Origin: Mangrovibacillus cuniculi
GTDB taxonomy: Bacteria; Bacillota; Bacilli; Bacillales; R1DC41
Reading direction: 5' to 3'
Assembly (NCBI RefSeq): GCF_015482585.1
Contig: NZ_CP049742.1
Span: forward strand, 2,201,001 to 2,265,000
Length of the DNA stretch: 64,000 bases
In this document: positions 1-64,000 of the stretch, piece after piece
Layout of the letters: each line of letters starts with the position of its first letter
Numbering within the stretch: position 1 is the first letter of the stretch
Notes under the pieces: generated by a model
Database searches by the model: none
Told to the model about the DNA's origin: nothing
Seen by the model: the letters and a program-made list of their open reading frames with translations, nothing else
Program-made: the position numbers and the translations under genes

Positions 1-2324
1 ACGTATTTCGTCGCATCGTCTTCGATGGATGAAATCATGTTTTCAAACATGCCGAAGCCTTCGTTTTGATACTCACGAAGAGGATCATTTTGACCGTATG
101 CACGTAGGTGGATACCTTGTCGTAATTGATCCATTGCATCGATGTGGTCAATCCATTTTGTATCTACTGCGCGAAGAAGGACAACCTTTTCGAACTCACG
201 CATTTGCTCTTCCGTTAGCTCTTCTTCTTTTTGGTCATAATGAGCAGTTACTTTTTCCAGTAAAAGTTGTGTGATCTCTTCTGAATCTTTTCCACGTAGA
301 TCTTCTGCTTTTACTGTACCTTCAGGAAGTAAATTAGCATGTGCATAATCCACAATTCCTTGTAGGTTCCATTTTTCCTCTTCTTGCGTTGCAGGAGTAA
401 ATGCAGCTACATGGCGCTCCACGCTTGATGTAATCATCTTCATCACGATTTCGCGTAAGTTGTCGGAATCCAACACTTCGTTACGTTGCGTGTAGACAAT
501 TTCACGTTGCTGACGAAGAACATCATCATATTGTAATAGACGTTTACGAGCATCGAAGTTGTTACCTTCCACTCGTTTTTGCGCTGATTCCACAGCACGC
601 GTAACCATTTTCGATTGAATTGGTTGCGAATCATCCATTCCAAGACGTGACATCATTGCCTTCATGTTGTCTGATCCGAAACGACGCATCAATTCATCTT
701 CCATGGAAAGATAGAATTGCGTAACACCAGGATCTCCTTGACGTCCAGAACGTCCACGCAGCTGATTATCAATACGGCGGGATTCATGACGCTCTGTACC
801 AATTACCGCTAGTCCACCGATTTCACGAACACCTTCGCCAAGCTTAATATCCGTACCACGACCAGCCATGTTTGTCGCGATGGTAACCGCTCCTCTTTGA
901 CCTGCATCTAGGATAATTTCTGCTTCACGCTCATGGTTTTTCGCATTTAATACATTATGTCGAACGCCTTTTTTTGTTAAATACTTAGAAATTAACTCAG
1001 ACGTTTCAATCGCTACTGTACCAACCAACACTGGTTGACCATTCTTATGACGCTCAATGATATCTTCCGCTACCGCTTTAAACTTACCATCCATAGAAGC
1101 GTAAATTAAATCTGGACGGTCATCACGAGCGATTGGCTTGTTCGTCGGAATTGCAATAACACGCATGTTGTAAATATTGCGGAATTCCTCTTCTTCCGTT
1201 TTCGCCGTACCTGTCATACCAGATAATTTTTCATACATACGGAAGTAGTTCTGGAACGTAATTGTCGCCATTGTCATGGACTCGTTTTGAATTTCTACGC
1301 CTTCTTTTGCTTCGATTGATTGGTGTAAACCATCGCTATAACGACGACCTTTCATCAAACGACCAGTAAATTGGTCAACGATCACAATCTCGCCATCTTG
1401 TACTACATAATCCACATCACGTTGCATCGTTACATGTGCTTTTAACGCTTGAATAATATGGTGGTTTAACGTTACGTGAGAAATATCGAATAGATTATCA
1501 ATACCAAACGCTTTTTCTACTTTCGTAATACCATCTTCCGTTAACTGCACGCCTTTTGTTTCAACATCATACGTGAAATCTTCCTCACGCTTTAACATAC
1601 GAACAAAAGCATTTGCTTGAACATATAGTTGCGTAGATTTCGCAGCTTGTCCAGATATGATAAGTGGTGTACGAGCTTCATCGACTAGGATAGAGTCGAC
1701 CTCATCAATGACGGCATAGTGAAGAGGACGTTGCACCATTTGCTCTTTGTACAGAACCATGTTGTCACGAAGGTAGTCGAAACCGAATTCGTTATTCGTT
1801 CCGTACGTAATGTCTTGTGCATATGCTTCACGTTTCTCTTCTTTTGATAAGCTGTTCAAGTTTAAGCCCACAGTAAGACCTAAGAATTCATACAACTTCC
1901 CCATCTCTGCAGCATCACGGCTTGCTAGGTATTCGTTGACCGTGATAACATGTACACCTTTTCCGCTTACTGCGTTAAGATACACTGGCATCGTAGCCGT
2001 TAACGTTTTACCTTCCCCTGTTTTCATCTCCGAAATGTTTCCATCGTGAAGAGAAATACCACCCATCAGCTGAACGTGGTAAGGGTACATTCCAAGTACA
2101 CGACGAGCCGCTTCACGCACTACCGCGAAAGCTTCCACTAGCATGTCATCAAGGGATTCCCCGTTTTGATAACGCTGTTGAAGTTCTGGTGTCTTGGCTT
2201 GTAATTCTTCGTCGGATAAAGCTTCCATCTCTGGACCTAGTGCATCAATCTCATCCGCTAGTTTTTCGAGACGCTTTAGTTCTCGTTTGTTCTGATCAAA
2301 TACTTTGTTCAATAGTCCTAGCAT
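1..2324 (-). CDS. secA: Preprotein translocase ATPase SecA (SecA1), 3' end outside window
   Basis: SecA is the ATPase that drives proteins through the SecYEG channel. The reading frame is open from an ATG at 2324, preceded by an AAAGGAG ribosome-binding site, to the window edge, giving about 774 codons of a protein usually near 840 aa. Visible motifs are Walker A GEGKT (residues 103-107) in the context [10 protein letters not shown] and the Walker B DEVDS at about residue 207. The last visible residues (SIEDDATKY) match the start of the helical scaffold end of SecA; the C-terminal zinc-binding tail lies beyond position 1. The hpf-secA order matches B. subtilis, but about 5 kb of other genes and repeats now separate them. 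A second SecA (SecA2) is encoded at 43381, so this copy is presumably the general housekeeping one. Very secure. Confidence 0.97.
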
Positions 2325-2434
2325 GATTAAACGCTCCTTTATACTAGCAAGTTGAGTTATCAACTTGTCCTAATTTCCTATACATTCGTGAAAAAGGACT
2401 ATATTCCCTTTTCTCATTTTATATACGCTTTTAT

Positions 2435-2464
2435 AGTTTACCATTTTTAGTCTTGATTGAACAA
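2435..2464 (-). promoter_or_regulatory. Candidate SigA-type promoter of secA
   Basis: On the minus strand a TTGTTC -35-like hexamer (2459-2464) and a TAAACT -10-like hexamer (2435-2440) are 18 nt apart, about 110 nt upstream of the secA start. The match is moderate. Confidence 0.35.
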
Positions 2465-2509
2465 TTTTCATGATGAGAAAGAGGGATTTTAACGGACCAC
2501 ACATGAAGA

Positions 2510-2542
2510 AAGGACTGTAGACACTAACTGTCCACAGTCCTT
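2510..2542 (-). terminator. Hairpin after the peroxiredoxin gene
   Basis: A 14-bp stem (AAGGACTGTGGACA pairing with TGTCTACAGTCCTT, one G-T wobble) with a 5-nt loop sits just past the peroxiredoxin stop codon. The following T tract is weak, so termination is likely but may be leaky. Confidence 0.6.
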
Positions 2543-2547
2543 AAACA

Positions 2548-3189
2548 TTATGAAAGTGCAGCCAAAGCTTCTTTAGGATCCAGACGCGTTGTGTAGTCCG
2601 GATTCACTGCTGCTTTCTTAATAATTCGATCTTGCCCTATGACAAACGTTGCTGGAACTGGTAGCTCCCATGCATTTTCCGGTACGTTGTATTGGTCAAG
2701 GTTTAGATTTAGTTGTTTATATAGATCAATTAAATAATCTGGCATTTTGAAAACAAGGTTGTAGGCATCCATTGCACTCTTGTCTGTATCACTTAACACA
2801 TCAAACGCTAAGTCATGTTTTTCCTTAATGGATAAAGAGTGATCTGGCGTTTCTGGTGAAATCGCAATGACATTAGCACCTGCAGCTTGAATGGCTGGTA
2901 GCTCATCTTGATACGATTTTAACTCCAGGTTGCAGTAAGGGCACCATTCGCCGCGATAAAACGTTACGATTACAGGGCCTTTTTCAAGTTGTTGATATAA
3001 CGTTACGTTTTCTCCAACTGCGTTAGGCAATGTGAAATCTGGTGCAACTTCTCCTTCTTTCAATCCTTTGGCAACGTCAGATGTTTCTAACTCTTTCGTT
3101 GCACGTGCCATGATATCTTGAACTTCCTTTGGAGCACGCCCCTTGAATCCTTCTACCTGCTCTTTTAATTGTTGCGTTAATGTTGTCAT
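2548..3189 (-). CDS. Peroxiredoxin-like AhpC/TSA family protein
   Basis: A 213-aa cytoplasmic thioredoxin-fold protein of the AhpC/TSA peroxiredoxin superfamily, expected to reduce peroxides through a cysteine thiol. The active-site region is VTFYRGEWCPYCNLEL, with C83 as the likely peroxidatic cysteine and C86 making a CxxC pair, as in redoxin-type members. The N-terminal 50 residues are a charged helical extension. The start is set by a strong AAGGAGGG site 6 nt upstream. It follows the DUF1028 gene by 50 nt and could be the last gene of the ywrD operon, with a hairpin behind it. The family is secure; the substrate is unknown. Confidence 0.88.
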   Translation of the reverse strand: MTTLTQQLKEQVEGFKGRAPKEVQDIMARATKELETSDVAKGLKEGEVAPDFTLPNAVGENVTLYQQLEKGPVIVTFYRGEWCPYCNLELKSYQDELPAIQAAGANVIAISPETPDHSLSIKEKHDLAFDVLSDTDKSAMDAYNLVFKMPDYLIDLYKQLNLNLDQYNVPENAWELPVPATFVIGQDRIIKKAAVNPDYTTRLDPKEALAALS

Positions 3190-3239
3190 ATGAATCCCTC
3201 CTTGTAAAACATCCTAAAGGAAGAACTCTCAAAATCAAA

Positions 3240-4082
3240 CTATTTTGCTCGGGTAACCTGTGTTTTCATATACTCATAGACATCTAGATCTACGAAGCCT
3301 GGCTTTTGCTCTCGCATTTCAAAGTTCTCTGTGTGGTGATAATCTCGCAACGCTTGCTCTGTTGTTTTGGTGTGGTCAAGGTAACCCAGCACTTCCAAGT
3401 GTTTATTCAGTTCTTCCCTGAAATCAGTCCACGCTTCTACTCGGTCGGGTGAGCTTGGTGCGAAATAGAGCTGTTGAAGGTCATAAATTCTAATTAGTTC
3501 TTCAATAGGTGTGGGATGGTCGTCGACGCGCAAGTCAATATAGCGGTCGTTAAAACCACCGTATCCACCTTTCTCTTTCACTACTAAAATTGCAGCAGAT
3601 TGTTGGCCCCTAGAGTCACCACCTGCATGTTGCCCGGCAAGTAATGCTTGTAAGAGACGATTCGCTAGAGTACCTTCTGTTTTTTCAAAAGTTGTCGCCA
3701 TTGCCTCTACGGTATTCTCGTCTACTAAAATATTACCTTGTGCAGCGTAGTGCTCACCTGTTTTCCCACCAGCCCAGTCATAGCAGCCTTCTCCAGTAAA
3801 CGATGCGGGTCGTCCACTCGCATCGATGACTCCAACTTGTCGAAGTGCACGATCAGGATCTTCTGCTGTCAGTTTTTCGATTACATCTTCCGCTGACAAC
3901 CCTTGCCCGAAAAGCTCCATCGCTTTCGGACCGTACGTTGTATTTGCATAGGATTGCGTGGCAACTGCGCCGACTCCAGCAATCGCAAACGGAACGACAG
4001 AGCCCACTCCTAAAAATTTTGATTGAACTGCAATACCCCATTCTTTCTCCTTTGGATCATACCCAACAATAGAAAATGTCAT
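3240..4082 (-). CDS. DUF1028 family, Ntn-hydrolase-like protein
   Basis: A 280-aa protein of the DUF1028 family, whose fold resembles N-terminal-nucleophile hydrolases. It begins MTFSIVGYDPKEKEWGIAVQ and continues with the family signatures SKFLGVGSVVPFA and GVGAVATQSYANTTYGP. A glycine-rich middle segment (AGQHAGGDSRGQQSAA) precedes a conserved RVDDHP stretch. It has no signal peptide or membrane segment. It starts 12 nt after the upstream transporter half-gene, so it is almost certainly co-transcribed with ywrD-ywrB-ywrA. Pairing with another Ntn-type enzyme (YwrD) suggests work on a shared small amide or peptide substrate, but that is inference; no activity can be named. Confidence 0.85.
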   Translation of the reverse strand: MTFSIVGYDPKEKEWGIAVQSKFLGVGSVVPFAIAGVGAVATQSYANTTYGPKAMELFGQGLSAEDVIEKLTAEDPDRALRQVGVIDASGRPASFTGEGCYDWAGGKTGEHYAAQGNILVDENTVEAMATTFEKTEGTLANRLLQALLAGQHAGGDSRGQQSAAILVVKEKGGYGGFNDRYIDLRVDDHPTPIEELIRIYDLQQLYFAPSSPDRVEAWTDFREELNKHLEVLGYLDHTKTTEQALRDYHHTENFEMREQKPGFVDLDVYEYMKTQVTRAK

Positions 4083-4094
4083 TTCTCTTTCCTC

Positions 4095-4625
4095 CTATCG
4101 AATAAATAATGCTCCGTACAGAAGTCCCACTAAAATGAACCAACCAGCGTGCCATTTCTTCACGTAAATCCCGTAAATGCCAGCTACTCCTAAGATGATT
4201 GTATGAATAATACCTGAATCTACGTAGCTACTTTCAACAAAACGGAAGGTCAAACCTGCCATTAAAACAGCAATTGCTGGTCGGACAGTAGCAGAAAGCG
4301 CCTGAACTTTCGGATGATCCTTGTGCTTCATTAAGAATCCTACAAGGAAAATCATCAATAATAACGAAGGCGCGACGGTGGCAAAAATAGCAACAGCTGC
4401 ACCACCCCAACCAGCTACTTCATAGCCGATTACGCCGGACATTTTGGTCGCGATCGGACCAGGTAACGTATTGGCGATGGCTAACACTTCTCCAAATTCT
4501 TTCGTCGTAAGCCACCCATAGCGAGTCACGACTTCCGATTCTATTAGTGGTATAACAGCTGGACCTCCCCCATAACCAATGATGTTGGGGATAAGAAACG
4601 CAATAAAAATTTCTAAATAGATCAT
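4095..4625 (-). CDS. ywrA: Chromate transporter (CHR) family half-protein 2
   Basis: A 176-aa membrane protein with one CHR domain. It has the motif GYGGGPAVIPLIE near the N-terminus, then EFGEVLAIANTLPGPIATKMSGVIGYEVAGW, the hallmark of the family, and about five hydrophobic segments. Short single-domain CHR proteins usually work as pairs, and the preceding gene encodes the partner. The start overlaps the stop of that gene by 4 nt (ATGA), showing translational coupling. The B. subtilis ywrA/ywrB pair near ywrD is the closest precedent. Whether the substrate is chromate, sulfate or something else cannot be told from sequence. Confidence 0.85.
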   Translation of the reverse strand: MIYLEIFIAFLIPNIIGYGGGPAVIPLIESEVVTRYGWLTTKEFGEVLAIANTLPGPIATKMSGVIGYEVAGWGGAAVAIFATVAPSLLLMIFLVGFLMKHKDHPKVQALSATVRPAIAVLMAGLTFRFVESSYVDSGIIHTIILGVAGIYGIYVKKWHAGWFILVGLLYGALFIR

Positions 4626-5182
4626 TCTTTTGCACGCTCCCTTCTTGGTCTAAGGGCAAACAAGATTAGGGAGACAAGTAAGATTGCTGGATGAATAAAA
4701 AATAACACTACTGCACTAATAGCAATGAGCGTAAAAGCCATGGTCTTCCCGAGTTTTGCGATGGAACTCTGTAAAAAATCCCACGTCAACACACCCAGCA
4801 TGACCGCGATAATAGGAACAACACCTTTTGCCATTCCTGCCACCCACGGAACGTGTTGGTACTGCTGAAATGTAGAGAATAATAGAATCATAGCCATAAC
4901 CGTTGGCACAGATGTGACTAGTAAAGCATTGAGACAGCCAATCCATCCACCAACACGGTAGCCAATATATCCTGCCATTTTCGTTGCAATAGGGCCAGGT
5001 AACGTGTTTCCAAGTGCTAAAATATCCGAAAATTCATCTTTCGTAACCCATTCGTATTTGTCGACCACTTCTTGGTGTACGAGTGGAATCGAGGATGGGC
5101 CGCCTCCAAAACCTAGAATACCCACTCGAAAAAACGCAGCAGCAAGGTTCCACTGCGTTTTCACAGAAAAGTTCTTTACCAT
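4622..5182 (-). CDS. ywrB: Chromate transporter (CHR) family half-protein 1
   Basis: A 186-aa membrane protein with one CHR domain. It has GFGGGPSSIPLVH near residue 25 and EFSDILALGNTLPGPIATKMAGYIGYRVGGW, followed by hydrophobic helices and a basic C-terminus (RPRRERAKE). It is a diverged paralogue of the next gene, and the two probably form a heterodimeric carrier. Its start lies inside the last 7 nt of the gamma-glutamyltransferase-like gene upstream, and its stop overlaps the next start, so three genes are packed without gaps. Assigned to ywrB by context and family. Confidence 0.85.
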   Translation of the reverse strand: MVKNFSVKTQWNLAAAFFRVGILGFGGGPSSIPLVHQEVVDKYEWVTKDEFSDILALGNTLPGPIATKMAGYIGYRVGGWIGCLNALLVTSVPTVMAMILLFSTFQQYQHVPWVAGMAKGVVPIIAVMLGVLTWDFLQSSIAKLGKTMAFTLIAISAVVLFFIHPAILLVSLILFALRPRRERAKE

Positions 5183-6795
5183 ACTGCGACCGCTCCGTCC
5201 GCACGACTTTCGGTTCCACCGAACAGCACGCCAGTTTCTGAATCACGAATGATAATTTGCCCGCGACCAAATGGACCGCCATCTGTCGTAATTCTCACTT
5301 GGTGCCCAAGTCGTTCTAGACCTTGTGCAATATGTGTAGGTACATGCGGTTCTAACCACACCGTCTTATTTTCAATCCATTGCCAACGCGGTGCATCCAG
5401 TGCCGCTTGTGGATGCAGATGAAAATCGATCATGTTCATCGCTACTTGCATGTGACCTTGTGGCTGCATGTAGCCTCCCATGACACCAAACGGGCCAACA
5501 GGTGTGTTATCTTTCGTTATAAATCCAGGAATAATCGTATGGTACGTACGCTTCCCTGGTTTTAAGGCGTTAACGTCGTTTTCGTCCAATGAGAAATCGT
5601 GCCCGCGGTTTTGTAGTGCGATCCCTGTTCCTGGAACCACGACCCCAGAACCGAATCCCATATAGTTGGATTGGATAAAGGAGACCATGTTTCCCTCGCT
5701 GTCAGCCGTTGCTAGGTAGACAGTACCCGACTTCGGATAAGGGGAGTCTTTTGGATCTACCGCTTCTTGTTGAACGCCGTTTGCCAAATGAGCTCCCATC
5801 TCTTCGCTTAATAGGTTCTCCACTTTCTCTTTCATTTGATCGATATCAGTGATAGTAGCTTTCCCATGAGTCATCGCATGTTTCATCAATTCGATTTGCT
5901 GATGATACGTTTGGACCGTTTCTCTTTCGGTAAAGGTTAATTTTTTCGCTCCTTGAAGCGCCATTAAGGCAATCATTCCTTGCCCATTCGGTGGGATTTC
6001 CCATACGTCATATCCTTTGTAGTTCACGGATATAGGTGTTACCCAATCAGATTGATGAGCTTTTAGATCTTCTGTTGTCAGGAAGCCGTTGTGTTCTTTT
6101 AGGAAGTTTGTCATTTTGTCAGCTAATTCACCATGGTAGAATGCTTCTCCATTAGTTTCTGCGATTAGGCGCAGCGTTTTGGCATGATCTGGTGAACGCC
6201 AAATCTCCCCTACTTTCGGTGCTCTACCGTTTGGCGCAAAGACACGGAACCACTCGGCAAACTCCGGACGTTCGTGGAAGCCTCGTTGACGGAAGGCTTT
6301 GTATGCTTTTCCCCAATAGTTCGCTAAAGTCGGTGAGAGTGGATAGCCCTCTTCTGCAAGCGTGATGGCAGGCTGAAGTACTTGCGTAAGTGGAAGCTTT
6401 CCGTATTTAGCAGACAGTTCTACCCACGCGGATGGTGCACCTGGAACTGTGACGGGAACCGTTCCGAACGTTGGCATCTTTTCGTGACCAAGTGCTTTGA
6501 CCGCTTCCGTTGTCAGTGATTGCGGCGCGCGGCCGGAAGCATTGAGGCCGACGAGCTTTTCGTTCACCCAAGCGATCGCAAACGCGTCACCGCCAATCCC
6601 GTTTGATGTTGGTTCCACAACCGTTAACGCTGCAGCCGTCGCGATCGCAGCATCGATCGCGTTCCCACCAAGCTTTAAAATATCTAATCCAGCTTGCGCA
6701 GCAAGTGGTTGCGAGGTCGCAACCATTCCTTTTCGTCCGACTGTCGTTTCTCTTCTAGATATGTAAGGATGTTGATGAAAATCAAATTGAAGCAT
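5176..6795 (-). CDS. ywrD: Gamma-glutamyltransferase-like protein (YwrD type)
   Basis: A 539-aa protein of the gamma-glutamyltranspeptidase family, Ntn hydrolases that cleave themselves into two subunits at a threonine. Family signatures are GMVATSQPLAAQAG, GGNAIDAAIATAAAL, NGIGGDAFAI and, near the C-terminus, GVMGGYMQPQGHMQV. T358 in KSGTVYLATAD aligns with the catalytic threonine, but the residues after it (VY) replace the usual TH, as in diverged members. There is no signal peptide, so it is probably cytoplasmic, unlike secreted Ggt. The ATG at 6795 is chosen because GAAGGGGG lies 7 nt upstream; a longer in-frame version would run into the tandem repeat. First gene of a tight operon with ywrB, ywrA and the DUF1028 gene. 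Confidence 0.88.
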   Translation of the reverse strand: MLQFDFHQHPYISRRETTVGRKGMVATSQPLAAQAGLDILKLGGNAIDAAIATAAALTVVEPTSNGIGGDAFAIAWVNEKLVGLNASGRAPQSLTTEAVKALGHEKMPTFGTVPVTVPGAPSAWVELSAKYGKLPLTQVLQPAITLAEEGYPLSPTLANYWGKAYKAFRQRGFHERPEFAEWFRVFAPNGRAPKVGEIWRSPDHAKTLRLIAETNGEAFYHGELADKMTNFLKEHNGFLTTEDLKAHQSDWVTPISVNYKGYDVWEIPPNGQGMIALMALQGAKKLTFTERETVQTYHQQIELMKHAMTHGKATITDIDQMKEKVENLLSEEMGAHLANGVQQEAVDPKDSPYPKSGTVYLATADSEGNMVSFIQSNYMGFGSGVVVPGTGIALQNRGHDFSLDENDVNALKPGKRTYHTIIPGFITKDNTPVGPFGVMGGYMQPQGHMQVAMNMIDFHLHPQAALDAPRWQWIENKTVWLEPHVPTHIAQGLERLGHQVRITTDGGPFGRGQIIIRDSETGVLFGGTESRADGAVAVW

Positions 6796-6925
6796 CTTGC
6801 AGTCCCCCTTCGAATCTTTCGGAAATCGAAATAATAAGTCTATTATACGGGGGATTCTGTGAGTTGCCAATGGTTGTTTTCTGAAAAGTTTGTGATTTGG
6901 TGATGGGAGGTGTGTATTCGAGGTA

Positions 6926-7168
6926 TCGTGTGCTCTGAGACTGCTTCTCTCCTGCTTGAGCACTCGTTATTCTTTTATCGTGTGCTCTGAAACTACTTCT
7001 CTCTCGCTTGAGCACTCGTTATTCTTTTATCGTGTGCTCTGGAACTACTTCTCTCTCGCTTGAGCACTCGTTATTCTTTTATCGTGTGCTCTGGGACTGT
7101 TTCTACCTCGCTTGAGCACTCGTTATTCTATTATCGTGTGCTCTGGAACTGCTTCTCTCTCGCTTGAA
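6926..7168. repeat. Tandem array A, five 52-bp units with hairpins
   Basis: Five units start at 6926, 6978, 7030, 7082 and 7134, each exactly 52 bp after the last. Each unit starts TCGTGTGCTCTG and contains GTGCTC, a 22-nt pyrimidine-rich spacer, then GAGCAC, which could form a 6-bp stem extendable by CG/CG across one mismatch. The last unit decays after CGCTTGA. It lies upstream of ywrD and is unlikely to be coding, since 52 is not a multiple of three. Confidence 0.95.
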
Positions 7169-7218
7169 CGCGCAATAAGCAAGCAAATATCACTTCTTAA
7201 CATTCTATTTCATATGTA

Positions 7219-7740
7219 GACGGTTCTTTTTTGTATATCCTCCTATTTTTCACAACCGTCTGACTCCGTTGACGGTTCTCAAATCTACTCCCTCTCTCTT
7301 TTCATGACCGTCTCACTCTGCTGACGGTTCTTAAGTCTACTCCCTCTCTCTTTTCACAACCGTCTCTCACCTCTGACGGTCCTCAAATCTACTCCCTCTC
7401 TCTTTTCACAACCGTCTCTCACCGCTGACGGTCCTCAAATCTACTCTATCTCACTTTTCACGACCGCCCCGCCACGCTGACGGTCTTCAAATCTACTCTA
7501 TCTCACTTTTCACAACCGCCTCACTCCTCTGACGGTCCTCAAATCTACTCCCTCTCTCTTTTCACAACCGCCTCACTCCGCTGACGGTTCTCAAATCCGC
7601 TCCCTCTCACTTTTCACGACCACCTCACTCCGCTGACGGTTCTCAAATCCGCTCCCTCTCACTTTTCACGACCACCTCGCCACGCTGACAGTCCTAAAAT
7701 CCGCTCTAACCCACTTTTCACAACCACCTCACACCGCAAT
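7219..7740. repeat. Tandem array B, ten 52-bp units with hairpins
   Basis: The motif GACGGT occurs at 7219, 7271, 7323, 7375, 7427, 7479, 7531, 7583 and 7635, and as GACAGT at 7687, always exactly 52 bp apart. In the units at 7271 to 7427 it is preceded 10 nt earlier by ACCGTC, giving a perfect 6-bp stem; in later units the left arm drifts to ACCGCC or ACCACC. The linker is pyrimidine-rich (for example CTCCCTCTCTCTTTTCAC). The array fills the space between ywrD and the hpf terminator. Its sequence differs from array A but the period is the same. Confidence 0.95.
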
Positions 7741-7761
7741 CAATCCCCCCTCCTCCTTATA

Positions 7762-7793
7762 CAAACAAAAACACACCAGCATCTGCTGGTGTG
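7762..7793 (-). terminator. Rho-independent terminator of hpf
   Basis: CACACCAGC pairs perfectly with GCTGGTGTG across a 4-nt loop and is followed on the minus strand by a TTTTTGTTTG tract, 9 nt past the hpf stop codon. Confidence 0.9.
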
Positions 7794-7801
7794 CCCCTTT
7801 A

Positions 7802-8368
7802 TTAATTCGTTTCAATTAATCCATATTTACCGTCACGTCGTTTATAGACGATGTTCGTTAAGTTTGTATCTGCATCTGTGTAGATGAAGAAGTTGTGTCC
7901 AAGCATATTCATTTGCAGAATTGCTTCTTCTGCATCCATCGGTTTTAGATGGAATTGCTTGGTACGTACTACTTCGTGCTCTTCTTCCTCTTCTGTGCTG
8001 TCGATCACGGCAGTCGCTAAGCTTTCTTGCGCAGCTGCGAAGATTTCGCCAGTACCGCCACGCTCACGCATTTTGCGGTTTACTTTCGTTTTATGTTTTC
8101 GGATTTGACGCTCAAGTTTATCAACAATTAAGTCAATGGCAGCGTACATATCTTCGTTGCGCTCTTCTGCACGTAATACCAGGTGTGGCATCGGTATCGT
8201 TACCTCAACCTTTGCGTTTCGATCACTGTACACCTTTAAGTTGACATGTGCATTGGCGTCTGGAGTGTCCGTGAAATAACGGTCAATTTTGTCCAACTTT
8301 TTCTCCACGTACTCCCGAATTGCTGGAGTTACCTCAATGTTTTCGCCACGGATGTTGTAGTTTAGCAT
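7802..8368 (-). CDS. hpf: Long-form ribosome hibernation promoting factor
   Basis: A 188-aa HPF (B. subtilis YvyD), which binds the 30S subunit in stationary phase or stress and lets 70S ribosomes pair into inactive 100S dimers. The N-terminal S30AE domain spans about residues 1-105 (MLNYNIRGENIEVTPAIREY). A variable acidic linker (EEEEEHE) follows. The C-terminal dimerisation domain, about residues 130-188, includes KPMDAEEAILQMNMLGHNFF. The full two-domain length identifies the long form. A strong AAAGGAGGAG site precedes the start. Overlapping SigB- and SigH-type promoters lie 40-70 nt upstream, fitting stress and stationary-phase expression. It has its own terminator, so it is monocistronic. 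Confidence 0.97.
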   Translation of the reverse strand: MLNYNIRGENIEVTPAIREYVEKKLDKIDRYFTDTPDANAHVNLKVYSDRNAKVEVTIPMPHLVLRAEERNEDMYAAIDLIVDKLERQIRKHKTKVNRKMRERGGTGEIFAAAQESLATAVIDSTEEEEEHEVVRTKQFHLKPMDAEEAILQMNMLGHNFFIYTDADTNLTNIVYKRRDGKYGLIETN

Positions 8369-8407
8369 AAGCGAACTCCTCCTTTGAAATAACGCTACAC
8401 TTACATT

Positions 8408-8440
8408 ATTCTATATTCCCGCTCAAATTCCTGCTTAAAC
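8408..8440 (-). promoter_or_regulatory. Overlapping SigB and SigH promoters of hpf
   Basis: On the minus strand GTTTAA (8435-8440) and GGGAAT (8415-8420) are 14 nt apart, matching the SigB consensus GTTTAA/GGGTAT. Overlapping this, GCAGGAATT (8426-8434) and ATAGAAT (8408-8414) are 11 nt apart, matching SigH (RNAGGAWWW, RNNGAAT). The same two sigma factors are known to drive yvyD in B. subtilis. Confidence 0.85.
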
Positions 8441-8554
8441 ATAAAACTTTTAAAAAATTCTGTGAAATTCGTCGAAACATGTTTAAACAAACGTTTGATC
8501 AAATGTTAGTGTCCGCTACACTTGTCTCCTCCATTCCGACCAGTTTCCACCATC

Positions 8555-9997
8555 TTATGAGTGAAAAGGCCAATAAAGTACGGAAGAAATAGTCGATTCC
8601 GCACTAACTTTCACATCGAATCCTGTCGATTCTGCAGCTGGATAAATCCTCGCCGTCATAGACTTCTCTCCCCTATTCGCAAACACTTCAATAGAAGATC
8701 GATCCATAAAAATATTTAACGTTAACTTACCATCACGCAGCGGCACATGGCAACGACGAATCCCCCCTGGTCCCACACCAGAATTATAGCGGTTTAACTC
8801 CAACTTCTCCGTAATTGCATCATAGCGCAGAATTGTCTTTTCGCCATTTTCCCCAACTCGTAATAACATTTCCGCAATGGCTGTTTTCTTTAAATCAAAC
8901 TCCACTTGCAACTCGCCAATGTAAGGCTTCAAATCTCCAGTCTGCATCTCTCCACGCAAGGCTTCCAACTCACGAACAGGATAGCTCCTCACCTGATTCT
9001 CGGCATCCAGCCAAACCTCGCGAGGAAGCGTCATGGCCCCTGCCCAGTCGTGTTCCTGTTCTGGCATCTGACTTTCCCACATCGCCATCCACGCTATCGT
9101 TATCCGGCGTCCGTCTGGCGATAAAGTCGATTGAGGTGCATAATAATCAAAACCGTAATCCATCATTGTAAAGTCATCATGCGTGAAAGTGTGCGACGTG
9201 CGATCCCAATCCCCCACTAACGTTCCAGCTTGATGAAGGTTCTTGAAGTAATCCCCTCTAGGCTTCACTCCTTGTGGCGAAAACAATAATACGTCCTTGC
9301 CGTCAAGTTCAAAAAGATCCGGGCACTCCCACATAAAACTAAACCCGTCTTCGCCACGAGCTAGCACGCTGACAAATTCCCATTCCAACAAATCTGCTGA
9401 TTGATACAACAACACTTGGCCTTGTTGATCATTTGTGCGTGAGCCTAACACGCAGTAATATGTATTTCCCTCTTGCCACACTTTCGGATCACGGAAATGG
9501 TACGGGTGAATATCCAGTCCAGCTGGAACCTCAGAAATAACAGGATTCCCTTCATATTTTTCAAAATGAATGCCATCTTCGCTGACCGCTATACACTGCA
9601 CTTGCTTTAAATCTTTATCATGATCAGGACCAGTCCACACATTACCTGTGTACATCAAATAAAGCATGCCATCTTTTTCAATAGCACTGCCCGAAAAACA
9701 ACCATCCACGTCATACGCTTCGCTCGGTGCAAGAGCAATCGGCTGCTCTTCCCAGTGCACTAAATCCTTGGACGTCACATGCCCCCAATGCATCGGACCC
9801 CACTCTGGAGAATACGGGTGGAATTGATAAAATAGATGATACTTGCCATTGAAGGTGGAAAAGCCGTTTGGGTCGTTCATCCAGTTTGCAGGTGTCGTAA
9901 TATGGTAGGCTAATTGCCATGGACTTTTTTGTGCGTTGTCACGTTTTGTTTCCACAAATTCAGCAGCCTTTTCTATCGCTTTCTGATGTTTATTCAT
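8555..9997 (-). CDS. sacA: Sucrose-6-phosphate hydrolase / beta-fructosidase, GH32
   Basis: A 480-aa GH32 enzyme that hydrolyses sucrose or sucrose-6-phosphate. The catalytic residues are all visible: nucleophile D42 in WMNDPNG, transition-state D170 in FRDP, and acid/base E224 in WECPD. The five-bladed propeller is followed by a C-terminal beta-sandwich containing the FMDRSSIEVFANRG signature. There is no signal peptide, so it is intracellular, which suits sucrose-6-phosphate delivered by a PTS; no sucrose transporter or regulator is adjacent. A TATAAT -10 box is at 10022-10027 on the minus strand but no good -35 was found. It sits alone between hpf and an unknown gene, an insertion relative to the B. 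subtilis order. Confidence 0.93.
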   Translation of the reverse strand: MNKHQKAIEKAAEFVETKRDNAQKSPWQLAYHITTPANWMNDPNGFSTFNGKYHLFYQFHPYSPEWGPMHWGHVTSKDLVHWEEQPIALAPSEAYDVDGCFSGSAIEKDGMLYLMYTGNVWTGPDHDKDLKQVQCIAVSEDGIHFEKYEGNPVISEVPAGLDIHPYHFRDPKVWQEGNTYYCVLGSRTNDQQGQVLLYQSADLLEWEFVSVLARGEDGFSFMWECPDLFELDGKDVLLFSPQGVKPRGDYFKNLHQAGTLVGDWDRTSHTFTHDDFTMMDYGFDYYAPQSTLSPDGRRITIAWMAMWESQMPEQEHDWAGAMTLPREVWLDAENQVRSYPVRELEALRGEMQTGDLKPYIGELQVEFDLKKTAIAEMLLRVGENGEKTILRYDAITEKLELNRYNSGVGPGGIRRCHVPLRDGKLTLNIFMDRSSIEVFANRGEKSMTARIYPAAESTGFDVKVSAESTISSVLYWPFHS

Positions 9998-10163
9998 TTA
10001 CTCATCTCTCCTTTTTTCTTCATTATACATAAACTTGTGTACGTACTTAAATGTGTGGAGAGAAACCCAGAAATTATGGATGCTTTACCACTTTTTACTC
10101 CATAATTAATTTAATGAGACTTTCACAAACTTATAAGAAATCAATTTTGGTACAAATTAAAGC

Positions 10164-10199
10164 ATAAAAAAAAGCCCAACTCATTAATCAGTGGACTTT
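10164..10199 (-). terminator. Terminator overlapping the stop of the 150-aa gene
   Basis: A stem of AAGTCCACT with AGTTGGGCTT (one bulge) is followed by eight Ts on the minus strand. It overlaps the stop codon of the unknown gene at 10198. Confidence 0.8.
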
Positions 10200-10650
10200 A
10201 GGAAATATGATGCCTAACATAAGACTTTTCAAAAAAATTCATCACAACAAGCAAAAAATAACTCTTCGGACTGCTGTCACGCTTCTCCATTTTCTGCATA
10301 TCTGAAACGATTCTCGCAATTTCTTTTATGGATAGACCTTTAATCATCTTTCTTGCAATGATGGCACTCGATTCTTTTATATGTAAAGTTGAGTGAATAT
10401 CTTTAATATAGCGCTCGACATAGTTGTACATATGATACTCATAGACCTCCACAGAACTTTCCAACTCATTAGTGTTCTCCCAAAGTCTTTTAGTTGCACG
10501 AACTAGGTACTCTAATTTTTCTAACAACTCAGGAATTTCATACGAGTTGGTATTACTAGATAAAATCCCAGAAATAATATCCATCTCTTTCGTTAAAGTC
10601 TCCAAATTTCGACAATTATCTATTCGTTCCTTGAATAGTCTAGTTAACAT
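10198..10650 (-). CDS. Unknown helical protein, 150 aa
   Basis: Not recognised. A 150-aa protein predicted to be almost all helical, with charged heptad-like stretches (KERIDNCRNLETLTKEM, ELLEKLEYLVRATKRLWEN) and no signal peptide or membrane segment. The segment SIKEIARIVSDMQK near residue 105 resembles a short helix-turn-helix, so a DNA-binding or sigma-interacting role is possible but unproven. It has a good AGGAGGG ribosome-binding site, a well-formed SigA-type promoter with flanking inverted repeats, and its own terminator, all arguing for a real gene expressed independently of the flagellar genes beside it. It is A+T-richer than the neighbouring genes, which may mean recent acquisition. 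Confidence 0.75.
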   Translation of the reverse strand: MLTRLFKERIDNCRNLETLTKEMDIISGILSSNTNSYEIPELLEKLEYLVRATKRLWENTNELESSVEVYEYHMYNYVERYIKDIHSTLHIKESSAIIARKMIKGLSIKEIARIVSDMQKMEKRDSSPKSYFLLVVMNFFEKSYVRHHIS

Positions 10651-10671
10651 TTTGTCCCTCCTAAACTTGTT

Positions 10672-10713
10672 TACCTATGTACTATAATACCATCGAACTA
10701 GGTATTTTGTCAT
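10672..10713 (-). promoter_or_regulatory. Promoter with dyad operator candidate
   Basis: On the minus strand ATGACA (10708-10713) and TATTAT (10684-10689) are 18 nt apart. Inverted repeats TAGGTA (10699-10704) and TACCTA (10672-10677) flank the -10 box, a plausible operator. Confidence 0.5.
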
Positions 10714-10873
10714 AATTTGTCGAAAAAGAAAGATTCTACTTTTCTAAATTTTTTCACAATAAGTGGACAATTATTGAAATAAAACATATGTAACCGTCGT
10801 CATTGCTCTAAAGCTTATAAATAGACATTATATTACTTTTGCTACAATAACATTCCCCCTTCAAAATTTAGAC

Positions 10874-10912
10874 AAAAATAGAGACGAAACCGAAGTCTCG
10901 TCTCTATTTTTT
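10874..10912 (-). terminator. Terminator of the flaG-fliD-fliS-fliT operon
   Basis: ATAGAGACGA pairs with TCGTCTCTAT across a 10-nt loop, with T tracts on both sides, so it could work in both directions. It overlaps the fliT stop codon. Confidence 0.9.
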
Positions 10913-11260
10913 CTTATCGTAAAACATCCCGTCAAACTGAACATTTCGATAGGGATCGGCGTATTTCGTAATGGATGTCTTCTTTTTGGAAAAGCCGTTG
11001 ATATCGCGTTGAATGGATAACTTCCACTCACTCAAATTCGTATCAATCGACTGGTTCATCTTTACGATCTTCTGGCCAATTTCTTTTTCTTCCGCAGTAA
11101 AAGGCGGTTGTAAAGAAGGAAGTAACTCTTGTCGTAAAGTCAAAAGACGATTCACTTCCTCGATCGTTTCCGTTCTTTCCTTATCTCCCTGTTGACCGTT
11201 CAACGTCACTAGCAATTTCTCCGTAACGTCCAAGCAGGACTGAATCTCCAAGCGAACCAT
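10904..11260 (-). CDS. fliT: Flagellar protein FliT (export chaperone)
   Basis: A 118-aa helical protein in the position of fliT, the chaperone for the filament cap protein FliD. Sequence conservation in this family is low, so the call rests mainly on being last in flaG-fliD-fliS-fliT and on the all-helical, chaperone-like composition. The ATG at 11260 shares its A with the fliS stop codon (TAATG), a classic coupled start; a longer in-frame version starting within fliS is therefore rejected. A strong terminator follows. Confidence 0.78.
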   Translation of the reverse strand: MVRLEIQSCLDVTEKLLVTLNGQQGDKERTETIEEVNRLLTLRQELLPSLQPPFTAEEKEIGQKIVKMNQSIDTNLSEWKLSIQRDINGFSKKKTSITKYADPYRNVQFDGMFYDKKK

Positions 11261-11658
11261 TACGCCTGACCACCAGTATGCTGCTTTTGGCGATTCATTT
11301 GGATGACTTGCTTCCAAGTATCACGGAACTCTACCAAATAGCCTTCTACCTCTTCTAAAATAGCAATATCCGACTTAATATTTGCCTCTATTAAACGACG
11401 GTTCATATATTCATATAACGCCATCATATTTTTGGAAACTTCTAGATCCATGTTCAATGTCACCATCAACTCGTTCACGATGTTTTGCGTTTTCTGGATG
11501 TTCGTATTCTTTACTTCCACGTTTCCCTCTTGAATTGCTTTCTTCGCGATTGCAATAAACTTCAAAGAACCGTTATAAAGCATAAGTGTTAAATCTCCCG
11601 GAGACGCAGTGGTTACTGAATTTTGTTGATAGGCTTGAAACGGATTATTGACTGCCAT
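11260..11658 (-). CDS. fliS: Flagellar secretion chaperone FliS
   Basis: A 132-aa cytoplasmic chaperone that binds the C-terminus of flagellin and prevents early polymerisation. The N-terminal signature NNPFQAYQQNSVTTASPGDLTLMLYNG is diagnostic, and the rest is a helical bundle ending in a variable hydrophilic tail (RQKQHTGGQA). The ATG giving MAVNNP is preferred over an upstream GTG because AAAGGAG directly abuts that GTG but lies 11 nt from the ATG. It lies 26 nt after fliD. In B. subtilis FliS also helps the FliW-CsrA-flagellin switch, all of whose parts are encoded nearby. Confidence 0.95.
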   Translation of the reverse strand: MAVNNPFQAYQQNSVTTASPGDLTLMLYNGSLKFIAIAKKAIQEGNVEVKNTNIQKTQNIVNELMVTLNMDLEVSKNMMALYEYMNRRLIEANIKSDIAILEEVEGYLVEFRDTWKQVIQMNRQKQHTGGQA

Positions 11659-11684
11659 TAATGAGGACACTCCTTTTAATTAAA

Positions 11685-13172
11685 TTACATCATAAATTGC
11701 TGCATTAAATAAGCTGACTGGCTGTTTGCACGTTGAATCGCTTTTTCCATCTCACCAAACTGGCGCCAGTAGCGGTCTTCTATCTGTAATAAACGGTCTT
11801 CAAAACGCTGAATTTGAGAATCTAATCCAGTTAACGTTCTACCTATTGTAAATGTTGAATTTGTAGAAGTGGATCTACCGGCTTTCTGCTCAATCGTCTT
11901 AATCGTCCCTTGAACCGTTTCACGAAGTCTTCTCGCAATTCCTTTTTCATCAAAAGTCGTGCCATCTTTCGCAAACGTTTGATACACCTTATCAGGATCA
12001 GCAGAGATTGCTTCTCGTAGTTTTGTCTCGTCGATAATTAACTTACCACCGTCTCGAAAGTTAGGAGAAGTAGTTATACCTAATTCAGCAAGTTGAGCAA
12101 ACGGGGATCCTCCATTTTTAATTGGAGAATATAGATCCGCTCTCATCTGTGTTAAACCGGAGCGAATAACGGAATCCCCATACATCGTACCTTTTCGAGC
12201 TTGCTCATCCCAGCGCTCTGCTTCTTTTTCGGACAACGCTTCTCGCTCTTCGTCCGTTAACGGTTGGAAGTTACGGTTTCGACGTTCATTGATTTTACTG
12301 TTAGCATCTTCAATTAACTTATTGTAGTCGTCTACAAACTTCTTCACACTATCAAAAATACTATCAACGTCCGTTGTACTAGAGAAGCTTGTTGTTCCGA
12401 CACCTTTTAGGTTGAATTCTACTCCGTTGATGGTGAAGGTGTTGGTAGAACGAGATGTAGAAAGACCATTGTAGGTGAATTCTGCATTTTCGCCTACAGT
12501 ACCATTAGTAGTTGTGTTATAACCGTTTAAACGGAACATTCCTCTAAACTCAGTACCAGTAATAACAATTTCTGCATCTGCTGTAGTATTATTCTCACCA
12601 GAGGCACCGATATTTCCGCTATTTTTTGCTGTCAAAGATAAGCGACCTGTTACTTCATCAAAAAACGCTGTTACACCAACATCTTTATTACTATTAATCT
12701 TATTGACAATAGTTGAGATGGAATCACCAGCTTTACCTTCAATGGTGATAGCCTCTCCTAAAGTACCATCTTTTTTTATTGCCTGAATCGTAAAATTCTC
12801 ATCTGCCCCTAAAGTAGTTCCCGCTGCTACCGCTCCTACACTGTTGATAGAAGCCGTTTTTGCTAGTTTTGTTACAGTTATTTCACCGTTAAAATCCGAC
12901 GTACTACTAACACTTTTAATATTTGCAATAGCACTGTTAGTAGTAGTAATATTCTTCTTCGTATAAGTAGATTGACGCAACACGCCATCAAAAATCGAAT
13001 TACTAAAATTAAACAAATCGGTATTCAACTTTCGATAATCATCACGTTGCCATTCAAGAAACGTCTTCTGTTGGTTTAACTTGTTTAGAGGCATACGCTC
13101 TGCATTCATCAGATCTTTCACTAAAGAATCAATATCCATCCCTGACGCTAATCCACCAATCCTCATGTTCAT
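11685..13172 (-). CDS. fliD: Flagellar filament cap protein FliD
   Basis: A 495-aa hook-associated protein 2, which caps the filament tip and guides flagellin folding. The N-terminus MRIGGLASGMDIDSLVKDLMNAERMPL and the C-terminal coiled region (LDSQIQRFEDRLLQIEDRYWRQFGEMEKAIQRANSQ) are typical, with a variable surface-exposed middle. The start has AAGGAGTGA about 9 nt upstream; two in-frame ATGs lie two codons apart and either could be used. Second gene of the flaG operon, 19 nt after flaG. Confidence 0.95.
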   Translation of the reverse strand: MNMRIGGLASGMDIDSLVKDLMNAERMPLNKLNQQKTFLEWQRDDYRKLNTDLFNFSNSIFDGVLRQSTYTKKNITTTNSAIANIKSVSSTSDFNGEITVTKLAKTASINSVGAVAAGTTLGADENFTIQAIKKDGTLGEAITIEGKAGDSISTIVNKINSNKDVGVTAFFDEVTGRLSLTAKNSGNIGASGENNTTADAEIVITGTEFRGMFRLNGYNTTTNGTVGENAEFTYNGLSTSRSTNTFTINGVEFNLKGVGTTSFSSTTDVDSIFDSVKKFVDDYNKLIEDANSKINERRNRNFQPLTDEEREALSEKEAERWDEQARKGTMYGDSVIRSGLTQMRADLYSPIKNGGSPFAQLAELGITTSPNFRDGGKLIIDETKLREAISADPDKVYQTFAKDGTTFDEKGIARRLRETVQGTIKTIEQKAGRSTSTNSTFTIGRTLTGLDSQIQRFEDRLLQIEDRYWRQFGEMEKAIQRANSQSAYLMQQFMM

Positions 13173-13191
13173 GCCTTCTTGTCACTCCTTT

Positions 13192-13524
13192 TTACACCTT
13201 TTTGTCCACCAGTAATCCTAAAAAGTCTCTCATGGCAGCGTGAAAGTCTAATAATTTTTTGGAAGGTATCTCTTTTATCACTTCATTTGTCATCGTATTT
13301 ACCACTGTTACGTAATACTCATTTAAATCTTCATGGAATTGGAATTGTACATTCGTAGACGTTTCTTTTAAAAACTCATTAAACGTCTTTACCGCTTTCT
13401 CAACATCTTTTTTTGTACTTTCCACGTTTTGAACATCTTTTACTTGCGGCTCTGTTGTTTGACTAGTTGACTGACTCCGAACAGCGGGTTGAGTTGGTTG
13501 ATTTGTAGAAACCCGTTCGATCAT
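13192..13524 (-). CDS. flaG: Flagellar protein FlaG
   Basis: A 110-aa FlaG family protein (B. subtilis YvyC). The first half is a low-complexity Gln/Thr/Ser-rich region. The conserved second half reads VQFQFHEDLNEYYVTVVNTMTNEVIKEIPSKKLLDFHAAMRDFLGLLVDKK. FlaG is thought to affect filament length. It heads the operon flaG-fliD-fliS-fliT, behind a SigD-type promoter. Confidence 0.93.
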   Translation of the reverse strand: MIERVSTNQPTQPAVRSQSTSQTTEPQVKDVQNVESTKKDVEKAVKTFNEFLKETSTNVQFQFHEDLNEYYVTVVNTMTNEVIKEIPSKKLLDFHAAMRDFLGLLVDKKV

Positions 13525-13561
13525 CTGTTCTGTCTTCCCTTCCCCTTTAATGTTACTCTTT

Positions 13562-13588
13562 ATATCGGTTGGGGAAAGGAATAGTTAA
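13562..13588 (-). promoter_or_regulatory. SigD promoter of flaG-fliD-fliS-fliT
   Basis: TTAA, 15 nt, ACCGATAT on the minus strand, close to the SigD consensus TAAA-N15-GCCGATAT, about 40 nt upstream of flaG. Confidence 0.8.
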
Positions 13589-13636
13589 CTGCATGTTCAG
13601 AAAAACATGGTGTTTGGGAGTGTTCGTTTCTACCAT

Positions 13637-15193
13637 TTATTTTGAAACCACTTGAATTCTATCATCTGTGCTATAGGTGATTGGCTGTGGAAAGGAAGAG
13701 ATAAACTCCGCTAGCGCTTCGGTGTCTGTAGGTCCAATCGTTTTATCTTTTCCATACTTACCTATGAGCTGGAACATCGGTGCATCTGAGTCAGCCATGA
13801 AACTGTTAACGGCTATCGTGTAAGATCTATCCGGTTTAATCCTAGTTCCTTCATTTAATAGAATGGATTCTACTTTTTTAGTTTTATTGTTCCAAGTGTA
13901 AGTAAATCCTGCAACACTAAAATCCGGTCCTTTGTTAGGTGTGATTTGTGCATTTAAAATTTCCTGAAGTTCTTTTCCAGTAACCGTTAATTTAACTAAG
14001 TTGTTTTGGAAGGGATGGATAGCCAGAATATCTTCATAGGTAACCTTGCCTTTTTTAATAGAGTCACGAATTCCCCCGGAGTTCACCAAGGCGAAATCAC
14101 TATCCATGACTTGTTTCATGCCGTCTGCAATGAAATTTCCTAATGAACCTCCCACAATATCCTCTGCAGCTTGTCCCACTACTTGGTCTAGTACCTCAGA
14201 TGATGCCCCTTCATATGATTGGATCATCTTTGTTACAACGGGATCTGGCTTAATTTTTGCTTGATCTACGTATATGACTTCGGCTGATTTCTCCAGCACG
14301 TCTCCTGTCAAAGGGTCCAACAGCAATTCAATATCTCCAAAAGCTTTTCCATAATTAAGTGCTTGCACGATTAACTTGTTGTCGACTGTTCCATTAACAA
14401 CTTGGTGATTGTGCGCTGCTAAAATCACATCTACTTCATCATCAACACCTGTTGCTAAATCAGCAGCTTGTCCAGTAACCACATTTCCGTCTTGCGTTGC
14501 AGGCATATGTGCCAAGATGACGATGGCCCTAACACCTTGTTTCTTTAACTCTTTCACAGCTTTGTTTACTTCCGCAGTAGGGTCGGAAAAGTAGAGTCCT
14601 TCCACACCACCTTTTGCAACAAGATCTTCGGTATCCTGCGTTATTACTCCAATAAAACCAAGTTTAACTCCTTCAATTTCCGTAACAGCAAAGGGAGGAA
14701 ATAGCGTTTGTCCAGTTTCTTTCCAAATGCAGTTGGCACAAAGCGTTTCCCAAGCAATGCCTGGGTATGGTTGTTGGTTTTCTCTCGTTAACTCATTACC
14801 GCCATAAACCATGCGAAGAAGTTCCAGTACCCCTTTATCAAACTCGTGATTGCCAACTGTGCCGTAGGAGAACCCTAGATAGTTAAAGATTTCAACGGTT
14901 GGCTCATCGTGAAAAAGCGCAGAAACAGGTGCACTTGCGCCGATAACGTCGCCAGCTTGAACTTTAATTGTGTGAGCGTTTGGATTTTCGTATGCTTGAA
15001 AGTAAGTGGAAAGATAGTCGGCTCTTCCTGCTTTTTGGTTTGGTGGGTTGGAAAATTTATAAGTTTGATTTAGTTTTCCGTGGTAGTCGTTGATGGTGAG
15101 GAGTTGGACTTGGATTGGGTCTTTTGGTGGTGTGTCAGTTCTGTATGGTGAAGTGAATAGTGATAATAGAAGTAATAGAGGAATCCAGTTCAT
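13637..15193 (-). CDS. Secreted 5'-nucleotidase / 2',3'-cyclic phosphodiesterase family
   Basis: A 518-aa metallophosphatase of the UshA/5'-nucleotidase family, which releases phosphate and nucleosides from nucleotides outside the cell. A signal peptide covers about the first 18 residues. Metal-binding motifs are LLTINDYHG, KVQAGDVIGAS, GNHEFDKG and LAAHNHQ (Asn-His pair). The C-terminal substrate domain begins near residue 330, with ADGMKQVMDSDFALVNSGGIR. Unlike the paralogue at 47016 it has no SLH domains, so it is probably released or loosely held. It is inserted between flaG and the flagellins, out of place compared with B. subtilis. Confidence 0.92.
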   Translation of the reverse strand: MNWIPLLLLLSLFTSPYRTDTPPKDPIQVQLLTINDYHGKLNQTYKFSNPPNQKAGRADYLSTYFQAYENPNAHTIKVQAGDVIGASAPVSALFHDEPTVEIFNYLGFSYGTVGNHEFDKGVLELLRMVYGGNELTRENQQPYPGIAWETLCANCIWKETGQTLFPPFAVTEIEGVKLGFIGVITQDTEDLVAKGGVEGLYFSDPTAEVNKAVKELKKQGVRAIVILAHMPATQDGNVVTGQAADLATGVDDEVDVILAAHNHQVVNGTVDNKLIVQALNYGKAFGDIELLLDPLTGDVLEKSAEVIYVDQAKIKPDPVVTKMIQSYEGASSEVLDQVVGQAAEDIVGGSLGNFIADGMKQVMDSDFALVNSGGIRDSIKKGKVTYEDILAIHPFQNNLVKLTVTGKELQEILNAQITPNKGPDFSVAGFTYTWNNKTKKVESILLNEGTRIKPDRSYTIAVNSFMADSDAPMFQLIGKYGKDKTIGPTDTEALAEFISSFPQPITYSTDDRIQVVSK

Positions 15194-15252
15194 GTTGCAC
15201 TTCCTTTTTAATTAGGTTGTGCTGTGATTAGCTAAATTATGTAAGTTAATCA

Positions 15253-15477
15253 TTACTGAACATGTTTATCTAATTCATTTTGGAGTTGCTCTGCCTTGGT
15301 TTGTAGTGATTGAAAAGATTGTTGCAAATGGAGAACTTCATCTTCTGATAGACCATGTTCTGTTCGATAGACTGCTAACTCTTTCATTTCTTGCAGGGTT
15401 AACTCTAGCTTAAGCAGAAGCTCTTGGCGTTTTTGGAGGTGTTGGATGGTGTTTTTGTAGAAGTCTAGTTTGCTCAT
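15253..15477 (-). CDS. Small coiled-coil protein, unknown
   Basis: Not recognised. A 74-aa, Leu/Gln/Glu/Lys-rich protein with strong coiled-coil character along almost its whole length (LQKRQELLLKLELTLQEMKE, LHLQQSFQSLQTKAEQLQNELDK). It has no signal or membrane segment. GAGGAG lies about 6 nt before the ATG. It ends 60 nt before the nucleotidase gene and could be co-transcribed with it. It might be a small chaperone-like or scaffold protein; nothing more can be claimed. Confidence 0.6.
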   Translation of the reverse strand: MSKLDFYKNTIQHLQKRQELLLKLELTLQEMKELAVYRTEHGLSEDEVLHLQQSFQSLQTKAEQLQNELDKHVQ

Positions 15478-15809
15478 GGTTAAGCTCCTCGTGACATAAG
15501 TATAAATTAATAGCAGATATTTTCTTAACTCAAAAGTAATTTAATCCTTAAAATGCAAAAAAATAGTAAAGAAACTTACCTTTCCCTGTGTTTCACATCC
15601 ATTATCATACTCCTAATTCCGTATGTCTTAAGTACTAAAAATGGGTATAAAATCAAGTGTTATTCATAGTTTTCGGGAACGAAAGTTTGACAAACAGTAG
15701 GATGTGATAGGAACCGATAACACGAAGTAAAAATATGGTGGGTGTTTTCACCTTTCCCTTTGTCACAGACAAACCCTGTAACCCACCATTTTCCACATGA
15801 ATTTAAGTT
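15478..15809. other. Intergenic region with long-loop hairpin
   Basis: 332 nt without a gene. On the minus strand ATGGTGGGT (15781-15789) pairs with ACCCACCAT (15735-15743) across about 37 nt, followed by ATTTTTAC; this is a likely terminator for the membrane-protein gene ending at 15810. The remainder is A+T-rich with no clear promoter. Confidence 0.5.
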
Positions 15810-16292
15810 CTACTCTCTTGTTGAAACTTCACTGATTTTGTCCTGTTGTGATGATGTACCGAAAATGAATTTATACACATCAACAATTAAACTAAGGACT
15901 GCTACAATGTAAAAAATATAAGTAATTGAATAATAAGGTGAAAAGAACGGAACATTTTGTGACATTACAGCAAAAACGAATCCAGTAATTAAGCTAAAAA
16001 TACCTACTTTTCTATTAAAAGAAAATGAAGTTAGGCTAATAAATTTAAGTATACCAATCATTAAGCATAAAAGTGTTACTAAAAAACAAATGGAAATAAT
16101 TGAATTAATGATAGATAGTTCACCAAATCCAAGGATACCACCTGAAATAAGAAAAATAATACCCGTAACTAGAGTAAAGACACCTATCTTAAAGATTGTT
16201 GAACTTGATCTAACACTTATCATAACCTCTTCACGATTTGTAATTCCTAAAGCTACTATAATTATGAAAGATATAAAAAGTATAATCCCCAT
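15810..16292 (-). CDS. Integral membrane protein, unknown
   Basis: Not recognised. A 160-aa protein with about five hydrophobic segments (roughly residues 2-16, 33-53, 60-84, 95-113 and 120-142) and a hydrophilic, Ser/Glu-rich C-terminal tail (GTSSQQDKISEVSTRE). It is much richer in A+T than the flagellar genes around it and is alone between two terminator-like structures. Its gene context (between a nucleotidase region and a flagellin) gives no functional hint. It could be a recently gained gene. Confidence 0.65.
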   Translation of the reverse strand: MGIILFISFIIIVALGITNREEVMISVRSSSTIFKIGVFTLVTGIIFLISGGILGFGELSIINSIISICFLVTLLCLMIGILKFISLTSFSFNRKVGIFSLITGFVFAVMSQNVPFFSPYYSITYIFYIVAVLSLIVDVYKFIFGTSSQQDKISEVSTRE

Positions 16293-16572
16293 GCTTTGCT
16301 CCTTTATTTTCTACAGTGAATAAAATGTAGAACTCACTTGTACCAAATTATTATGGTTTTTCTCAAATATTATATTCACCACCAAAAACTCTTTTTTTTA
16401 TGGTGAGAAAACTTTTAAGAGTCATATATTTTGATAAATAGGTTAAATTACCTTTATTTCAATAAAAGAATATAATCTTTTACCTACATATATTTTCAAC
16501 TACTAGCAAATATTATATAAAAAGCTTAAAGAGACTCTAGCAAAACTAGAGTCCCTTTCAACTAACAAATAA
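16293..16572. other. A+T-rich intergenic region
   Basis: 280 nt between the membrane-protein gene and the first flagellin. Apart from the flagellin terminator at 16528-16558 I see no feature. Confidence 0.4.
16528..16558 (-). terminator. Terminator of flagellin gene 1
   Basis: AAGGGACTCTAG pairs with CTAGAGTCTCTTT around a TTTTG loop, followed by AAGCTTTTTATA on the minus strand. Confidence 0.75.
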
Positions 16573-17772
16573 TTAACGAAGAAGTTGAAGAACTCCTTGA
16601 GGTTGTTGGTTAGCTTGAGCTAACATAGCTTGAGCTGCTTGAGAAAGAATAGAATTCTTTGTTTGAGTCATCATTTCTTTCGCCATGTCAACGTCACGGA
16701 TACGAGATTCCGCAGCAGTTAGGTTTTCAGAAGCTGTTCCTAAGTTATTAATTGTGTGCTCTAAGCGGTTTTGCATAGCACCTAAATTACTTCTTTGTGA
16801 AGATACTTTTTGAATAGCGTTATTCACTGTTTCAATAGCTGTTGCTGCTCCAAACTTACTAGAGATATCAATATCTTTTACGCCTAATGCATCCGCACGC
16901 ATATCACCAATTGAGATAAACGCAGTTTGCCCAGCGTTTGCACCAATTTGAGTCATAATTGAGCCATCAAGATCAGTACTTGCATCCTCATGCTTACCGA
17001 AAACAAGGGTAATACTTTCTCCTACTTTCATATTAGCTTCAAGATCACCAACAGCTAATGTAGTAAGACCACCAGTCAAAATACCTGCCCCAAAAGTTAG
17101 AGTATCTTTATCTGTTAGCGTAATATCAGTAGACGTTTGTCCATCTGGACCAACGATCTTGTAGTCACCCGCTGCAAATGTTCCTGGTGTAGTTTGATCA
17201 GTTCTAACAATCATATACGCTCCATTTACATTTGATTTTGTAGCATCAGTACCAGCAGCTGTGTTTAAACCATCAATAGCAGCTGAAGTGATTGTGACTC
17301 CTGAATTGTTATTTAATGAAACTGTACCTTTTACTGCTTCAGTTACTCCTTTAGCAGAACCATCTAATAATTTTTTTGTATTAAACTCTGTAGTGTTACC
17401 AATACGATCAAGTTCTGTTACTAATTGTTTAACTTCAGCCTGTAATTCTTTTCTGTCTGCATCAGTATTTGTATCATTTGCAGATTGAACTGCTAATTCC
17501 CTAGCGCGTTGAAGGATAGAATGTGTTTCATTTAAAGCTCCCTCAGCTGTTTGAATTAGAGAAATACTATCTTGTGCATTTTTTCCAGCCATCTCTAAAC
17601 CACGAATCTGTCCACGCATTTTTTCAGAGATCGCTAGACCAGCAGCATCATCACCTGCACGGTTGATACGAAGACCTGATGATAATTTCTCCATAGATTT
17701 AGACTGCATGTTAGAAGCAGCGCTCAATTGACGATGAGTGTTAAGAGCAGCAATATTGTGATTAATACGCAT
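16573..17772 (-). CDS. hag: Flagellin (copy 1)
   Basis: A 399-aa flagellin, the filament subunit. Conserved D0/D1 ends are complete: [45 protein letters not shown] at the start, and the C-terminal [18 protein letters not shown] to [16 protein letters not shown]. The central domain (about residues 145-290) is variable, Thr/Gly/Asp-rich, and different from that of copy 2. The start is the ATG at 17772 with GGGAGGAAA 6 nt upstream; a longer frame through the leader is spurious. It has its own perfect SigD promoter, a structured 190-nt leader with a GGA-loop hairpin, and a terminator. Confidence 0.96.
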
Positions 17773-17795
17773 AATAAATTTCCTCCCTGGATTGT

Positions 17796-17815
17796 AGTGG
17801 ACTTCCGTTTCCACT
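17796..17815 (-). promoter_or_regulatory. Candidate CsrA-binding hairpin, flagellin 1 leader
   Basis: On the minus strand AGTGGA, loop AACGGAAG, TCCACT forms a 6-bp stem with GGA in the loop, the pattern bound by CsrA. It sits about 8 nt upstream of the ribosome-binding site CCAGGGAGGAAA, which itself could be the second CsrA site. Confidence 0.65.
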
Positions 17816-17832
17816 GTTTTAGTTTTTTATGA

Positions 17833-17925
17833 TTACGACTACCCGTCCTGCCTAGGATGGACGACGTCGTGAATCTCGAGTGTATGTAGTAAAGAGAAAC
17901 TTCTTGTTTCTCTTTACTAGCGCCC
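17833..17925 (-). promoter_or_regulatory. Two further hairpins in the flagellin 1 leader
   Basis: A 13-bp perfect stem (AGTAAAGAGAAAC pairing with GTTTCTCTTTACT, 5-nt loop) occupies about 17888-17918. Downstream, nested arms ACGAC/GTCGT and CGTCC/GGACG enclose a CCTAGG loop at about 17835-17868. Long stable leader hairpins may stabilise the abundant flagellin mRNA. Confidence 0.6.
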
Positions 17926-17964
17926 ATTCGAGCTTTTTCTTAGGCATTTGCCCTTCTGACTCTT

Positions 17965-17991
17965 ATATCGGCCTATGGTAAGAAGTGTTTA
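17965..17991 (-). promoter_or_regulatory. SigD promoter of flagellin 1
   Basis: TAAA, 15 nt, GCCGATAT on the minus strand: a perfect match to the SigD (flagellar sigma factor) consensus. Confidence 0.93.
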
Positions 17992-18072
17992 ATAGTTTAA
18001 TAGAAAATTTTTTTCTGCGAATTTGCTCGAATTTTGTTGAACGATTCTCTATCTATTTTCTACTTTTTGGTA

Positions 18073-18101
18073 TTTACAAAGGAAAATTATCCTATTATAC
18101 T
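18073..18101 (+). promoter_or_regulatory. SigA promoter of the csrA-like gene
   Basis: TTTACA (18073-18078) and TATACT (18096-18101) are 17 nt apart, near-consensus for SigA, 37 nt upstream of the csrA-like start and divergent from the flagellin 1 promoter. Confidence 0.75.
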
Positions 18102-18137
18102 ATTATTCAACAAGACTTCAAGGAGGATATTCCAAAA

Positions 18138-18314
18138 ATGCTTGTAATTGGTCGAAAAGTAAATGAATATGTCGTAATTGATGATAATATTAAAGTTCGT
18201 GTTGTAAGGTCGAAAGAAGGTCATTTACGTTTAGCTATTGATGCACCACGCGAGATACCTATTGTTCGTGGAGAACTTTGGGAAAGAGCACAATTAGAAG
18301 AACAAGAAGAATAA
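18138..18314 (+). CDS. Second, divergent CsrA-family RNA-binding protein
   Basis: A 58-aa CsrA-family protein. It aligns end to end with the CsrA core (MLVIGRKVNEYVVIDDNIKV, then LRLAIDAPREIPIVRGELW) and keeps the RNA-contact residues R6 and R44 together with I4, K7 and I42. It lacks the long C-terminal tail of the main CsrA at 19882. The start is the ATG at 18138 because AAGGAGG lies 10 nt upstream; a longer frame starting at 17985 is unlikely. It is on the + strand between two minus-strand flagellin genes, under its own SigA-type promoter, and converges on flagellin 2. It probably binds GGA hairpins, perhaps those in the flagellin leaders. Family call is strong; targets are inference. Confidence 0.85.
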   Translation: MLVIGRKVNEYVVIDDNIKVRVVRSKEGHLRLAIDAPREIPIVRGELWERAQLEEQEE

Positions 18315-18358
18315 ACAAAAAAACGCCACCAATATAACTCTGGTAGCGTTTTTTTTTG
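18315..18358. terminator. Bidirectional terminator between csrA-like gene and flagellin 2
   Basis: AACGCCACC and GGTAGCGTT pair around an 11-nt loop with A and T runs on both sides, serving the + strand csrA-like gene and the minus-strand flagellin 2. Confidence 0.85.
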
Positions 18359-18367
18359 TTTATTTTA

Positions 18368-19612
18368 TTATCGAAGTAATTGTAGAACTCCTTGCGGCTG
18401 TTGGTTTGCTTGCGCTAACATTGCTTGAGATGCTTGCGCTAAGATAGAGTTACGAGTTTGCTCCATCATTTCTTTTGCCATGTCTACGTCACGAACACGA
18501 GATTCTGCAGCTGTTAAGTTTTCAGAAGAAGTTCCCAAGTTGTTGATTGTGTGCTCTAAACGATTCTGAACAGATCCTAATTTAGAACGTTCTGCGGATA
18601 CTTTTTGAATAGCTTCATCAATAACTTTAACTGCAGTAGAAGCTTGGCTTTGTGTGCCAACTTGAAGGTTGTTTACTCCTAACGTTGCAGCTCTCATATC
18701 TTCAATACCTAGATTCATAGATTGACCAGTGTTTGCACCAATCTGGAATGTAGCAGAACCATTACTACGAGCGTCTTGTGCTTTTGTACCAACTTGGAAG
18801 TTTGATAGAACATTAGATGCAGCTTCTTTTCGTGTCCCATCTGCTGCTTTTACTTCAATCGATAAACCATTGATTTGTGCCGCTGTTCCGCCTGCTGCTG
18901 CAGTAATGGTTGTTACACCTGCTGCCGTTGCAGCGGAAGCTACGGAAGCATCAGCTGCAATCGCTGCGTTGATATCCGATAAGTCATCAGTTGTAATGTC
19001 CGTTACAGAGAAAGTTGCTGTTCGCTGAGTACCGTTTACAGACCAGGTAGCTGTAACCGTGTCTCCGTTCGCAATACCTAAGTTGTTACCGTTAACGTCT
19101 ACTAGAGCATTTAACGTTGTAGCGTCTGCCATTGCAGCACCTAATGTACCAGAGTTTGTTACGGTACCTGTAGCAACTGCTTGAGCGCTACCAAGGCTAC
19201 CATTTAATAATTTCTTTGTATTGAATTCTGTTGTATTGGCAATTCTCTCGATTTCTGTACCCAATTGGTTCATTTCATCTTGGATATTCGAACGATCTTG
19301 AGAAGTATTTGTGTCGTTTGCAGATTGTACTGCTAGTTCACGCATACGTTGTAGGATTGCGTGAGTTTCGTTTAACGCACCCTCAGCTGTTTGGATAAGG
19401 GAAATGCCATCTTGAGAGTTACGTTGCGCTTGATCTAATCCACGAATCTGACCACGCATTTTTTCAGAGATTGCTAGACCTGCAGCATCATCTCCTGCAC
19501 GGTTAATACGAAGACCAGAAGATAGTTTTTCCATTGATTTACCTTGAGCGTTTGAAGCATAGCTTAATTGACGGTGAGTGTTTAAAGCAGCGATGTTGTG
19601 ATTGATACGCAT
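18368..19612 (-). CDS. hag: Flagellin (copy 2)
   Basis: A 414-aa flagellin with intact conserved ends ([20 protein letters not shown] and [19 protein letters not shown] to [13 protein letters not shown]). The central domain (about residues 150-310) is Ala/Thr-rich and unrelated at sight to that of copy 1. The ATG at 19612 has AAGGAGGAA 8 nt upstream. It lies directly downstream of csrA, the position of hag in B. subtilis, so it is the better positional orthologue. Its leader has two GGA-loop hairpins. Two intact flagellins suggest mixed or alternative filaments. Confidence 0.96.
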   Translation of the reverse strand: MRINHNIAALNTHRQLSYASNAQGKSMEKLSSGLRINRAGDDAAGLAISEKMRGQIRGLDQAQRNSQDGISLIQTAEGALNETHAILQRMRELAVQSANDTNTSQDRSNIQDEMNQLGTEIERIANTTEFNTKKLLNGSLGSAQAVATGTVTNSGTLGAAMADATTLNALVDVNGNNLGIANGDTVTATWSVNGTQRTATFSVTDITTDDLSDINAAIAADASVASAATAAGVTTITAAAGGTAAQINGLSIEVKAADGTRKEAASNVLSNFQVGTKAQDARSNGSATFQIGANTGQSMNLGIEDMRAATLGVNNLQVGTQSQASTAVKVIDEAIQKVSAERSKLGSVQNRLEHTINNLGTSSENLTAAESRVRDVDMAKEMMEQTRNSILAQASQAMLAQANQQPQGVLQLLR

Positions 19613-19639
19613 GATAGTTTTTCCTCCTTGGAATGTGGT

Positions 19640-19657
19640 ACTTACGTCCTTGTAAGT
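19640..19657 (-). promoter_or_regulatory. Strong candidate CsrA site, flagellin 2 leader
   Basis: ACTTAC, loop AAGGAC, GTAAGT: a perfect 6-bp stem with GGA in the loop. The sequence TTACAAGGACGT agrees at 10 of 12 positions with the CsrA consensus RUACARGGAUGU, just upstream of the ribosome-binding site. Confidence 0.75.
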
Positions 19658-19680
19658 AATGTTGTTAGCCAAGTAAAGCG

Positions 19681-19698
19681 GCCGTCCTTACTAGCGGC
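19681..19698 (-). promoter_or_regulatory. Second candidate CsrA site, flagellin 2 leader
   Basis: GCCG, loop CTAGTAAGGA, CGGC places another AAGGA in a hairpin loop 24 nt upstream of the first site, near the predicted transcript start. Confidence 0.55.
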
Positions 19699-19708
19699 TA
19701 CACTATCT

Positions 19709-19716
19709 ATATCGGA
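19709..19716 (-). promoter_or_regulatory. SigD -10 element of flagellin 2
   Basis: TCCGATAT on the minus strand matches the SigD -10. No good TAAA is found 15 nt upstream (TGAG instead), so the -35 is poor. Confidence 0.6.
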
Positions 19717-19849
19717 GGATTTATGCATGCACTCATGAGGAAAGAGCCTGTTTTGGAGAAGTTGGGCGGTGGGGTGTTGCTCACTTTTCTGTTGCTTCTG
19801 CACACTTACTTACTGCTTCTGCTCACTTTTCCTGACTTCCGCCAAAAAA

Positions 19850-19883
19850 CCAAACAAAAAACACTCACCCCACGGCAAGTGTT
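19850..19883 (-). terminator. Terminator of the fliW-csrA operon
   Basis: AACACTTGCC pairs with GGTGAGTGTT (two wobbles) around a 4-nt loop, followed by TTTTTTG, at the csrA stop codon. It insulates csrA from flagellin 2. Confidence 0.88.
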
Positions 19884-20112
19884 ACTCTTTCTTCTCGTCT
19901 TTCGGCAAAACGCTCAGTAAGTCTGCTACTGATAAAGAAGCCTGCGCGTTTTCCTCTTGAATCTGCATATAGATTTCTTTTCGGAATACATCGATACCGC
20001 GCGGCGCTTGAATACCGATTTTCACTTGATCGTTCTTCACGTTCATCACCGTGATTTCGATATCATCACCAATTTTAATAGACTCTCCACTTTTTCTCGT
20101 TAGAATTAACAT
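19882..20112 (-). CDS. csrA: Carbon storage regulator CsrA
   Basis: A 76-aa CsrA, the dimeric RNA-binding protein that represses flagellin translation by covering its ribosome-binding site. The core [22 protein letters not shown] and [16 protein letters not shown] keeps R6 and R44. The tail ([24 protein letters not shown]) is longer than usual; in Bacillus CsrA the C-terminal region is where FliW binds. It directly follows fliW (6 nt gap) and precedes flagellin 2, the conserved fliW-csrA-hag arrangement. Confidence 0.97.
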
Positions 20113-20118
20113 CGCACG

Positions 20119-20577
20119 TTACCCCCTGTTCTCGACTGTCATCGACGTAGGAGCAAGAGGTTGTTTCGTTAAATATGGCGTATCAATCAACACTACTTGT
20201 TTTCCAACTTGTTTACGACGGTTGATAATCACTGGCGCCTGCAAGTTCGCAGTCGAAGTCGGGAACGGATTTTTGACTGTTAAGATCGTCCAGATATCAG
20301 CGTCTTCCACATTCTCCAACTCTAGTTCTTCTACCACTGTTTTCGGTAAAGTAATATCGTAATCTTGGAAAAATGTAAACGGACTAGATACGATAAAACC
20401 AAGTTCTGCTGTTTTCGTAGATTGGAGAATGAAAAATGCCGGGTTGTCCACAACTGGTAAAACGACAAACGATTTTTCTTCTTCAAAGCCCGGAAGACCT
20501 TTCGTAAAGGTAACAGTTTGTTCAGGTAGTAACTCTATCTCTCCGTGGTACTTTGTTTCCACTTTCATCCTACTCAC
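20119..20577 (-). CDS. fliW: Flagellar assembly factor FliW
   Basis: A 152-aa FliW, which binds either flagellin or CsrA. When flagellin is exported FliW is freed, sequesters CsrA and lets flagellin translation resume. Conserved features are KGLPGFEEEKSFVVLP, FFILQSTKTAELGFIVSSPF and the C-terminal NLQAPVIIN. The start may be MSRMK or the methionine three residues later. It is followed by csrA and lies 7 nt after yviE. No second FliW was found to match the second CsrA. Confidence 0.96.
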   Translation of the reverse strand: MSRMKVETKYHGEIELLPEQTVTFTKGLPGFEEEKSFVVLPVVDNPAFFILQSTKTAELGFIVSSPFTFFQDYDITLPKTVVEELELENVEDADIWTILTVKNPFPTSTANLQAPVIINRRKQVGKQVVLIDTPYLTKQPLAPTSMTVENRG

Positions 20578-20584
20578 CCTTTAT

Positions 20585-21175
20585 TTATATTTGTTGCTCA
20601 TAGTTTACCCCAACATGACGTAGATTGACAAAGTCGATTTCTAAGGAATTATACCTTTGCATCGCCACTTCTATCTTTCCAGGAGTATAGTCATGTATGG
20701 CTTTTTGCGGTCTAGAATTATTGATGACTTTATTTACTTTCCATTGAATATCTACACTACCTGGATCGTAACTTACCTTAACCCCACCAGCTCTAGGAAT
20801 CCAACCAATGTTAAATTCAGCAGGAGGGTCAAATGCGTTTCTAGCTGGTTGATCAGCTAATGGACTTCCTCCGTTTTCAATCATCATTAATTCATCGCCT
20901 TCTTGTGCATTACGAGCGATTCCCTCCATTAAACCTTGTATACCATCTTGTACAAACTCTTCTAATACTTGTGTACGTGTCTTAAAACCAAGGTCGGCTC
21001 TAGCTTGAGATTGATCAATGGTCAACGTTGCTCTTTTCCGATTAATCGTCATTTCAGCAGATGGTTGTTGAATATCCAATTCTGCTTTAGGTTGTTCTAT
21101 TCGTTGTACTGGCGCGGTTCTGTTCAACTGAATTTGTGCAGATGTCGATTGTAAGCGAATTTGTGGAAGTTGCAA
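20585..21175 (-). CDS. yviE: YviE family protein (DUF6470)
   Basis: A 196-aa protein of unknown function found in the flgL-fliW interval of many Bacillaceae. Its N-terminal half contains repeated, regularly spaced segments (IQLNRTAP, LDIQQPSAEMTINRKRATLTIDQSQARADLG) suggestive of beta structure. The start is taken as a TTG at 21175 (MQLPQIRLQS) because GAGGTGA lies 7 nt upstream; a GTG 54 nt earlier has no ribosome-binding site and would add an unlikely tail. Probably co-transcribed with fliW-csrA. Confidence 0.82.
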   Translation of the reverse strand: MQLPQIRLQSTSAQIQLNRTAPVQRIEQPKAELDIQQPSAEMTINRKRATLTIDQSQARADLGFKTRTQVLEEFVQDGIQGLMEGIARNAQEGDELMMIENGGSPLADQPARNAFDPPAEFNIGWIPRAGGVKVSYDPGSVDIQWKVNKVINNSRPQKAIHDYTPGKIEVAMQRYNSLEIDFVNLRHVGVNYEQQI

Positions 21176-21235
21176 ATTGTTTTCACCTCTGTTCTTTCTA
21201 GTATCGATAGGATATTCAGGCAACCTCACCTAACC

Positions 21236-21269
21236 AAAACAGGCCATCCAACTTGCTCGTTGGACAGCC
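21236..21269 (-). terminator. Hairpin between flgL and yviE
   Basis: GGCTGTCCAAC pairs with GTTGGATGGCC (two wobbles), followed by TGTTTTGG on the minus strand. It could partly end the flgM-flgN-flgK-flgL transcript. Confidence 0.5.
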
Positions 21270-21277
21270 CATAGTTG

Positions 21278-22180
21278 TTAACGTAAGAAGTCCATTAACG
21301 TTGGTTGCATGATACGAGCACCTACGCTGAGTGCTGCACGGTGGATACTTTCTTGTGTTTTTAGGTCTGTAATAACACGCTCAATTTCTGCATCTTCGTT
21401 GTCTGATAAAACACGTGTAGAAATAACTTCCTGCTGACCTAAGCGATTGTCAACCATTTCTAAACGGTTATAGCGTGCACCAAGCTCTGAACGTTCCGCT
21501 TGCAAAGTGGATACAACAGAATCTAGATCTTCTAATAACGTATCCATAGTAGACATATCATCGTTTTCAAACGCTTGTTTAATAGCATTTAAATTACTAA
21601 ACAAGTCTTGATTAAACGTATTCATTGGATTAACGTTGGCCTTTAAGAATACTCCTTGTGAGACTTCCACATTGTATTCTGAGATAGCCGTATTATTTGT
21701 CAAAATATCATTGCTTAACGTTACCGGATTTGTCGTTGTATCCGTGACCACAGGTTTATCGACATTCGTACCATGGAAGATATAACGACCAGCCATTTTT
21801 GTGTTTGCAATCTGAGCGATATCTTGCTCTATCTGCTCTATCTCTTTTGCAATGACACTTCGATCTTCTGCCGTTAAGGTTCCGTTTTTCCCTTGAATAA
21901 CTAACTCACGTACACGCTCTAATCCGTTTGTCGCTTGTTCAATCCCCGCTTCCGAATTCTCCATCCACATATATAACTCTGACAGATTACGTTTAAATTG
22001 ATCTACCTCTGCCAAATTCGAACGGTAAAACATCCCTTTCATTGCGACAACAGGATCATCGGAGGGACGATTAATTTTCTTACCTGTAGCTAATTGCTCT
22101 TGTAAGGTACCCATACGACCGTAAGATGTATTTAAATTTCGTAATGACTGTGTGGAAAGCATACTTTGTGTTATGCGCAT
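21278..22180 (-). CDS. flgL: Hook-filament junction protein FlgL (HAP3)
   Basis: A 300-aa flagellin-like junction protein. N-terminus MRITQSMLSTQSLRNLNTSYGRMGTLQEQLATGKKINRPSDDPVVAMKG and C-terminus ESIHRAALSVGARIMQPTLMDFLR are characteristic. With FlgK it joins hook to filament. It lies 12 nt after flgK. Confidence 0.96.
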   Translation of the reverse strand: MRITQSMLSTQSLRNLNTSYGRMGTLQEQLATGKKINRPSDDPVVAMKGMFYRSNLAEVDQFKRNLSELYMWMENSEAGIEQATNGLERVRELVIQGKNGTLTAEDRSVIAKEIEQIEQDIAQIANTKMAGRYIFHGTNVDKPVVTDTTTNPVTLSNDILTNNTAISEYNVEVSQGVFLKANVNPMNTFNQDLFSNLNAIKQAFENDDMSTMDTLLEDLDSVVSTLQAERSELGARYNRLEMVDNRLGQQEVISTRVLSDNEDAEIERVITDLKTQESIHRAALSVGARIMQPTLMDFLR

Positions 22181-22192
22181 TTCTTATCCCTC

Positions 22193-23743
22193 CTATCTTC
22201 CTACTGTGCCCATACCGTTAATTACTCGGTCGAGTAACTCATCTTGTAAGGTGATCATTCTAGCTGCAGCATTATATGCATGTTGAAATTGAATCATATT
22301 AGTCATTTCTTCGTCTAACGATACGGAGCTAACTGCTTGGCGACGCTCATCAACGGATAATTTCAATTGACTAGTATTCGTTGCAAGTCTTACCGCATTC
22401 TGCGAAGATACTGCCATTTCTCCGATAACAGACTCAAAGTGACTACGGAAAGTAGCATTGTTCACGCCATCATAAGCTAACTTATCTACATTAATGACAT
22501 TCGCTAGTAATTGGACATTATCTGGGTTACCTAAAGTAGGATTAGTGGCTGTTGCTGTGGCGATGTTAGCTAAGTCCGATACAATATCTTGTGAGATTTT
22601 GATTCTACTAGCAAACCCTTCTTGAGTGGCAGAAGCAAAGTCATTCGTAACATCATCAACAAAGAATTGAATAGGATCAGTTGTTCCATTGTTGATTTCG
22701 TTCGGACTTAACCCATCTGCATGTACCTGATTAAACTTTTGGGCAAATACATAGGCCATCGCATCTAACTCGCTTAGCATTTTTGTATAGTCACCAGTGA
22801 CTCCAGTTCCTTCTACATAGCCGTACGATTCCATGAGTGCTTGTACTTTTCCTGTTGATTTGAAGTTTGCCGCATCAATAGTAAGGGATCCTAATTGCAA
22901 GCTCTCAACTGCTTGTGCACCAGTTGTTTGGTAGTTCACACTTAATGTGTTGTATCCGCCTTTTCCGACAAGTGTGGCACTCGGTGTTAAACCATCCCCT
23001 GTCAAACGGACAATTGCTCTTCCTTCTGCCAAATTACTAGATTGTCCACCGTTAGATTCATATGTTACTTGCACATTAATCATGGAAGATAATTCATCTA
23101 TTAAGCGATCACGCTCATCATACAAGTCGTTTGGCAAGTATCCATGTGGCTCCACATCTGCAATCTGCTCATTTACATTATGAATTTGTTGCATTAAAGA
23201 GTTTACTTGTTTCACGGAAACATCTAATTCATTACGCATATCGGTCCGTACAGATGTCAAAGTAGAAGATAAGTAGTTAAACGTCTCCGCTAACGCAATA
23301 CCACGTTGACGTACAACCGAACGTGCACCTTCGTTTGTTGGGTTAACTGCTAAATCTTGTAGTGACTCCCAGAACTGATCCATCGTACGAGAAAGTCCCG
23401 CTTCCGATGGTTCGTTCATGACTTCTTCCATCTTTTTATACGATTGCATCTTTGTTTCCCAATATCCTAGTTTGTTAGATTCTCCGCGATATTGTGTATC
23501 TAAGAAAGCCTCACGCACACGCTGAATTGACCCCGCTTCCACCCCAGTTCCAACTTGCCCTGGTATGTTAGGACGGTTAATCGCTGCGTTTGGATACGGT
23601 TCCGTCTGTTGAAAGTTCGCACGCTGACGCGTATAGCCAGGTGTGTTGGCATTAGCAATGTTGTGGCCAGTTACCTTTAACGCTCCTTGTTGAGTGAACA
23701 TGGCACGACGAGCGGTTTCTAAACCTGAAAATGTAGATCGCAT
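22193..23743 (-). CDS. flgK: Hook-associated protein FlgK (HAP1)
   Basis: A 516-aa HAP1. Conserved N-terminus STFSGLETARRAMFTQQGALKVTGHNIANANTPGYTRQRA and C-terminus SLDEEMTNMIQFQHAYNAAARMITLQDELLDRVINGMG are complete, with a variable middle. It follows flgN by 36 nt. Confidence 0.96.
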   Translation of the reverse strand: MRSTFSGLETARRAMFTQQGALKVTGHNIANANTPGYTRQRANFQQTEPYPNAAINRPNIPGQVGTGVEAGSIQRVREAFLDTQYRGESNKLGYWETKMQSYKKMEEVMNEPSEAGLSRTMDQFWESLQDLAVNPTNEGARSVVRQRGIALAETFNYLSSTLTSVRTDMRNELDVSVKQVNSLMQQIHNVNEQIADVEPHGYLPNDLYDERDRLIDELSSMINVQVTYESNGGQSSNLAEGRAIVRLTGDGLTPSATLVGKGGYNTLSVNYQTTGAQAVESLQLGSLTIDAANFKSTGKVQALMESYGYVEGTGVTGDYTKMLSELDAMAYVFAQKFNQVHADGLSPNEINNGTTDPIQFFVDDVTNDFASATQEGFASRIKISQDIVSDLANIATATATNPTLGNPDNVQLLANVINVDKLAYDGVNNATFRSHFESVIGEMAVSSQNAVRLATNTSQLKLSVDERRQAVSSVSLDEEMTNMIQFQHAYNAAARMITLQDELLDRVINGMGTVGR

Positions 23744-23779
23744 ATGGTACCTCCATGTAGTTTGGAATGCTGAATCAAC

Positions 23780-24262
23780 TTACGCTTGAGAATCAAAGAG
23801 AGACTTACGTTTAGAAGGCTGATTTTGCACGTCTTTACTGTACGTCGCTTGCGTTTCCTTAGGGTCTAGAATATCTAAATTCATGTTGATAAACTGCAAA
23901 GATTGATAGAGTAATTGTTGGTTTAACTCATTTTGCCGCTTTATCTTCTCTGTCACGTCCAGAATCTTTTGACGAACTTCTACTAATTTTTCTGCAACCG
24001 GAGACGCAGACGCTTTGATGCACTCTGTGATGGTTACCGGTTGAGTACCTGGAACATTTAGTAGTTCAGCTGCTTCCTTTTGTCTTTGCTTTTCAAGCGT
24101 ATTGATTGCCGAGATGTATTTTTGTTCGTCTTTTAAAAGTTGTTGTAGAGACTCCAAATCCCCTTGCTTGACAATACTTGCTTTTTTCTCCGCTAATGCA
24201 TGCAAGTGGGTGTGAAGTGTATAAAGCTGTTCTAGTGTCAAGACAAGTTTTGATTGAGTCAT
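23780..24262 (-). CDS. flgN: Flagellar chaperone FlgN
   Basis: A 160-aa helical cytoplasmic chaperone for FlgK and FlgL (B. subtilis YvyG). The pattern LYTLHTHLHALAEKKASIVKQGDLESLQQLLKDEQKYISAINTLEKQRQ is typical of the FlgN domain, and the C-terminal 25 residues are hydrophilic. It lies 12 nt after flgM and before flgK, the conserved order. Confidence 0.9.
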   Translation of the reverse strand: MTQSKLVLTLEQLYTLHTHLHALAEKKASIVKQGDLESLQQLLKDEQKYISAINTLEKQRQKEAAELLNVPGTQPVTITECIKASASPVAEKLVEVRQKILDVTEKIKRQNELNQQLLYQSLQFINMNLDILDPKETQATYSKDVQNQPSKRKSLFDSQA

Positions 24263-24274
24263 TGTACTACTCCT

Positions 24275-24535
24275 TTATTTTTGGAAATAATTCTTCATCG
24301 CTTTCGCAATTAGTTGTGGGTCTGGCTTATAAGTACCGTTTTCCACTTGAATTTTTAAATCATCCACTTTCTTTTGACGATCAGAAATCCAATTATTCGT
24401 TTGTTGCATCTCTTTCGCAGTAGTCGATATCTCTATCTTATCCGTTTGCTTTGGCTTTGCTTTTGCAGCATCTAATTTATTTATCTGGCGTTGATAAGGG
24501 TTCATTCCCGCGCCATTTGTATGATTAATTTTCAT
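24275..24535 (-). CDS. flgM: Anti-sigma-D factor FlgM
   Basis: An 86-aa FlgM that holds SigD inactive until the hook is complete and FlgM is exported. It has a disordered N-terminus (MKINHTNGAGMNPYQRQ) and the conserved helical end VDDLKIQVENGTYKPDPQLIAKAMKNYF. It is first behind a SigD promoter, giving autogenous feedback, and heads flgM-flgN-flgK-flgL. Confidence 0.95.
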   Translation of the reverse strand: MKINHTNGAGMNPYQRQINKLDAAKAKPKQTDKIEISTTAKEMQQTNNWISDRQKKVDDLKIQVENGTYKPDPQLIAKAMKNYFQK

Positions 24536-24578
24536 CTTTTCGCCTCACTTTCGTCCCGAAAAAATCAGTCTATGGTTA

Positions 24579-24605
24579 TTATCGGATTAAAACGACGTTC
24601 GTTTA
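24579..24605 (-). promoter_or_regulatory. SigD promoter of flgM
   Basis: TAAA, 15 nt, TCCGATAA on the minus strand, a good SigD match about 45 nt upstream of flgM. Confidence 0.82.
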
Positions 24606-24653
24606 GTGTTCCTTGTGCAGTATTCTAAAATAGTTATAAAGTTTGATAATAGA

Positions 24654-24681
24654 AAAGCACACCAAGGAGTCAGTGTGCTTT
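24654..24681 (-). terminator. Terminator of yvyF
   Basis: AAAGCACAC pairs with GTGTGCTTT around a 10-nt loop, then TCTATTAT; overlaps the yvyF stop codon. Confidence 0.75.
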
Positions 24682-25093
24682 ATTTATTACGATCAGTTGT
24701 ATAATAAGTCTTCTGATTAGCTTTTAATTTCGCTTGGTATTCTTCTTCTTTTGCAACATGCGCTAAATCTGTTCGGATGCTTCCGATGCATGTACTACAA
24801 AGCTTTCCTTCTCGAATAATTGTACCACATTTATCACACGGGTACCCTAATCCAGGGAACTGTGCTGAATGCAATCTTTTTTTACGAACCCACTTATGAA
24901 TCAACTCTTCGCTTACACCAGTATGAGTCACAACCGTTTCAATCGTTGCAGCTCGATTCTCACGCTTTCTCATAAACGTGTACACCGTATCGAACTTCAT
25001 TTCCTCTTCTTTATAACAGTTGTTACACACTTCCCGCACAGCATTTTTAATATATAACGTGCCACAAGCGGAACAATTCGTTAAATCCCCCAT
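24680..25093 (-). CDS. yvyF: YvyF, flagellar-operon zinc-ribbon protein
   Basis: A 137-aa protein of the YvyF family. Two zinc-ribbon-like cysteine sets are visible: CSACGTLY with CNNCY near the N-terminus, and CDKCGTIIREGKLCSTC near residue 98. Between them is a helix-turn-helix-like segment (TVVTHTGVSEELIHKWVRKKRLH). It is likely regulatory and its role is unknown. It sits between comFC and flgM as in B. subtilis. Confidence 0.85.
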   Translation of the reverse strand: MGDLTNCSACGTLYIKNAVREVCNNCYKEEEMKFDTVYTFMRKRENRAATIETVVTHTGVSEELIHKWVRKKRLHSAQFPGLGYPCDKCGTIIREGKLCSTCIGSIRTDLAHVAKEEEYQAKLKANQKTYYTTDRNK

Positions 25094-25120
25094 GTCCTAC
25101 TCCTCCTGAATAATACTATC

Positions 25121-25816
25121 CTACCCCCGCCATACCGTTAAGCTTTGCACTTCTTTTGCTCCACGACCTCGCAACACAGAAGCAGCATGCGCGACGGTAG
25201 TTCCTGTAGTATATATATCGTCTATCAAGAGGATTCTTTTACCTTCTAATATGTTTTCACTCGATTTCCAATAAAATGGATTTGGTGTCTCCAGTCGTTC
25301 TTTTTTCGTTTTCTTTGATTGCTTCTCTTGATGATGTTTACCTAAGCAAGGATGAATTTCCACACTCGCCGGTATTAACTCCTCTACAATATTGCATCCT
25401 CGCTCACTTAATCGCTCCGCTGACGCTGGAATTGGAACAACCAAGTCCATCTTACTCTCCTTAATAGCTCGTTGGACGGAAGCATGAAATATGGTGGCAA
25501 TTATGATATCCCCGCGAAATTTCAACATGGTCACCCATTCCTTCATTCCTGGTGTGTAGCTATAGAGCGATGTATTTGATAGGACTGGTCGACTCGCACC
25601 ACACTCCACACACAAGGATGCAGTCTTTTCTTTCAGTAACTTGCCACATCCCTGACAAGTGTGAGCTCCCCGCAAATTCGCTTCTCGTAGGATGTCCTCA
25701 CACTTTTCACATAACAACGATTCCTCTTGTAGTGTCAGCACTGTACCCCAGTCAAACGTCGGTGGACTCCACTCCGAACAACATCGGCATCTGATATATC
25801 CAAGAAGCTGCCTCAT
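25121..25816 (-). CDS. comFC: Competence protein ComFC, phosphoribosyltransferase fold
   Basis: A 231-aa ComFC/GntX family protein required for DNA uptake. The N-terminus has zinc-binding cysteine pairs (RCRCC, CEKC, CQGCG, CVEC). The C-terminal half is a phosphoribosyltransferase domain with the PRPP loop ILLIDDIYTTGTT. Its start overlaps the comFA stop by 4 nt. The gene comFB, usually between them, is missing. Confidence 0.94.
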   Translation of the reverse strand: MRQLLGYIRCRCCSEWSPPTFDWGTVLTLQEESLLCEKCEDILREANLRGAHTCQGCGKLLKEKTASLCVECGASRPVLSNTSLYSYTPGMKEWVTMLKFRGDIIIATIFHASVQRAIKESKMDLVVPIPASAERLSERGCNIVEELIPASVEIHPCLGKHHQEKQSKKTKKERLETPNPFYWKSSENILEGKRILLIDDIYTTGTTVAHAASVLRGRGAKEVQSLTVWRG

Positions 25817-27168
25817 TTTAGTAACCCTCGCTCTTTCGCCAGCGCATTCATTTTCTCAATGTGTTGCTTTGCTTGGACCATCGCGATAGATTTACCAAAG
25901 TGAAAAAGACGACACTCTCCAGTTGGATGATCTGCTTTTCGACCAACTCGGCCAGCAATCTGGACTAGCGCTGCTTCCGTGAATATGGGGGATTCCGCAC
26001 CAATAACTGCCACGTCGACCCGTGGGATGGTCACGCCTCTTTCTAAGATCGTGGTGGTTAAAAGGAGTTGGGTGTCGTTGGTACGTAAGTCTGCAACTTT
26101 CTCTTTTCTAGTGGGGTCTTGGGAGTGTACTCCTTGAATGGGTATCGGAAAGCGTTTTTGGATAAGTGGGAGTGCTTGTTCTAGTGTGGTGATGGAAGGG
26201 AAAAACAGGAGCATAGGTGTATTGGTATCGATTCGTTTTTTGATCCATTTGATTAAAGGTCGTGGGATTTTGCTTTTTTGGAATGTATTCTGCCATCTAC
26301 CAATCCATGTAAACGTCGGAACTGGAATTGGGTGGCCGTGGTATCTAGCTGGGATAAGGACGTGGTTGCGTGTTCCTTTTTGGCACTCTCTTTTCCACTT
26401 AGCAGATGGCGTGGCCGATAACCATGCGATGGCGGAAGATTTTTTTCGTGCATTTTCTACCGCTCTTTGGAGAGATTCATCCATGGTGTAAGGAAAGGCA
26501 TCCACTTCGTCTACGATCATGAAATCAAAGGCTTGGTGATAACGGAGCAGTTGGTGAGTGGTGGCGAGGACAAGCGGAGCCCACATGTCTCGATCTTCGG
26601 TGCCACCGTATAGGACGGCAATCGGCGTGTTAGGAAAGACTTCCTTTAAACGCGGAGCTAATTCTAGTATTACGTCTGTTCGTGGAGTTGTGAGGCATAC
26701 TCGTTTTCCATGTTGGAGAGCTTGGTGAATGGCTTCGAAGAGAAGTTCTGTTTTTCCGGCACCACACACAGCCCAAACAAGTAAGGAGTCATTTTGTTGC
26801 ATCGTTTCTACTATTTTTGTGGAGGCTGGTTGTTGTGCATTGGATAGTGTTCCATTCCAAGTGAGCGTGTGGTTGCCGGGTTCGGTAACGGGTGACGGTC
26901 CTGTCCAAGTGAAGAGTTTTTCGGTGCTGGTTATGCGACCCATTTGGATACACTTTCGGCAGTAGATGGCGGCTTGATCGGAGTTACGTAGGGTGGTGAG
27001 GCCAAATAAAGTTGGATCGGCGTTGCCGCATCTTTGGCAACCTTGGTCGGTGACGGCTGGGGTTGAATGTACGTGGGGATGATTGGTTAGCTGTTCTTCG
27101 GTAAAGTTTGCACATTCGGTTAGTGTTAATTTTCGTCCATCTAAATGGCTGGCGATTGGGTCCTGCAT
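25813..27168 (-). CDS. comFA: Competence DNA-uptake helicase ComFA
   Basis: A 451-aa DEAD-box ATPase that helps pull single-stranded DNA into the cell during transformation. A four-cysteine zinc finger (C44, C47, C70, C73) precedes Walker A GAGKT (136-140), DEVD (220-223), SAT near residue 255, and motif VI in QIAGRVGRK. All key motifs are intact, so the protein looks functional. No clear ComK box was seen in the 69 nt before it, and the degV terminator lies in that gap. Confidence 0.95.
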   Translation of the reverse strand: MQDPIASHLDGRKLTLTECANFTEEQLTNHPHVHSTPAVTDQGCQRCGNADPTLFGLTTLRNSDQAAIYCRKCIQMGRITSTEKLFTWTGPSPVTEPGNHTLTWNGTLSNAQQPASTKIVETMQQNDSLLVWAVCGAGKTELLFEAIHQALQHGKRVCLTTPRTDVILELAPRLKEVFPNTPIAVLYGGTEDRDMWAPLVLATTHQLLRYHQAFDFMIVDEVDAFPYTMDESLQRAVENARKKSSAIAWLSATPSAKWKRECQKGTRNHVLIPARYHGHPIPVPTFTWIGRWQNTFQKSKIPRPLIKWIKKRIDTNTPMLLFFPSITTLEQALPLIQKRFPIPIQGVHSQDPTRKEKVADLRTNDTQLLLTTTILERGVTIPRVDVAVIGAESPIFTEAALVQIAGRVGRKADHPTGECRLFHFGKSIAMVQAKQHIEKMNALAKERGLLK

Positions 27169-27182
27169 GGATTATCACTCCT

Positions 27183-27227
27183 AAAATGAAATAGAGCTGC
27201 CTCTAGATTCTCACTAAAGGCAGCTCA
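27183..27227 (-). terminator. Terminator of degV
   Basis: GAGCTGCCT pairs with AGGCAGCTC across a 15-nt loop, then TATTTCATTTT, between degV and comFA. Confidence 0.75.
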
Positions 27228-27237
27228 TCATGTCCAT

Positions 27238-28086
27238 TTATTCTGCTTTTACCCAAGACATTCCAAGAGATCCCTCTCCTAAATGCGTGCCGATAACTGG
27301 TCCGAAGTAACTGACCATCCACTCGACATTTGGATATTTTGCTTCTAATTCATTTTTCCACTCTACCGCTTCCTCTTCACGATTTGCATGGATGATACAA
27401 GCTTTGAAGCGCTCGCCTGTGTGAATATCGTTTTGAAGCAACTCTTCAATACGTTTCAACGCTTTTTTCTTCGTACGAATTTTTTCAAACGGTACGATTA
27501 CTTTTTCTTGGAAGTGAAGTAACGGTTTTACCTGTAACAGGCTTCCGATAAATGCTTGCGCACTGGAAAGGCGGCCTCCACGTTGCAAGTGGGATAAGTC
27601 GTCTACCATAAAGTAAGCGCGTAAGCTTTTCTTCATCTCTTTTAATTTTTCTAGAATAATTTCTGCTGTCTGACCATTTTGTGCCATTTCTGCCGCTTCT
27701 AATACGTAGAAACCTTGTGGCATACAGCTAATTTCCGAGTCGAAAGCAACCGTTTCAATACCTTCTACCATGTCTCCAGCCGAGACAACACTTTGATACG
27801 TGCCACTGATTCCGCTAGAAAGGAGGATAGAAATAACATGTGTATATCCTTGATCACGAAGGTTTTCAAACAGCTGTACGAATTCTCCGATAGGTGGCTG
27901 GGAAGTAGTTGGCAGTTGTTCGCTGGTACGAACTACTTCGTAAAACTCTTGGTACGTAACGTCGATTTCTTCACGGTACGTTTCGCCACCCATAATAACG
28001 CTAAGGGGTACCATATGAATCCCTAACGATTCGCGCATTGCTTGTGGAATATACGACGTACTATCCGTCACAATTGCTATTTTCAT
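27238..28086 (-). CDS. degV: DegV family fatty-acid-binding protein
   Basis: A 282-aa DegV/EDD-fold protein; family members bind fatty acids and act as FakB-type partners of fatty acid kinase. Signatures are MKIAIVTDSTSYIP, EQLPTTSQPPIGEF and SSGISGTYQS, the last two forming the ligand pocket. The start is the second ATG (28086), because AAGGAT lies about 10 nt before it but abuts the first. It is normally next to degU but here is separated by about 1.8 kb including a long repeat array. Confidence 0.93.
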   Translation of the reverse strand: MKIAIVTDSTSYIPQAMRESLGIHMVPLSVIMGGETYREEIDVTYQEFYEVVRTSEQLPTTSQPPIGEFVQLFENLRDQGYTHVISILLSSGISGTYQSVVSAGDMVEGIETVAFDSEISCMPQGFYVLEAAEMAQNGQTAEIILEKLKEMKKSLRAYFMVDDLSHLQRGGRLSSAQAFIGSLLQVKPLLHFQEKVIVPFEKIRTKKKALKRIEELLQNDIHTGERFKACIIHANREEEAVEWKNELEAKYPNVEWMVSYFGPVIGTHLGEGSLGMSWVKAE

Positions 28087-28254
28087 AAAGTAACCCATCC
28101 TTATCTCGATTTATTTGTCAGAGCTCCCATAGCTCGTCTACTAATATTCATATCTTCCATTTTATATGAAAAGACCTACGATTGCATAGTGGTAGGTTTT
28201 TATTATGTGATTTTTGTGTTCGACAGGTTTTGCGTGAGGGAGGTGGGGCTAATT

Positions 28255-28918
28255 CTCTTCTAGCAAGGGGATTTCCTTTGCTTCGTGAGTTTAAAGACCT
28301 CTTATTCTCTCCTAGCAACGAGATTTCCCTTGCTTCGTGAGTTTTAGAGCCTCTTATTCTCTCCTAGCAAGGGGGTTTCCTTCGCTTCGTGAGTTTAAAG
28401 ACCTCTTATTCTCTCCTAGCAGCGAGATTTCCTTCGCTTCGGGAGTTTAAAGCCCTCTTATTCTCTCCTAGCAACGGGGTTTCCTTCGCTTCGGGAGTTT
28501 TAGAGCCTCTTATTCTCTCCTAGCAACGAGATTTCCTTCGCTTTGGGAGTTTTAGGGCCTCTTATTCTCTCCTAGCAACGGATCTTCCCTCGCTTCATGA
28601 GTTTAAAGACCTCTTATTCTCTCCTAGCAGCGAGATGTCCCTTGCTTCGTGAGTTTTAGAGCCCTTTATTCTCTTCTAACGACGAGATTCTTTTCTCCAG
28701 ATGAGTATAGAACCCCTCTATTCTCTTCTCAACGCAAAATTCCGCTCCCCAGATGAATATAGAACGCCTCTATTCTCTTCTCACCGCAAAATTCCGCTCC
28801 CCAGATGAGTATAGAACCTGTCTATTCTCTCCTCACCACAAAATTCCGCTCCCCAGATGAGTATAGAACGCCTCTATTCTCTCCTCACGGCAAAATTCCG
28901 CTCCCCAGATGAGTTTAG
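28255..28918. repeat. Tandem array C/D, thirteen 52-bp units with a subtype switch
   Basis: An anchor position (the C of CTAGC, or of CTCAC in the later units) recurs at 28260, 28312, 28364, 28416, 28468, 28520, 28572, 28624, 28676, 28728, 28780, 28832 and 28884: twelve consecutive 52-bp steps with no insertion or deletion. The first eight units are subtype C (CTCCTAGCAACGAGATTTCC, then CTTCG-GAGTTT). The unit at 28676 is a chimera, C-like on the left and D-like on the right. The last four are subtype D (AAAATTCCGCTCCCCAGATG). Units often have CTCC/GGAG arms around AGCG/CGCT. Confidence 0.96.
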
Positions 28919-28956
28919 CCACTCAAATCCCTAAATCCACGCGCGCGCAAACACAA

Positions 28957-28985
28957 AAAGGCCCCTGCACCAACAAGGACCGGCT
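28957..28985 (-). terminator. Terminator of the lipoprotein gene
   Basis: GGTCCT pairs with AGGGGCC (one bulge), followed by TTTTTGTG on the minus strand. Confidence 0.65.
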
Positions 28986-28990
28986 CGCAA

Positions 28991-29521
28991 TCATTGTTCT
29001 CTTTGCTCCATTGCAAATGTTTGAATAATGTTCCACTCGTTATCTTCTTTACGAAGCATCACTACTTGATTCGAAAGGTCTTCCAAAGGCTCCATGCTCT
29101 CGTTTCCAGCTTCTTTCACAGAAGTTTTCGTACGAATATGCACGGTTGCCGTTTGTTCCGCTTCATTGTATTCAATGATCGTTTTAGTTTCCATGTCCAT
29201 CGTCATGTCATACGCTTTGAACATCGATTGGACAAAATCTCTTTCCTCATTATAGTCAAAAGATAGAGGGTCCTTTGAAATTGTCTCCATATAAGCATCA
29301 ATATCTTTGGCGTTAAAAGCTGCTTCCTGTGCTTCTAAAGTCTGGATGACTGCTTGCTTGTCCACATCAGAGATATTTTTAGCTTCCGTTAATTCACGTG
29401 GCTCTTGATTTGCTTGTTCTTGAGTAACTGGCTTTACTGCAGAAGTGTCTTCTTTCGATTGGCATCCATATAAACTAATGGCCATAACGACACTCGCTCC
29501 TGCAACTAGTAGGCTTTTCAT
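28991..29521 (-). CDS. Lipoprotein with NTF2-like domain
   Basis: A 176-aa secreted lipoprotein. The signal peptide ends in a lipobox LYGC with the lipidated cysteine at residue 20. A Gln/Glu-rich linker follows. From about residue 50 the segment resembles the SnoaL/NTF2-like (DUF4440-type) fold: a helix EAQEAAFNAKDIDAYMETI, then strands ending in EWNIIQTFAMEQ. Such domains bind small ligands or mediate contacts; no catalytic residues can be named. It lies between the repeat array and degU, an insertion relative to the B. subtilis degS-degU-degV order. Confidence 0.8.
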   Translation of the reverse strand: MKSLLVAGASVVMAISLYGCQSKEDTSAVKPVTQEQANQEPRELTEAKNISDVDKQAVIQTLEAQEAAFNAKDIDAYMETISKDPLSFDYNEERDFVQSMFKAYDMTMDMETKTIIEYNEAEQTATVHIRTKTSVKEAGNESMEPLEDLSNQVVMLRKEDNEWNIIQTFAMEQREQ

Positions 29522-29596
29522 CTCTATCCGCCCTTTCCTTCGTCCATCTTATTGTAAAAAAACAATGAAGGAAATACAAGTGAATAGAGACGCATC

Positions 29597-29698
29597 CTAC
29601 AATTCTTTCAACACACCTTCAATTAAGTCTAGTAAACTTCGGATATTAGCAAAACTTAAATCTTCTATATCAACGGAAAACTTCTCCCAAAGCTCCAT
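29597..29698 (-). CDS. Possible small protein, 33 aa
   Basis: A short ORF with an unusually good ribosome-binding site, AGGAGGTGG, 8 nt before an ATG (a TTG sits directly before it). It would encode a 33-residue acidic amphipathic peptide beginning MELWEKFSVDIEDLS and ending LIEGVLKEL. It lies downstream of the degU terminator and does not resemble DegQ. Too short to prove; the ribosome-binding site and amphipathic pattern are the evidence. Confidence 0.45.
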   Translation of the reverse strand: MELWEKFSVDIEDLSFANIRSLLDLIEGVLKEL

Positions 29699-29840
29699 CA
29701 ACTCTACCACCTCCTATTGGATGCTATCTTATTCAGTAGCTACTCCATAGTGCGGGCTTGAAGTGTTTTGCTTGTAGTAAGGATACTCATCTAAGTACAG
29801 ACCGCATCACGCGGTCAACGATGAGTTGTTACTGGTCACG

Positions 29841-29877
29841 TAACAAAAAGAGCCGCCCAAAAAACTCGGACGACTCT
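29841..29877 (-). terminator. Terminator of degS-degU
   Basis: AGAGTCGTCC pairs with GGGCGGCTCT (wobbles allowed) followed by TTTTTGTT, directly after the degU stop. Confidence 0.88.
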
Positions 29878-29883
29878 ACCATA

Positions 29884-30564
29884 TTATCTAACTTCCACCC
29901 AGCCATTTTTAATCGCTTGTACTACGGCTTGTGTGCGGTCATTTACATTTAGTTTCTGTAGAATATTACTTACATGGTTCTTAACAGTTTTCTCACTGAT
30001 AAACAGCTCATCTCCAATAGTTCGGTTACTGCAACCATCAGCTAACAGTTGAAGCACCTCACACTCACGGCGTGTTAACAGGTGAAGTGGACGACGAATT
30101 TCTGGCTGAACGTATCCAGTAGAATTGTCTTCATCACTTGCTAAACGACGGTAGTCTTTTACTAAATTCTTCGTTACTTTTGGATGAAGATAAGATCCAC
30201 CTGCAGCAACAATTTTCACAGCGTCAATAAGCTCATTAGAATCCATTTCTTTTAGCATGTATCCGATAGCACCCGTTTTCAGTGCATGCGTTACATAGTT
30301 TTCATCGTCATGAATGGATAGAATCATGATTTTTGTATCTGGGAATTTATCAGCTAGCTCTTTCGTTGCTTCAATTCCGTTTATGTTAGGCATGTTAATG
30401 TCCATTAGAACGACGTCTGGTTGGTGTTGCTCTACTAACTCAGTAGCCTCCGTACCATCGTCGCCTTCTGCCACCACTTTAAATGTTTCTTCAAATTCTA
30501 AAATTCGCTTTACTCCTTCGCGAAATAACTGATGATCATCGATAATTACGATTTTTGTCATCAT
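29884..30564 (-). CDS. degU: Response regulator DegU
   Basis: A 226-aa NarL/FixJ response regulator controlling degradative enzymes, motility, competence and multicellular behaviour. The receiver domain has the acidic pair at D9-D10, phospho-acceptor D55 ([10 protein letters not shown]) and the conserved lysine in LKEMD. The LuxR-type helix-turn-helix [42 protein letters not shown] ends the protein. Either of two adjacent ATGs may be used. It follows degS closely and is very similar to B. subtilis DegU throughout. Confidence 0.97.
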
Positions 30565-30584
30565 CGTCGCCTCCTTAGCTCACC

Positions 30585-31727
30585 TTAACTTGATAGAGGA
30601 ACTTGTATCATTACAATCGTTCCTTCTCCTAATTTTGAATCAATAGATAACTCGCCGTTTAATAGATCGACACGCTCTTTCATCCCCATTAATCCGAACG
30701 AACCTTCTTTTTTCTGCGTTTGGTCGAAACCTACGCCGTTGTCTTTTACCACAACTTGTACAACATCTCGTTTTAATTCCAGCTTCACATGAATCTCTCT
30801 TGCTTTCGCATGCTTTAAGGAATTTTGAACGGACTCCTGTATTAAACGGAACAACGCTACTTCATGCTTTGGTGGAAGTCGTTTAATCTCTCCAAAGTTA
30901 ACGAAGTGAATTTGTGTTTTTTCATTATATTCTTGCGTTGTTTCTAGGTATTTTTTTAACGTTGGTACTAGACCTAGATCATCTAGAGCCATTGGACGTA
31001 AATCATAAATTATTCTACGGACTTCATACAATGCGCTTCTCACCATTTGCTTTAAGCTTCGAATTTCCCCAAAAGCCGCATCCGATCCTCTTTCTCGGTA
31101 TACTCTTTCAATTAAATCAGATCTCATTAAGACATTAGCAAGCATCTGTGCGGGTCCATCATGAATTTCTCTTGAAAGTTTTCTTCTTTCTTCTTCTTGT
31201 GCTTCAATAATCTTCAATCCAAAATCCTGTTTTTGCTTGGCATCCTCTAATGCTTCTCCAACTTGCTTTAAATCTGTCACAAGATAATTCAGTACAACAG
31301 ATATTTGCGAAACAAGCCGGTCTGCTCGATCGATGGTTTCTTGCAACGTGATCATCCTACGCTCTAGGTCATCTCGACGTTGGCGTAATTGATGCTCTTT
31401 TTGTGCATTGACCGTTAACTTCATTTGAAAGTCATGGGCCTTTTCATAGGCATCACGAATTTGATCTTCAGAATAAGTTTTAAAGTGTTGACTGACTTCT
31501 GCTAATCGTTTTCTTGCAAAGCGGTATTTTATATCCAGGTCGTCGTTTTCATCAATCACTTCTTTTACTTGTCGACGAATCTCATCAAGTTCTTCCGTTA
31601 ACGAAAGAAAATCTTTTCGACATTGTTCACCTATAGTAAAAATTTCATCTTTGCTTCGATCAACTGTCGATACCATCGTTTCAAGGATATGATCCAAAGC
31701 ACCTGGATTTATTGTTTTTGCATTCAT
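30585..31727 (-). CDS. degS: Cytoplasmic sensor histidine kinase DegS
   Basis: A 380-aa kinase with no membrane segment. It has an N-terminal sensor region with long coiled coil (residues 10-165), the HisKA_3 box around H189 (LSREIHDGPAQMLANVL), and a C-terminal ATPase domain (DNGVGFD, GSFGLMGMKERV). The start is the ATG at 31727, with GGAGG 8 nt upstream; a longer frame adds residues without a ribosome-binding site. It phosphorylates DegU. Two TTATGACC direct repeats 32 nt apart lie upstream. Confidence 0.96.
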   Translation of the reverse strand: MNAKTINPGALDHILETMVSTVDRSKDEIFTIGEQCRKDFLSLTEELDEIRRQVKEVIDENDDLDIKYRFARKRLAEVSQHFKTYSEDQIRDAYEKAHDFQMKLTVNAQKEHQLRQRRDDLERRMITLQETIDRADRLVSQISVVLNYLVTDLKQVGEALEDAKQKQDFGLKIIEAQEEERRKLSREIHDGPAQMLANVLMRSDLIERVYRERGSDAAFGEIRSLKQMVRSALYEVRRIIYDLRPMALDDLGLVPTLKKYLETTQEYNEKTQIHFVNFGEIKRLPPKHEVALFRLIQESVQNSLKHAKAREIHVKLELKRDVVQVVVKDNGVGFDQTQKKEGSFGLMGMKERVDLLNGELSIDSKLGEGTIVMIQVPLSS

Positions 31728-32334
31728 ATTTTCATCCTCCAAGGGATTCCCCTTTTTTGGCATAATTCATTCTACCGTGAAAATTTTAAAATGACTATTA
31801 TGACCATCACGAATAAATAAAATTAGTTCTTATGACCGTTTTATCTTTTGCTTAAATCCCCTTCATCATGTGTCTATTGTCACAGGAAGTAGGAAATAAG
31901 GTCGAAATAAAAGTCTCATATTCAAACTTTTTTCTTATCCAAGTCTTTGTTATAGGCATTTCGGAAGAACTACATTTCGGTAAAAACAGAATAATGATTC
32001 GACGTCCCTCATTATACCATGTCATTCCATGTCGAATATTATATTACTCTAACAATCAGATAACATTCCAGCGTGTAATGTAGTCATTCTGTAATAAAAT
32101 TCGGTACTTACAAGCTTTTTATGTCCGTCTCACTGTTTATGTAAAACCTATTATATGACAAAGTTCTCCAATTGTAGTTAACTCATCCTTTGCATCTAGA
32201 TAGATGTCCTCTATACTATTTTAGAGAGAAATCGTAGAATGTAGGTCTATTTTACAGGGACCTTTGTTACATTTTCGTAACCTCATTGTAACAGTTTTGA
32301 TAAAGTCCATCACCAAGAAAGGATGTCTATTAGC
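31728..32334. other. Divergent degS-yvyE intergenic region
   Basis: About 600 nt, A+T-rich. It holds two TTATGACC direct repeats (31798-31805 and 31830-31837) and a WalR/PhoP-like triple repeat at 32265-32292. A TAGAAT -10-like box about 50 nt before degS has no convincing -35. No gene seen. Confidence 0.5.
32265..32292 (+). promoter_or_regulatory. Triple WalR/PhoP-like direct repeat
   Basis: TGTTAC, ATTTT, CGTAAC, CTCAT, TGTAAC: three hexamers, each pair separated by exactly 5 nt (11-nt periodicity), resembling the WalR box TGTWAH-N5-TGTWAH and the related PhoP pattern. It lies about 45 nt upstream of yvyE. Confidence 0.5.
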
Positions 32335-32979
32335 ATGTTAAATACCTATAAAACAGTCAAAATCAGCGACGAAGTTTCCGAACTAATAATCGAGAGATCG
32401 CAATTTCTAACTCATACCAAACGCGTGACTTCTGAAGAGGAAGCTCAAGCTTTTATACAAGAAATAAAAAAGAAACACAAAACAGCAAACCATAATTGTT
32501 CTGCTTATATGATCGGAGAACACAATCAGATTCAAAAAGCCAATGATGACGGTGAACCAACAGGTACAGCGGGTGTGCCAATGTTAGAGGTCTTGAAGAA
32601 GAGAGATGTAAAGGACACAGCAGTCGTGGTTACTCGATACTTTGGTGGTGTTAAATTAGGTGCTGGAGGATTAATCCGTGCTTACAGTAAAGCTACAAGT
32701 GAAGGTCTAAACGAAATCGGTGTAGTGGAACGGACATTAATGCAAGTGATGACTACCGTCGTTGATTACACATGGCTCGGCAAATTAGAGAATGAGCTTC
32801 GACAAAGTCCCTATGATGTGAAGTCCATCGACTATTTAGACTTGGTCCATGTGCATACCTTTGTTCCAACAACAGAGATGGAGTCTTTTACAGAGTGGAT
32901 GACAGAACTGACAAATGGACAAGGCGAAATTCGTACTGGAGAAACGGTTTATCATGAGAAGCTTCTGCCGAAAGTTTAA
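32335..32979 (+). CDS. yvyE: YigZ/IMPACT family protein YvyE
   Basis: A 214-aa member of the IMPACT/YigZ family, two ferredoxin-like domains. The N-terminal signature is THNCSAYMIGE-like (TANHNCSAYMIGEHNQIQKANDDGEPTGTAGVPML), followed by VVVTRYFGGVKLGAGGLIRAYS. The cellular role in bacteria is not settled; relatives bind ribosomes or translation regulators. The start MLNTYKTVKISDE is preferred because the first in-frame ATG abuts its ribosome-binding site. It is divergent from degS, as in B. subtilis. Confidence 0.93.
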   Translation: MLNTYKTVKISDEVSELIIERSQFLTHTKRVTSEEEAQAFIQEIKKKHKTANHNCSAYMIGEHNQIQKANDDGEPTGTAGVPMLEVLKKRDVKDTAVVVTRYFGGVKLGAGGLIRAYSKATSEGLNEIGVVERTLMQVMTTVVDYTWLGKLENELRQSPYDVKSIDYLDLVHVHTFVPTTEMESFTEWMTELTNGQGEIRTGETVYHEKLLPKV

Positions 32980-32985
32980 ATGTCT

Positions 32986-33117
32986 GGTAACACTTACCTT
33001 GTAACTTTCCATATGTAACACCGTCAAATGTACGAGAGTCTACCTTTGAAATATTTGTAATATTTTCAAGTATCTCTTTAGCTTTTGATTGTCGAAAGAA
33101 GTAAGAACGTGTAAAAT
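32986..33117 (+). promoter_or_regulatory. Regulatory region and SigA promoter of the LCP gene
   Basis: TTGTCG (33089-33094) and TAAAAT (33112-33117) are 17 nt apart. Upstream, GGTAACACTTACC (32986-32998) is a perfect dyad, and GGTAAC, TGTAAC and TGTAAC recur at 14-nt intervals. Confidence 0.5.
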
Positions 33118-33196
33118 GGTGGTTAGCGCATTAGTTTGTGCTTCTTTTATATTTGCCTTTAATTGAAAATTATTATAATAGACAGGGGTTTTATAT

Positions 33197-34213
33197 ATGG
33201 ATCGTTATCAAAGGAAGAAACTCCGCAGTAAACGAAAGAAACGCAGACTGTTTTGGTTTCTTGTTTTTCCTTTATTATTAGTACTAGGAGCAGGCGGAGC
33301 GTACGCAGGTAAGTTGTATTTTGATGCCAAAGGTGCTTTAGAGGGTACCTTTCAACCTATTGATCGTAATGGCTCAGATCAACGTGATAAGACAGTTGAA
33401 ATTAAAAAAGATCATTTCTCCGTGTTAATCATAGGTGTAGACGACTCGGAAAAACGCGAATTTGGTTCAAACTCTAGGTCCGATGCGCTAATGTTAGCTA
33501 CTGTTAATCAAGAAGACAAATCTGTGAAATTAACTAGTATCCCACGTGACTCTTACGTATATATTCCAGAAGTAGGTTATGAAACACGTATTAACGCAGC
33601 ACACGCGCACGGTGGACCAAAAGCTACTATTGAAACTGTAGAAGAGCTACTAGATGTACCGGTTGATTATTATGTATCTTTAAACTTCCATGCTTTCATT
33701 GAAGTTATTGACGCTTTAAACGGTGTCGAAATAGATGTACCTTACAGCTTTTCTGAACAAGATTCAAATGATGTGCAAGGTGCTATTCAATTAGAAAAAG
33801 GGGTACAAATGTTAAATGGTGAAGAAGCATTAGCATTTGCAAGAACTCGTAAAATGGATAGCGATGTTTATCGTGGAATGAGGCAACAAGAAGTTATTAA
33901 AGCGATTGTGAAACGCGCAGCCTCTATACAATCGATTGGCCGTTATGATGATGTACTTGATTCTATCGGTAACAATATGAAAACGGATTTATCATTTGAT
34001 GAAATGCGTTACCTTGCTGAATTTGGTATTAAACAACCAAGTATTGATACTAATTCTTTAGCAGGGAGAGACTCTGAGCCTGGTGGAGCTTACTATTATT
34101 ACCTTGATGAAACTGCGTTAGCAAATTTACGTATAGAATTAAAACGTCATTTAGGTTTAGTGGAAGATACAACAGGTAACGCAACAGAGCAAGCAGCTTC
34201 AGATGAAAATTGA
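33197..34213 (+). CDS. LytR-CpsA-Psr (LCP) wall polymer ligase
   Basis: A 338-aa LCP protein. These enzymes move undecaprenyl-linked teichoic acid or secondary wall polysaccharide onto peptidoglycan. A basic N-terminus (KKLRSKRKKRRLF) is followed by one membrane anchor at about residues 19-40, with the catalytic domain outside. Motifs are LIIGVDDSE, SRSDALMLATVN, SIPRDSYVYIPE, RINAAHAHGG and EALAFARTRKMDSDVYRGMRQQ. It lies between yvyE and tagO, the site of lytR/tagU in Bacillus. In this genome it may attach the SLH-binding polysaccharide. Confidence 0.93.
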   Translation: MDRYQRKKLRSKRKKRRLFWFLVFPLLLVLGAGGAYAGKLYFDAKGALEGTFQPIDRNGSDQRDKTVEIKKDHFSVLIIGVDDSEKREFGSNSRSDALMLATVNQEDKSVKLTSIPRDSYVYIPEVGYETRINAAHAHGGPKATIETVEELLDVPVDYYVSLNFHAFIEVIDALNGVEIDVPYSFSEQDSNDVQGAIQLEKGVQMLNGEEALAFARTRKMDSDVYRGMRQQEVIKAIVKRAASIQSIGRYDDVLDSIGNNMKTDLSFDEMRYLAEFGIKQPSIDTNSLAGRDSEPGGAYYYYLDETALANLRIELKRHLGLVEDTTGNATEQAASDEN

Positions 34214-34217
34214 TCAA

Positions 34218-34250
34218 AACTTCGCCAAAGATACTTGGCGAAGTTTTTTT
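34218..34250 (+). terminator. Terminator of the LCP gene
   Basis: AACTTCGCCAA pairs with TTGGCGAAGTT around a 6-nt loop, followed by seven Ts. Confidence 0.95.
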
Positions 34251-34330
34251 ATGGTTTAGACATATATGTCTCCTGGTTAGGATTTTAACAAAAGACCAAA
34301 TATGTATACCTTGTATACGAGCCTACCTTC

Positions 34331-34434
34331 TTCTCTTCTACCACTTCACACTCCCTCAACTTCGTTAGGGCGATGTTACACCTTCTCTTCTACCTTTCCA
34401 GACTTTCTCAGCTTCGTTCGAACATTGATAAAAG
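34331..34434. repeat. Tandem pair E, two 52-bp units
   Basis: TTCTCTTCTACC at 34331 and 34383, and CTTCGTT at 34360 and 34412, both exactly 52 bp apart. The first unit can fold as CCCT-AAC-loop-GTT-AGGG. Convergent gap between the LCP gene and tagO. Confidence 0.8.
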
Positions 34435-34524
34435 ATTCTAGCAGTTCTAATCAGTTAGATGTCATCATAATTAACTCACTTTAGCCTCTACCATGAACTA
34501 GATGAGTGAGGTTTAAATTTAATT

Positions 34525-34554
34525 ATATAAAAAACCACCTCCTATAGGAAGTGG
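34525..34554 (-). terminator. Terminator of tagO
   Basis: CCACTTCCT pairs with AGGAGGTGG around a short loop, followed by TTTTTTATATAA on the minus strand. Confidence 0.85.
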
Positions 34555-34561
34555 CTAGCTA

Positions 34562-35635
34562 TTATTCATTTCGCTCTTGCATGTTCCATTTCGAACGAAC
34601 GAAGTTAATAATTGGTTTGTAATCTTTATTAACAAGTCCTATTGCTTCAACAATTAGTTCAACTGCTAGCAATACAATAGTGATTACAATAATTGCTCCC
34701 CACTGAGTCGACATGGAGAAAATAAGTGCGGCTAAACCAAATAAAGAAGCTAGAGCATAAATGATTAGCACTGTTTGTTGATGCGAGAAGCCCAATCTTA
34801 GCAAGCAATGATGCAAGTGCGATTTATCCGGTGCAGATAGTGGTTGCTTATTCACTAAGCGACGAATAATAGCAAAGATTGTGTCAGAGATAGGTACACC
34901 TAGAATAATAATTGGGATAACAAGGGAAATTAATGTTACGTTTTTGAATCCCATTAAAGAAAGTACCGATATCATAAAACCTAGGAATAATGCTCCTGTA
35001 TCCCCCATGAAAATTTGAGCTGGGTGAAAGTTATAACGTAGAAATCCTAATATACTTACTAATAGGATGGCACCAACTGTTGCAACAAAGAAATCACCTT
35101 TGATAAATGCCATACCTGAAATAGTAATTAAAGCAATTGAAGATACACCAGCTGCTAGTCCATCTAACCCATCTATTAGGTTAATTGCGTTCGTAATAGC
35201 AATTATCCAGATGATTGTTAACGGGATGCTAAAATATCCAAATTCAACGGTACCTCCAAATGGTAAGTTAATGAAATTAACTTGTACATTCCCAAGAATT
35301 ACCACTATCGCTGCCGCTGAAATTTGACCTGCTAGCTTTAGCTTAGGGGATAATTCAAAGCGGTCATCAAAAGCGCCTGTTAGGATGATAATGAAAGCAC
35401 CTACGATAATCCACCAAGAAGATGCTTGAGTATCCTCAGGTCGGCTAATCACAAAACCTATCAGAAACGCTAAAAATATTGCTAAACCACCCATTCGGGG
35501 CATAATTTTTTGATGAACTTTACGGTAATTAGGTTTATCTGTTGCACCAATGGCAATGGCAAATTTCTTTACATAAGGTGTTAAATATAACGCACTTAAA
35601 AATGTAACTATTAACGTCAATATTATAAGAAGCAT
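34562..35635 (-). CDS. tagO: Undecaprenyl-phosphate GlcNAc-1-phosphate transferase TagO
   Basis: A 357-aa polytopic membrane enzyme starting wall teichoic acid or secondary wall polymer synthesis by moving GlcNAc-1-P from UDP-GlcNAc to undecaprenyl phosphate. It has about 10-11 membrane segments. Key motifs are the aspartate pair in TGAFDDRFELSP, NAINLIDGLDGLAAG, GDTGALFLGF, and the histidine motif KSHLHHCLLRLG. The start is the ATG at 35635, with AAGGAGG 6 nt upstream. It is transcribed alone and probably feeds the WecG/TagA-type enzyme at 40433. Confidence 0.95.
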   Translation of the reverse strand: MLLIILTLIVTFLSALYLTPYVKKFAIAIGATDKPNYRKVHQKIMPRMGGLAIFLAFLIGFVISRPEDTQASSWWIIVGAFIIILTGAFDDRFELSPKLKLAGQISAAAIVVILGNVQVNFINLPFGGTVEFGYFSIPLTIIWIIAITNAINLIDGLDGLAAGVSSIALITISGMAFIKGDFFVATVGAILLVSILGFLRYNFHPAQIFMGDTGALFLGFMISVLSLMGFKNVTLISLVIPIIILGVPISDTIFAIIRRLVNKQPLSAPDKSHLHHCLLRLGFSHQQTVLIIYALASLFGLAALIFSMSTQWGAIIVITIVLLAVELIVEAIGLVNKDYKPIINFVRSKWNMQERNE

Positions 35636-35902
35636 GGACATCCTCCTTGTTTCTATCTTGCCCAATATCATTTTTTGTAAATAACCAATATTTTGTAGAA
35701 TCTTGTAGAATAGTAATCTAAAATCTACTCATGGTGGATTATATCATAACTCTATGAAACAAGCATGATAAATTTAGCGGAGATTGTCTTTTTATCCACA
35801 TTTGTTTAGACGAAACTATAGTAAACAGGTTACACCCTATGACAAAATCTTTCATTTACTATTAAATTTTAGCGAAAAACATTTAAGTTATTCAATAAAT
35901 CA

Positions 35903-35937
35903 TATACAAAAACCTCGACAAGTATATGCCAAGGTTA
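35903..35937 (-). terminator. Terminator of csaB
   Basis: AACCTTG and CGAGGTT-like arms with a loop of about 14 nt, then TTTTTG, 10 nt past the csaB stop. Confidence 0.55.
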
Positions 35938-35946
35938 ATTGTATGA

Positions 35947-37008
35947 TTACTTATTAAAATATTCTAAAGCCAATTTAGCCGTATGTTGTGCGCTCCAGAT
36001 CTGCTCATCAATGTTTGAAGCTAAGAATTGTTTAGAAGAAGTTAAGTCAGCAAATAACTTTTCGACTTCTTCCACTATTATTCTGTCGTTCCAATCAGGT
36101 TGGTGAACATCAATTGCTACCGCATACCCCGAAATCCTAGCGAAAGAATCAATCTTTGGATCATATGAAACCGGAACATATGGAGTATTAGTTACTGCCG
36201 CAAAAATTAATGCGTGTAGTCTCATACCTAATAATACATCAGACACTCCAATGCGTTTTATTTTTCCTTCAATGCTTAAATCAGCTGGCGCTATAGTAGC
36301 TTTTTGTTCCATTAGATCCATTACAAATCGAGATGTAGCAGCGTCATGCTCACCATGCATAGGAATAAAATCTATTTCATACCCTTTATTCGCTAAAGAG
36401 TCCAACCCTTTCGCAATATGCTCAAGAAATGGTATATCTGTTTTCCAATCTCGAACAGATACAGATATCTTCTTTCTATTCTCTACATCATCTTCTGCAA
36501 TTTCCCCAATTTCAATTCCTAGTACAGGGTCTGGAACCAATTTAATTTCCTGTGTTAATCCAATCTCTTCTAAAAGTTGCTTGGATTCTTGATCACGAAC
36601 AGTCAACAATGTATTTTTAAGCGCAGCTTTCGTCAAAAATCTACCTACACGCTTTTCAATCGGTCCCATACCTTGTGCATAGATAAAAGTAGGAACTTTA
36701 AGTCGCTTAGCGATTTGGATAATTGTTGTATAGTATGGAATTGTTCTCCCACTTGTTTTATCTTGTAGCAAGCTTCCTCCACCGCTTATAAACCCATCAG
36801 CAACAGACAAAGCTTGATAAATATCCTTTAGTTTCCAACGATTAACCGCTTGAACATCATAGGACTTCGCGGTACTCTCAGGGTTGTTACTTAGGACAGT
36901 TACTGAAATAGATGGATCTTGCTTTCGCAAAGCTTGGATAATGGAAAAAAGAATTGCTTCATCTCCTACATTATCGTATCCATAGTATCCTGATATAACT
37001 ACTCTCAT
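35947..37008 (-). CDS. csaB: Polysaccharide pyruvyl transferase CsaB
   Basis: A 353-aa CsaB, which adds ketal-linked pyruvate to the secondary cell wall polysaccharide, the modification recognised by SLH domains. The N-terminal signature VVISGYYGYDNVGDEAIL and SGGGSLLQDKTSGRTIPYYTT are diagnostic, as is the C-terminal LLGMRLHALIFAAVTNTPYVPVSYDPKIDSF. Its start overlaps the stop of the flippase/DUF5693 gene by 4 nt. Its presence explains the many SLH proteins downstream. Confidence 0.96.
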   Translation of the reverse strand: MRVVISGYYGYDNVGDEAILFSIIQALRKQDPSISVTVLSNNPESTAKSYDVQAVNRWKLKDIYQALSVADGFISGGGSLLQDKTSGRTIPYYTTIIQIAKRLKVPTFIYAQGMGPIEKRVGRFLTKAALKNTLLTVRDQESKQLLEEIGLTQEIKLVPDPVLGIEIGEIAEDDVENRKKISVSVRDWKTDIPFLEHIAKGLDSLANKGYEIDFIPMHGEHDAATSRFVMDLMEQKATIAPADLSIEGKIKRIGVSDVLLGMRLHALIFAAVTNTPYVPVSYDPKIDSFARISGYAVAIDVHQPDWNDRIIVEEVEKLFADLTSSKQFLASNIDEQIWSAQHTAKLALEYFNK

Positions 37009-40000
37009 TTACTCCACCTCGGTTTAATCTTACTTTCATAAAGTTTCTTACCTTGTTCAAATAAGAAAATTAACACAAGACCTAATATAAAACCTATTAA
37101 GATGCTGTGAATGCTACGTAATATAGAAACATGGAGTGGAATATGGAAATGTGTAAATGTATTTACCATAGACATGACACCTATAGCTGATGGAATCATT
37201 AGATATTTAGATACCAACTTGGAATACTTTGTCATATAAATTGCAAATACCAACATAGGGAAACCTATTAAAAATTCTTTTGTTCTAGGACGTGCGTATA
37301 ACAGCTCTTCTAGTTTTTGACGTATAATTAACTCAATGTTAGATACACTACCAGAATTACCTGAACGCGAAATGTAGTATGCAACAATAATTAAAACAAT
37401 ACCCATGATGATAGCATCACGATACTTTATAGCCGTATTAAGTATTTTCATGATATGACCATAAAGCGCATAGATAAAGGCAAACGCAATTGGTGCAATA
37501 TAAAGAACTTTTACTCCTTTAAATTCTTCTAATTTCAAGAAGAATTCTTGGCCGTTAAAAACTGAAACCATTACAGCTATTCCAACAGAAGTAATTAGTA
37601 TTACCTCAAAATATTTTAATACTAAACCTTTACTATTTTTAATTCCATTAATTGGATATAAAGCTGATATAGGTGTTAAAATTGCTAAACCTAAAATCAA
37701 TGCTTGAAGCAGTATAATTTGATTTGTAACTAAATAACCTAATCCAGCTAACATCACGCCTACAGTGCCAAGAATCGTTAGCCACCTTTGCGAGAAAACC
37801 TTTTGTAATGCAAAAGTAGTAAATAATACCGCTCCGATAAGTCCCAAGTAAATGGTCCATTTAGAAACATCTGTATACTGTTTAGGTGAACCATCTTGAT
37901 AAAAGACTGGCATATTGGCTTGTACTTGATTCATAAAATTTACTGTTTGAGGTATTGACTCTTCTACCGGCAAAGCTGGCGGACGAACAAATACAGAGCG
38001 AATATTACGCTCCTTTACTGCTCTTACAGCTTTATCAACAGAAACATGAACGTCTTCCGCATTACTTAGTGATAAGCTAATAAGTCGTACTACTTGATTA
38101 TCCATTTTGCTTGTTAAAGACTTAAAACCTTTTTCTTTTGAAGATTCAATGTCATAAACATTTGTATTTGATTCACTCCAATACTCAGCTATCTTATTTT
38201 GAGTTATTGGATCAGCAAAACCTAGTACAGATTGACCAGCGAACAATACGTTGGCATCAGTAGAATATTTTTTTAACTGATTAAACAAAATAGGGTTTTT
38301 ATCGACTTCAAAGTCTTTTATTCTTGGAATAAGCGTCAACCCATTCTCTTTAATGGTTTCAATTTTCTTTTCATCATAGACAATAGGAAAATGGTCTACA
38401 CGATAACTTTCTCTTTCTATAAAGTAGAAGATCAAATTATCTACCGTAATTTCCTCCGCTTCAAAAACTTCTTTTATCTGATCCGTAACATTGTTTTGAT
38501 TGTGAATAAATACTAAAATTCCTCCACTAGCTGATCTTTCAGAAAGTTTAGTGAACTGAGGGTTTAACAGCGAATACCTATTTAAGTCTTCTGTTGAAAA
38601 AACTGTTAAATTCCCTTCTTTTTCTTGTGTATTTAACGTTTCTGGCTCTAAACTTATAGAATCTAGACCCGCCACTCTTAGCTCTGTTAAAATAGTTTCT
38701 ATCGGCCAATCTTCATTTTCTTTACTTAATTCATCTAATACATCGTAAGGCATGACCATTTCATACTGATCATTTGCCCACTCAATTTGATGGCGTTGAA
38801 TTATTCCTGGGAATGCTAGAAGGAAAGTCAGGACTAACAACAACCACGGAGTAAACTTCTTCACTTTATTTCCTCCAGACTTTGATTTAGGTAAAAACTT
38901 CTGAATACGTGGGTTCTTCAGCAACTCTAACACGTATGGATCATGTCCAATTATTAATACTGAAAAATATAATAATGCTCCAAGCATGGTTAACGCACTT
39001 GCGGCCGCTAAAGTAATGAATCGACTATCGAACTCCCACCCAATTACGTTTACTATTAGATATAAAATCGTCCCCATAAAAGCAGAACCAACAACACTTA
39101 ACATCAATGATTTGGATCCGAGTTGGAAAGCAATACTTTTTCTGATTTCCACCATATTTAATATCCATAAAAATGTATAAACAAGTAATGTGGAATAAGC
39201 CGCTCCCATTAAACTAAATTTGTTAATCAAGAATATGTTTAGTATTACCTTCATAAAAACAGCCACAATTACATACAATGCCGCTTTTCTAGGCTTATTT
39301 AAACTTTGAAGTACACCTGTACTTAAGACAGCAAGCGCCGTAACGATGGAGCTAATATTTAAAACTGCTAACACATCGCTTCCCTCAGCATTTGTAAACA
39401 ACGCGATGTTTACACCTACTGTTAGAACAAATAGTCCAGCTCCAATTGGCCAAGATAAGATATGTGTATAAGCAAATATTTTCTCTAGCGTTTGCTTAAC
39501 TTTTGTTTCTTCTCCCTTAGCACGTAATTTAGAAACTAGCGGAATAAGTGATAACACTACTGCCGTAGAAAAAACAGTCGCAATTTGGACTAACGCTAGT
39601 CCTCTTCCAAAAATACCATACTGATATGCTACTTCATTATCAGACAAACCTGTTGCCCCTAAACTTCTTGGAACCGTAAGAGAATCCACTACGTTGAACA
39701 ATGCCATCGTAATTGCTCCTACAGAAATCGGTAGGGAGATTAACAGGATCTTTTTAGCAGTCGGCCAAAATGTTTCTGGTTTATTTTGTTGAGTAAGCTT
39801 CACTTTTGGCCTTTTACGGTACATAACTAACAAGTAACCTAATGAGGCTAAAGCTCCTACAATAGAAGCTGCCATTACCCCACCAGCAACTACTTCATTT
39901 GAATAGCCAGCTGATACAAACCACCAAGCAATGGCTAATATGAAGAAAACTCGTACAAATTGCTCAAGAATTTGTGAAACACCTGTATGTGTCATATTTT

Positions 40001-40433
40001 CGTGACCTTGGAAGTAACCACGATAGACTGCCATATAAGGAGCGATCAATAAGGTAAAGGATACAAAAATGATGGCATAGTACGTTGAGCTACCTAAATA
40101 CCCCGTTAATGGTCGTGCACCGAAAAACACTATGGCAAAAGCTATAACTCCAAAGACAATAGCCAACCTACTTGCTGTTGACTTTAGATGTTGGACATAT
40201 GCGAAATCATTCCTGGCTCTCGCTTCTGATATAAGTTTAGAAATCGCTACTGGAATACCAGCAACTGATAGCGTTAAAGCCACCATATAAATAGGATAAA
40301 CAATGCTGAAAATCCCCAAGACTTCGTCACCAGCTATATTCTGTAAAGGAACTCTAAAAAAGCTTCCTAGTATCTTGGAAAGAAGTGTAGCCATAGTTAA
40401 TATTAGTGTTCCTTTTAAAAAAGACTGTGCCAT
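37005..40433 (-). CDS. Polysaccharide flippase fused to DUF5693-type region
   Basis: A 1142-aa membrane protein that appears to be a fusion. Residues 1 to about 510 are a PST/MurJ-SpoVB-like flippase with 12-14 helices (MAQSFLKGTLILTMATLLSKILGSFFRVPLQNI at the start). From about residue 525 (FTPWLLLVLTFLLAFPGIIQRHQIEW) an extracytoplasmic domain follows to about residue 840, then about nine more helices, matching the layout of DUF5693 proteins usually encoded as a separate gene beside csaB. The join (PKSKSGGNKVKK) is a basic linker with no stop codon. The flippase half would turn the lipid-linked polysaccharide outward; the DUF5693 half has no known activity. Coupled between wecG-type and csaB genes. 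Confidence 0.88.
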   Translation of the reverse strand: MAQSFLKGTLILTMATLLSKILGSFFRVPLQNIAGDEVLGIFSIVYPIYMVALTLSVAGIPVAISKLISEARARNDFAYVQHLKSTASRLAIVFGVIAFAIVFFGARPLTGYLGSSTYYAIIFVSFTLLIAPYMAVYRGYFQGHENMTHTGVSQILEQFVRVFFILAIAWWFVSAGYSNEVVAGGVMAASIVGALASLGYLLVMYRKRPKVKLTQQNKPETFWPTAKKILLISLPISVGAITMALFNVVDSLTVPRSLGATGLSDNEVAYQYGIFGRGLALVQIATVFSTAVVLSLIPLVSKLRAKGEETKVKQTLEKIFAYTHILSWPIGAGLFVLTVGVNIALFTNAEGSDVLAVLNISSIVTALAVLSTGVLQSLNKPRKAALYVIVAVFMKVILNIFLINKFSLMGAAYSTLLVYTFLWILNMVEIRKSIAFQLGSKSLMLSVVGSAFMGTILYLIVNVIGWEFDSRFITLAAASALTMLGALLYFSVLIIGHDPYVLELLKNPRIQKFLPKSKSGGNKVKKFTPWLLLVLTFLLAFPGIIQRHQIEWANDQYEMVMPYDVLDELSKENEDWPIETILTELRVAGLDSISLEPETLNTQEKEGNLTVFSTEDLNRYSLLNPQFTKLSERSASGGILVFIHNQNNVTDQIKEVFEAEEITVDNLIFYFIERESYRVDHFPIVYDEKKIETIKENGLTLIPRIKDFEVDKNPILFNQLKKYSTDANVLFAGQSVLGFADPITQNKIAEYWSESNTNVYDIESSKEKGFKSLTSKMDNQVVRLISLSLSNAEDVHVSVDKAVRAVKERNIRSVFVRPPALPVEESIPQTVNFMNQVQANMPVFYQDGSPKQYTDVSKWTIYLGLIGAVLFTTFALQKVFSQRWLTILGTVGVMLAGLGYLVTNQIILLQALILGLAILTPISALYPINGIKNSKGLVLKYFEVILITSVGIAVMVSVFNGQEFFLKLEEFKGVKVLYIAPIAFAFIYALYGHIMKILNTAIKYRDAIIMGIVLIIVAYYISRSGNSGSVSNIELIIRQKLEELLYARPRTKEFLIGFPMLVFAIYMTKYSKLVSKYLMIPSAIGVMSMVNTFTHFHIPLHVSILRSIHSILIGFILGLVLIFLFEQGKKLYESKIKPRWSK

Positions 40434-41161
40434 TATTTTCGTTTCGCCTTTTCATTTAGAACTGCTACTAAGAATTTCGGAAGTGACAATGACCTCTTTA
40501 GCCTAGATGGTTGTTTCGCTATTCGGTAAGCCCATTCTAAATTAAGCTTTACCCAAAAATCTGGTGCTCGTTTGACAGTTCCAGCTATAACATCAAAACT
40601 TCCGCCTACTCCCATAAATACACCCTTTTCAAAGTGCGGCAAGTTAGAAGAAATCCATTTTTCTTGACGAGGTACTCCTAACGCTACAAAGATGTAATCA
40701 GGTTGTTTTACCTTTATATCGTCTGCAATCTCTGAAGAATCCCAGTCAAAGAACCCATGATGATAGCCAGCTACTGTAACGTCATGATAATCTCTTCTTA
40801 TATTAGTGACAGTAAGCTCAATCGTTTCTGGAGATGCTCCAAGTAGGTAGATGGATTGCTTTCTCTCATTAGCTTTTTTTAAGATTGCCACCATAGAATC
40901 ATATCCAGTTACACGCTCAGGTAATGGATCTCCCAAAATCTGTGCTCCTTTTACTACACCAATTCCGTCTGGAGTAATATAAGTCGCTTTTTGTAAATAA
41001 CCATTAAATTCTTGATCTTCTTTTGCTTTCATAACCACTTCTGGGTTCGCGGTAACAACAAACGTCTTTTCTTGTCTTTCTGCTCTTTCGACAAGAAGAT
41101 CGACAAAGTCTTTTTGTGTTGTATATATAAAAGGAATCCCTAAAACATCGACAGTTCTCAT
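40433..41161 (-). CDS. WecG/TagA/CpsF family glycosyltransferase
   Basis: A 242-aa GT26 enzyme, likely adding N-acetylmannosamine to the GlcNAc-PP-undecaprenol made by TagO. Motifs are TANPEVVMKAKED, TPDGIGVVKGAQILGDPLPERVTGYD, YLLGASPE and the C-terminal LGVPRQEKWI, VGGSFDVIAGTVKRAPDFWVKLNLEWAYRI. The start is the ATG at 41161 after TTAGGAG; the longer frame has no ribosome-binding site. Its stop overlaps the start of the flippase gene (TAATG), making a coupled wecG-flippase-csaB operon. Confidence 0.92.
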   Translation of the reverse strand: MRTVDVLGIPFIYTTQKDFVDLLVERAERQEKTFVVTANPEVVMKAKEDQEFNGYLQKATYITPDGIGVVKGAQILGDPLPERVTGYDSMVAILKKANERKQSIYLLGASPETIELTVTNIRRDYHDVTVAGYHHGFFDWDSSEIADDIKVKQPDYIFVALGVPRQEKWISSNLPHFEKGVFMGVGGSFDVIAGTVKRAPDFWVKLNLEWAYRIAKQPSRLKRSLSLPKFLVAVLNEKAKRK

Positions 41162-41216
41162 AATAAAACTCCTAACTAGGCAAATTGGTTGCATTTTTAC
41201 TTCCTTATAGTAACAC

Positions 41217-41255
41217 AAAAGAGGAACTCGCTAGTAGCAAGTTCCTCTTTTTTCG
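41217..41255 (-). terminator. Terminator of the SLH glucosaminidase gene
   Basis: AAAGAGGAACT pairs perfectly with AGTTCCTCTTT across an 11-nt loop; the T-rich side is clearer on the + strand, so it may act in both directions. Confidence 0.7.
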
Positions 41256-41262
41256 ACAATGT

Positions 41263-43203
41263 TTATTTTGCTACAGGAATTTCTAACACATATTGACCAA
41301 ACGAACCGTTTCCATATACATAGCCATCTCTGTTTGTTTTCAAGTCAGAAACAACATTATACCAAAGTGCACCGTCTTTTGTTGCTTGTGCTTTGTAAAT
41401 CATTGGTGTGCCTATTAACTGCATCTGGTAAAGTGTATCTGTATTCGTTGTTCCATAATTATTTCGTACTCTCAACCCACTTTCATTAGAAAGTAATAAT
41501 TTGTACTTTCCAATATCTTTCTTACCTAACAAGACATCTGCACGGTACATGTGAGCACTAATTTTCTCTCCCCAGAATGGGTCTGAAGCGTATTTCATGT
41601 TCATACCTATCTGTTTGTTACCCAGCACAGAGCCATGATAATATATACCCTTAGCATCATGATATCTTGCACTAACACTGTTAGCTGTATATTCTATAGA
41701 TTCTTTAAACGATGGAAATGAGAATGCATCCTCATATGCTGATCCATCTCTTGCGTTTGAACCAAATAAATTTTTCTTTTCAGTAGCTATTTGACTTGTT
41801 CCCCACTCACTTTCGTGGATAGCATGGGCCATTAAATATAGAGCATTAATTTCATATTTATTTTCTACATCTTTTAAATATTTACCAATTCCTACCAACG
41901 GACTAATTTCATATCTTGCTTTAAATGCTTCTGGATAAGCAACTCTTAAGTAAGTATCAAGCTCTTCAGCAGTATATGCAGATTTAGTGTGTAGTGGTAA
42001 ATGCTGGAAATATTGGTACTCACGACCTACAAGTATACCTGTGGTTGAGTAATAATTCACTGTGTCCCAACTATAATACTTTTCATTCTCTTTTAAAAAT
42101 GCTGGTGCTTTGCCTATTGTACTAGTAGAACCGTACTTTTGTGTTAAATGATTAAAGATAAGGTGAACCAAGTTCCCATTCCTATTTTCATAATAAGACC
42201 TATTTTTAATTAGTTCAAAAGGTAATAAATTCACATAACGTATATCTACATACCCCACCGTAGTACCAATTGACACTTTCACTACATTTTCCGTAGCTGC
42301 TAAATACTTCATCTCTATCCCAGCTTCTATATATGTAATGCTTGTTCCGCTTAAATTTTCAGTTGGATAGATTACGGCTAGACCAATTCCATTCGGTATC
42401 GCAAAACCAGACTTCATATAAACAATTCTGTTATTTTGCATAATAACCTGGTTATCCACTGCACTTCGTTGAGCATCATTGAAATTTGTAAATTCACGAA
42501 GAACATATGGGTTTCCGTCTTCGTCTAGAACGGCAACTTTATACTCTAAACCCTTCAAAGGAGACAATAAAGAAATAGAACGACTTAATACAGCTGCTGT
42601 CTCTCCTCTAGTCGTAGGAGCTTTTGGAACAAATTTGTTACCACTTTTCCCACTCATTACACCTAAATAAACTAATCTTTTAACAGAATCCAGTGCCCAC
42701 TTGCCAATTAAGTGGTCATCAGTGAAAATTGTTTCTGAAGGACGGGATAAAACTCCTCTAGTATTAAGGGTATTGATAACCATCGCAGCCATTTCTTCCC
42801 TAGTAATAACATTATTCGGCTTAAACACCCCTCCATCATAACCATTGACAATTCCTAAGCTCGATGCTTTTTCTACCGATGAATAATACCACTTATCAGA
42901 GGTGACATCGTTATATCGACTTTCTTTCACTTCGGCAATAGAAACTCCAGGAAACTCTGCAGATTTTACAGAATATAAATCTAGTACTCTAATGATGAAC
43001 GATGCAAATTCTGCACGGGTGACATTATTATTAGGACGGTATGTACCATCTTCATATCCTGTCATAATATCTTTTACAATTAATTCACGGAGTTGAGTTT
43101 CAAAATAATGACCTTCTATGTCTGCACTATTTGCAGATACATTTGTTGAAAAGACTGAGGACAAAAGAAGCAAGGACAATATTAAGCTAAATAGTCGTTT
43201 CAT
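41263..43203 (-). CDS. SLH-anchored N-acetylglucosaminidase
   Basis: A 646-aa secreted wall hydrolase. A signal peptide (to about ANS, residue 27) is followed by three SLH domains (about residues 28-210; GYEDGTYRPNNNVTRAEFASFI, GYDGGVFKPNNVITREEMAAMV, GNKFVPKAPTTRGETAAVL). The middle 200 residues are unassigned. The glucosaminidase domain has the catalytic glutamate near residue 462 (MAHAIHESEWGTSQI). An SH3-like end (SNESGLRVRNNYGTTNTDTLY) completes it. The start is the ATG at 43203 with AAAGGAG upstream. It is divergent from secA2 and likely trims peptidoglycan at the cell surface while held by the pyruvylated polysaccharide. Confidence 0.92.
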   Translation of the reverse strand: MKRLFSLILSLLLLSSVFSTNVSANSADIEGHYFETQLRELIVKDIMTGYEDGTYRPNNNVTRAEFASFIIRVLDLYSVKSAEFPGVSIAEVKESRYNDVTSDKWYYSSVEKASSLGIVNGYDGGVFKPNNVITREEMAAMVINTLNTRGVLSRPSETIFTDDHLIGKWALDSVKRLVYLGVMSGKSGNKFVPKAPTTRGETAAVLSRSISLLSPLKGLEYKVAVLDEDGNPYVLREFTNFNDAQRSAVDNQVIMQNNRIVYMKSGFAIPNGIGLAVIYPTENLSGTSITYIEAGIEMKYLAATENVVKVSIGTTVGYVDIRYVNLLPFELIKNRSYYENRNGNLVHLIFNHLTQKYGSTSTIGKAPAFLKENEKYYSWDTVNYYSTTGILVGREYQYFQHLPLHTKSAYTAEELDTYLRVAYPEAFKARYEISPLVGIGKYLKDVENKYEINALYLMAHAIHESEWGTSQIATEKKNLFGSNARDGSAYEDAFSFPSFKESIEYTANSVSARYHDAKGIYYHGSVLGNKQIGMNMKYASDPFWGEKISAHMYRADVLLGKKDIGKYKLLLSNESGLRVRNNYGTTNTDTLYQMQLIGTPMIYKAQATKDGALWYNVVSDLKTNRDGYVYGNGSFGQYVLEIPVAK

Positions 43204-43322
43204 TAATTCAGTTTCTCCTTTACCATTAATATCTATAACTCTACCATTTTTCGACACTTCCTTCTATAATTTTTTCCACTAAGGACGATAGTTGGTAGAT
43301 TTATTACCAATATAAACCATTT

Positions 43323-43350
43323 AGGACAAAAATAGATAATATGATATACT
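43323..43350 (+). promoter_or_regulatory. SigA-type promoter of secA2
   Basis: AGGACA (43323-43328), 16 nt, TATACT (43345-43350), 30 nt before the secA2 start. Confidence 0.55.
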
Positions 43351-43380
43351 AGGCACAACATGATTTAAGGAGAGAATTTC

Positions 43381-45744
43381 ATGATAGAAATGCTGAAAAA
43401 AGTGCTCCCTTCATCTGATCAACGTACACTAAAACGCTATTCCAAATTAGTAGAAGAGATTAATGCAAAAGAGTCTTATTTTACTAGTTTGACTGATGAA
43501 GAACTGCGAGCTAAAACGTCTGAATATAAAGATTTATTAAAAGATACATCTATTAATAATATACGTGTCGATGCTTTCGCTACTGTTCGAGAGGCTGCAA
43601 AACGTGTCTTAGGAATGAGACATTATGATGTACAGCTAATTGGTGGACTAGCATTACTTGAAGGAAACATTGCTGAGATGGCGACTGGGGAAGGAAAAAC
43701 ACTTGTAGCTTCCTTACCAAGTTACGTTCGTGCATTAGAAGGCAAGGGAGTTCACGTTATAACGGTAAACGAATACTTGGCTAAGCGTGACTTTGAGATG
43801 ATTGGTCAAATTCATCGTTTTCTAGGGCTTGAAGTTGGTCTAAATGTTTCAATGATGCAACCGCATGAAAAATTACAAGCGTATCAAGCTGACATTACAT
43901 ACGGAGTTGGTACTGAGTTTGGTTTCGACTTCCTTCGTGACCACATGGTGAAAGGGGAATCTGAACAAGTTCAGCGCCCTCATTACTATGCCATTATTGA
44001 TGAAGTAGATAGTGTGTTAGTTGATGAAGCTAAGACGCCATTAATTATTGCTGGTAAAATGAGCTTGAACCCTGGATTGTCCAACATTTGTGCATCAGTT
44101 ATTAAACAATTTAAGGATGATGTAGATTATTTACATGATCCAGAGACGAAAACTGTCCATTTTACAGACGATGGAATCAGTAAAATTGAAGCTATATTCT
44201 CTGTAGATAACTTATACGATTTAGAACATCAAACTCTTTTCCATTATATGAATCAAGCATTAAAAGCGATGGTTCTTTTCCATAGAGATGTAGATTATAT
44301 TGTGAAAGAAGGAAAAGTGGGACTAGTAGACATGTTTACTGGCCGTATCATGGAAGGTCGCAGCTTGAGTGATGGTTTGCACCAAGCAATTGAAGCAAAA
44401 GAAGGCCTTGAGTTGACTGACGAAAATAAACAACAAGCTTCTGTAACTGTCCAAAACTACTTCCGTAAATACGAATTACTTTCTGGAATGACTGGTACAG
44501 CGAAAACAGAAGAAAAAGAGTTCAATCAAGTTTACGGAATGCAGGTGGTACAAATCCCACCGAACAAACCAAGAAAACGTGTGGACCAGACGGATGTCGT
44601 TTACGATACAATTGAAGAAAAATACCTTGCTGTAGCAAAGGAAGTTGCTTCTCGCCATGCTCTTGGTCAACCAGTTTTAGTAGGAACTACTTCTATTTTA
44701 CAGTCAGAAGAAGTAGCAAGATTCTTACGTAAAGAAGGAATTACTTTCGAACTGTTGAATGCGAAGAGCGTAGAAAATGAAGTTCGGTTAATTTCTTTAG
44801 CTGGTCAAAAAGGACAAGTAACAATTGCAACCAATATGGCTGGGCGTGGTACGGATATCATGCTTGGCGAGGGAGTTTCAGATCTTGGTGGTCTACATGT
44901 TATTGGTACAGAGCGCCATGAAAGTCGCCGTATCGATAATCAGTTAAAAGGACGCTCTGGTCGTCAAGGAGATCCAGGTTCGACACAATTCTTCCTTTCT
45001 TTAGACGATGATATTATGAAACGTTTTGGTTTAGACGACCGTGAAAAGCTTCGTAAATCTATGAAAAAAGATGCTAACGGAAAAGTGGAGTCGAAGAATG
45101 TCCTGGATATTTTTGATCGAGTGCAACGTATCTGCGAAGGAAGTAACTACTCTATTCGTGAGTATACGTTGAAGCTAGATGATGTAGTGGATGAGCAACG
45201 GAAAGTAATGTACTCTATTCGTGATCGATTACTTTATGAAGACCAGGTAATGGAAGTAATTAAGCAACTTACTCGTGATATTGGTGGCCATTACTTAGAT
45301 ACTCTTGGTGAAATAGAAGATTGGGAAGACGTACCTGTGGAGCAAATCTTGACTAAGGTAAATCGCGTGTTGCTATCCCCAATTACAGATGAAGAAGTTG
45401 TAACAGTTTCTTCTATTAAAGAGTTTGAAGGAATGATCCAAACTAAATTTGACGAGATGACTACTCGATTAGTAGAACTTTCTCAATCCAATGGTGATTG
45501 GTTACAAGCAGTACGCATCCAGATGATTAGCATTTTTGATCGTCAATGGGTTACTCACTTAGAAAGAATGAATCGACTAAAAGAAGGAATTGGGTTAAGA
45601 AGTTATGGACAAGAAGACCCTATTCGCATGTATCAGAAGGAAGGTTTAGAAATTTTCACAGACACTTTCTTAAACTTTAAACAAGAAGCACTAATGCTAA
45701 CACACATTGCACTTCAATCTTTTGAAGAAGCAAAATCTGAATAA
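43381..45744 (+). CDS. secA2: Accessory Sec translocase ATPase SecA2
   Basis: A 787-aa SecA paralogue, about 50 residues shorter than SecA1 and ending without the cysteine-rich zinc-binding tail, as SecA2 proteins do. Walker A GEGKT is at residues 103-107 (EMATGEGKTLVAS); DEVDSVLVDEAKTPLI and [15 protein letters not shown] are intact, so it should be an active ATPase. AAGGAGA precedes the start. With the following SLAP gene it forms the S-layer export pair seen in some Bacillus, moving SLH proteins through SecYEG. No SecY2 was seen in the window. Confidence 0.96.
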   Translation: MIEMLKKVLPSSDQRTLKRYSKLVEEINAKESYFTSLTDEELRAKTSEYKDLLKDTSINNIRVDAFATVREAAKRVLGMRHYDVQLIGGLALLEGNIAEMATGEGKTLVASLPSYVRALEGKGVHVITVNEYLAKRDFEMIGQIHRFLGLEVGLNVSMMQPHEKLQAYQADITYGVGTEFGFDFLRDHMVKGESEQVQRPHYYAIIDEVDSVLVDEAKTPLIIAGKMSLNPGLSNICASVIKQFKDDVDYLHDPETKTVHFTDDGISKIEAIFSVDNLYDLEHQTLFHYMNQALKAMVLFHRDVDYIVKEGKVGLVDMFTGRIMEGRSLSDGLHQAIEAKEGLELTDENKQQASVTVQNYFRKYELLSGMTGTAKTEEKEFNQVYGMQVVQIPPNKPRKRVDQTDVVYDTIEEKYLAVAKEVASRHALGQPVLVGTTSILQSEEVARFLRKEGITFELLNAKSVENEVRLISLAGQKGQVTIATNMAGRGTDIMLGEGVSDLGGLHVIGTERHESRRIDNQLKGRSGRQGDPGSTQFFLSLDDDIMKRFGLDDREKLRKSMKKDANGKVESKNVLDIFDRVQRICEGSNYSIREYTLKLDDVVDEQRKVMYSIRDRLLYEDQVMEVIKQLTRDIGGHYLDTLGEIEDWEDVPVEQILTKVNRVLLSPITDEEVVTVSSIKEFEGMIQTKFDEMTTRLVELSQSNGDWLQAVRIQMISIFDRQWVTHLERMNRLKEGIGLRSYGQEDPIRMYQKEGLEIFTDTFLNFKQEALMLTHIALQSFEEAKSE

Positions 45745-45762
45745 ATTTAAAGGAGAGATTCG

Positions 45763-46659
45763 ATGGCTTTCTTTACTCGTAAGAAAAAACAAGCACAAGA
45801 TACAACTGTAGAAGCAAACGAATTACTATCTCATGAAATTGATCGCTCAGATTCAGAAGATACGGTTAAACCGGAACTCTCCATTCACCCTGAGTGGAAA
45901 ATTCCAACAGAGCAAATGTATGTTTATCGTTTTTTAAATAACCAGTGTCCTCCATTAAAAGCTAACCAACTTTCTTTATCAGGTATCGAATGGAATTGGA
46001 ACGAACGTGGTCAATTAGTTGTCACAGGCTTTATTCGTAACACTATCAATAAACCTATTGCTTTTCCTAACCTAGTAATCTTGTTGCTATCAGAGAACGA
46101 CGAGTTACTTGCACGCCAAGAATTCGATATGCGTCCACTTGGGGAAGTTCCTGCGGTTAGCAGTCGCCCTTGGAACTTTGCTTTTAATCGTGAGAATGTT
46201 AATACGATGGAGCTACCGAAAGAAAACTGGAAACTAGCATTCGAACTGAAGCGAAAACATCAGTTAGAACTAGATGAGTCTTGGGAGAAAGCTTTACCAG
46301 AAGAGAACTTAGCTCAACTTCGTGATGCTTTTGAGAAAATGGATCCGCCTAAGCCGGGTGAAATTAACTTCATGGGACTTCAGGCACAATTTACGCAAGA
46401 TGAAGATTTAGCTATTTCTGTTTTAATCCGTAATGGCACACAGAAAAATATTAAATTAGAAAAACTTCCATTAGTAGTAGAAGATTCAGCTGGTGATGTA
46501 GTAGCAGAGGGTGGATTTAAGCTTGAAAACCTTGAAATCAGTGCAAATACAAGTAAACCTTGGACTTTTGTATTCCCGCAAGCAATAATTCAGAAGCCAG
46601 ATGCAGATCTGACTCGTTGGAAGTGCTATCCTAAGCAAGCTAAGGAATCACAGGATTAA
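45763..46659 (+). CDS. Accessory Sec S-layer assembly protein (SLAP)
   Basis: A 298-aa cytoplasmic protein of the family that accompanies SecA2 in S-layer-bearing Bacillus and is needed for efficient S-layer protein secretion. It has two related beta-rich domains, each with the pattern NQLSLSGIEWNWNERGQLVVTGFIRN / INFMGLQAQFTQDEDLAISVLIRN followed by S(R/K)PW(N/T)F(A/V)F. It starts MAFFTRKKKQ with a charged tail and has no signal peptide. It lies 18 nt after secA2 with AAGGAGAG as ribosome-binding site; a terminator ends the two-gene operon. Confidence 0.93.
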   Translation: MAFFTRKKKQAQDTTVEANELLSHEIDRSDSEDTVKPELSIHPEWKIPTEQMYVYRFLNNQCPPLKANQLSLSGIEWNWNERGQLVVTGFIRNTINKPIAFPNLVILLLSENDELLARQEFDMRPLGEVPAVSSRPWNFAFNRENVNTMELPKENWKLAFELKRKHQLELDESWEKALPEENLAQLRDAFEKMDPPKPGEINFMGLQAQFTQDEDLAISVLIRNGTQKNIKLEKLPLVVEDSAGDVVAEGGFKLENLEISANTSKPWTFVFPQAIIQKPDADLTRWKCYPKQAKESQD

Positions 46660-46676
46660 GTTTATATGTTTGTTGC

Positions 46677-46706
46677 GCCAAGAGATGCTGATCTCTTGGC
46701 TTTTTG
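46677..46706 (+). terminator. Terminator of secA2-SLAP operon
   Basis: GCCAAGAGA pairs with TCTCTTGGC around a 6-nt loop, then TTTTTG. Confidence 0.93.
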
Positions 46707-46728
46707 TGTAGATAGGATGAGAATCTAG

Positions 46729-46816
46729 CTCTTCTTCTTTACCTCCGGGCTATGACAAGCTCTCTCTCCTACCTAATCTCCTCTTCTTCTTTTCCTCCAG
46801 GCAATGACAGTTGGAT
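46729..46816. repeat. Tandem pair F, one and a half 52-bp units
   Basis: CTCTTCTTCTTT and CTCTTCTTCTTT recur at 46729 and 46781, CCTCCGGGC/CCTCCAGGC and ATGACA (46752, 46804) follow with the same 52-bp shift. Its GGGCTATGACAAGCTCTCTC part resembles the cores of pairs E and G. Confidence 0.8.
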
Positions 46817-46903
46817 TTACAATAACATTTACAAACTACCATTTCGAAAGCAGCAGATAAACATTTAACACAACTATCCCATTACAAAATTTACAACACC
46901 TTC

Positions 46904-46950
46904 ACAATTCGACGAAATTCTTTACAAAATTTCGACAATAGATATATACA
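46904..46950 (+). promoter_or_regulatory. Promoter and dyad operator of the SLH nucleotidase gene
   Basis: TTTACA (46921-46926) with TATATA (46943-46948, 16 nt) or TATACA (18 nt). The -35 lies between inverted arms CGAAAT and ATTTCG, a possible repressor site. Confidence 0.5.
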
Positions 46951-47015
46951 AGCTACAAAGAAGATTGGTAGACTAAGAGTGTTGAAAAAATTGGACGACA
47001 AAAGGAGACTGTAAA

Positions 47016-49196
47016 ATGCTAAACAAAACGAAAAAGATTGCTAGCATTACTTTGGCATCTGCACTAACAATTAGTGGAATTGCACTACCTACTTTCTCAT
47101 CTCCTGCTAATGCAGCGGAGGAAAACATTAAAGTTCAACTTCTTAGCGTAAATGACTTACATGGAAATGTAGACTATCGTTCTACTGCTGATTTAGATGG
47201 TGACGGTGAGCGTGAAGCGGCTATCGCTGGTATGAGCTACCTCGCAGCTCACTGGAAACAAAGAGAAGCAGAGAACACAAACACAATAAAGCTTCATGCT
47301 GGAGATATGATTGGTGGATCTCCTCTAATCGTTTCCTCCTTACAAGATGAACCTGTTATCGAAATGATGGAAGCTCTTGGAATGGACGTTGGAGTTGCGG
47401 GTAACCATGAATTTGACGAAGGTATTGAAGAGTTAAAGCGTATGATTAATGGCGGAGAGCACCCACAAGGTAAAGGAACACCAGGTTATGATGGTCAAAA
47501 CTTCCCTCTTCTTGGTGCAAACGTTTATGATAAATCTACTGATGAACTAGTTCTTGACCCTTATCATATTGAAGAAGTAGAGGGCCAGAAGATTGGGTTT
47601 ATCGGTGTTGTTACTACTGCAACTCCAAACATGGTTATTAAAACTGGAAACGAAAACTTAGATGTTCGTGATGAAGTTGAAGCAATCAACAAATATACTG
47701 CAGAACTGAAAGATCAAGGGGTTCGTGCCATCGTCGTACTTGCTCACAATCCTGCTGAACAAAACATGGAAACTGGTGAAATAACTGGTGAAGTAGCTGA
47801 CTTTGCTAATGAAGTAGACGACGAAGTAGATATTTTCTTCGCTGGTCACAACCATAAAATTGTAAATGGTGAAGTAGATGGAAAATTAATCGTGCAAGCA
47901 TTCGAATATTCTAAAATGTTCGCAGATGTAGACATCGAGATTGATCCTTCTACTGGCGATATTGTTAAGAAGGAAGCACAAATAGTTTACAACACTCGTG
48001 ATATTGGTGAAGATCCTGAGGTTGGATCTATTTTGAAGGGTTACAAAGATCGCGTTGCAGAAATTGAAGCTGAAGTTGTTGGAGAGAATGCTTCAGACTA
48101 TCCCGCGCTTCGTTACCCTAAAGTTGGCGTTGTATCTGACCACCCAGTTGGAAACTTAATTGCAGATGCACAGCGCATTATGACTGGTGCAGATATTGCG
48201 TTAATGAACGGAGGAGGAATCCGTGACGGTCTTAATGCTGGAGAAATTACTGTAGGGGAAATTTACTCTATTCAACCTTTCGCTAATGAAATGCGTACTA
48301 TTGAAATTTCTGGTGCTTCTCTACGTGAGATCATGAATAACCAAATTTCATCTTATGGATTAGACTATTCTATTTCTGGTTTCCGTTATACGTATACGTA
48401 CGATGAAGTTAATAAAACTGGTGAGATTGTAGATCTTTTGCTTCCAACCGGACAACCTTTAGATGAAACAAAGACGTATACTGTAGCAATGAATAACTAC
48501 ATGTTAGGTGCAGATATTTCAGAAGAAATGTTACTGAGCGAGCCTGTAGTTGGTGCAATTGATGCAACTGTACTAATGGATTATATTAAAAAACAAGAAG
48601 GACCAATTAACGCGAAAGCTGAAGGTCGTATTACTCGCGTTAAAGATTCTTCCTTCACTGATGTAGCAAAAACTAGCTGGTTTAATCCTTATGTATGGTA
48701 CCTAAATGAGAAGGAAATCGTTGCTGGTACATCTGCAACAACTTATTCTCCTAATCAAAAAGTAACTCGTGAGCAATTCGCTTCTCTAGTTACGCGCTCT
48801 TTAGGACTAGAAGAAACTGCTGAGCTTCCTTTCACTGACTTATCAGGTGTTTCAGAAACAATGAAATCGGAGCTTGCTGCTGCGTACAAAGCCGGTATTG
48901 TAGCCGGAAAGACTACTACTACTTTTGCACCAAAAGCAGAAATTACTCGTGCTGAAATGGTAACGATGTTAATGCGTGCTTATGAAGTCAAGACTGGTGC
49001 TGCTTATGAAGGTTCTGCAGATATGATGTTTGATGACATTGTTTCCCTAAATACAGAAATGAAAGCTGCGGTAGAAGCTGCTGCTGATCTAGGATATGTA
49101 GTTGGTAATGGTACATCTTTCCGTCCAGCTGACTCTTCTACTCGTGCAGAAGCAGCTCGCGTTCTAGCTATGTTCCTACATTCTCAAGAGCAATAA
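47016..49196 (+). CDS. SLH-anchored 5'-nucleotidase
   Basis: A 726-aa secreted metallophosphatase held to the wall. The signal peptide ends near residue 33 (SPANAAEEN). The metallophosphatase domain shows LLSVNDLHGN, HAGDMIGGS, GNHEFDEG, LAHNP and FFAGHNHK. The 5'-nucleotidase C-terminal domain has GNLIADAQRIMTGADIALMNGGGIRDG. Three SLH domains fill about residues 545-726 (SPNQKVTREQFASLV, APKAEITRAEMVTML, RPADSSTRAEAARVL). It probably scavenges phosphate and nucleosides at the surface. Paralogue of the SLH-less enzyme at 13637. First gene after secA2-SLAP, a likely export client. Confidence 0.95.
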   Translation: MLNKTKKIASITLASALTISGIALPTFSSPANAAEENIKVQLLSVNDLHGNVDYRSTADLDGDGEREAAIAGMSYLAAHWKQREAENTNTIKLHAGDMIGGSPLIVSSLQDEPVIEMMEALGMDVGVAGNHEFDEGIEELKRMINGGEHPQGKGTPGYDGQNFPLLGANVYDKSTDELVLDPYHIEEVEGQKIGFIGVVTTATPNMVIKTGNENLDVRDEVEAINKYTAELKDQGVRAIVVLAHNPAEQNMETGEITGEVADFANEVDDEVDIFFAGHNHKIVNGEVDGKLIVQAFEYSKMFADVDIEIDPSTGDIVKKEAQIVYNTRDIGEDPEVGSILKGYKDRVAEIEAEVVGENASDYPALRYPKVGVVSDHPVGNLIADAQRIMTGADIALMNGGGIRDGLNAGEITVGEIYSIQPFANEMRTIEISGASLREIMNNQISSYGLDYSISGFRYTYTYDEVNKTGEIVDLLLPTGQPLDETKTYTVAMNNYMLGADISEEMLLSEPVVGAIDATVLMDYIKKQEGPINAKAEGRITRVKDSSFTDVAKTSWFNPYVWYLNEKEIVAGTSATTYSPNQKVTREQFASLVTRSLGLEETAELPFTDLSGVSETMKSELAAAYKAGIVAGKTTTTFAPKAEITRAEMVTMLMRAYEVKTGAAYEGSADMMFDDIVSLNTEMKAAVEAAADLGYVVGNGTSFRPADSSTRAEAARVLAMFLHSQEQ

Positions 49197-49209
49197 TATA
49201 GAACTAATG

Positions 49210-49244
49210 ACCCTTTTTGGCGAATTGCCAAGGAGGGTTTTTTG
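49210..49244 (+). terminator. Terminator of the SLH nucleotidase gene
   Basis: CCCTTTTTGGC pairs with GCCAAGGAGGG around GAATT, followed by TTTTTTG. Confidence 0.9.
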
Positions 49245-49292
49245 TTTTTAAAACGGTCTGTGCTATACTCTTCCTCAGTAAGGAGGATTATT

Positions 49293-50441
49293 ATGCAGCA
49301 AAAACGTCAAAGTTTAGATCCAGTGCAGCTTGCGAGAGCATTCGCTATGATTGCTGTCTTATTGGTACATTCATCGTCCACTGGAGCTACTAGTCTTACA
49401 CCTGATTCCATCCTATTACCAATCTATACATTCTTCGGTTCTGCTGGAAAACTCGGTACACCTACCTTCATTATGTTAAGTGCATTTGTTTTGTTTTATA
49501 ATTATTATCCAAGACCACTAGACCGACAGTTAATAGCAAGATTTTATTCAAAACGACTACTATATATCTTGTTACCATATGTGGTGTTTTCCACTTTTTA
49601 CTTCGTACTGAATAATCGTTTATTTTCGACTAGCCTAATCGATCAAATGTTAGTGAACGATTATGTAAATGATTTATTGTACGGAAAAGCACATCCACAC
49701 TTATATTTCGTATTTATTAGTGTTCAACTTTACTTGCTATTTCCTTTTATCATGTTAGCAATAAAAAAATACTCCTACCTCCGAAAAAACGCTTGGTGGA
49801 TAGGAATTATACTACAGTGGATTTGGGTTATTGCTAATAAGAATTACTTTCAAATTGAAATGAAAGGCTCCATTTCTCTTTCCTATTTTTCTTACTACTT
49901 CGTTGGGGCTTACTTAGGAATCTATTATGAAGACATTCTCCGTCAATTTAAAGATGATAAAAAAAGACAAACATATGTCACCTCTCTTCTAACAGCAGTC
50001 TTTGCATTTATGGCTTTGTATGTAGGATATATGTATATGATTAGTTTAGGGCTTGAGGGAGAAATAATTGAGGCCGTTCCATCTATTGTTTATTCTTACT
50101 TATATGAATTCTCTTGGGCAAACTACACTTTGTTAGCAGGATTAACACTATTCTTACTAGCACATTGGTTAAACAATAAATTTACAATCAAGACAAAAAG
50201 ATTCTTTATGGAGTTAGGCGCAACTTCTTTTGGCATCTACTTAATTCACCCTGCCTTACTGTTAGTTATGCGAACGTATTTACCAGATACTACACCATTA
50301 ATATTTAATATTTGGCAGGTAATCACTTTCTTGGTAGTAGGATTTGGAAGCTGGATCATTGTTAGAGTGATATATTTCATAACTCCTTATTATTGGGTAC
50401 TATTCGGAAAAATGTCTGGACCAAAATATAATAAAAGGTAA
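49293..50441 (+). CDS. Membrane acyltransferase (acyltransferase family 3)
   Basis: A 382-aa protein with about ten membrane helices of the family that transfers acetyl or acyl groups across the membrane onto sugars. The N-terminal signature is LDPVQLARAFAMIAVLLVHSSS with the catalytic histidine in LLVHSS; the late segment GATSFGIYLIHPALLLVMR is also typical. There is no SGNH domain. The start is the ATG at 49293 with AAGGAGG upstream; the longer frame begins inside the terminator. It may O-acetylate the secondary wall polysaccharide or peptidoglycan, judging from neighbours only. Confidence 0.88.
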   Translation: MQQKRQSLDPVQLARAFAMIAVLLVHSSSTGATSLTPDSILLPIYTFFGSAGKLGTPTFIMLSAFVLFYNYYPRPLDRQLIARFYSKRLLYILLPYVVFSTFYFVLNNRLFSTSLIDQMLVNDYVNDLLYGKAHPHLYFVFISVQLYLLFPFIMLAIKKYSYLRKNAWWIGIILQWIWVIANKNYFQIEMKGSISLSYFSYYFVGAYLGIYYEDILRQFKDDKKRQTYVTSLLTAVFAFMALYVGYMYMISLGLEGEIIEAVPSIVYSYLYEFSWANYTLLAGLTLFLLAHWLNNKFTIKTKRFFMELGATSFGIYLIHPALLLVMRTYLPDTTPLIFNIWQVITFLVVGFGSWIIVRVIYFITPYYWVLFGKMSGPKYNKR

Positions 50442-50444
50442 AAG

Positions 50445-50480
50445 CAAACCCTCAAATGAACCTATTTGAGGGTTTGTTAT
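50445..50480 (+). terminator. Terminator of the acyltransferase gene
   Basis: CAAACCCTCAAAT pairs perfectly with ATTTGAGGGTTTG across a 6-nt loop. Confidence 0.8.
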
Positions 50481-50578
50481 GTTTTGTGACTTTCGCCTTA
50501 ATTATACAATTATCTCCAAATTATTCTATTATTCTAGTATACTAGAAAATGAGAGTAAAAACGTCGGAGGGATTTATA

Positions 50579-51715
50579 ATGAAAAAATTTTTCTCGAGCA
50601 TGATTGCTGCCTTTTTGTTAGCTGTTCTTGTTCCAAGTATAACAACACATGCCACTTCGTATTTTGGTTATCTTGAAAAGTCGGTTAATCGTTCTTATGT
50701 TCCTTTACGATATATTAGTGAAGAGCTAGGGTATGGAGTTCAATGGAACAGTGCAGAGCAAAGCGTTCTTATTACATCCCCTTCTTCTTCAATTAAACTA
50801 TATGTAGGAAAAGACCAAGCTTTAGCGAATAATAACCTAATTACTATTGATGCTCCACCAACGTTATATAATGGGATTACCTATGTACCAATTCGCGTTA
50901 TTAGTGAAACAATGTCTATTCCAATTCAATGGATACAAGAATCTTCAGAGATACATATTACGACAACCAATGGAAAACTAATTCTGCTTGTACGTGATAA
51001 GTCGTATGCTACTAGACCTTCTTTAAAACATACAACACAAGTGTATACAGTTTTTGACAAGAAAGTGCAAGCTGAGGTAGTGGCGGTAGACTTATTAAAT
51101 CCTAATTTAAAAGTTAAAACTGCTTGGGCAAAAAACCAAAAAGGAACAGTGGATTCTGTAGCTAATATAGCAAAACAACAGAATGCTACTGTTGCTATAA
51201 ACGCATCCTATTTCGATTCCAATACCTCAAGTTCAACATACGGAATCCCTTATGGAGACGTCATAGTAAATGGAGCACATGACAGCAAAGGCTGGACAGA
51301 TCAAGCTTCCATTTACTTTGGTTATGATAAATCTTCTAAAATCCTTCCAGGTTCTGAACTACGTTCATTTGTAAAAAGTAATACTTCCCTAGTTGAATCT
51401 GCTGTACAAGCTGGACCGAGATTGGTGAATAATGGAATCGTAAATATTAATCCACTTGGAGAAGGATTCTCTGATCCACGTATTTTATCCGCAAATGCGG
51501 AAAGAAGTGCTATTGGATTAACCAATGATCACAGATTATTATTAGTAGCTACAACGAATATGACTCTAGGAGAATTAGCTATTCTTATGGAAAAAATCGG
51601 TGCGGTAAACGCAATGAATCTAGATGGTGGAGGTTCAAGCGGATTATTTTACAAAGGTTCATATATTGCTAATCCCGGTCGTCTAGTAAGTAATGCTATA
51701 GTAGTAACAAATTAA
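50579..51715 (+). CDS. Stalk-domain phosphodiester glycosidase (copy 1)
   Basis: A 378-aa secreted protein. After a signal peptide (to about THA, residue 25) comes a copper-amine-oxidase-N-like stalk domain (about residues 30-130; RSYVPLRYISEELGYGVQWNSAEQSVLIT and ITYVPIRVISE). The rest is a phosphodiester glycosidase (NAGPA/DUF2233) domain with VAINASYFDS, VQAGPRLVNNG, RSAIGLTND and NAMNLDGGGSSGLFYKG. Family members remove sugar-1-phosphodiester caps, so wall polymers with sugar phosphate linkages are plausible targets. The start is the ATG at 50579 after CGGAGGG. Close paralogue of the gene at 55097. Confidence 0.9.
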   Translation: MKKFFSSMIAAFLLAVLVPSITTHATSYFGYLEKSVNRSYVPLRYISEELGYGVQWNSAEQSVLITSPSSSIKLYVGKDQALANNNLITIDAPPTLYNGITYVPIRVISETMSIPIQWIQESSEIHITTTNGKLILLVRDKSYATRPSLKHTTQVYTVFDKKVQAEVVAVDLLNPNLKVKTAWAKNQKGTVDSVANIAKQQNATVAINASYFDSNTSSSTYGIPYGDVIVNGAHDSKGWTDQASIYFGYDKSSKILPGSELRSFVKSNTSLVESAVQAGPRLVNNGIVNINPLGEGFSDPRILSANAERSAIGLTNDHRLLLVATTNMTLGELAILMEKIGAVNAMNLDGGGSSGLFYKGSYIANPGRLVSNAIVVTN

Positions 51716-51720
51716 TGAAT

Positions 51721-51745
51721 AGGTGTAGGGAATCCTACGCCTTTT
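51721..51745 (+). terminator. Terminator of glycosidase copy 1
   Basis: GGTGTAGG pairs with CCTACGCC around GAAT, followed by TTTTTC. Confidence 0.8.
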
Positions 51746-51848
51746 TCTATATAATCAAATAAGATAAATTACCATATTTTACACTCTATTGCAAAATGTT
51801 CATATCCTCTATAATAACGTTAGATTACGATTTTAGGAGGAACATGCG

Positions 51849-52919
51849 TTGAAAAAAACGTCTATTATCACTAGCTTCTTAGTTGGAGCAACCATACTTC
51901 TTTCCCCATTTCAAGCTAATGCTGCTGAAAAGACTACTTTGCATTATATGCCGGAAGATGTCTATACAGAGAATGGTGAACACTGGGCATATAAACAAAT
52001 TGATGATTTCGTTAGTGCAGATATTATCGATGGTACTGTTATCTATGAAGATGACTTCCCATATGTGTATGTACGTCCCGATGCTAGTATAACTAGAGCA
52101 GAATTTACTAAAATTCTAGTTTATGCTCTTGATTTAAAACAGAACGGAACAGTTACTACTTTCTCTGATGTAAAGAAAAACTCATGGTATGAAAGCTATG
52201 TTCATATTGCCTACTCACACGGTATCGTTACTGGTTATGACAATGGTACATTTAAGCCAAACGACAAAATCAATCGTGCAGAAATGGCTTCTATGATTCA
52301 TCGTGCATTTAAAGACTCTATTACTTTTCCTGCTGCTGGAACAAAAGCGTTCAGTGACGTAACAAAAGAATTCTGGGCATACAATGACATTACAAAAGTA
52401 GCTGGAGTAGGGATTATTAATGGTTACAATAACGGTACATTTAAACCGAAACAACCAGCTACTCGTGCAGAAGCAATTACTATGATGCACGGTGGTTTAA
52501 ACAAGGAAACAAAAAATCTTCCTACTACAGACGCTTTAATTAAAGTAGTTCATGATTATTTTAGTGAATATAATACCGCAATTAATGCTAAAGATTTCAC
52601 GAGTGCTTACACTGCAGTACAAAAATATAATACAGGTTCTAATTTTTCTTTTGATTTTGAAAACACAGAAATGATTGAGTACTTAGTATCTGACGGAGGA
52701 AATTTCTCTGCAAAGATACTTTCAGGACCAACTTCAAAAGTTACGCAACGTTCAGATCGCTTCGCAAAAGTAGAAGTAACTAACTATACTGTACAAGAAA
52801 CTACTGATGATGGTTATGGTAGTAACTATTCTTTAAAAATGGAGTACGATGGTACTTATTCGTTGAAAAAAATGCCTGATGGTACTTGGAAAATCTACAA
52901 TTATTACTATAACTTTTAA
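51849..52919 (+). CDS. Three-SLH protein with C-terminal NTF2-like domain
   Basis: A 356-aa secreted surface protein. It starts at a TTG: AGGAGG lies 8 nt upstream and the nearby ATG is in another frame. After the signal peptide (to about ANA, residue 25) come three SLH domains (about 40-225; RPDASITRAEFTKILV, GYDNGTFKPNDKINRAEMASMI, GYNNGTFKPKQPATRAEAITMM). The last 125 residues look like an NTF2-like fold (VHDYFSEYNTAINAKDFTSAY to DGTWKIYNYYYNF), similar in plan to the extracellular domain of TcaA-type proteins. No catalytic residues seen; perhaps structural or ligand-binding. Confidence 0.88.
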   Translation: MKKTSIITSFLVGATILLSPFQANAAEKTTLHYMPEDVYTENGEHWAYKQIDDFVSADIIDGTVIYEDDFPYVYVRPDASITRAEFTKILVYALDLKQNGTVTTFSDVKKNSWYESYVHIAYSHGIVTGYDNGTFKPNDKINRAEMASMIHRAFKDSITFPAAGTKAFSDVTKEFWAYNDITKVAGVGIINGYNNGTFKPKQPATRAEAITMMHGGLNKETKNLPTTDALIKVVHDYFSEYNTAINAKDFTSAYTAVQKYNTGSNFSFDFENTEMIEYLVSDGGNFSAKILSGPTSKVTQRSDRFAKVEVTNYTVQETTDDGYGSNYSLKMEYDGTYSLKKMPDGTWKIYNYYYNF

Positions 52920-52920
52920 T

Positions 52921-52961
52921 AAAAAAACGTATTGGCAAAAAAGGCCAATACGTTTTTTTCT
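52921..52961. terminator. Bidirectional terminator
   Basis: AAACGTATTGGC pairs with GCCAATACGTTT around an A-rich loop, with A and T runs on both sides, between two convergent genes. Confidence 0.93.
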
Positions 52962-52975
52962 ATTTGTCTAGTAAA

Positions 52976-54943
52976 CTAAAAAGATAGTGTAATCTCACGC
53001 GTAGCAGTTGTAAACACTGTTTTACCATTTAATAAATCAGTAACCGCACGAAGTGGAACTAACGTTGTTCCGTTACGGACAATAGGTGCTTGCTCCATTA
53101 TCTTACTACTGCCATTTACTGTGGCAGTTTTTTGTCCTAAAGTAATTACGATTTTCTGTCCATTACTGTTAATATCAATTTTCTTCGTTGAAGCGTTGTA
53201 TTGAACTGTACCACCTATATATTCGGAGATAAATCGTAATGGTACAAACGTACGTGAGTTAGTAAGGAATGGCTCTTCTGTTAATTGAACCACCCCTTTG
53301 CTAGTGTAAGCACGAGTTTCTCCTAAACGAAGAACAATCTGCTTTTCTGGTAAAGATTGAATCACAGATCCTTTTTGGAAGGTAGCTGTTTTTCTAGAAG
53401 CTTCTCTTCCCTTAGAATCAAATATCACAATCTCTAAGTTATTGTTCCCAGACTTCATACTGCTGTATGGAATTGAAAATTTGTATGGGAAAGAGGTCGC
53501 TTGACTCAGTGTTTGACCATTTAACTTATAGATAATCTTACTGATATACGGATCGTATGTTTTAGCATACGTATAACCTGTAATTGACTCACGGATTAAA
53601 GAGTCTTTTAAAGGTAAAGCAACTGTTGATTTCGTACTTGTTTTCGCTGCATGTACACCATTCTCAACAACAGAACGATAATGTGGATGAGAGATAATAT
53701 TTTTATACGTCGATAACATCGTTTGATTTACAGACAGACTAAAGTTATTTAAACGACGATCTTCTGCTACATACGGAGCTGTCAATGTATCTACACTAAA
53801 CCAGTTGATTGACTTCACTCTTGGATAACGCAGACGGATCCCTTCATAGAATTGAGCCATCTTTGTTTTACCAAACTGAGTCGCGTCTCCAATAGCACTA
53901 TTCTTATGACTAGCACCAAATTCCGCAATCATCATCGGTTTACGAGAAGAATAACGGTTATATACTTCATCTAAGAAGTCTAAAGGATTTACATGACCTG
54001 CAGGCTGACTAGCATTACCGTTAAATACAGGTACAGAGTATAAATTCATACCTACCCAATCTACAGCCGAATCACCAGGATAATAATCATGAATTTTTCC
54101 AGCTGGTACACTATTTGGTGCCCAGACCATAGCAACGTTTGGCGCTTCTGCTTTCATTACTTTTGAGACTAATTGGAAAACACGCTTATACTCTGAAGGA
54201 TTTCCACCCCATTTTACCCAATCACCATTCATTTCAGAAGCAAAACGTAAGAAGATTGGTATTCCAGCTGCATTTGCCGACTTTGCAAATGAACGTAAAG
54301 TAGCATCGTCTTTTACAGTAGAGATTGATCCTGTTGGCTGGTATGCAATCTGAACAGCTCCACCTGCTTCTTTTACTTGGTTAACAAATGAAGTAGGGAA
54401 TGGGTCGCCATGATCATAGTAACGAAAATACATGGCATGTTTTTTATTCGTTACCTGATTAAAGTACGAATACTTTGTTCCTGTTTGACCTTTTAATTCG
54501 TCAACTTCTACATAGGCACCAATATAGGTACCTGCTGCAGGTTCATATTTTTGTAGTCCCGTAGTATTAGGAATTAACTGTTGATCAAAATAGACATCCA
54601 CGTCAGTGTTCAGGGCGTCAGCTTTTGCTTTTGTAGCCAAATACGTATTTGTGTCACCCAACTTTTGATGAATTGCCGCTTCTGCATAGTAAGCATCGGC
54701 TGCTTTTTGGAATTGCTCAATTTTTTCATGTGATATTGCAAGATTCCTGTAGGAGCTTGCTTTCGGAGAGATACTTATAGCTGTTTCAAATTGTACGATA
54801 GCTTCCGAATATCTCCCAGCATCCATCAGCTCCAAACCTCTTTTTACATATTTCCAGTCACTTGATGCTTCCGTAACATTTGGTAAAAATGCACTGAAAA
54901 TCAATGACATTGCTAGTATTATGATAGTAAATTTTTGTTTCAC
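52976..54943 (-). CDS. TPR, GH26 and stalk-domain secreted glycosidase
   Basis: A 655-aa secreted multidomain protein. Signal peptide to about residue 26 (TEASS), then TPR-like helices (about 28-110; GLELMDAGRYSEAIVQFETAISISPKASSYRNLAI). A GH26-like catalytic barrel spans about 135-420, with acid/base E237 (FASEMNGDW) and nucleophile E341 (IAEFGAS). An Ig-like segment follows, then a stalk domain (about 540-655; SRTFVPLRFISEYIGGTVQYN). GH26 enzymes cleave beta-mannan or mixed beta-glucans; the actual substrate here is unknown and may be a wall or biofilm polymer. TPR plus GH26 plus stalk is an uncommon arrangement. Confidence 0.88.
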   Translation of the reverse strand: MKQKFTIIILAMSLIFSAFLPNVTEASSDWKYVKRGLELMDAGRYSEAIVQFETAISISPKASSYRNLAISHEKIEQFQKAADAYYAEAAIHQKLGDTNTYLATKAKADALNTDVDVYFDQQLIPNTTGLQKYEPAAGTYIGAYVEVDELKGQTGTKYSYFNQVTNKKHAMYFRYYDHGDPFPTSFVNQVKEAGGAVQIAYQPTGSISTVKDDATLRSFAKSANAAGIPIFLRFASEMNGDWVKWGGNPSEYKRVFQLVSKVMKAEAPNVAMVWAPNSVPAGKIHDYYPGDSAVDWVGMNLYSVPVFNGNASQPAGHVNPLDFLDEVYNRYSSRKPMMIAEFGASHKNSAIGDATQFGKTKMAQFYEGIRLRYPRVKSINWFSVDTLTAPYVAEDRRLNNFSLSVNQTMLSTYKNIISHPHYRSVVENGVHAAKTSTKSTVALPLKDSLIRESITGYTYAKTYDPYISKIIYKLNGQTLSQATSFPYKFSIPYSSMKSGNNNLEIVIFDSKGREASRKTATFQKGSVIQSLPEKQIVLRLGETRAYTSKGVVQLTEEPFLTNSRTFVPLRFISEYIGGTVQYNASTKKIDINSNGQKIVITLGQKTATVNGSSKIMEQAPIVRNGTTLVPLRAVTDLLNGKTVFTTATREITLSF

Positions 54944-55096
54944 ACTGCTGCCCCTCTCTCATAGAATTCTTTACCATTATAACCAAATTACTCTTATACT
55001 TCCAATGGTTCTTTACTTTACTTGAATAGTAATAAAGTATTATGGAAGAGAACGAATATGTTCCGATATACATTTTGAAGAAAAGGAGGCGTAAAT

Positions 55097-56221
55097 ATGA
55101 AAAAATTTTTTTCTACCATTTTAGTATCCATAAGCTTTTTCTTTCTTTTCAGCCTAACAACTGAAGCGAAATATGGATTTGTGGAATCAGAATCGTATCG
55201 TACTTTTGTTCCTTTACGTTATATTAGTGAGGAAGTTGGAGCAAACGTTAAATGGGATGCTACAGAGAAAAGTATTACAATTAATAACGGTTCTAAATCT
55301 TACAAGCTCTACATTGGCTCCAAGTGGATTCGCTCTAACGGGCAGTTAATAAAAGAAATGGATACAATGCCGGTCTTGTATAACGGTTCTTCGTATGTAC
55401 CTGTGAGAGCCATCTCAGATTTACTAAATTATTCTATAGAGTGGAAACAAGCCACTCAACAGGCCATTATCACCGTATCGTCATCCAAGAAATTAATAAT
55501 TAACACGTACCCAGAAAGTGTCTTCAAAAGACCGAAATGGCGTTATGATGCAAAAACTATTTCTGTAAGCGGCTCTTCCAAGAAAGTTAACGTTGTAAGT
55601 ATTAATTTATTAAACCAAGACGTGAATATCCAAGCAGCTTTTGCCAATGGAAAGAAAGGAAGCACCGCTAGCTTGTCCACTGTCGCAGCTCAAAATAATG
55701 CAAAAGTAGCTATCAACGCAAACTATTTTGATGCCTATACAAGTTCTTCCTATAAGCAACCTTATAATGGAGTTATTCGTGAAGGTGTTATTTTAAACAA
55801 CTTTGCTATTGTTGATTTTAGTGTCTTCTATATTACCAAAGATGGAGTTCCAGGGATTTCAGGAGGAAATGAATTCCGTTCTGGACTTGTAGCATCTAAT
55901 TATAAAACAGCTGTACAAGCAGGACCTAGACTGATAAAGAATGGAAATATCAGCGTAAATCCAGTAGCGGAAGGTTTCTCAAGTCCGAAAATATTAAGTT
56001 CTCCTGGTGCAAGAAGTGCAGTTGGCATTACAAAGAGTCAGCAGGTTTTGTTTGTAACTGGAAGTGGTTTGACTATAGATCAATTAGCCAATGTCATGAA
56101 ACAACTCGGTGCATATCAAGCCATGAATTTAGACGGTGGCGCATCTAGTGGACTCTACTTCCAAGGTAGCTTGATCACTACTCCTGGTCGAGCATTATCC
56201 ACTGTGTTAACTGTAAAATAA
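55097..56221 (+). CDS. Stalk-domain phosphodiester glycosidase (copy 2)
   Basis: A 374-aa paralogue of the protein at 50579 with the same plan: signal peptide (MKKFFSTILVSISFFFLF, cut near residue 24), stalk domain (RTFVPLRYISEEVGANVKWDATEKSITI, SYVPVRAISDLLNYSIEW), then the glycosidase domain with VAINANYFDAY, VQAGPRLIKNG, GARSAVGIT and AMNLDGGASSGLYFQG. AAGGAGG precedes the ATG. It is divergent from the GH26 gene and convergent with the deacetylase gene. The two copies are similar over their whole length, so they arose by gene duplication with intervening genes. Confidence 0.9.
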   Translation: MKKFFSTILVSISFFFLFSLTTEAKYGFVESESYRTFVPLRYISEEVGANVKWDATEKSITINNGSKSYKLYIGSKWIRSNGQLIKEMDTMPVLYNGSSYVPVRAISDLLNYSIEWKQATQQAIITVSSSKKLIINTYPESVFKRPKWRYDAKTISVSGSSKKVNVVSINLLNQDVNIQAAFANGKKGSTASLSTVAAQNNAKVAINANYFDAYTSSSYKQPYNGVIREGVILNNFAIVDFSVFYITKDGVPGISGGNEFRSGLVASNYKTAVQAGPRLIKNGNISVNPVAEGFSSPKILSSPGARSAVGITKSQQVLFVTGSGLTIDQLANVMKQLGAYQAMNLDGGASSGLYFQGSLITTPGRALSTVLTVK

Positions 56222-56256
56222 GTAAAAAGGATGTCCACAACGGACATCCTTTTTAC
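56222..56256. terminator. Bidirectional terminator
   Basis: GTAAAAAGGATGTCC pairs perfectly with GGACATCCTTTTTAC around ACAAC between two convergent genes. Confidence 0.95.
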
Positions 56257-57483
56257 TTATTTCATTTCATCCTCAATTACCTTAAGCAGTTTTTCTGGCG
56301 TAAATGAGCCATCAGCAGTAATTCTATTAAGCTCGTAAGGAAGTGAGTTCAACTTGTTTACTACACCCGATTTAACAGTATAAGCAACTTCGTATCCTGC
56401 TTTCTTTGCCATTTTAATTGTTGTTTCAGAATAATCTCCGTATGGATATGTTAATCCAACAACGTTATATCCCATTTTGTCTTCTATTAATTCTTTTGAT
56501 TTTACAAAGTCTTTATATACTCGTTCTTCAAACTGTTTTTGTGTCTCTAATTGACCATTCAGATTCACTCTACTAGCAATCATTCCACGTTGTTTACCAT
56601 TAGGACTCTCCCCTTTAAAGTGAGAATCATAAGTGTGACCTTGAATTAAAATTGTACCTTCCATCTCTTTGGCATTGGCCCAAGTAAATTTCTCTAACTC
56701 TCCATTATAAATCTGCGGTTGATCAAAAATCCTACTAGCGATTACATATACAGTTGCTTTCATGTTTAATTCCTTAAGAACTGGATATGCCTCTGTATAG
56801 TTACTAATATAACCGTCATCAAATGTAATAAGAATTGGATTTTTAGGTAGTGGTTTATGTTCCTTTAAGTGCGCCACCAAATCATAGTCTGTTATTGTCG
56901 TATATCCTGCTTCTTTAATTGCTTCCATATGTTCTTTAAATCTATCAGGATCTACACTTATTGTATCATTCTGTCCTTCTAGTAAAATATGATACATTAA
57001 TACTGGAATATCAATAGGATCAGTTTCTTGATACGTAAAGTAAGCTGCTTGTGTATTAAAGATATGTACACCTTTATTTTTAGCATCCCAATCGACAAAG
57101 TGACCATGTGTTTCTGAGATAAAACGAATGGGTACTAAGACACGCCCATCTGTAATAGTTGCTGTTTGATCAATCTGTACTCTCTTATTATTAACTGTTG
57201 CGAAATCTTCGCCTACTTTAAATGAAGTATTTAGCGAAGGAGTAGTCGTCCTAACAGTTTTAGTCTTATTATCCCAGTCTACTTTCACTCCCAATGATTC
57301 TATAGCTGCTCTAACAGGTACTAAAACACGCCCATCTTTAATTATTGGCTGTACATCTGTAGAAACTTTTTGACCATTTGAGAATAATACTACATTTGCA
57401 TTACTGACCAAAGGAAACATAACTAAAAATAGTGACACAATCACCATGGCCGAAGCTATAAAAAATGAAACCTTTTTCTTCAT
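56257..57483 (-). CDS. Stalk-domain polysaccharide deacetylase
   Basis: A 408-aa secreted NodB/CE4-family deacetylase. A signal peptide (to about SNA, residue 29) is followed by two stalk-domain halves (about 32-140; IKDGRVLVPVRAAIESLGVKVDWD and ITDGRVLVPIRFISETHGHFVDWD). The catalytic domain has TFDDG (220-224) and the metal-binding histidines H283 and H288 in QGHTYDSH; a late LTYPYGDYSE motif is also present. It should remove acetyl groups from GlcNAc-containing glycan, peptidoglycan or wall polysaccharide. Together with the acyltransferase nearby this could set polymer acetylation. Confidence 0.93.
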   Translation of the reverse strand: MKKKVSFFIASAMVIVSLFLVMFPLVSNANVVLFSNGQKVSTDVQPIIKDGRVLVPVRAAIESLGVKVDWDNKTKTVRTTTPSLNTSFKVGEDFATVNNKRVQIDQTATITDGRVLVPIRFISETHGHFVDWDAKNKGVHIFNTQAAYFTYQETDPIDIPVLMYHILLEGQNDTISVDPDRFKEHMEAIKEAGYTTITDYDLVAHLKEHKPLPKNPILITFDDGYISNYTEAYPVLKELNMKATVYVIASRIFDQPQIYNGELEKFTWANAKEMEGTILIQGHTYDSHFKGESPNGKQRGMIASRVNLNGQLETQKQFEERVYKDFVKSKELIEDKMGYNVVGLTYPYGDYSETTIKMAKKAGYEVAYTVKSGVVNKLNSLPYELNRITADGSFTPEKLLKVIEDEMK

Positions 57484-57890
57484 AGAAAATAAACATCCCT
57501 TCTAGAAATTATATCTATCCTTTAACAAAAAAATATCGTTTGTTACAATTATGTTACTAATATATCAAAGAAATTTAGTGTTTAATAGGTTATTTTGGCA
57601 TATTTTGAAATGTATATTTTGGTAATCTATTACTTTAATGAAAATAGTATTTTATTATTGGATATTAATCCCTGGAACTGTCCTTATATACTGGATTTTT
57701 TTTGTTTTATTATTACAAAATTGTTTCTATAAAATGAAGACGTATAAGACGCCTACTAGTTACACAATTACTAGACTTTTTACATCCTAAAATAGTAACC
57801 GCCTAAAGTTATGCTATAATAAAAATGAAAACGTTTGCATATGTGTTTTTTTGCAAACGATTGCATTACATTAAAGGGGAGGAAATACCA
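57484..57890. other. Divergent intergenic region upstream of the amylase gene
   Basis: About 400 nt, strongly A+T-rich. Contains TATAAT (57815-57820) with no good -35, two cre-type operators, and the ribosome-binding site GGGGAGG of the amylase gene. Nothing recognised in 57484-57790. Confidence 0.6.
57826..57865. promoter_or_regulatory. Two cre-type (CcpA/LacI-family) operators
   Basis: TGAAAACGTTTGCA (57826-57839) and TGCAAACGATTGCA (57852-57865) both match TGNAANCGNWNNCA fully and start 26 bp apart. The first lies just after the -10 box, so binding would block initiation; the second blocks elongation. Either catabolite repression by CcpA or a maltose-type LacI regulator fits. Confidence 0.88.
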
Positions 57891-60800
57891 ATGAAGCGTT
57901 TTTCTGCTATCTTTCTGTCTTTGTTGCTAATCATCAGCATGTTCAGCCCTGCTGGATTATCAACAGTTGCAGAAGCAAACACATTTGACACAGTTGTGTT
58001 AAGAGGAAGTGAAGCACCACTAGATTGGTCTTCTAACAATAATCCTCTTTCCTATGACGAAGAATCTGGTACTTGGAAGAGTCAACCGATTCCGTTGACA
58101 GGAGGTAAAAAAGTAGAATTTAAGTACGTAATGGACGGAAACTGGATGGAAGGCAACAATTTAGTTTTCACAGCTGATCGTGACGGCTCGTACGTTTTTA
58201 CTTTTTATCCTACCGATCTTAGAAAAGTAGATGTTTCCATAGCCGATCAATTTGATGGAGAACTGACGCTAAGTGTCACTGTTCCAGAATCTACCCCAGA
58301 ATGGGCGACTATTACTGTTGCAACAAATTTAAATGCCTATCAATATAACCTAACTGCTTTAGAAAAAACACAGAAAGAAAACACTTGGGAATTAAAGATC
58401 ACAGGTAAAAAAGGCGAAACACTGACGTATCAATATGGTCTTGGTGCCGATCGATACAAAGAAACACTTACAGAGCGCCGTACTGCTACATTTGGCGATG
58501 CGGGCACAGTGGTGGCAGATACGATTACTGCGTGGGATGCACTTCCGATTGCAGAGTCTGTGACGCACAACTTTAACCACGACCCATATATCCCTTCAAG
58601 CAATGATATAGTAACTATTACGACTACTGTAGAACACTATGGTCCAATTGATGCCGGTGCAATTTACTTCACAACGGACGGAACTGCTCCTGCTGGAAAG
58701 CGTGGAGAAGCTTCGAATGGATTGAAGGCAGGTTTAACAGTTTCTAAAACGGAGAAAAATCAAAGCGGTTTAAACATCTCGACATTAACAGGTACTATCC
58801 CTGAGCAAGCGGAAAAAACACGTGTGAAATACAAGTTAGACGTTTGGAACACGAATGGAGAGGGATCTCAATTTGCTGACTCTGGTAGCTTTGACGCAGA
58901 GGATGCAACAGAGTTTGCTTATTACGTAGATCAATATCAGTCACCTCAATGGGCAAAAGATGCAACAATCTATCATATTTTCGTAGATCGTTTCCGTGAT
59001 GGCGACACGTCTAACAACTACCCAGTAAACCCTAATCTTCCATATGAAGAGAAATTGAAAGACTGGATGGGTGGAGATTTAGCAGGTGTGACGGAGAAAT
59101 TAGATTACCTAGATGAGCTTGGCGTTAACACGCTTTGGATTTCACCAGTGTTTGAAGGTCCTTACTCTCATGGATATCATCCAACTGATTTTAAAGAAGT
59201 TAGTCCTTATTTTGGAGATAAAGAAGTATTAGAAGATCTTCTTGAGAAAGCTCATGCGAAAGGCATGAAAGTAGTTTATGATTTTGTACCAAACCATACT
59301 TCTAGTAAACATGAGTTCTTCCAGGATGCTGTAGAGCGTGGTCCGGAGAGTCCGTATTATAACTGGTATTCTTTCACAGAATGGCCGAATAAATATGAGA
59401 CTTTCTACGGAATCGCAGAGTTACCTCAGTTCAATAACGATAACTATGAAGCTCGTGATTACATGTTAAATGATGTTGTTCCTTACTGGTTAACAGACCT
59501 TGGATTTGATGGTTTCCGTTTAGATTATGCCAAAGGACCAAGCTATAGCTTCTGGGTAGACTTCCGTCACAAAGTGAAATCGATTAATTCTGATGCGTTT
59601 ATCTTCGGAGAAATCTGGGATTCTCGTGAAAAGATTAATTCGTATGCAGGAAAGTTAGATGGTGCTCTTGATTTCGGCATGTCTGATGCGTTAGTGAACG
59701 TCTTTGCTAAGGGCGGTTCTATGACAGAACTTAGTAAGACAATCAATGATAACTTAGCGACATATCCTGAAGAATTCGTTATGGCAAGTTTCTTAGATAG
59801 CCATGATGAGCCACGTTTCTTATTTGAAGCTGGTGGCGACGTTGATAAACTAGCGTTAGCAGCAGCAACACAGTATACGTTACCAGGTGCTCCAATTGTT
59901 TATTATGGAACAGAAGTGGGCTTATCACAGAGCGGTGATCACAATGCAGTGACAGATTGGAAAGATCGTTACTATCGTGAACCGATGCCTTGGAAAGAAG
60001 AAGATCAAAACTTAGAGATTAAAGAGCTTTATAAAAACCTTATTGAACTTCGTAACAACGAAGAAGCTTTACGTACAGGTGATTATGAAGAAGTTGCTGT
60101 ATCATCTGACCTTTTTGTGTACGAACGTTCTACTGATGAAGATACTTTCTTAGTAGTGCTAAATAAAGGAGCTCGTAAGCAAGTTTCATTAAACACGCTT
60201 TACAATGATAATTCGTTAGAAGATGTTTCTTTAACGGATGTGTTAAACGGCGATAAAGAAACGAAGAGCAAAAACGGTAAATTATCTTTCTTCATTGATG
60301 GAGAAGATTTCAAGGTATTCCGTGTGACTGGTGAGTTAGAAGAGCAAGCGCCAGATGCTGAGAAGAAATACGGAGAAGTTATTATCCGAGGTTCTGCACC
60401 ATTTGCTTGGGAAGGCGAAAAGGACAAATTGAGCTATAACTCCTCTGCAAAAGTGTGGAGAAGCCAGCCAATCGCTTTAAAAGCAGGTGAAAAAGTAGAG
60501 TTCAAGTATGTAATGGACGGTAACTGGTTAGATGGAAATAACTTAACGTTCACTGCAGAGAAATCTGGAGCTCACGTGTTCGTTTTCAATACTTCAGATC
60601 CGTATAAAGTAGATGTTCAGCCAGTGAAAGATGCTGTGCAAGGTGGAGTGTTTAAAGACTTGAAAGAAGGAGCATTTGGGCAGAAAGAGATTACTAAGTT
60701 AGTAGAGGATGGTTTAATTGTTGGTACTTCTGCTACTACATTTGATCCAAATGAACCAATCTCTCGAATCCATGCTGGTTTGATATTACTACGTGCATTA

Positions 60801-61166
60801 GATCGTGTAGAAGATGACGCAAAATCCATTGCTGATTTTTACGATGTTTCTAACGTATATAAATATATTAATGAAGTCAATTTATTGAAGGAGGATGGTA
60901 TTTTTTCTGGAGATGACAATAACAATTTCCGTCCAAATGCTCCGATTACCCGTGGAGAAACAGCGGCAGTTCTAGTACGTAGTTTAGACTTAAACCGCTA
61001 TAAGGAAATTTCTTTTCCAGACGCAGTCGGTTCTATTTTCGAGAATGATATCAAAAAACTCTCTTACTACAATATAACTTCTGGACAAGCTGATGGTAAT
61101 TTTGGTGTTGGGCGTTATATTACACGTCGCGAGTTTGCATTGATGGTTTATCGCGCTTTGTATTAA
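57891..61166 (+). CDS. SLH-anchored GH13 amylase / neopullulanase
   Basis: A 1091-aa secreted starch-degrading enzyme. Signal peptide to about residue 29; a starch-binding X25-type module (about 30-120, VVLRGSEAPLDW); a second N-terminal module with FNHDPYIPSSND; GH13 catalytic barrel (about 360-720). Catalytic residues are D545 (GFRLDYA), E574 (FGEIWD) and D639 (LDSHDE). A C-terminal sandwich and a second X25 module (about 825-905, VIIRGSAPFAWEG) follow, nearly copying the first. Three SLH domains end the protein. The start is the ATG at 57891 after GGGGAGG; the longer frame begins inside an operator. It would degrade starch or pullulan at the cell surface, repressed by good carbon sources. 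Confidence 0.94.
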   Translation: MKRFSAIFLSLLLIISMFSPAGLSTVAEANTFDTVVLRGSEAPLDWSSNNNPLSYDEESGTWKSQPIPLTGGKKVEFKYVMDGNWMEGNNLVFTADRDGSYVFTFYPTDLRKVDVSIADQFDGELTLSVTVPESTPEWATITVATNLNAYQYNLTALEKTQKENTWELKITGKKGETLTYQYGLGADRYKETLTERRTATFGDAGTVVADTITAWDALPIAESVTHNFNHDPYIPSSNDIVTITTTVEHYGPIDAGAIYFTTDGTAPAGKRGEASNGLKAGLTVSKTEKNQSGLNISTLTGTIPEQAEKTRVKYKLDVWNTNGEGSQFADSGSFDAEDATEFAYYVDQYQSPQWAKDATIYHIFVDRFRDGDTSNNYPVNPNLPYEEKLKDWMGGDLAGVTEKLDYLDELGVNTLWISPVFEGPYSHGYHPTDFKEVSPYFGDKEVLEDLLEKAHAKGMKVVYDFVPNHTSSKHEFFQDAVERGPESPYYNWYSFTEWPNKYETFYGIAELPQFNNDNYEARDYMLNDVVPYWLTDLGFDGFRLDYAKGPSYSFWVDFRHKVKSINSDAFIFGEIWDSREKINSYAGKLDGALDFGMSDALVNVFAKGGSMTELSKTINDNLATYPEEFVMASFLDSHDEPRFLFEAGGDVDKLALAAATQYTLPGAPIVYYGTEVGLSQSGDHNAVTDWKDRYYREPMPWKEEDQNLEIKELYKNLIELRNNEEALRTGDYEEVAVSSDLFVYERSTDEDTFLVVLNKGARKQVSLNTLYNDNSLEDVSLTDVLNGDKETKSKNGKLSFFIDGEDFKVFRVTGELEEQAPDAEKKYGEVIIRGSAPFAWEGEKDKLSYNSSAKVWRSQPIALKAGEKVEFKYVMDGNWLDGNNLTFTAEKSGAHVFVFNTSDPYKVDVQPVKDAVQGGVFKDLKEGAFGQKEITKLVEDGLIVGTSATTFDPNEPISRIHAGLILLRALDRVEDDAKSIADFYDVSNVYKYINEVNLLKEDGIFSGDDNNNFRPNAPITRGETAAVLVRSLDLNRYKEISFPDAVGSIFENDIKKLSYYNITSGQADGNFGVGRYITRREFALMVYRALY

Positions 61167-61184
61167 GTACTTTGAGGTAAATTT

Positions 61185-61216
61185 CCCCCTAACTCTTTGG
61201 AGTAGGGGGTTTTTTG
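61185..61216 (+). terminator. Terminator of the amylase gene
   Basis: CCCCCTAACTC pairs with GAGTAGGGGG (one bulge), followed by TTTTTTTG. Confidence 0.9.
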
Positions 61217-61240
61217 TTTTGAGGTAGGGTTTCTATTGTC

Positions 61241-61343
61241 TTTTGGTGACGATTGCTCTTCGTTTAGGCCATGACACAGCCTCTCTTCTTCCTTTTCGTG
61301 ACGATTACCCTTCGTTCGGGTGAAGACACGCGTACCAGCCATT
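61241..61343. repeat. Tandem pair G, two 52-bp units
   Basis: GTGACGATT recurs at 61246 and 61298, and CTTCGTT at 61258 and 61310, both 52 bp apart. The second unit can form ACCC-TTCGTTC-GGGT. The core CTTCGTTTAGGCCATGACAC resembles that of pair E. Convergent gap between amylase and protease genes. Confidence 0.8.
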
Positions 61344-61365
61344 AACTAAGTACCAATTTAATAAT

Positions 61366-61407
61366 TTAAAAAGCCCAAGAGGACGGGATATCCTCTTGGG
61401 CTTTTTT
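61366..61407. terminator. Bidirectional terminator
   Basis: AAAGCCCAAGAGGA pairs perfectly with TCCTCTTGGGCTTT around a 7-nt loop with A and T runs on both sides, just past the protease stop. Confidence 0.93.
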
Positions 61408-61417
61408 TATATTGTTA

Positions 61418-64000
61418 TTATTTCAAGCGATCGTCTTGTACACGTGCAAGTAATGATGCAAATTCAGCGCGCGTTAGTTTTGCTGTTGGCTTGAAAGAGT
61501 TGTCGCTGTAACCCGCTGCTAAACCGTTAGCTGCTAATTTCGTAATGTACCCATTGGACCATCTAGTCACTGGTACATCGCTAAAGCGTTTTTCGCTTGT
61601 TCCTTGTAAGTCATATGCATTTACAAGAACTACTGCCATTTCTTCACGAGTTAGAGTTCCTTTAGGATTAAAGTTACCTTTTCCGTCACCAGATAGGACT
61701 TCTGCTTTTACTAGTGCAGCAATTGCAGCATAGCCCTCTGTTTCAGGAGTTACGTCCGCGAAACCAGGGTTTGTTACATTTGTTGTATCCAGTTTAAGCT
61801 CTCTAGCTAACATCATTGCTGCTTGAGCACGAGTAAGTGCGTCATTTGTTCCGAATTTACCATTTGTATAACCAGAAATGACGTTTTTCAACGTTAACAC
61901 ATCTACTGCGTTTTTCGCCCAATGATTACTTGGTACGTCTGGGAATGCTACTGGTTTCTTATCTGTTTTTAAGATTGTGAATGACTTAGTCACTTCATGA
62001 CCAGCTAAATCAGTAAGACGAAGTGTAAACTTATTTTCACCGTCTTTTAATTTCACTGTTTCCTTCACAGTTTCTTTCAATGTACGTGCTTCGTATGGAG
62101 CAAGTAATTCATGATAATAAACCTCACTATCATTCAAATACAGGCGTGCTTCATCAAAGTTATCTGCAAGTGTGATCGCCAGTTCTGCTGTTGCTTCACT
62201 TGTAAAGAACGGAGCATCTACTTCTAGAGTAGGTTGAGTAGAATCAACGAAAAGTTTACGTTGGAACGCAATCGCATTTCCTGATTTATCTGTTGCTTCG
62301 AATTGGATTGTTTGGAAGCCGTCAGATTTAAATGTTACCTCTGCTTGGAATAGGTACGCTTTTTCTTTCGCATCCCAAGTTACTGTAGCTTCTTTTCCAT
62401 TAATTTTTAGGCTCTTCGCTACCGTCTCGTCTACCATGTAACCGTACACCGGTACTGTAGTAGTAGATACTGTGCTTAAAGCAGCTGGGTATAGTGCAGA
62501 AACGTAAGGAATCGTAGTATCTTCTCCAAATGCGTCTTCGCCAACGTTTCCGGCATAGTCAGTTGCTACAACTTTAACTGATTCGATTTCACCATCATAC
62601 TTGCTTAAATCGTATTTCACTTTCTCTGCATCTAGAGGTGTTTCAAGTACGCTCTTACCGTTCACTAGTACATCAAAGTGAGCTACACCAACTCCTGCAT
62701 CTGTTGCAGTCCACTGTAGATTTTTTGATTCTTCGTCAAATGTGACTGTTACTACTGGATCTTGCGTATCTACTTGGAATGGAATCTTAACTGATTGTGA
62801 CTTTGCATCTGGGTAATCTACTACAGTAGCAATCTCATAGTAGTAATTTCCATCAGCAAGATTTTCACCATTTTGCTTTCCGTTCCAAGAAGCTTGAGTG
62901 TATTCAGTGCTTTGAGCTCCAGCGCCACCATCGTAATAGTGTTTACGTACATTATTTTCATTTCTTAATGTAAGAAGCTTTTCGCCATTTGCATCTAGGA
63001 TATTAAATGTTGCTTTCTTCGCATTACGAAGGAACGATACGTTTGGATATAGAGAATCTTTTACACCATCTCCATCTGGAGAGAATGCCACTTTATCACC
63101 AAGGAACTCATCTGTTAAACTATTGATTCCTAGGTACTCACTTCCGTCAACACCTGGAGACATTAGTCCAGTTAAACCATAGAAAGATTTTTCGTCATAC
63201 ACTGTTCCATCTACAACAGGTGCTTTTGTCCAATCACCGTTGAATCCAACGTAAGGAACCGTTAGAGCTGGTGCATAGTCATTTACATCTTTAAACGTTA
63301 CAAACCCTTCTGCGAAGTAACCATTTTCAAACAGTTCTACTAGAGGTGCACCGTTCGCCCAGTCTACAACATCTGTTAAATCTAGTGATACTTCAACAGT
63401 TGCTTTACCATTTGCTGGAACCGTTACTTGGTAGCTTCCTTCCACATCCAAACCACTCGCAGACGAGAAGCTGATTGGGTACTCTCCTACTCCAGTTTCT
63501 TCGTCATAGGTATCAGCACTATAAACCTCATTGGCTTCTAATAGATTCTCTCCATCAAGTACTAGATCTGTTTGTACGTTACCAGTGGTTTCGTACACAA
63601 CAGCTTCATCAGTGAAGTTCTCCAGTTCTAATGTGAAAGTGGCTTTATTATTAAATTGACGAAGAGCTACTTTTCCTAATCCAGTAGTTGTTTCTGTAAC
63701 AACAATTGGTGTGCTAAGCGCAGCGTGTAAGTCCATTAAACCTGCACCTTGACGACGTGGAGAATATAGTCCTCCAGTTTTGTAATAGTCATTGTAAAGA
63801 CCTTTGTCTAATCTTGGCACAGAAGTGTTCATTAAGATATTTTTTGCAAGTGTCACACGGTCTTCACCTGTTAAACCAAAATCTTCGTCCACACGTTGAA
63901 GAACTAGCGCAGATCCACCTGCTACGTGTGGAGCAGCCATAGATGTACCGCTCATCATACCGTATTCACCGTTTTCTAGCGTAGATAAGATTTGCCCACC
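61418..64000 (-). CDS. SLH-anchored subtilisin-family (S8) protease, 5' end outside window
   Basis: The frame is open from the stop at 61418 to the window edge, 860 residues visible; an internal ATG is not the start. The right-most residues include the subtilase active-site serine in GTSMAAPHVAGGSALV (codon at 63941-63943), so the aspartate and histidine of the triad are outside. After it come fibronectin/Ig-like domains of the C5a-peptidase/lactocepin type, a segment SPDGDGVKDSLYPNVSF typical of FlgD-Ig-like modules, further Ig-like repeats, and three SLH domains (GYTNGKFGTNDALTRAQAAMM, NPKGTLTREEMAVVLV, GYSDNSFKPTAKLTRAEFASLL). A large surface-bound protease; a role in processing surface proteins or nutrition is inference. 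Confidence 0.93.
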   Translation of the reverse strand, partial: GGQILSTLENGEYGMMSGTSMAAPHVAGGSALVLQRVDEDFGLTGEDRVTLAKNILMNTSVPRLDKGLYNDYYKTGGLYSPRRQGAGLMDLHAALSTPIVVTETTTGLGKVALRQFNNKATFTLELENFTDEAVVYETTGNVQTDLVLDGENLLEANEVYSADTYDEETGVGEYPISFSSASGLDVEGSYQVTVPANGKATVEVSLDLTDVVDWANGAPLVELFENGYFAEGFVTFKDVNDYAPALTVPYVGFNGDWTKAPVVDGTVYDEKSFYGLTGLMSPGVDGSEYLGINSLTDEFLGDKVAFSPDGDGVKDSLYPNVSFLRNAKKATFNILDANGEKLLTLRNENNVRKHYYDGGAGAQSTEYTQASWNGKQNGENLADGNYYYEIATVVDYPDAKSQSVKIPFQVDTQDPVVTVTFDEESKNLQWTATDAGVGVAHFDVLVNGKSVLETPLDAEKVKYDLSKYDGEIESVKVVATDYAGNVGEDAFGEDTTIPYVSALYPAALSTVSTTTVPVYGYMVDETVAKSLKINGKEATVTWDAKEKAYLFQAEVTFKSDGFQTIQFEATDKSGNAIAFQRKLFVDSTQPTLEVDAPFFTSEATAELAITLADNFDEARLYLNDSEVYYHELLAPYEARTLKETVKETVKLKDGENKFTLRLTDLAGHEVTKSFTILKTDKKPVAFPDVPSNHWAKNAVDVLTLKNVISGYTNGKFGTNDALTRAQAAMMLARELKLDTTNVTNPGFADVTPETEGYAAIAALVKAEVLSGDGKGNFNPKGTLTREEMAVVLVNAYDLQGTSEKRFSDVPVTRWSNGYITKLAANGLAAGYSDNSFKPTAKLTRAEFASLLARVQDDRLK

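Follow-up and report, generated by a model that had tools for sequence, protein, structure and literature searches.

A short, flagellin-linked CsrA lineage in Bacillota and its candidate role in FliW-independent control of one of the two flagellins of Mangrovibacillus cuniculi

Between the two flagellin genes of Mangrovibacillus cuniculi lies, on the strand opposite to both, a short gene whose product resembles CsrA. FliW-CsrA flagellin homeostasis is a textbook post-transcriptional switch. Work on it in Bacillota has dealt with species that have one CsrA; here a second one lies in the vicinity of a canonical csrA and fliW. We analysed the locus within a stretch of 64,000 nucleotides of contig NZ_CP049742.1 (hereafter the window) and compared it with related genomes. 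The flagellin-linked short CsrA is here designated CsrA2 and the FliW-linked canonical one CsrA1. The genes and signals of the locus are:

16573..17772, minus strand: hag1, flagellin (Flagellin_N/C), the likely target of CsrA2
17965..17991, minus strand: SigmaD promoter of hag1, TAAA-N15-GCCGATAT, matching at 12 of 12 positions
18073..18101, plus strand: SigmaA-type promoter of csrA2, TTTACA-N17-TATACT, 10 of 12 consensus positions, assigned by pattern only
18120..18127, plus strand: Shine-Dalgarno sequence of csrA2, AAGGAGGA, read from the sequence; the antisense csrA2 of the related locus L060 has a ribosome-binding segment that can be aligned with this one
18138..18314, plus strand: csrA2, complete open reading frame for a 58-residue protein of CsrA fold, MLVIGRKVNEYVVIDDNIKVRVVRSKEGHLRLAIDAPREIPIVRGELWERAQLEEQEE
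18317..18355, both strands: bidirectional terminator common to csrA2 and hag2, 16-pair stem with T tail
18368..19612, minus strand: hag2, flagellin (Flagellin_N/C), linked to csrA1 and fliW
19882..20112, minus strand: csrA1, canonical FliW-linked CsrA of 76 residues (Pfam E=2.2e-25, above the NCBIfam cutoff)
20119..20568, minus strand: fliW (Pfam FliW E=1.5e-35)

The product of csrA2 matches the Pfam family CsrA (PF02599) with E=1.5e-19 and 70 bits (cutoff 27) and reaches 60.8 bits with the NCBIfam csrA equivalog TIGR00202, which is below the cutoff of 70.1 and marks it as a CsrA-family protein, albeit an atypical one. Comparison with eight relatives yields pS values of 0.62-0.91 and pN values of 0.18-0.28. 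Together with the Pfam match this large excess of pS over pN rules out a chance open reading frame, and csrA2 is, by its substitution pattern, a coding gene under purifying selection. Both R6 and R44 are kept, as the sequence-only reading, which first pointed to a second CsrA-like gene between the flagellins, had stated, and so is every invariant residue of the subfamily described below, in which R6, R44, A36 and P37 are conserved and R44 is invariant in 28 proteins. Arg44 is essential for RNA binding by CsrA (PMC7366521). The AF2 model of the monomer has a pLDDT of 86.7, and the 15 best PDB matches found with it by Foldseek are all CsrA/Rsm chains, the best of them modest (E=1.2e-3, TM about 0.65). 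CsrA2 thus appears to be a genuine RNA-binding regulator of the CsrA family. In the whole genome two CsrA genes score above the cutoff, both at this locus, and the flagellin complement consists of the two flagellins and FlgL.

Clearly, csrA2 is not a recent duplicate of csrA1. The two window proteins align gapless over 54 residues with an identity of 35% and are separated in the tree by the CsrA2/CsrA1 split, whose support amounts to 100/98; together these rule out recent duplication. The closest sequences to CsrA2 are found elsewhere, in Bacillaceae, Paenibacillus, Clostridium and Sporomusa (54-78% identity), and define a subfamily of 50-60 residues with the signature MLVxGRKPGEY...GHLRLAIDAP...RGE. 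The window protein scores 105 bits with the CsrA2 profile (designated A1), which includes its own row, versus 35 bits with the CsrA1 profile. Of 397 genomes searched in the order, 23, from 13 families, reach about 90 bits or more with the A1 profile and one divergent case 67 bits, while canonical CsrA proteins among the matches listed do not exceed 62 bits, so the profile separates CsrA2 cleanly from FliW-linked CsrA in the order. Beyond the order, Paenibacillus and some clostridia also have CsrA2. An evenly drawn sample of the class yields it in only 5 of 399 genomes (E<=1e-17; two of the five are weak), which indicates a patchy distribution. A tree of 58 residues cannot fix the position of the window copy inside CsrA2. 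The open-access papers searched do not describe this lineage of Bacillota, although subscription journals may do so; it is apparently an undescribed, flagellin-linked branch of CsrA.

A striking feature of CsrA2 concerns the contacts to FliW. In C. jejuni CsrA, V/I51 and N55 are needed for FliW binding (PMC7829508), and I51 and N55 are invariant in our set of FliW-linked CsrA1 proteins. In their place CsrA2 of the window has A51 and E55. Moreover, its chain stops at residue 58, compared to 76 residues in the neighbouring CsrA1, and the C-terminal extension is absent; the long FliW-binding tail was already reported missing by the sequence-only reading, to which the two exchanged residues can now be added. 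Also, fliW adjoins csrA1, not csrA2. Since the contacts which define FliW-regulated CsrA are not found in it, CsrA2 is a CsrA-family member that would work like CsrA, not of the FliW-regulated kind, and is probably insensitive to FliW.

The leaders of the flagellin genes fall into two types. Those linked to csrA1 carry a CAC-A[AU]GGA[CU]-GUG hairpin upstream of the Shine-Dalgarno sequence, whereas most leaders linked to csrA2 show, likewise upstream of it, a covarying stem capped by an A(ANGGAN)G loop. Both types are present in the window, with the loops AACGGAAG (hag1) and CAAGGACG (hag2), and were assigned by held-out score and fold:

17796..17815, minus strand: operator hairpin of hag1, AGUGGA-AACGGAAG-UCCACU, csrA2-linked type
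19639..19658, minus strand: operator hairpin of hag2, UACUUAC-AAGGAC-GUAAGUA, csrA1-linked type

A simple position matrix assigns 36 of 37 leaders to the right type under leave-one-out, a count which omits leaders in which the script found no hairpin anchor. When held out, the hag1 leader scores 18.2 as CsrA2 type versus -3.7 as CsrA1 type, and the hag2 leader 13.4 as CsrA1 type versus -2.8 as CsrA2 type; within the window the csrA2-linked type is confined to hag1. The minimum-energy folds contain both hairpins, and the stability of either leader as a whole is unexceptional compared to shuffles. As four csrA2-linked leaders (L017, L054, L070 and L071) have CsrA1-like hexaloops, the operator split is strong, not absolute, and CsrA1 could bind the hag1 leader as well. 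A search of the window leaders against Rfam gave no known riboswitch or leader, only sub-threshold chance matches, and the leaders of the relatives yielded none either. The hag1 leader further contains, at 17838-17862 (minus strand), a CAUCCUAGG-type middle element which also occurs in the csrA2-linked leaders of L064, L065 and L067.

The reading we favour, with somewhat more confidence than doubt, is that a CsrA2 homodimer represses the translation of hag1 independently of FliW, that CsrA1-FliW mainly governs hag2, and that the antisense csrA2 is a retained copy. CsrA2 would be produced constitutively from the SigmaA-type promoter, and its homodimer would bind two sites of the hag1 leader, namely the -36 GGA hairpin and the GGA-containing Shine-Dalgarno sequence, thereby blocking ribosome entry and hence translation in trans; in B. 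subtilis, CsrA represses hag at the ribosome-binding site (PMC6529632). Because the FliW-binding residues and the tail are absent, CsrA2 would not be released by FliW, and hag2, with its other operator type, would be mainly under CsrA1-FliW. Ancestrally, hag1 would have shared its SigmaD promoter and transcript with a second, sense csrA2, the antisense copy being the one retained. The proposal of the sequence-only reading that the gene adds a second layer to the FliW-CsrA-flagellin switch thus holds insofar as a second CsrA is present, but not as a generic layer on both leaders, since CsrA2 of the relatives is tied to one flagellin and one hairpin type and in the window hag1 alone has this type.

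It could be argued that CsrA2 acts through CsrA1, as mixed dimers which bind both leaders or are half-sensitive to FliW would shift the FliW-CsrA switch. CsrA is an intertwined dimer, csrA1 and csrA2 reside in one cluster, and the gapless alignment of their products is in line with such pairing. Considering, however, that the two share merely 35% identity, that their clades are separated by a long and well-supported distance and that the separate operator types suggest separate proteins, we regard mixed dimers as unlikely.

That CsrA2 is tied to flagellin genes emerges from 34 loci of relatives in which csrA2 is followed, 161-436 nt downstream, by a flagellin gene on the same strand (161-226 nt in 31 of the 34, typically about 190 nt). 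A SigmaD-type promoter is located 5' of most sense csrA2 copies and almost never in the spacer between csrA2 and flagellin, so that both genes look like one operon. Second copies of csrA2 occur in tandem (L007, L008, L014, L015, L022, L023, L053, L054 and L068) or antisense (L025, L028 and L060). At three loci of relatives further RNAs were noted: a group I intron (RF00028) within the flagellin gene following csrA2 in L009 (7413-7754, Pallidibacillus) and in L013 (7957-8270, Pontibacillus marinus), and a pair of Bacillaceae-1 RNAs (RF01690) close to flgL and fliW in L008 (1491-1557 and 2343-2409). Among the genomes of the order the window stands apart, its sole CsrA2 being encoded antisense. 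The promoter there is of the SigmaA type rather than SigmaD, in agreement with the SigA-type promoter claimed by the sequence-only reading, and CsrA proteins are frequently global regulators, both of which would fit a CsrA2 that is made constitutively and chiefly regulates mRNAs other than those of flagellins, a possibility which the sequence-only reading had left room for. Yet the close linkage to flagellin genes is typical across many families and the matching operator has been retained on hag1, which makes this alternative rather improbable in our view.

Most relatives harbour, directly 3' and/or 5' of csrA2, an RNA element of about 80 nt. It consists of a GGA hairpin (e.g. AAACUC-AUGGAC-GAGUUU) whose 3' arm doubles as the 5' side of an intrinsic terminator stem (GACGAGUUUGG...CCAAACUCGUC-UUUUUU), the two structures being mutually exclusive; usually a second, apical GGA hairpin is added (34 of 54 elements, compared to an average of 6.7 in shuffles). 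Covariation amounts to 0.534 versus 0.239 (shuffled) for the terminator stem and is weak for the competing GGA stem (0.246 versus 0.183), with pair counts inflated since the elements were first chosen by pairing. A covariance model, trained partly on the same genomes as were searched (299 in total), finds the element in 20 of 21 CsrA2 genomes, at the csrA2 locus, and weakly in 3 of 278 others; that the element is missing from the other genomes and from other loci is the part less affected by circularity. Rfam holds no match for it in the relatives' leaders. The one CsrA2 genome of the 21 without the element is that of the window, in which the best match (E=1.3) was taken as absence; the terminator at 18317-18355 lacks a GGA, unlike the element of the relatives.

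From this layout one would suppose that CsrA2 of the relatives brings about antitermination in its own operon and, in addition, repression at the Shine-Dalgarno sequence, a notion that does not extend to the window. A wider scheme, which we put forward tentatively and with doubt outweighing confidence, would comprise two insulated channels, CsrA1-FliW reading the hag2 operator and CsrA2 reading the hag1 operator with no protein off-switch, and in the relatives additional control by CsrA2 of its own operon through a new intrinsic attenuator, on which a CsrA2 dimer bound to the GGA hairpin would lead to read-through. One may further ask whether CsrA2 activates its flagellin, by antitermination or mRNA protection, instead of repressing it. 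In the relatives, the GGA hairpin and an intrinsic terminator ahead of csrA2 and hag are in competition, so binding of CsrA2 would favour read-through there. This element is, however, absent from the window genome, and the sites remaining at hag1 are situated at the ribosome-binding site as in the repression of B. subtilis hag (PMC6529632); activation therefore appears quite improbable.

How the window came by its arrangement is indicated by L060 (genome G104), which has csrA2 copies in both orientations, antisense and sense. From the typical CsrA2 locus, with sense orientation, a SigmaD promoter, a flagellin gene about 190 nt downstream and the GGA/terminator element, csrA2 of the window departs in being antisense, in its SigmaA-type promoter and in the lack of the element. 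The interval between csrA2 and hag1 is collinear with L060: the two agree in the ribosome-binding site of the antisense csrA2, in the SigmaD promoter, whose offset is nearly identical, and in the end of the hag leader, the SigmaD promoter of hag1 corresponding in the alignment to the one of the sense csrA2-hag operon in L060. The alignment score of promoter and leader is 49 (shuffle maximum 31), compared to a promoter match of 31 for L025, which is no better than shuffles (best 34), so that the argument from collinearity rests on L060. The window interval lacks about 300 nt of L060 which contain the sense csrA2 together with the RNA element. The simplest reading would be a loss of sense csrA2 and element, with the antisense copy retained, and with this loss the circuit may be decaying in the window genome. 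That csrA2 is by now a relic without important role, as the lone absence of the element among the 21 CsrA2 genomes searched and the long, i.e. fast-evolving, branches of the antisense copies of L025 and L060 could imply, is hardly probable given its intact frame, its promoter and strong Shine-Dalgarno sequence, the excess of pS over pN and the presence of all invariant residues of the subfamily.

The gene is divergent from the SigmaD promoter of hag1 and, as the sequence-only reading remarked, convergent with hag2. While this convergence is confirmed, with a common terminator, it looks incidental, a consequence of that terminator and a leftover of the inherited antisense copy. Antisense control of hag2 through overlap was dismissed, as the transcripts end at the common terminator and no overlap is seen.

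In comparison with the CsrA-FliW-Hag switch of B. subtilis and Geobacillus, CsrA2 shares the CsrA fold, the GGA hairpin and Shine-Dalgarno sequence in the flagellin leader and the gene cluster fliW-csrA-hag, but is short, lacks I51/N55 and the FliW tail, belongs to a separate clade and is linked to leaders mostly with another hairpin loop. The Pseudomonas proteins RsmA, RsmE, RsmI and RsmN are likewise CsrA paralogues without FliW tail; in contrast, they are under Gac-driven sRNAs and not tied to a single flagellin gene. At E. coli pgaA, CsrA binding also affects a termination decision, yet there termination is Rho-dependent, whereas in the relatives' element, absent from the window, a GGA hairpin overlaps an intrinsic terminator. 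If the favoured reading is right, a second CsrA lineage with a second flagellin would explain the separate dosing of several flagellins, and CsrA1/CsrA2 would be a natural pair for studying CsrA specificity; the relatives' element would, if it acts as supposed, be a protein-controlled intrinsic attenuator of flagellin operons.

Several CsrA-like genes outside the typical arrangement were observed. In Salibacterium aidingense, csrA2 (L017, 6001-6219) has an in-frame stop near codon 26, as does L066, apparently the same locus from another collection. With regard to a possible phage origin, the sole match on a viral contig (L141, 3001-3147) codes for a CsrA2-like protein of 45% identity. In L072, L077 and L078 a flagellin gene is preceded, at 63-90 nt, by a short CsrA-like gene that scores between the CsrA1 and CsrA2 profiles. 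Finally, CsrA-like proteins of 73-142 residues are encoded directly 5' of flagellins in loci of the Oscillospiraceae type (L031, L035, L037, L040, L043 and L045); with their long C-terminal tails and altered N-terminus (e.g. MLSLQMKSGEY) they possibly form a third, divergent group of flagellin-linked CsrA.
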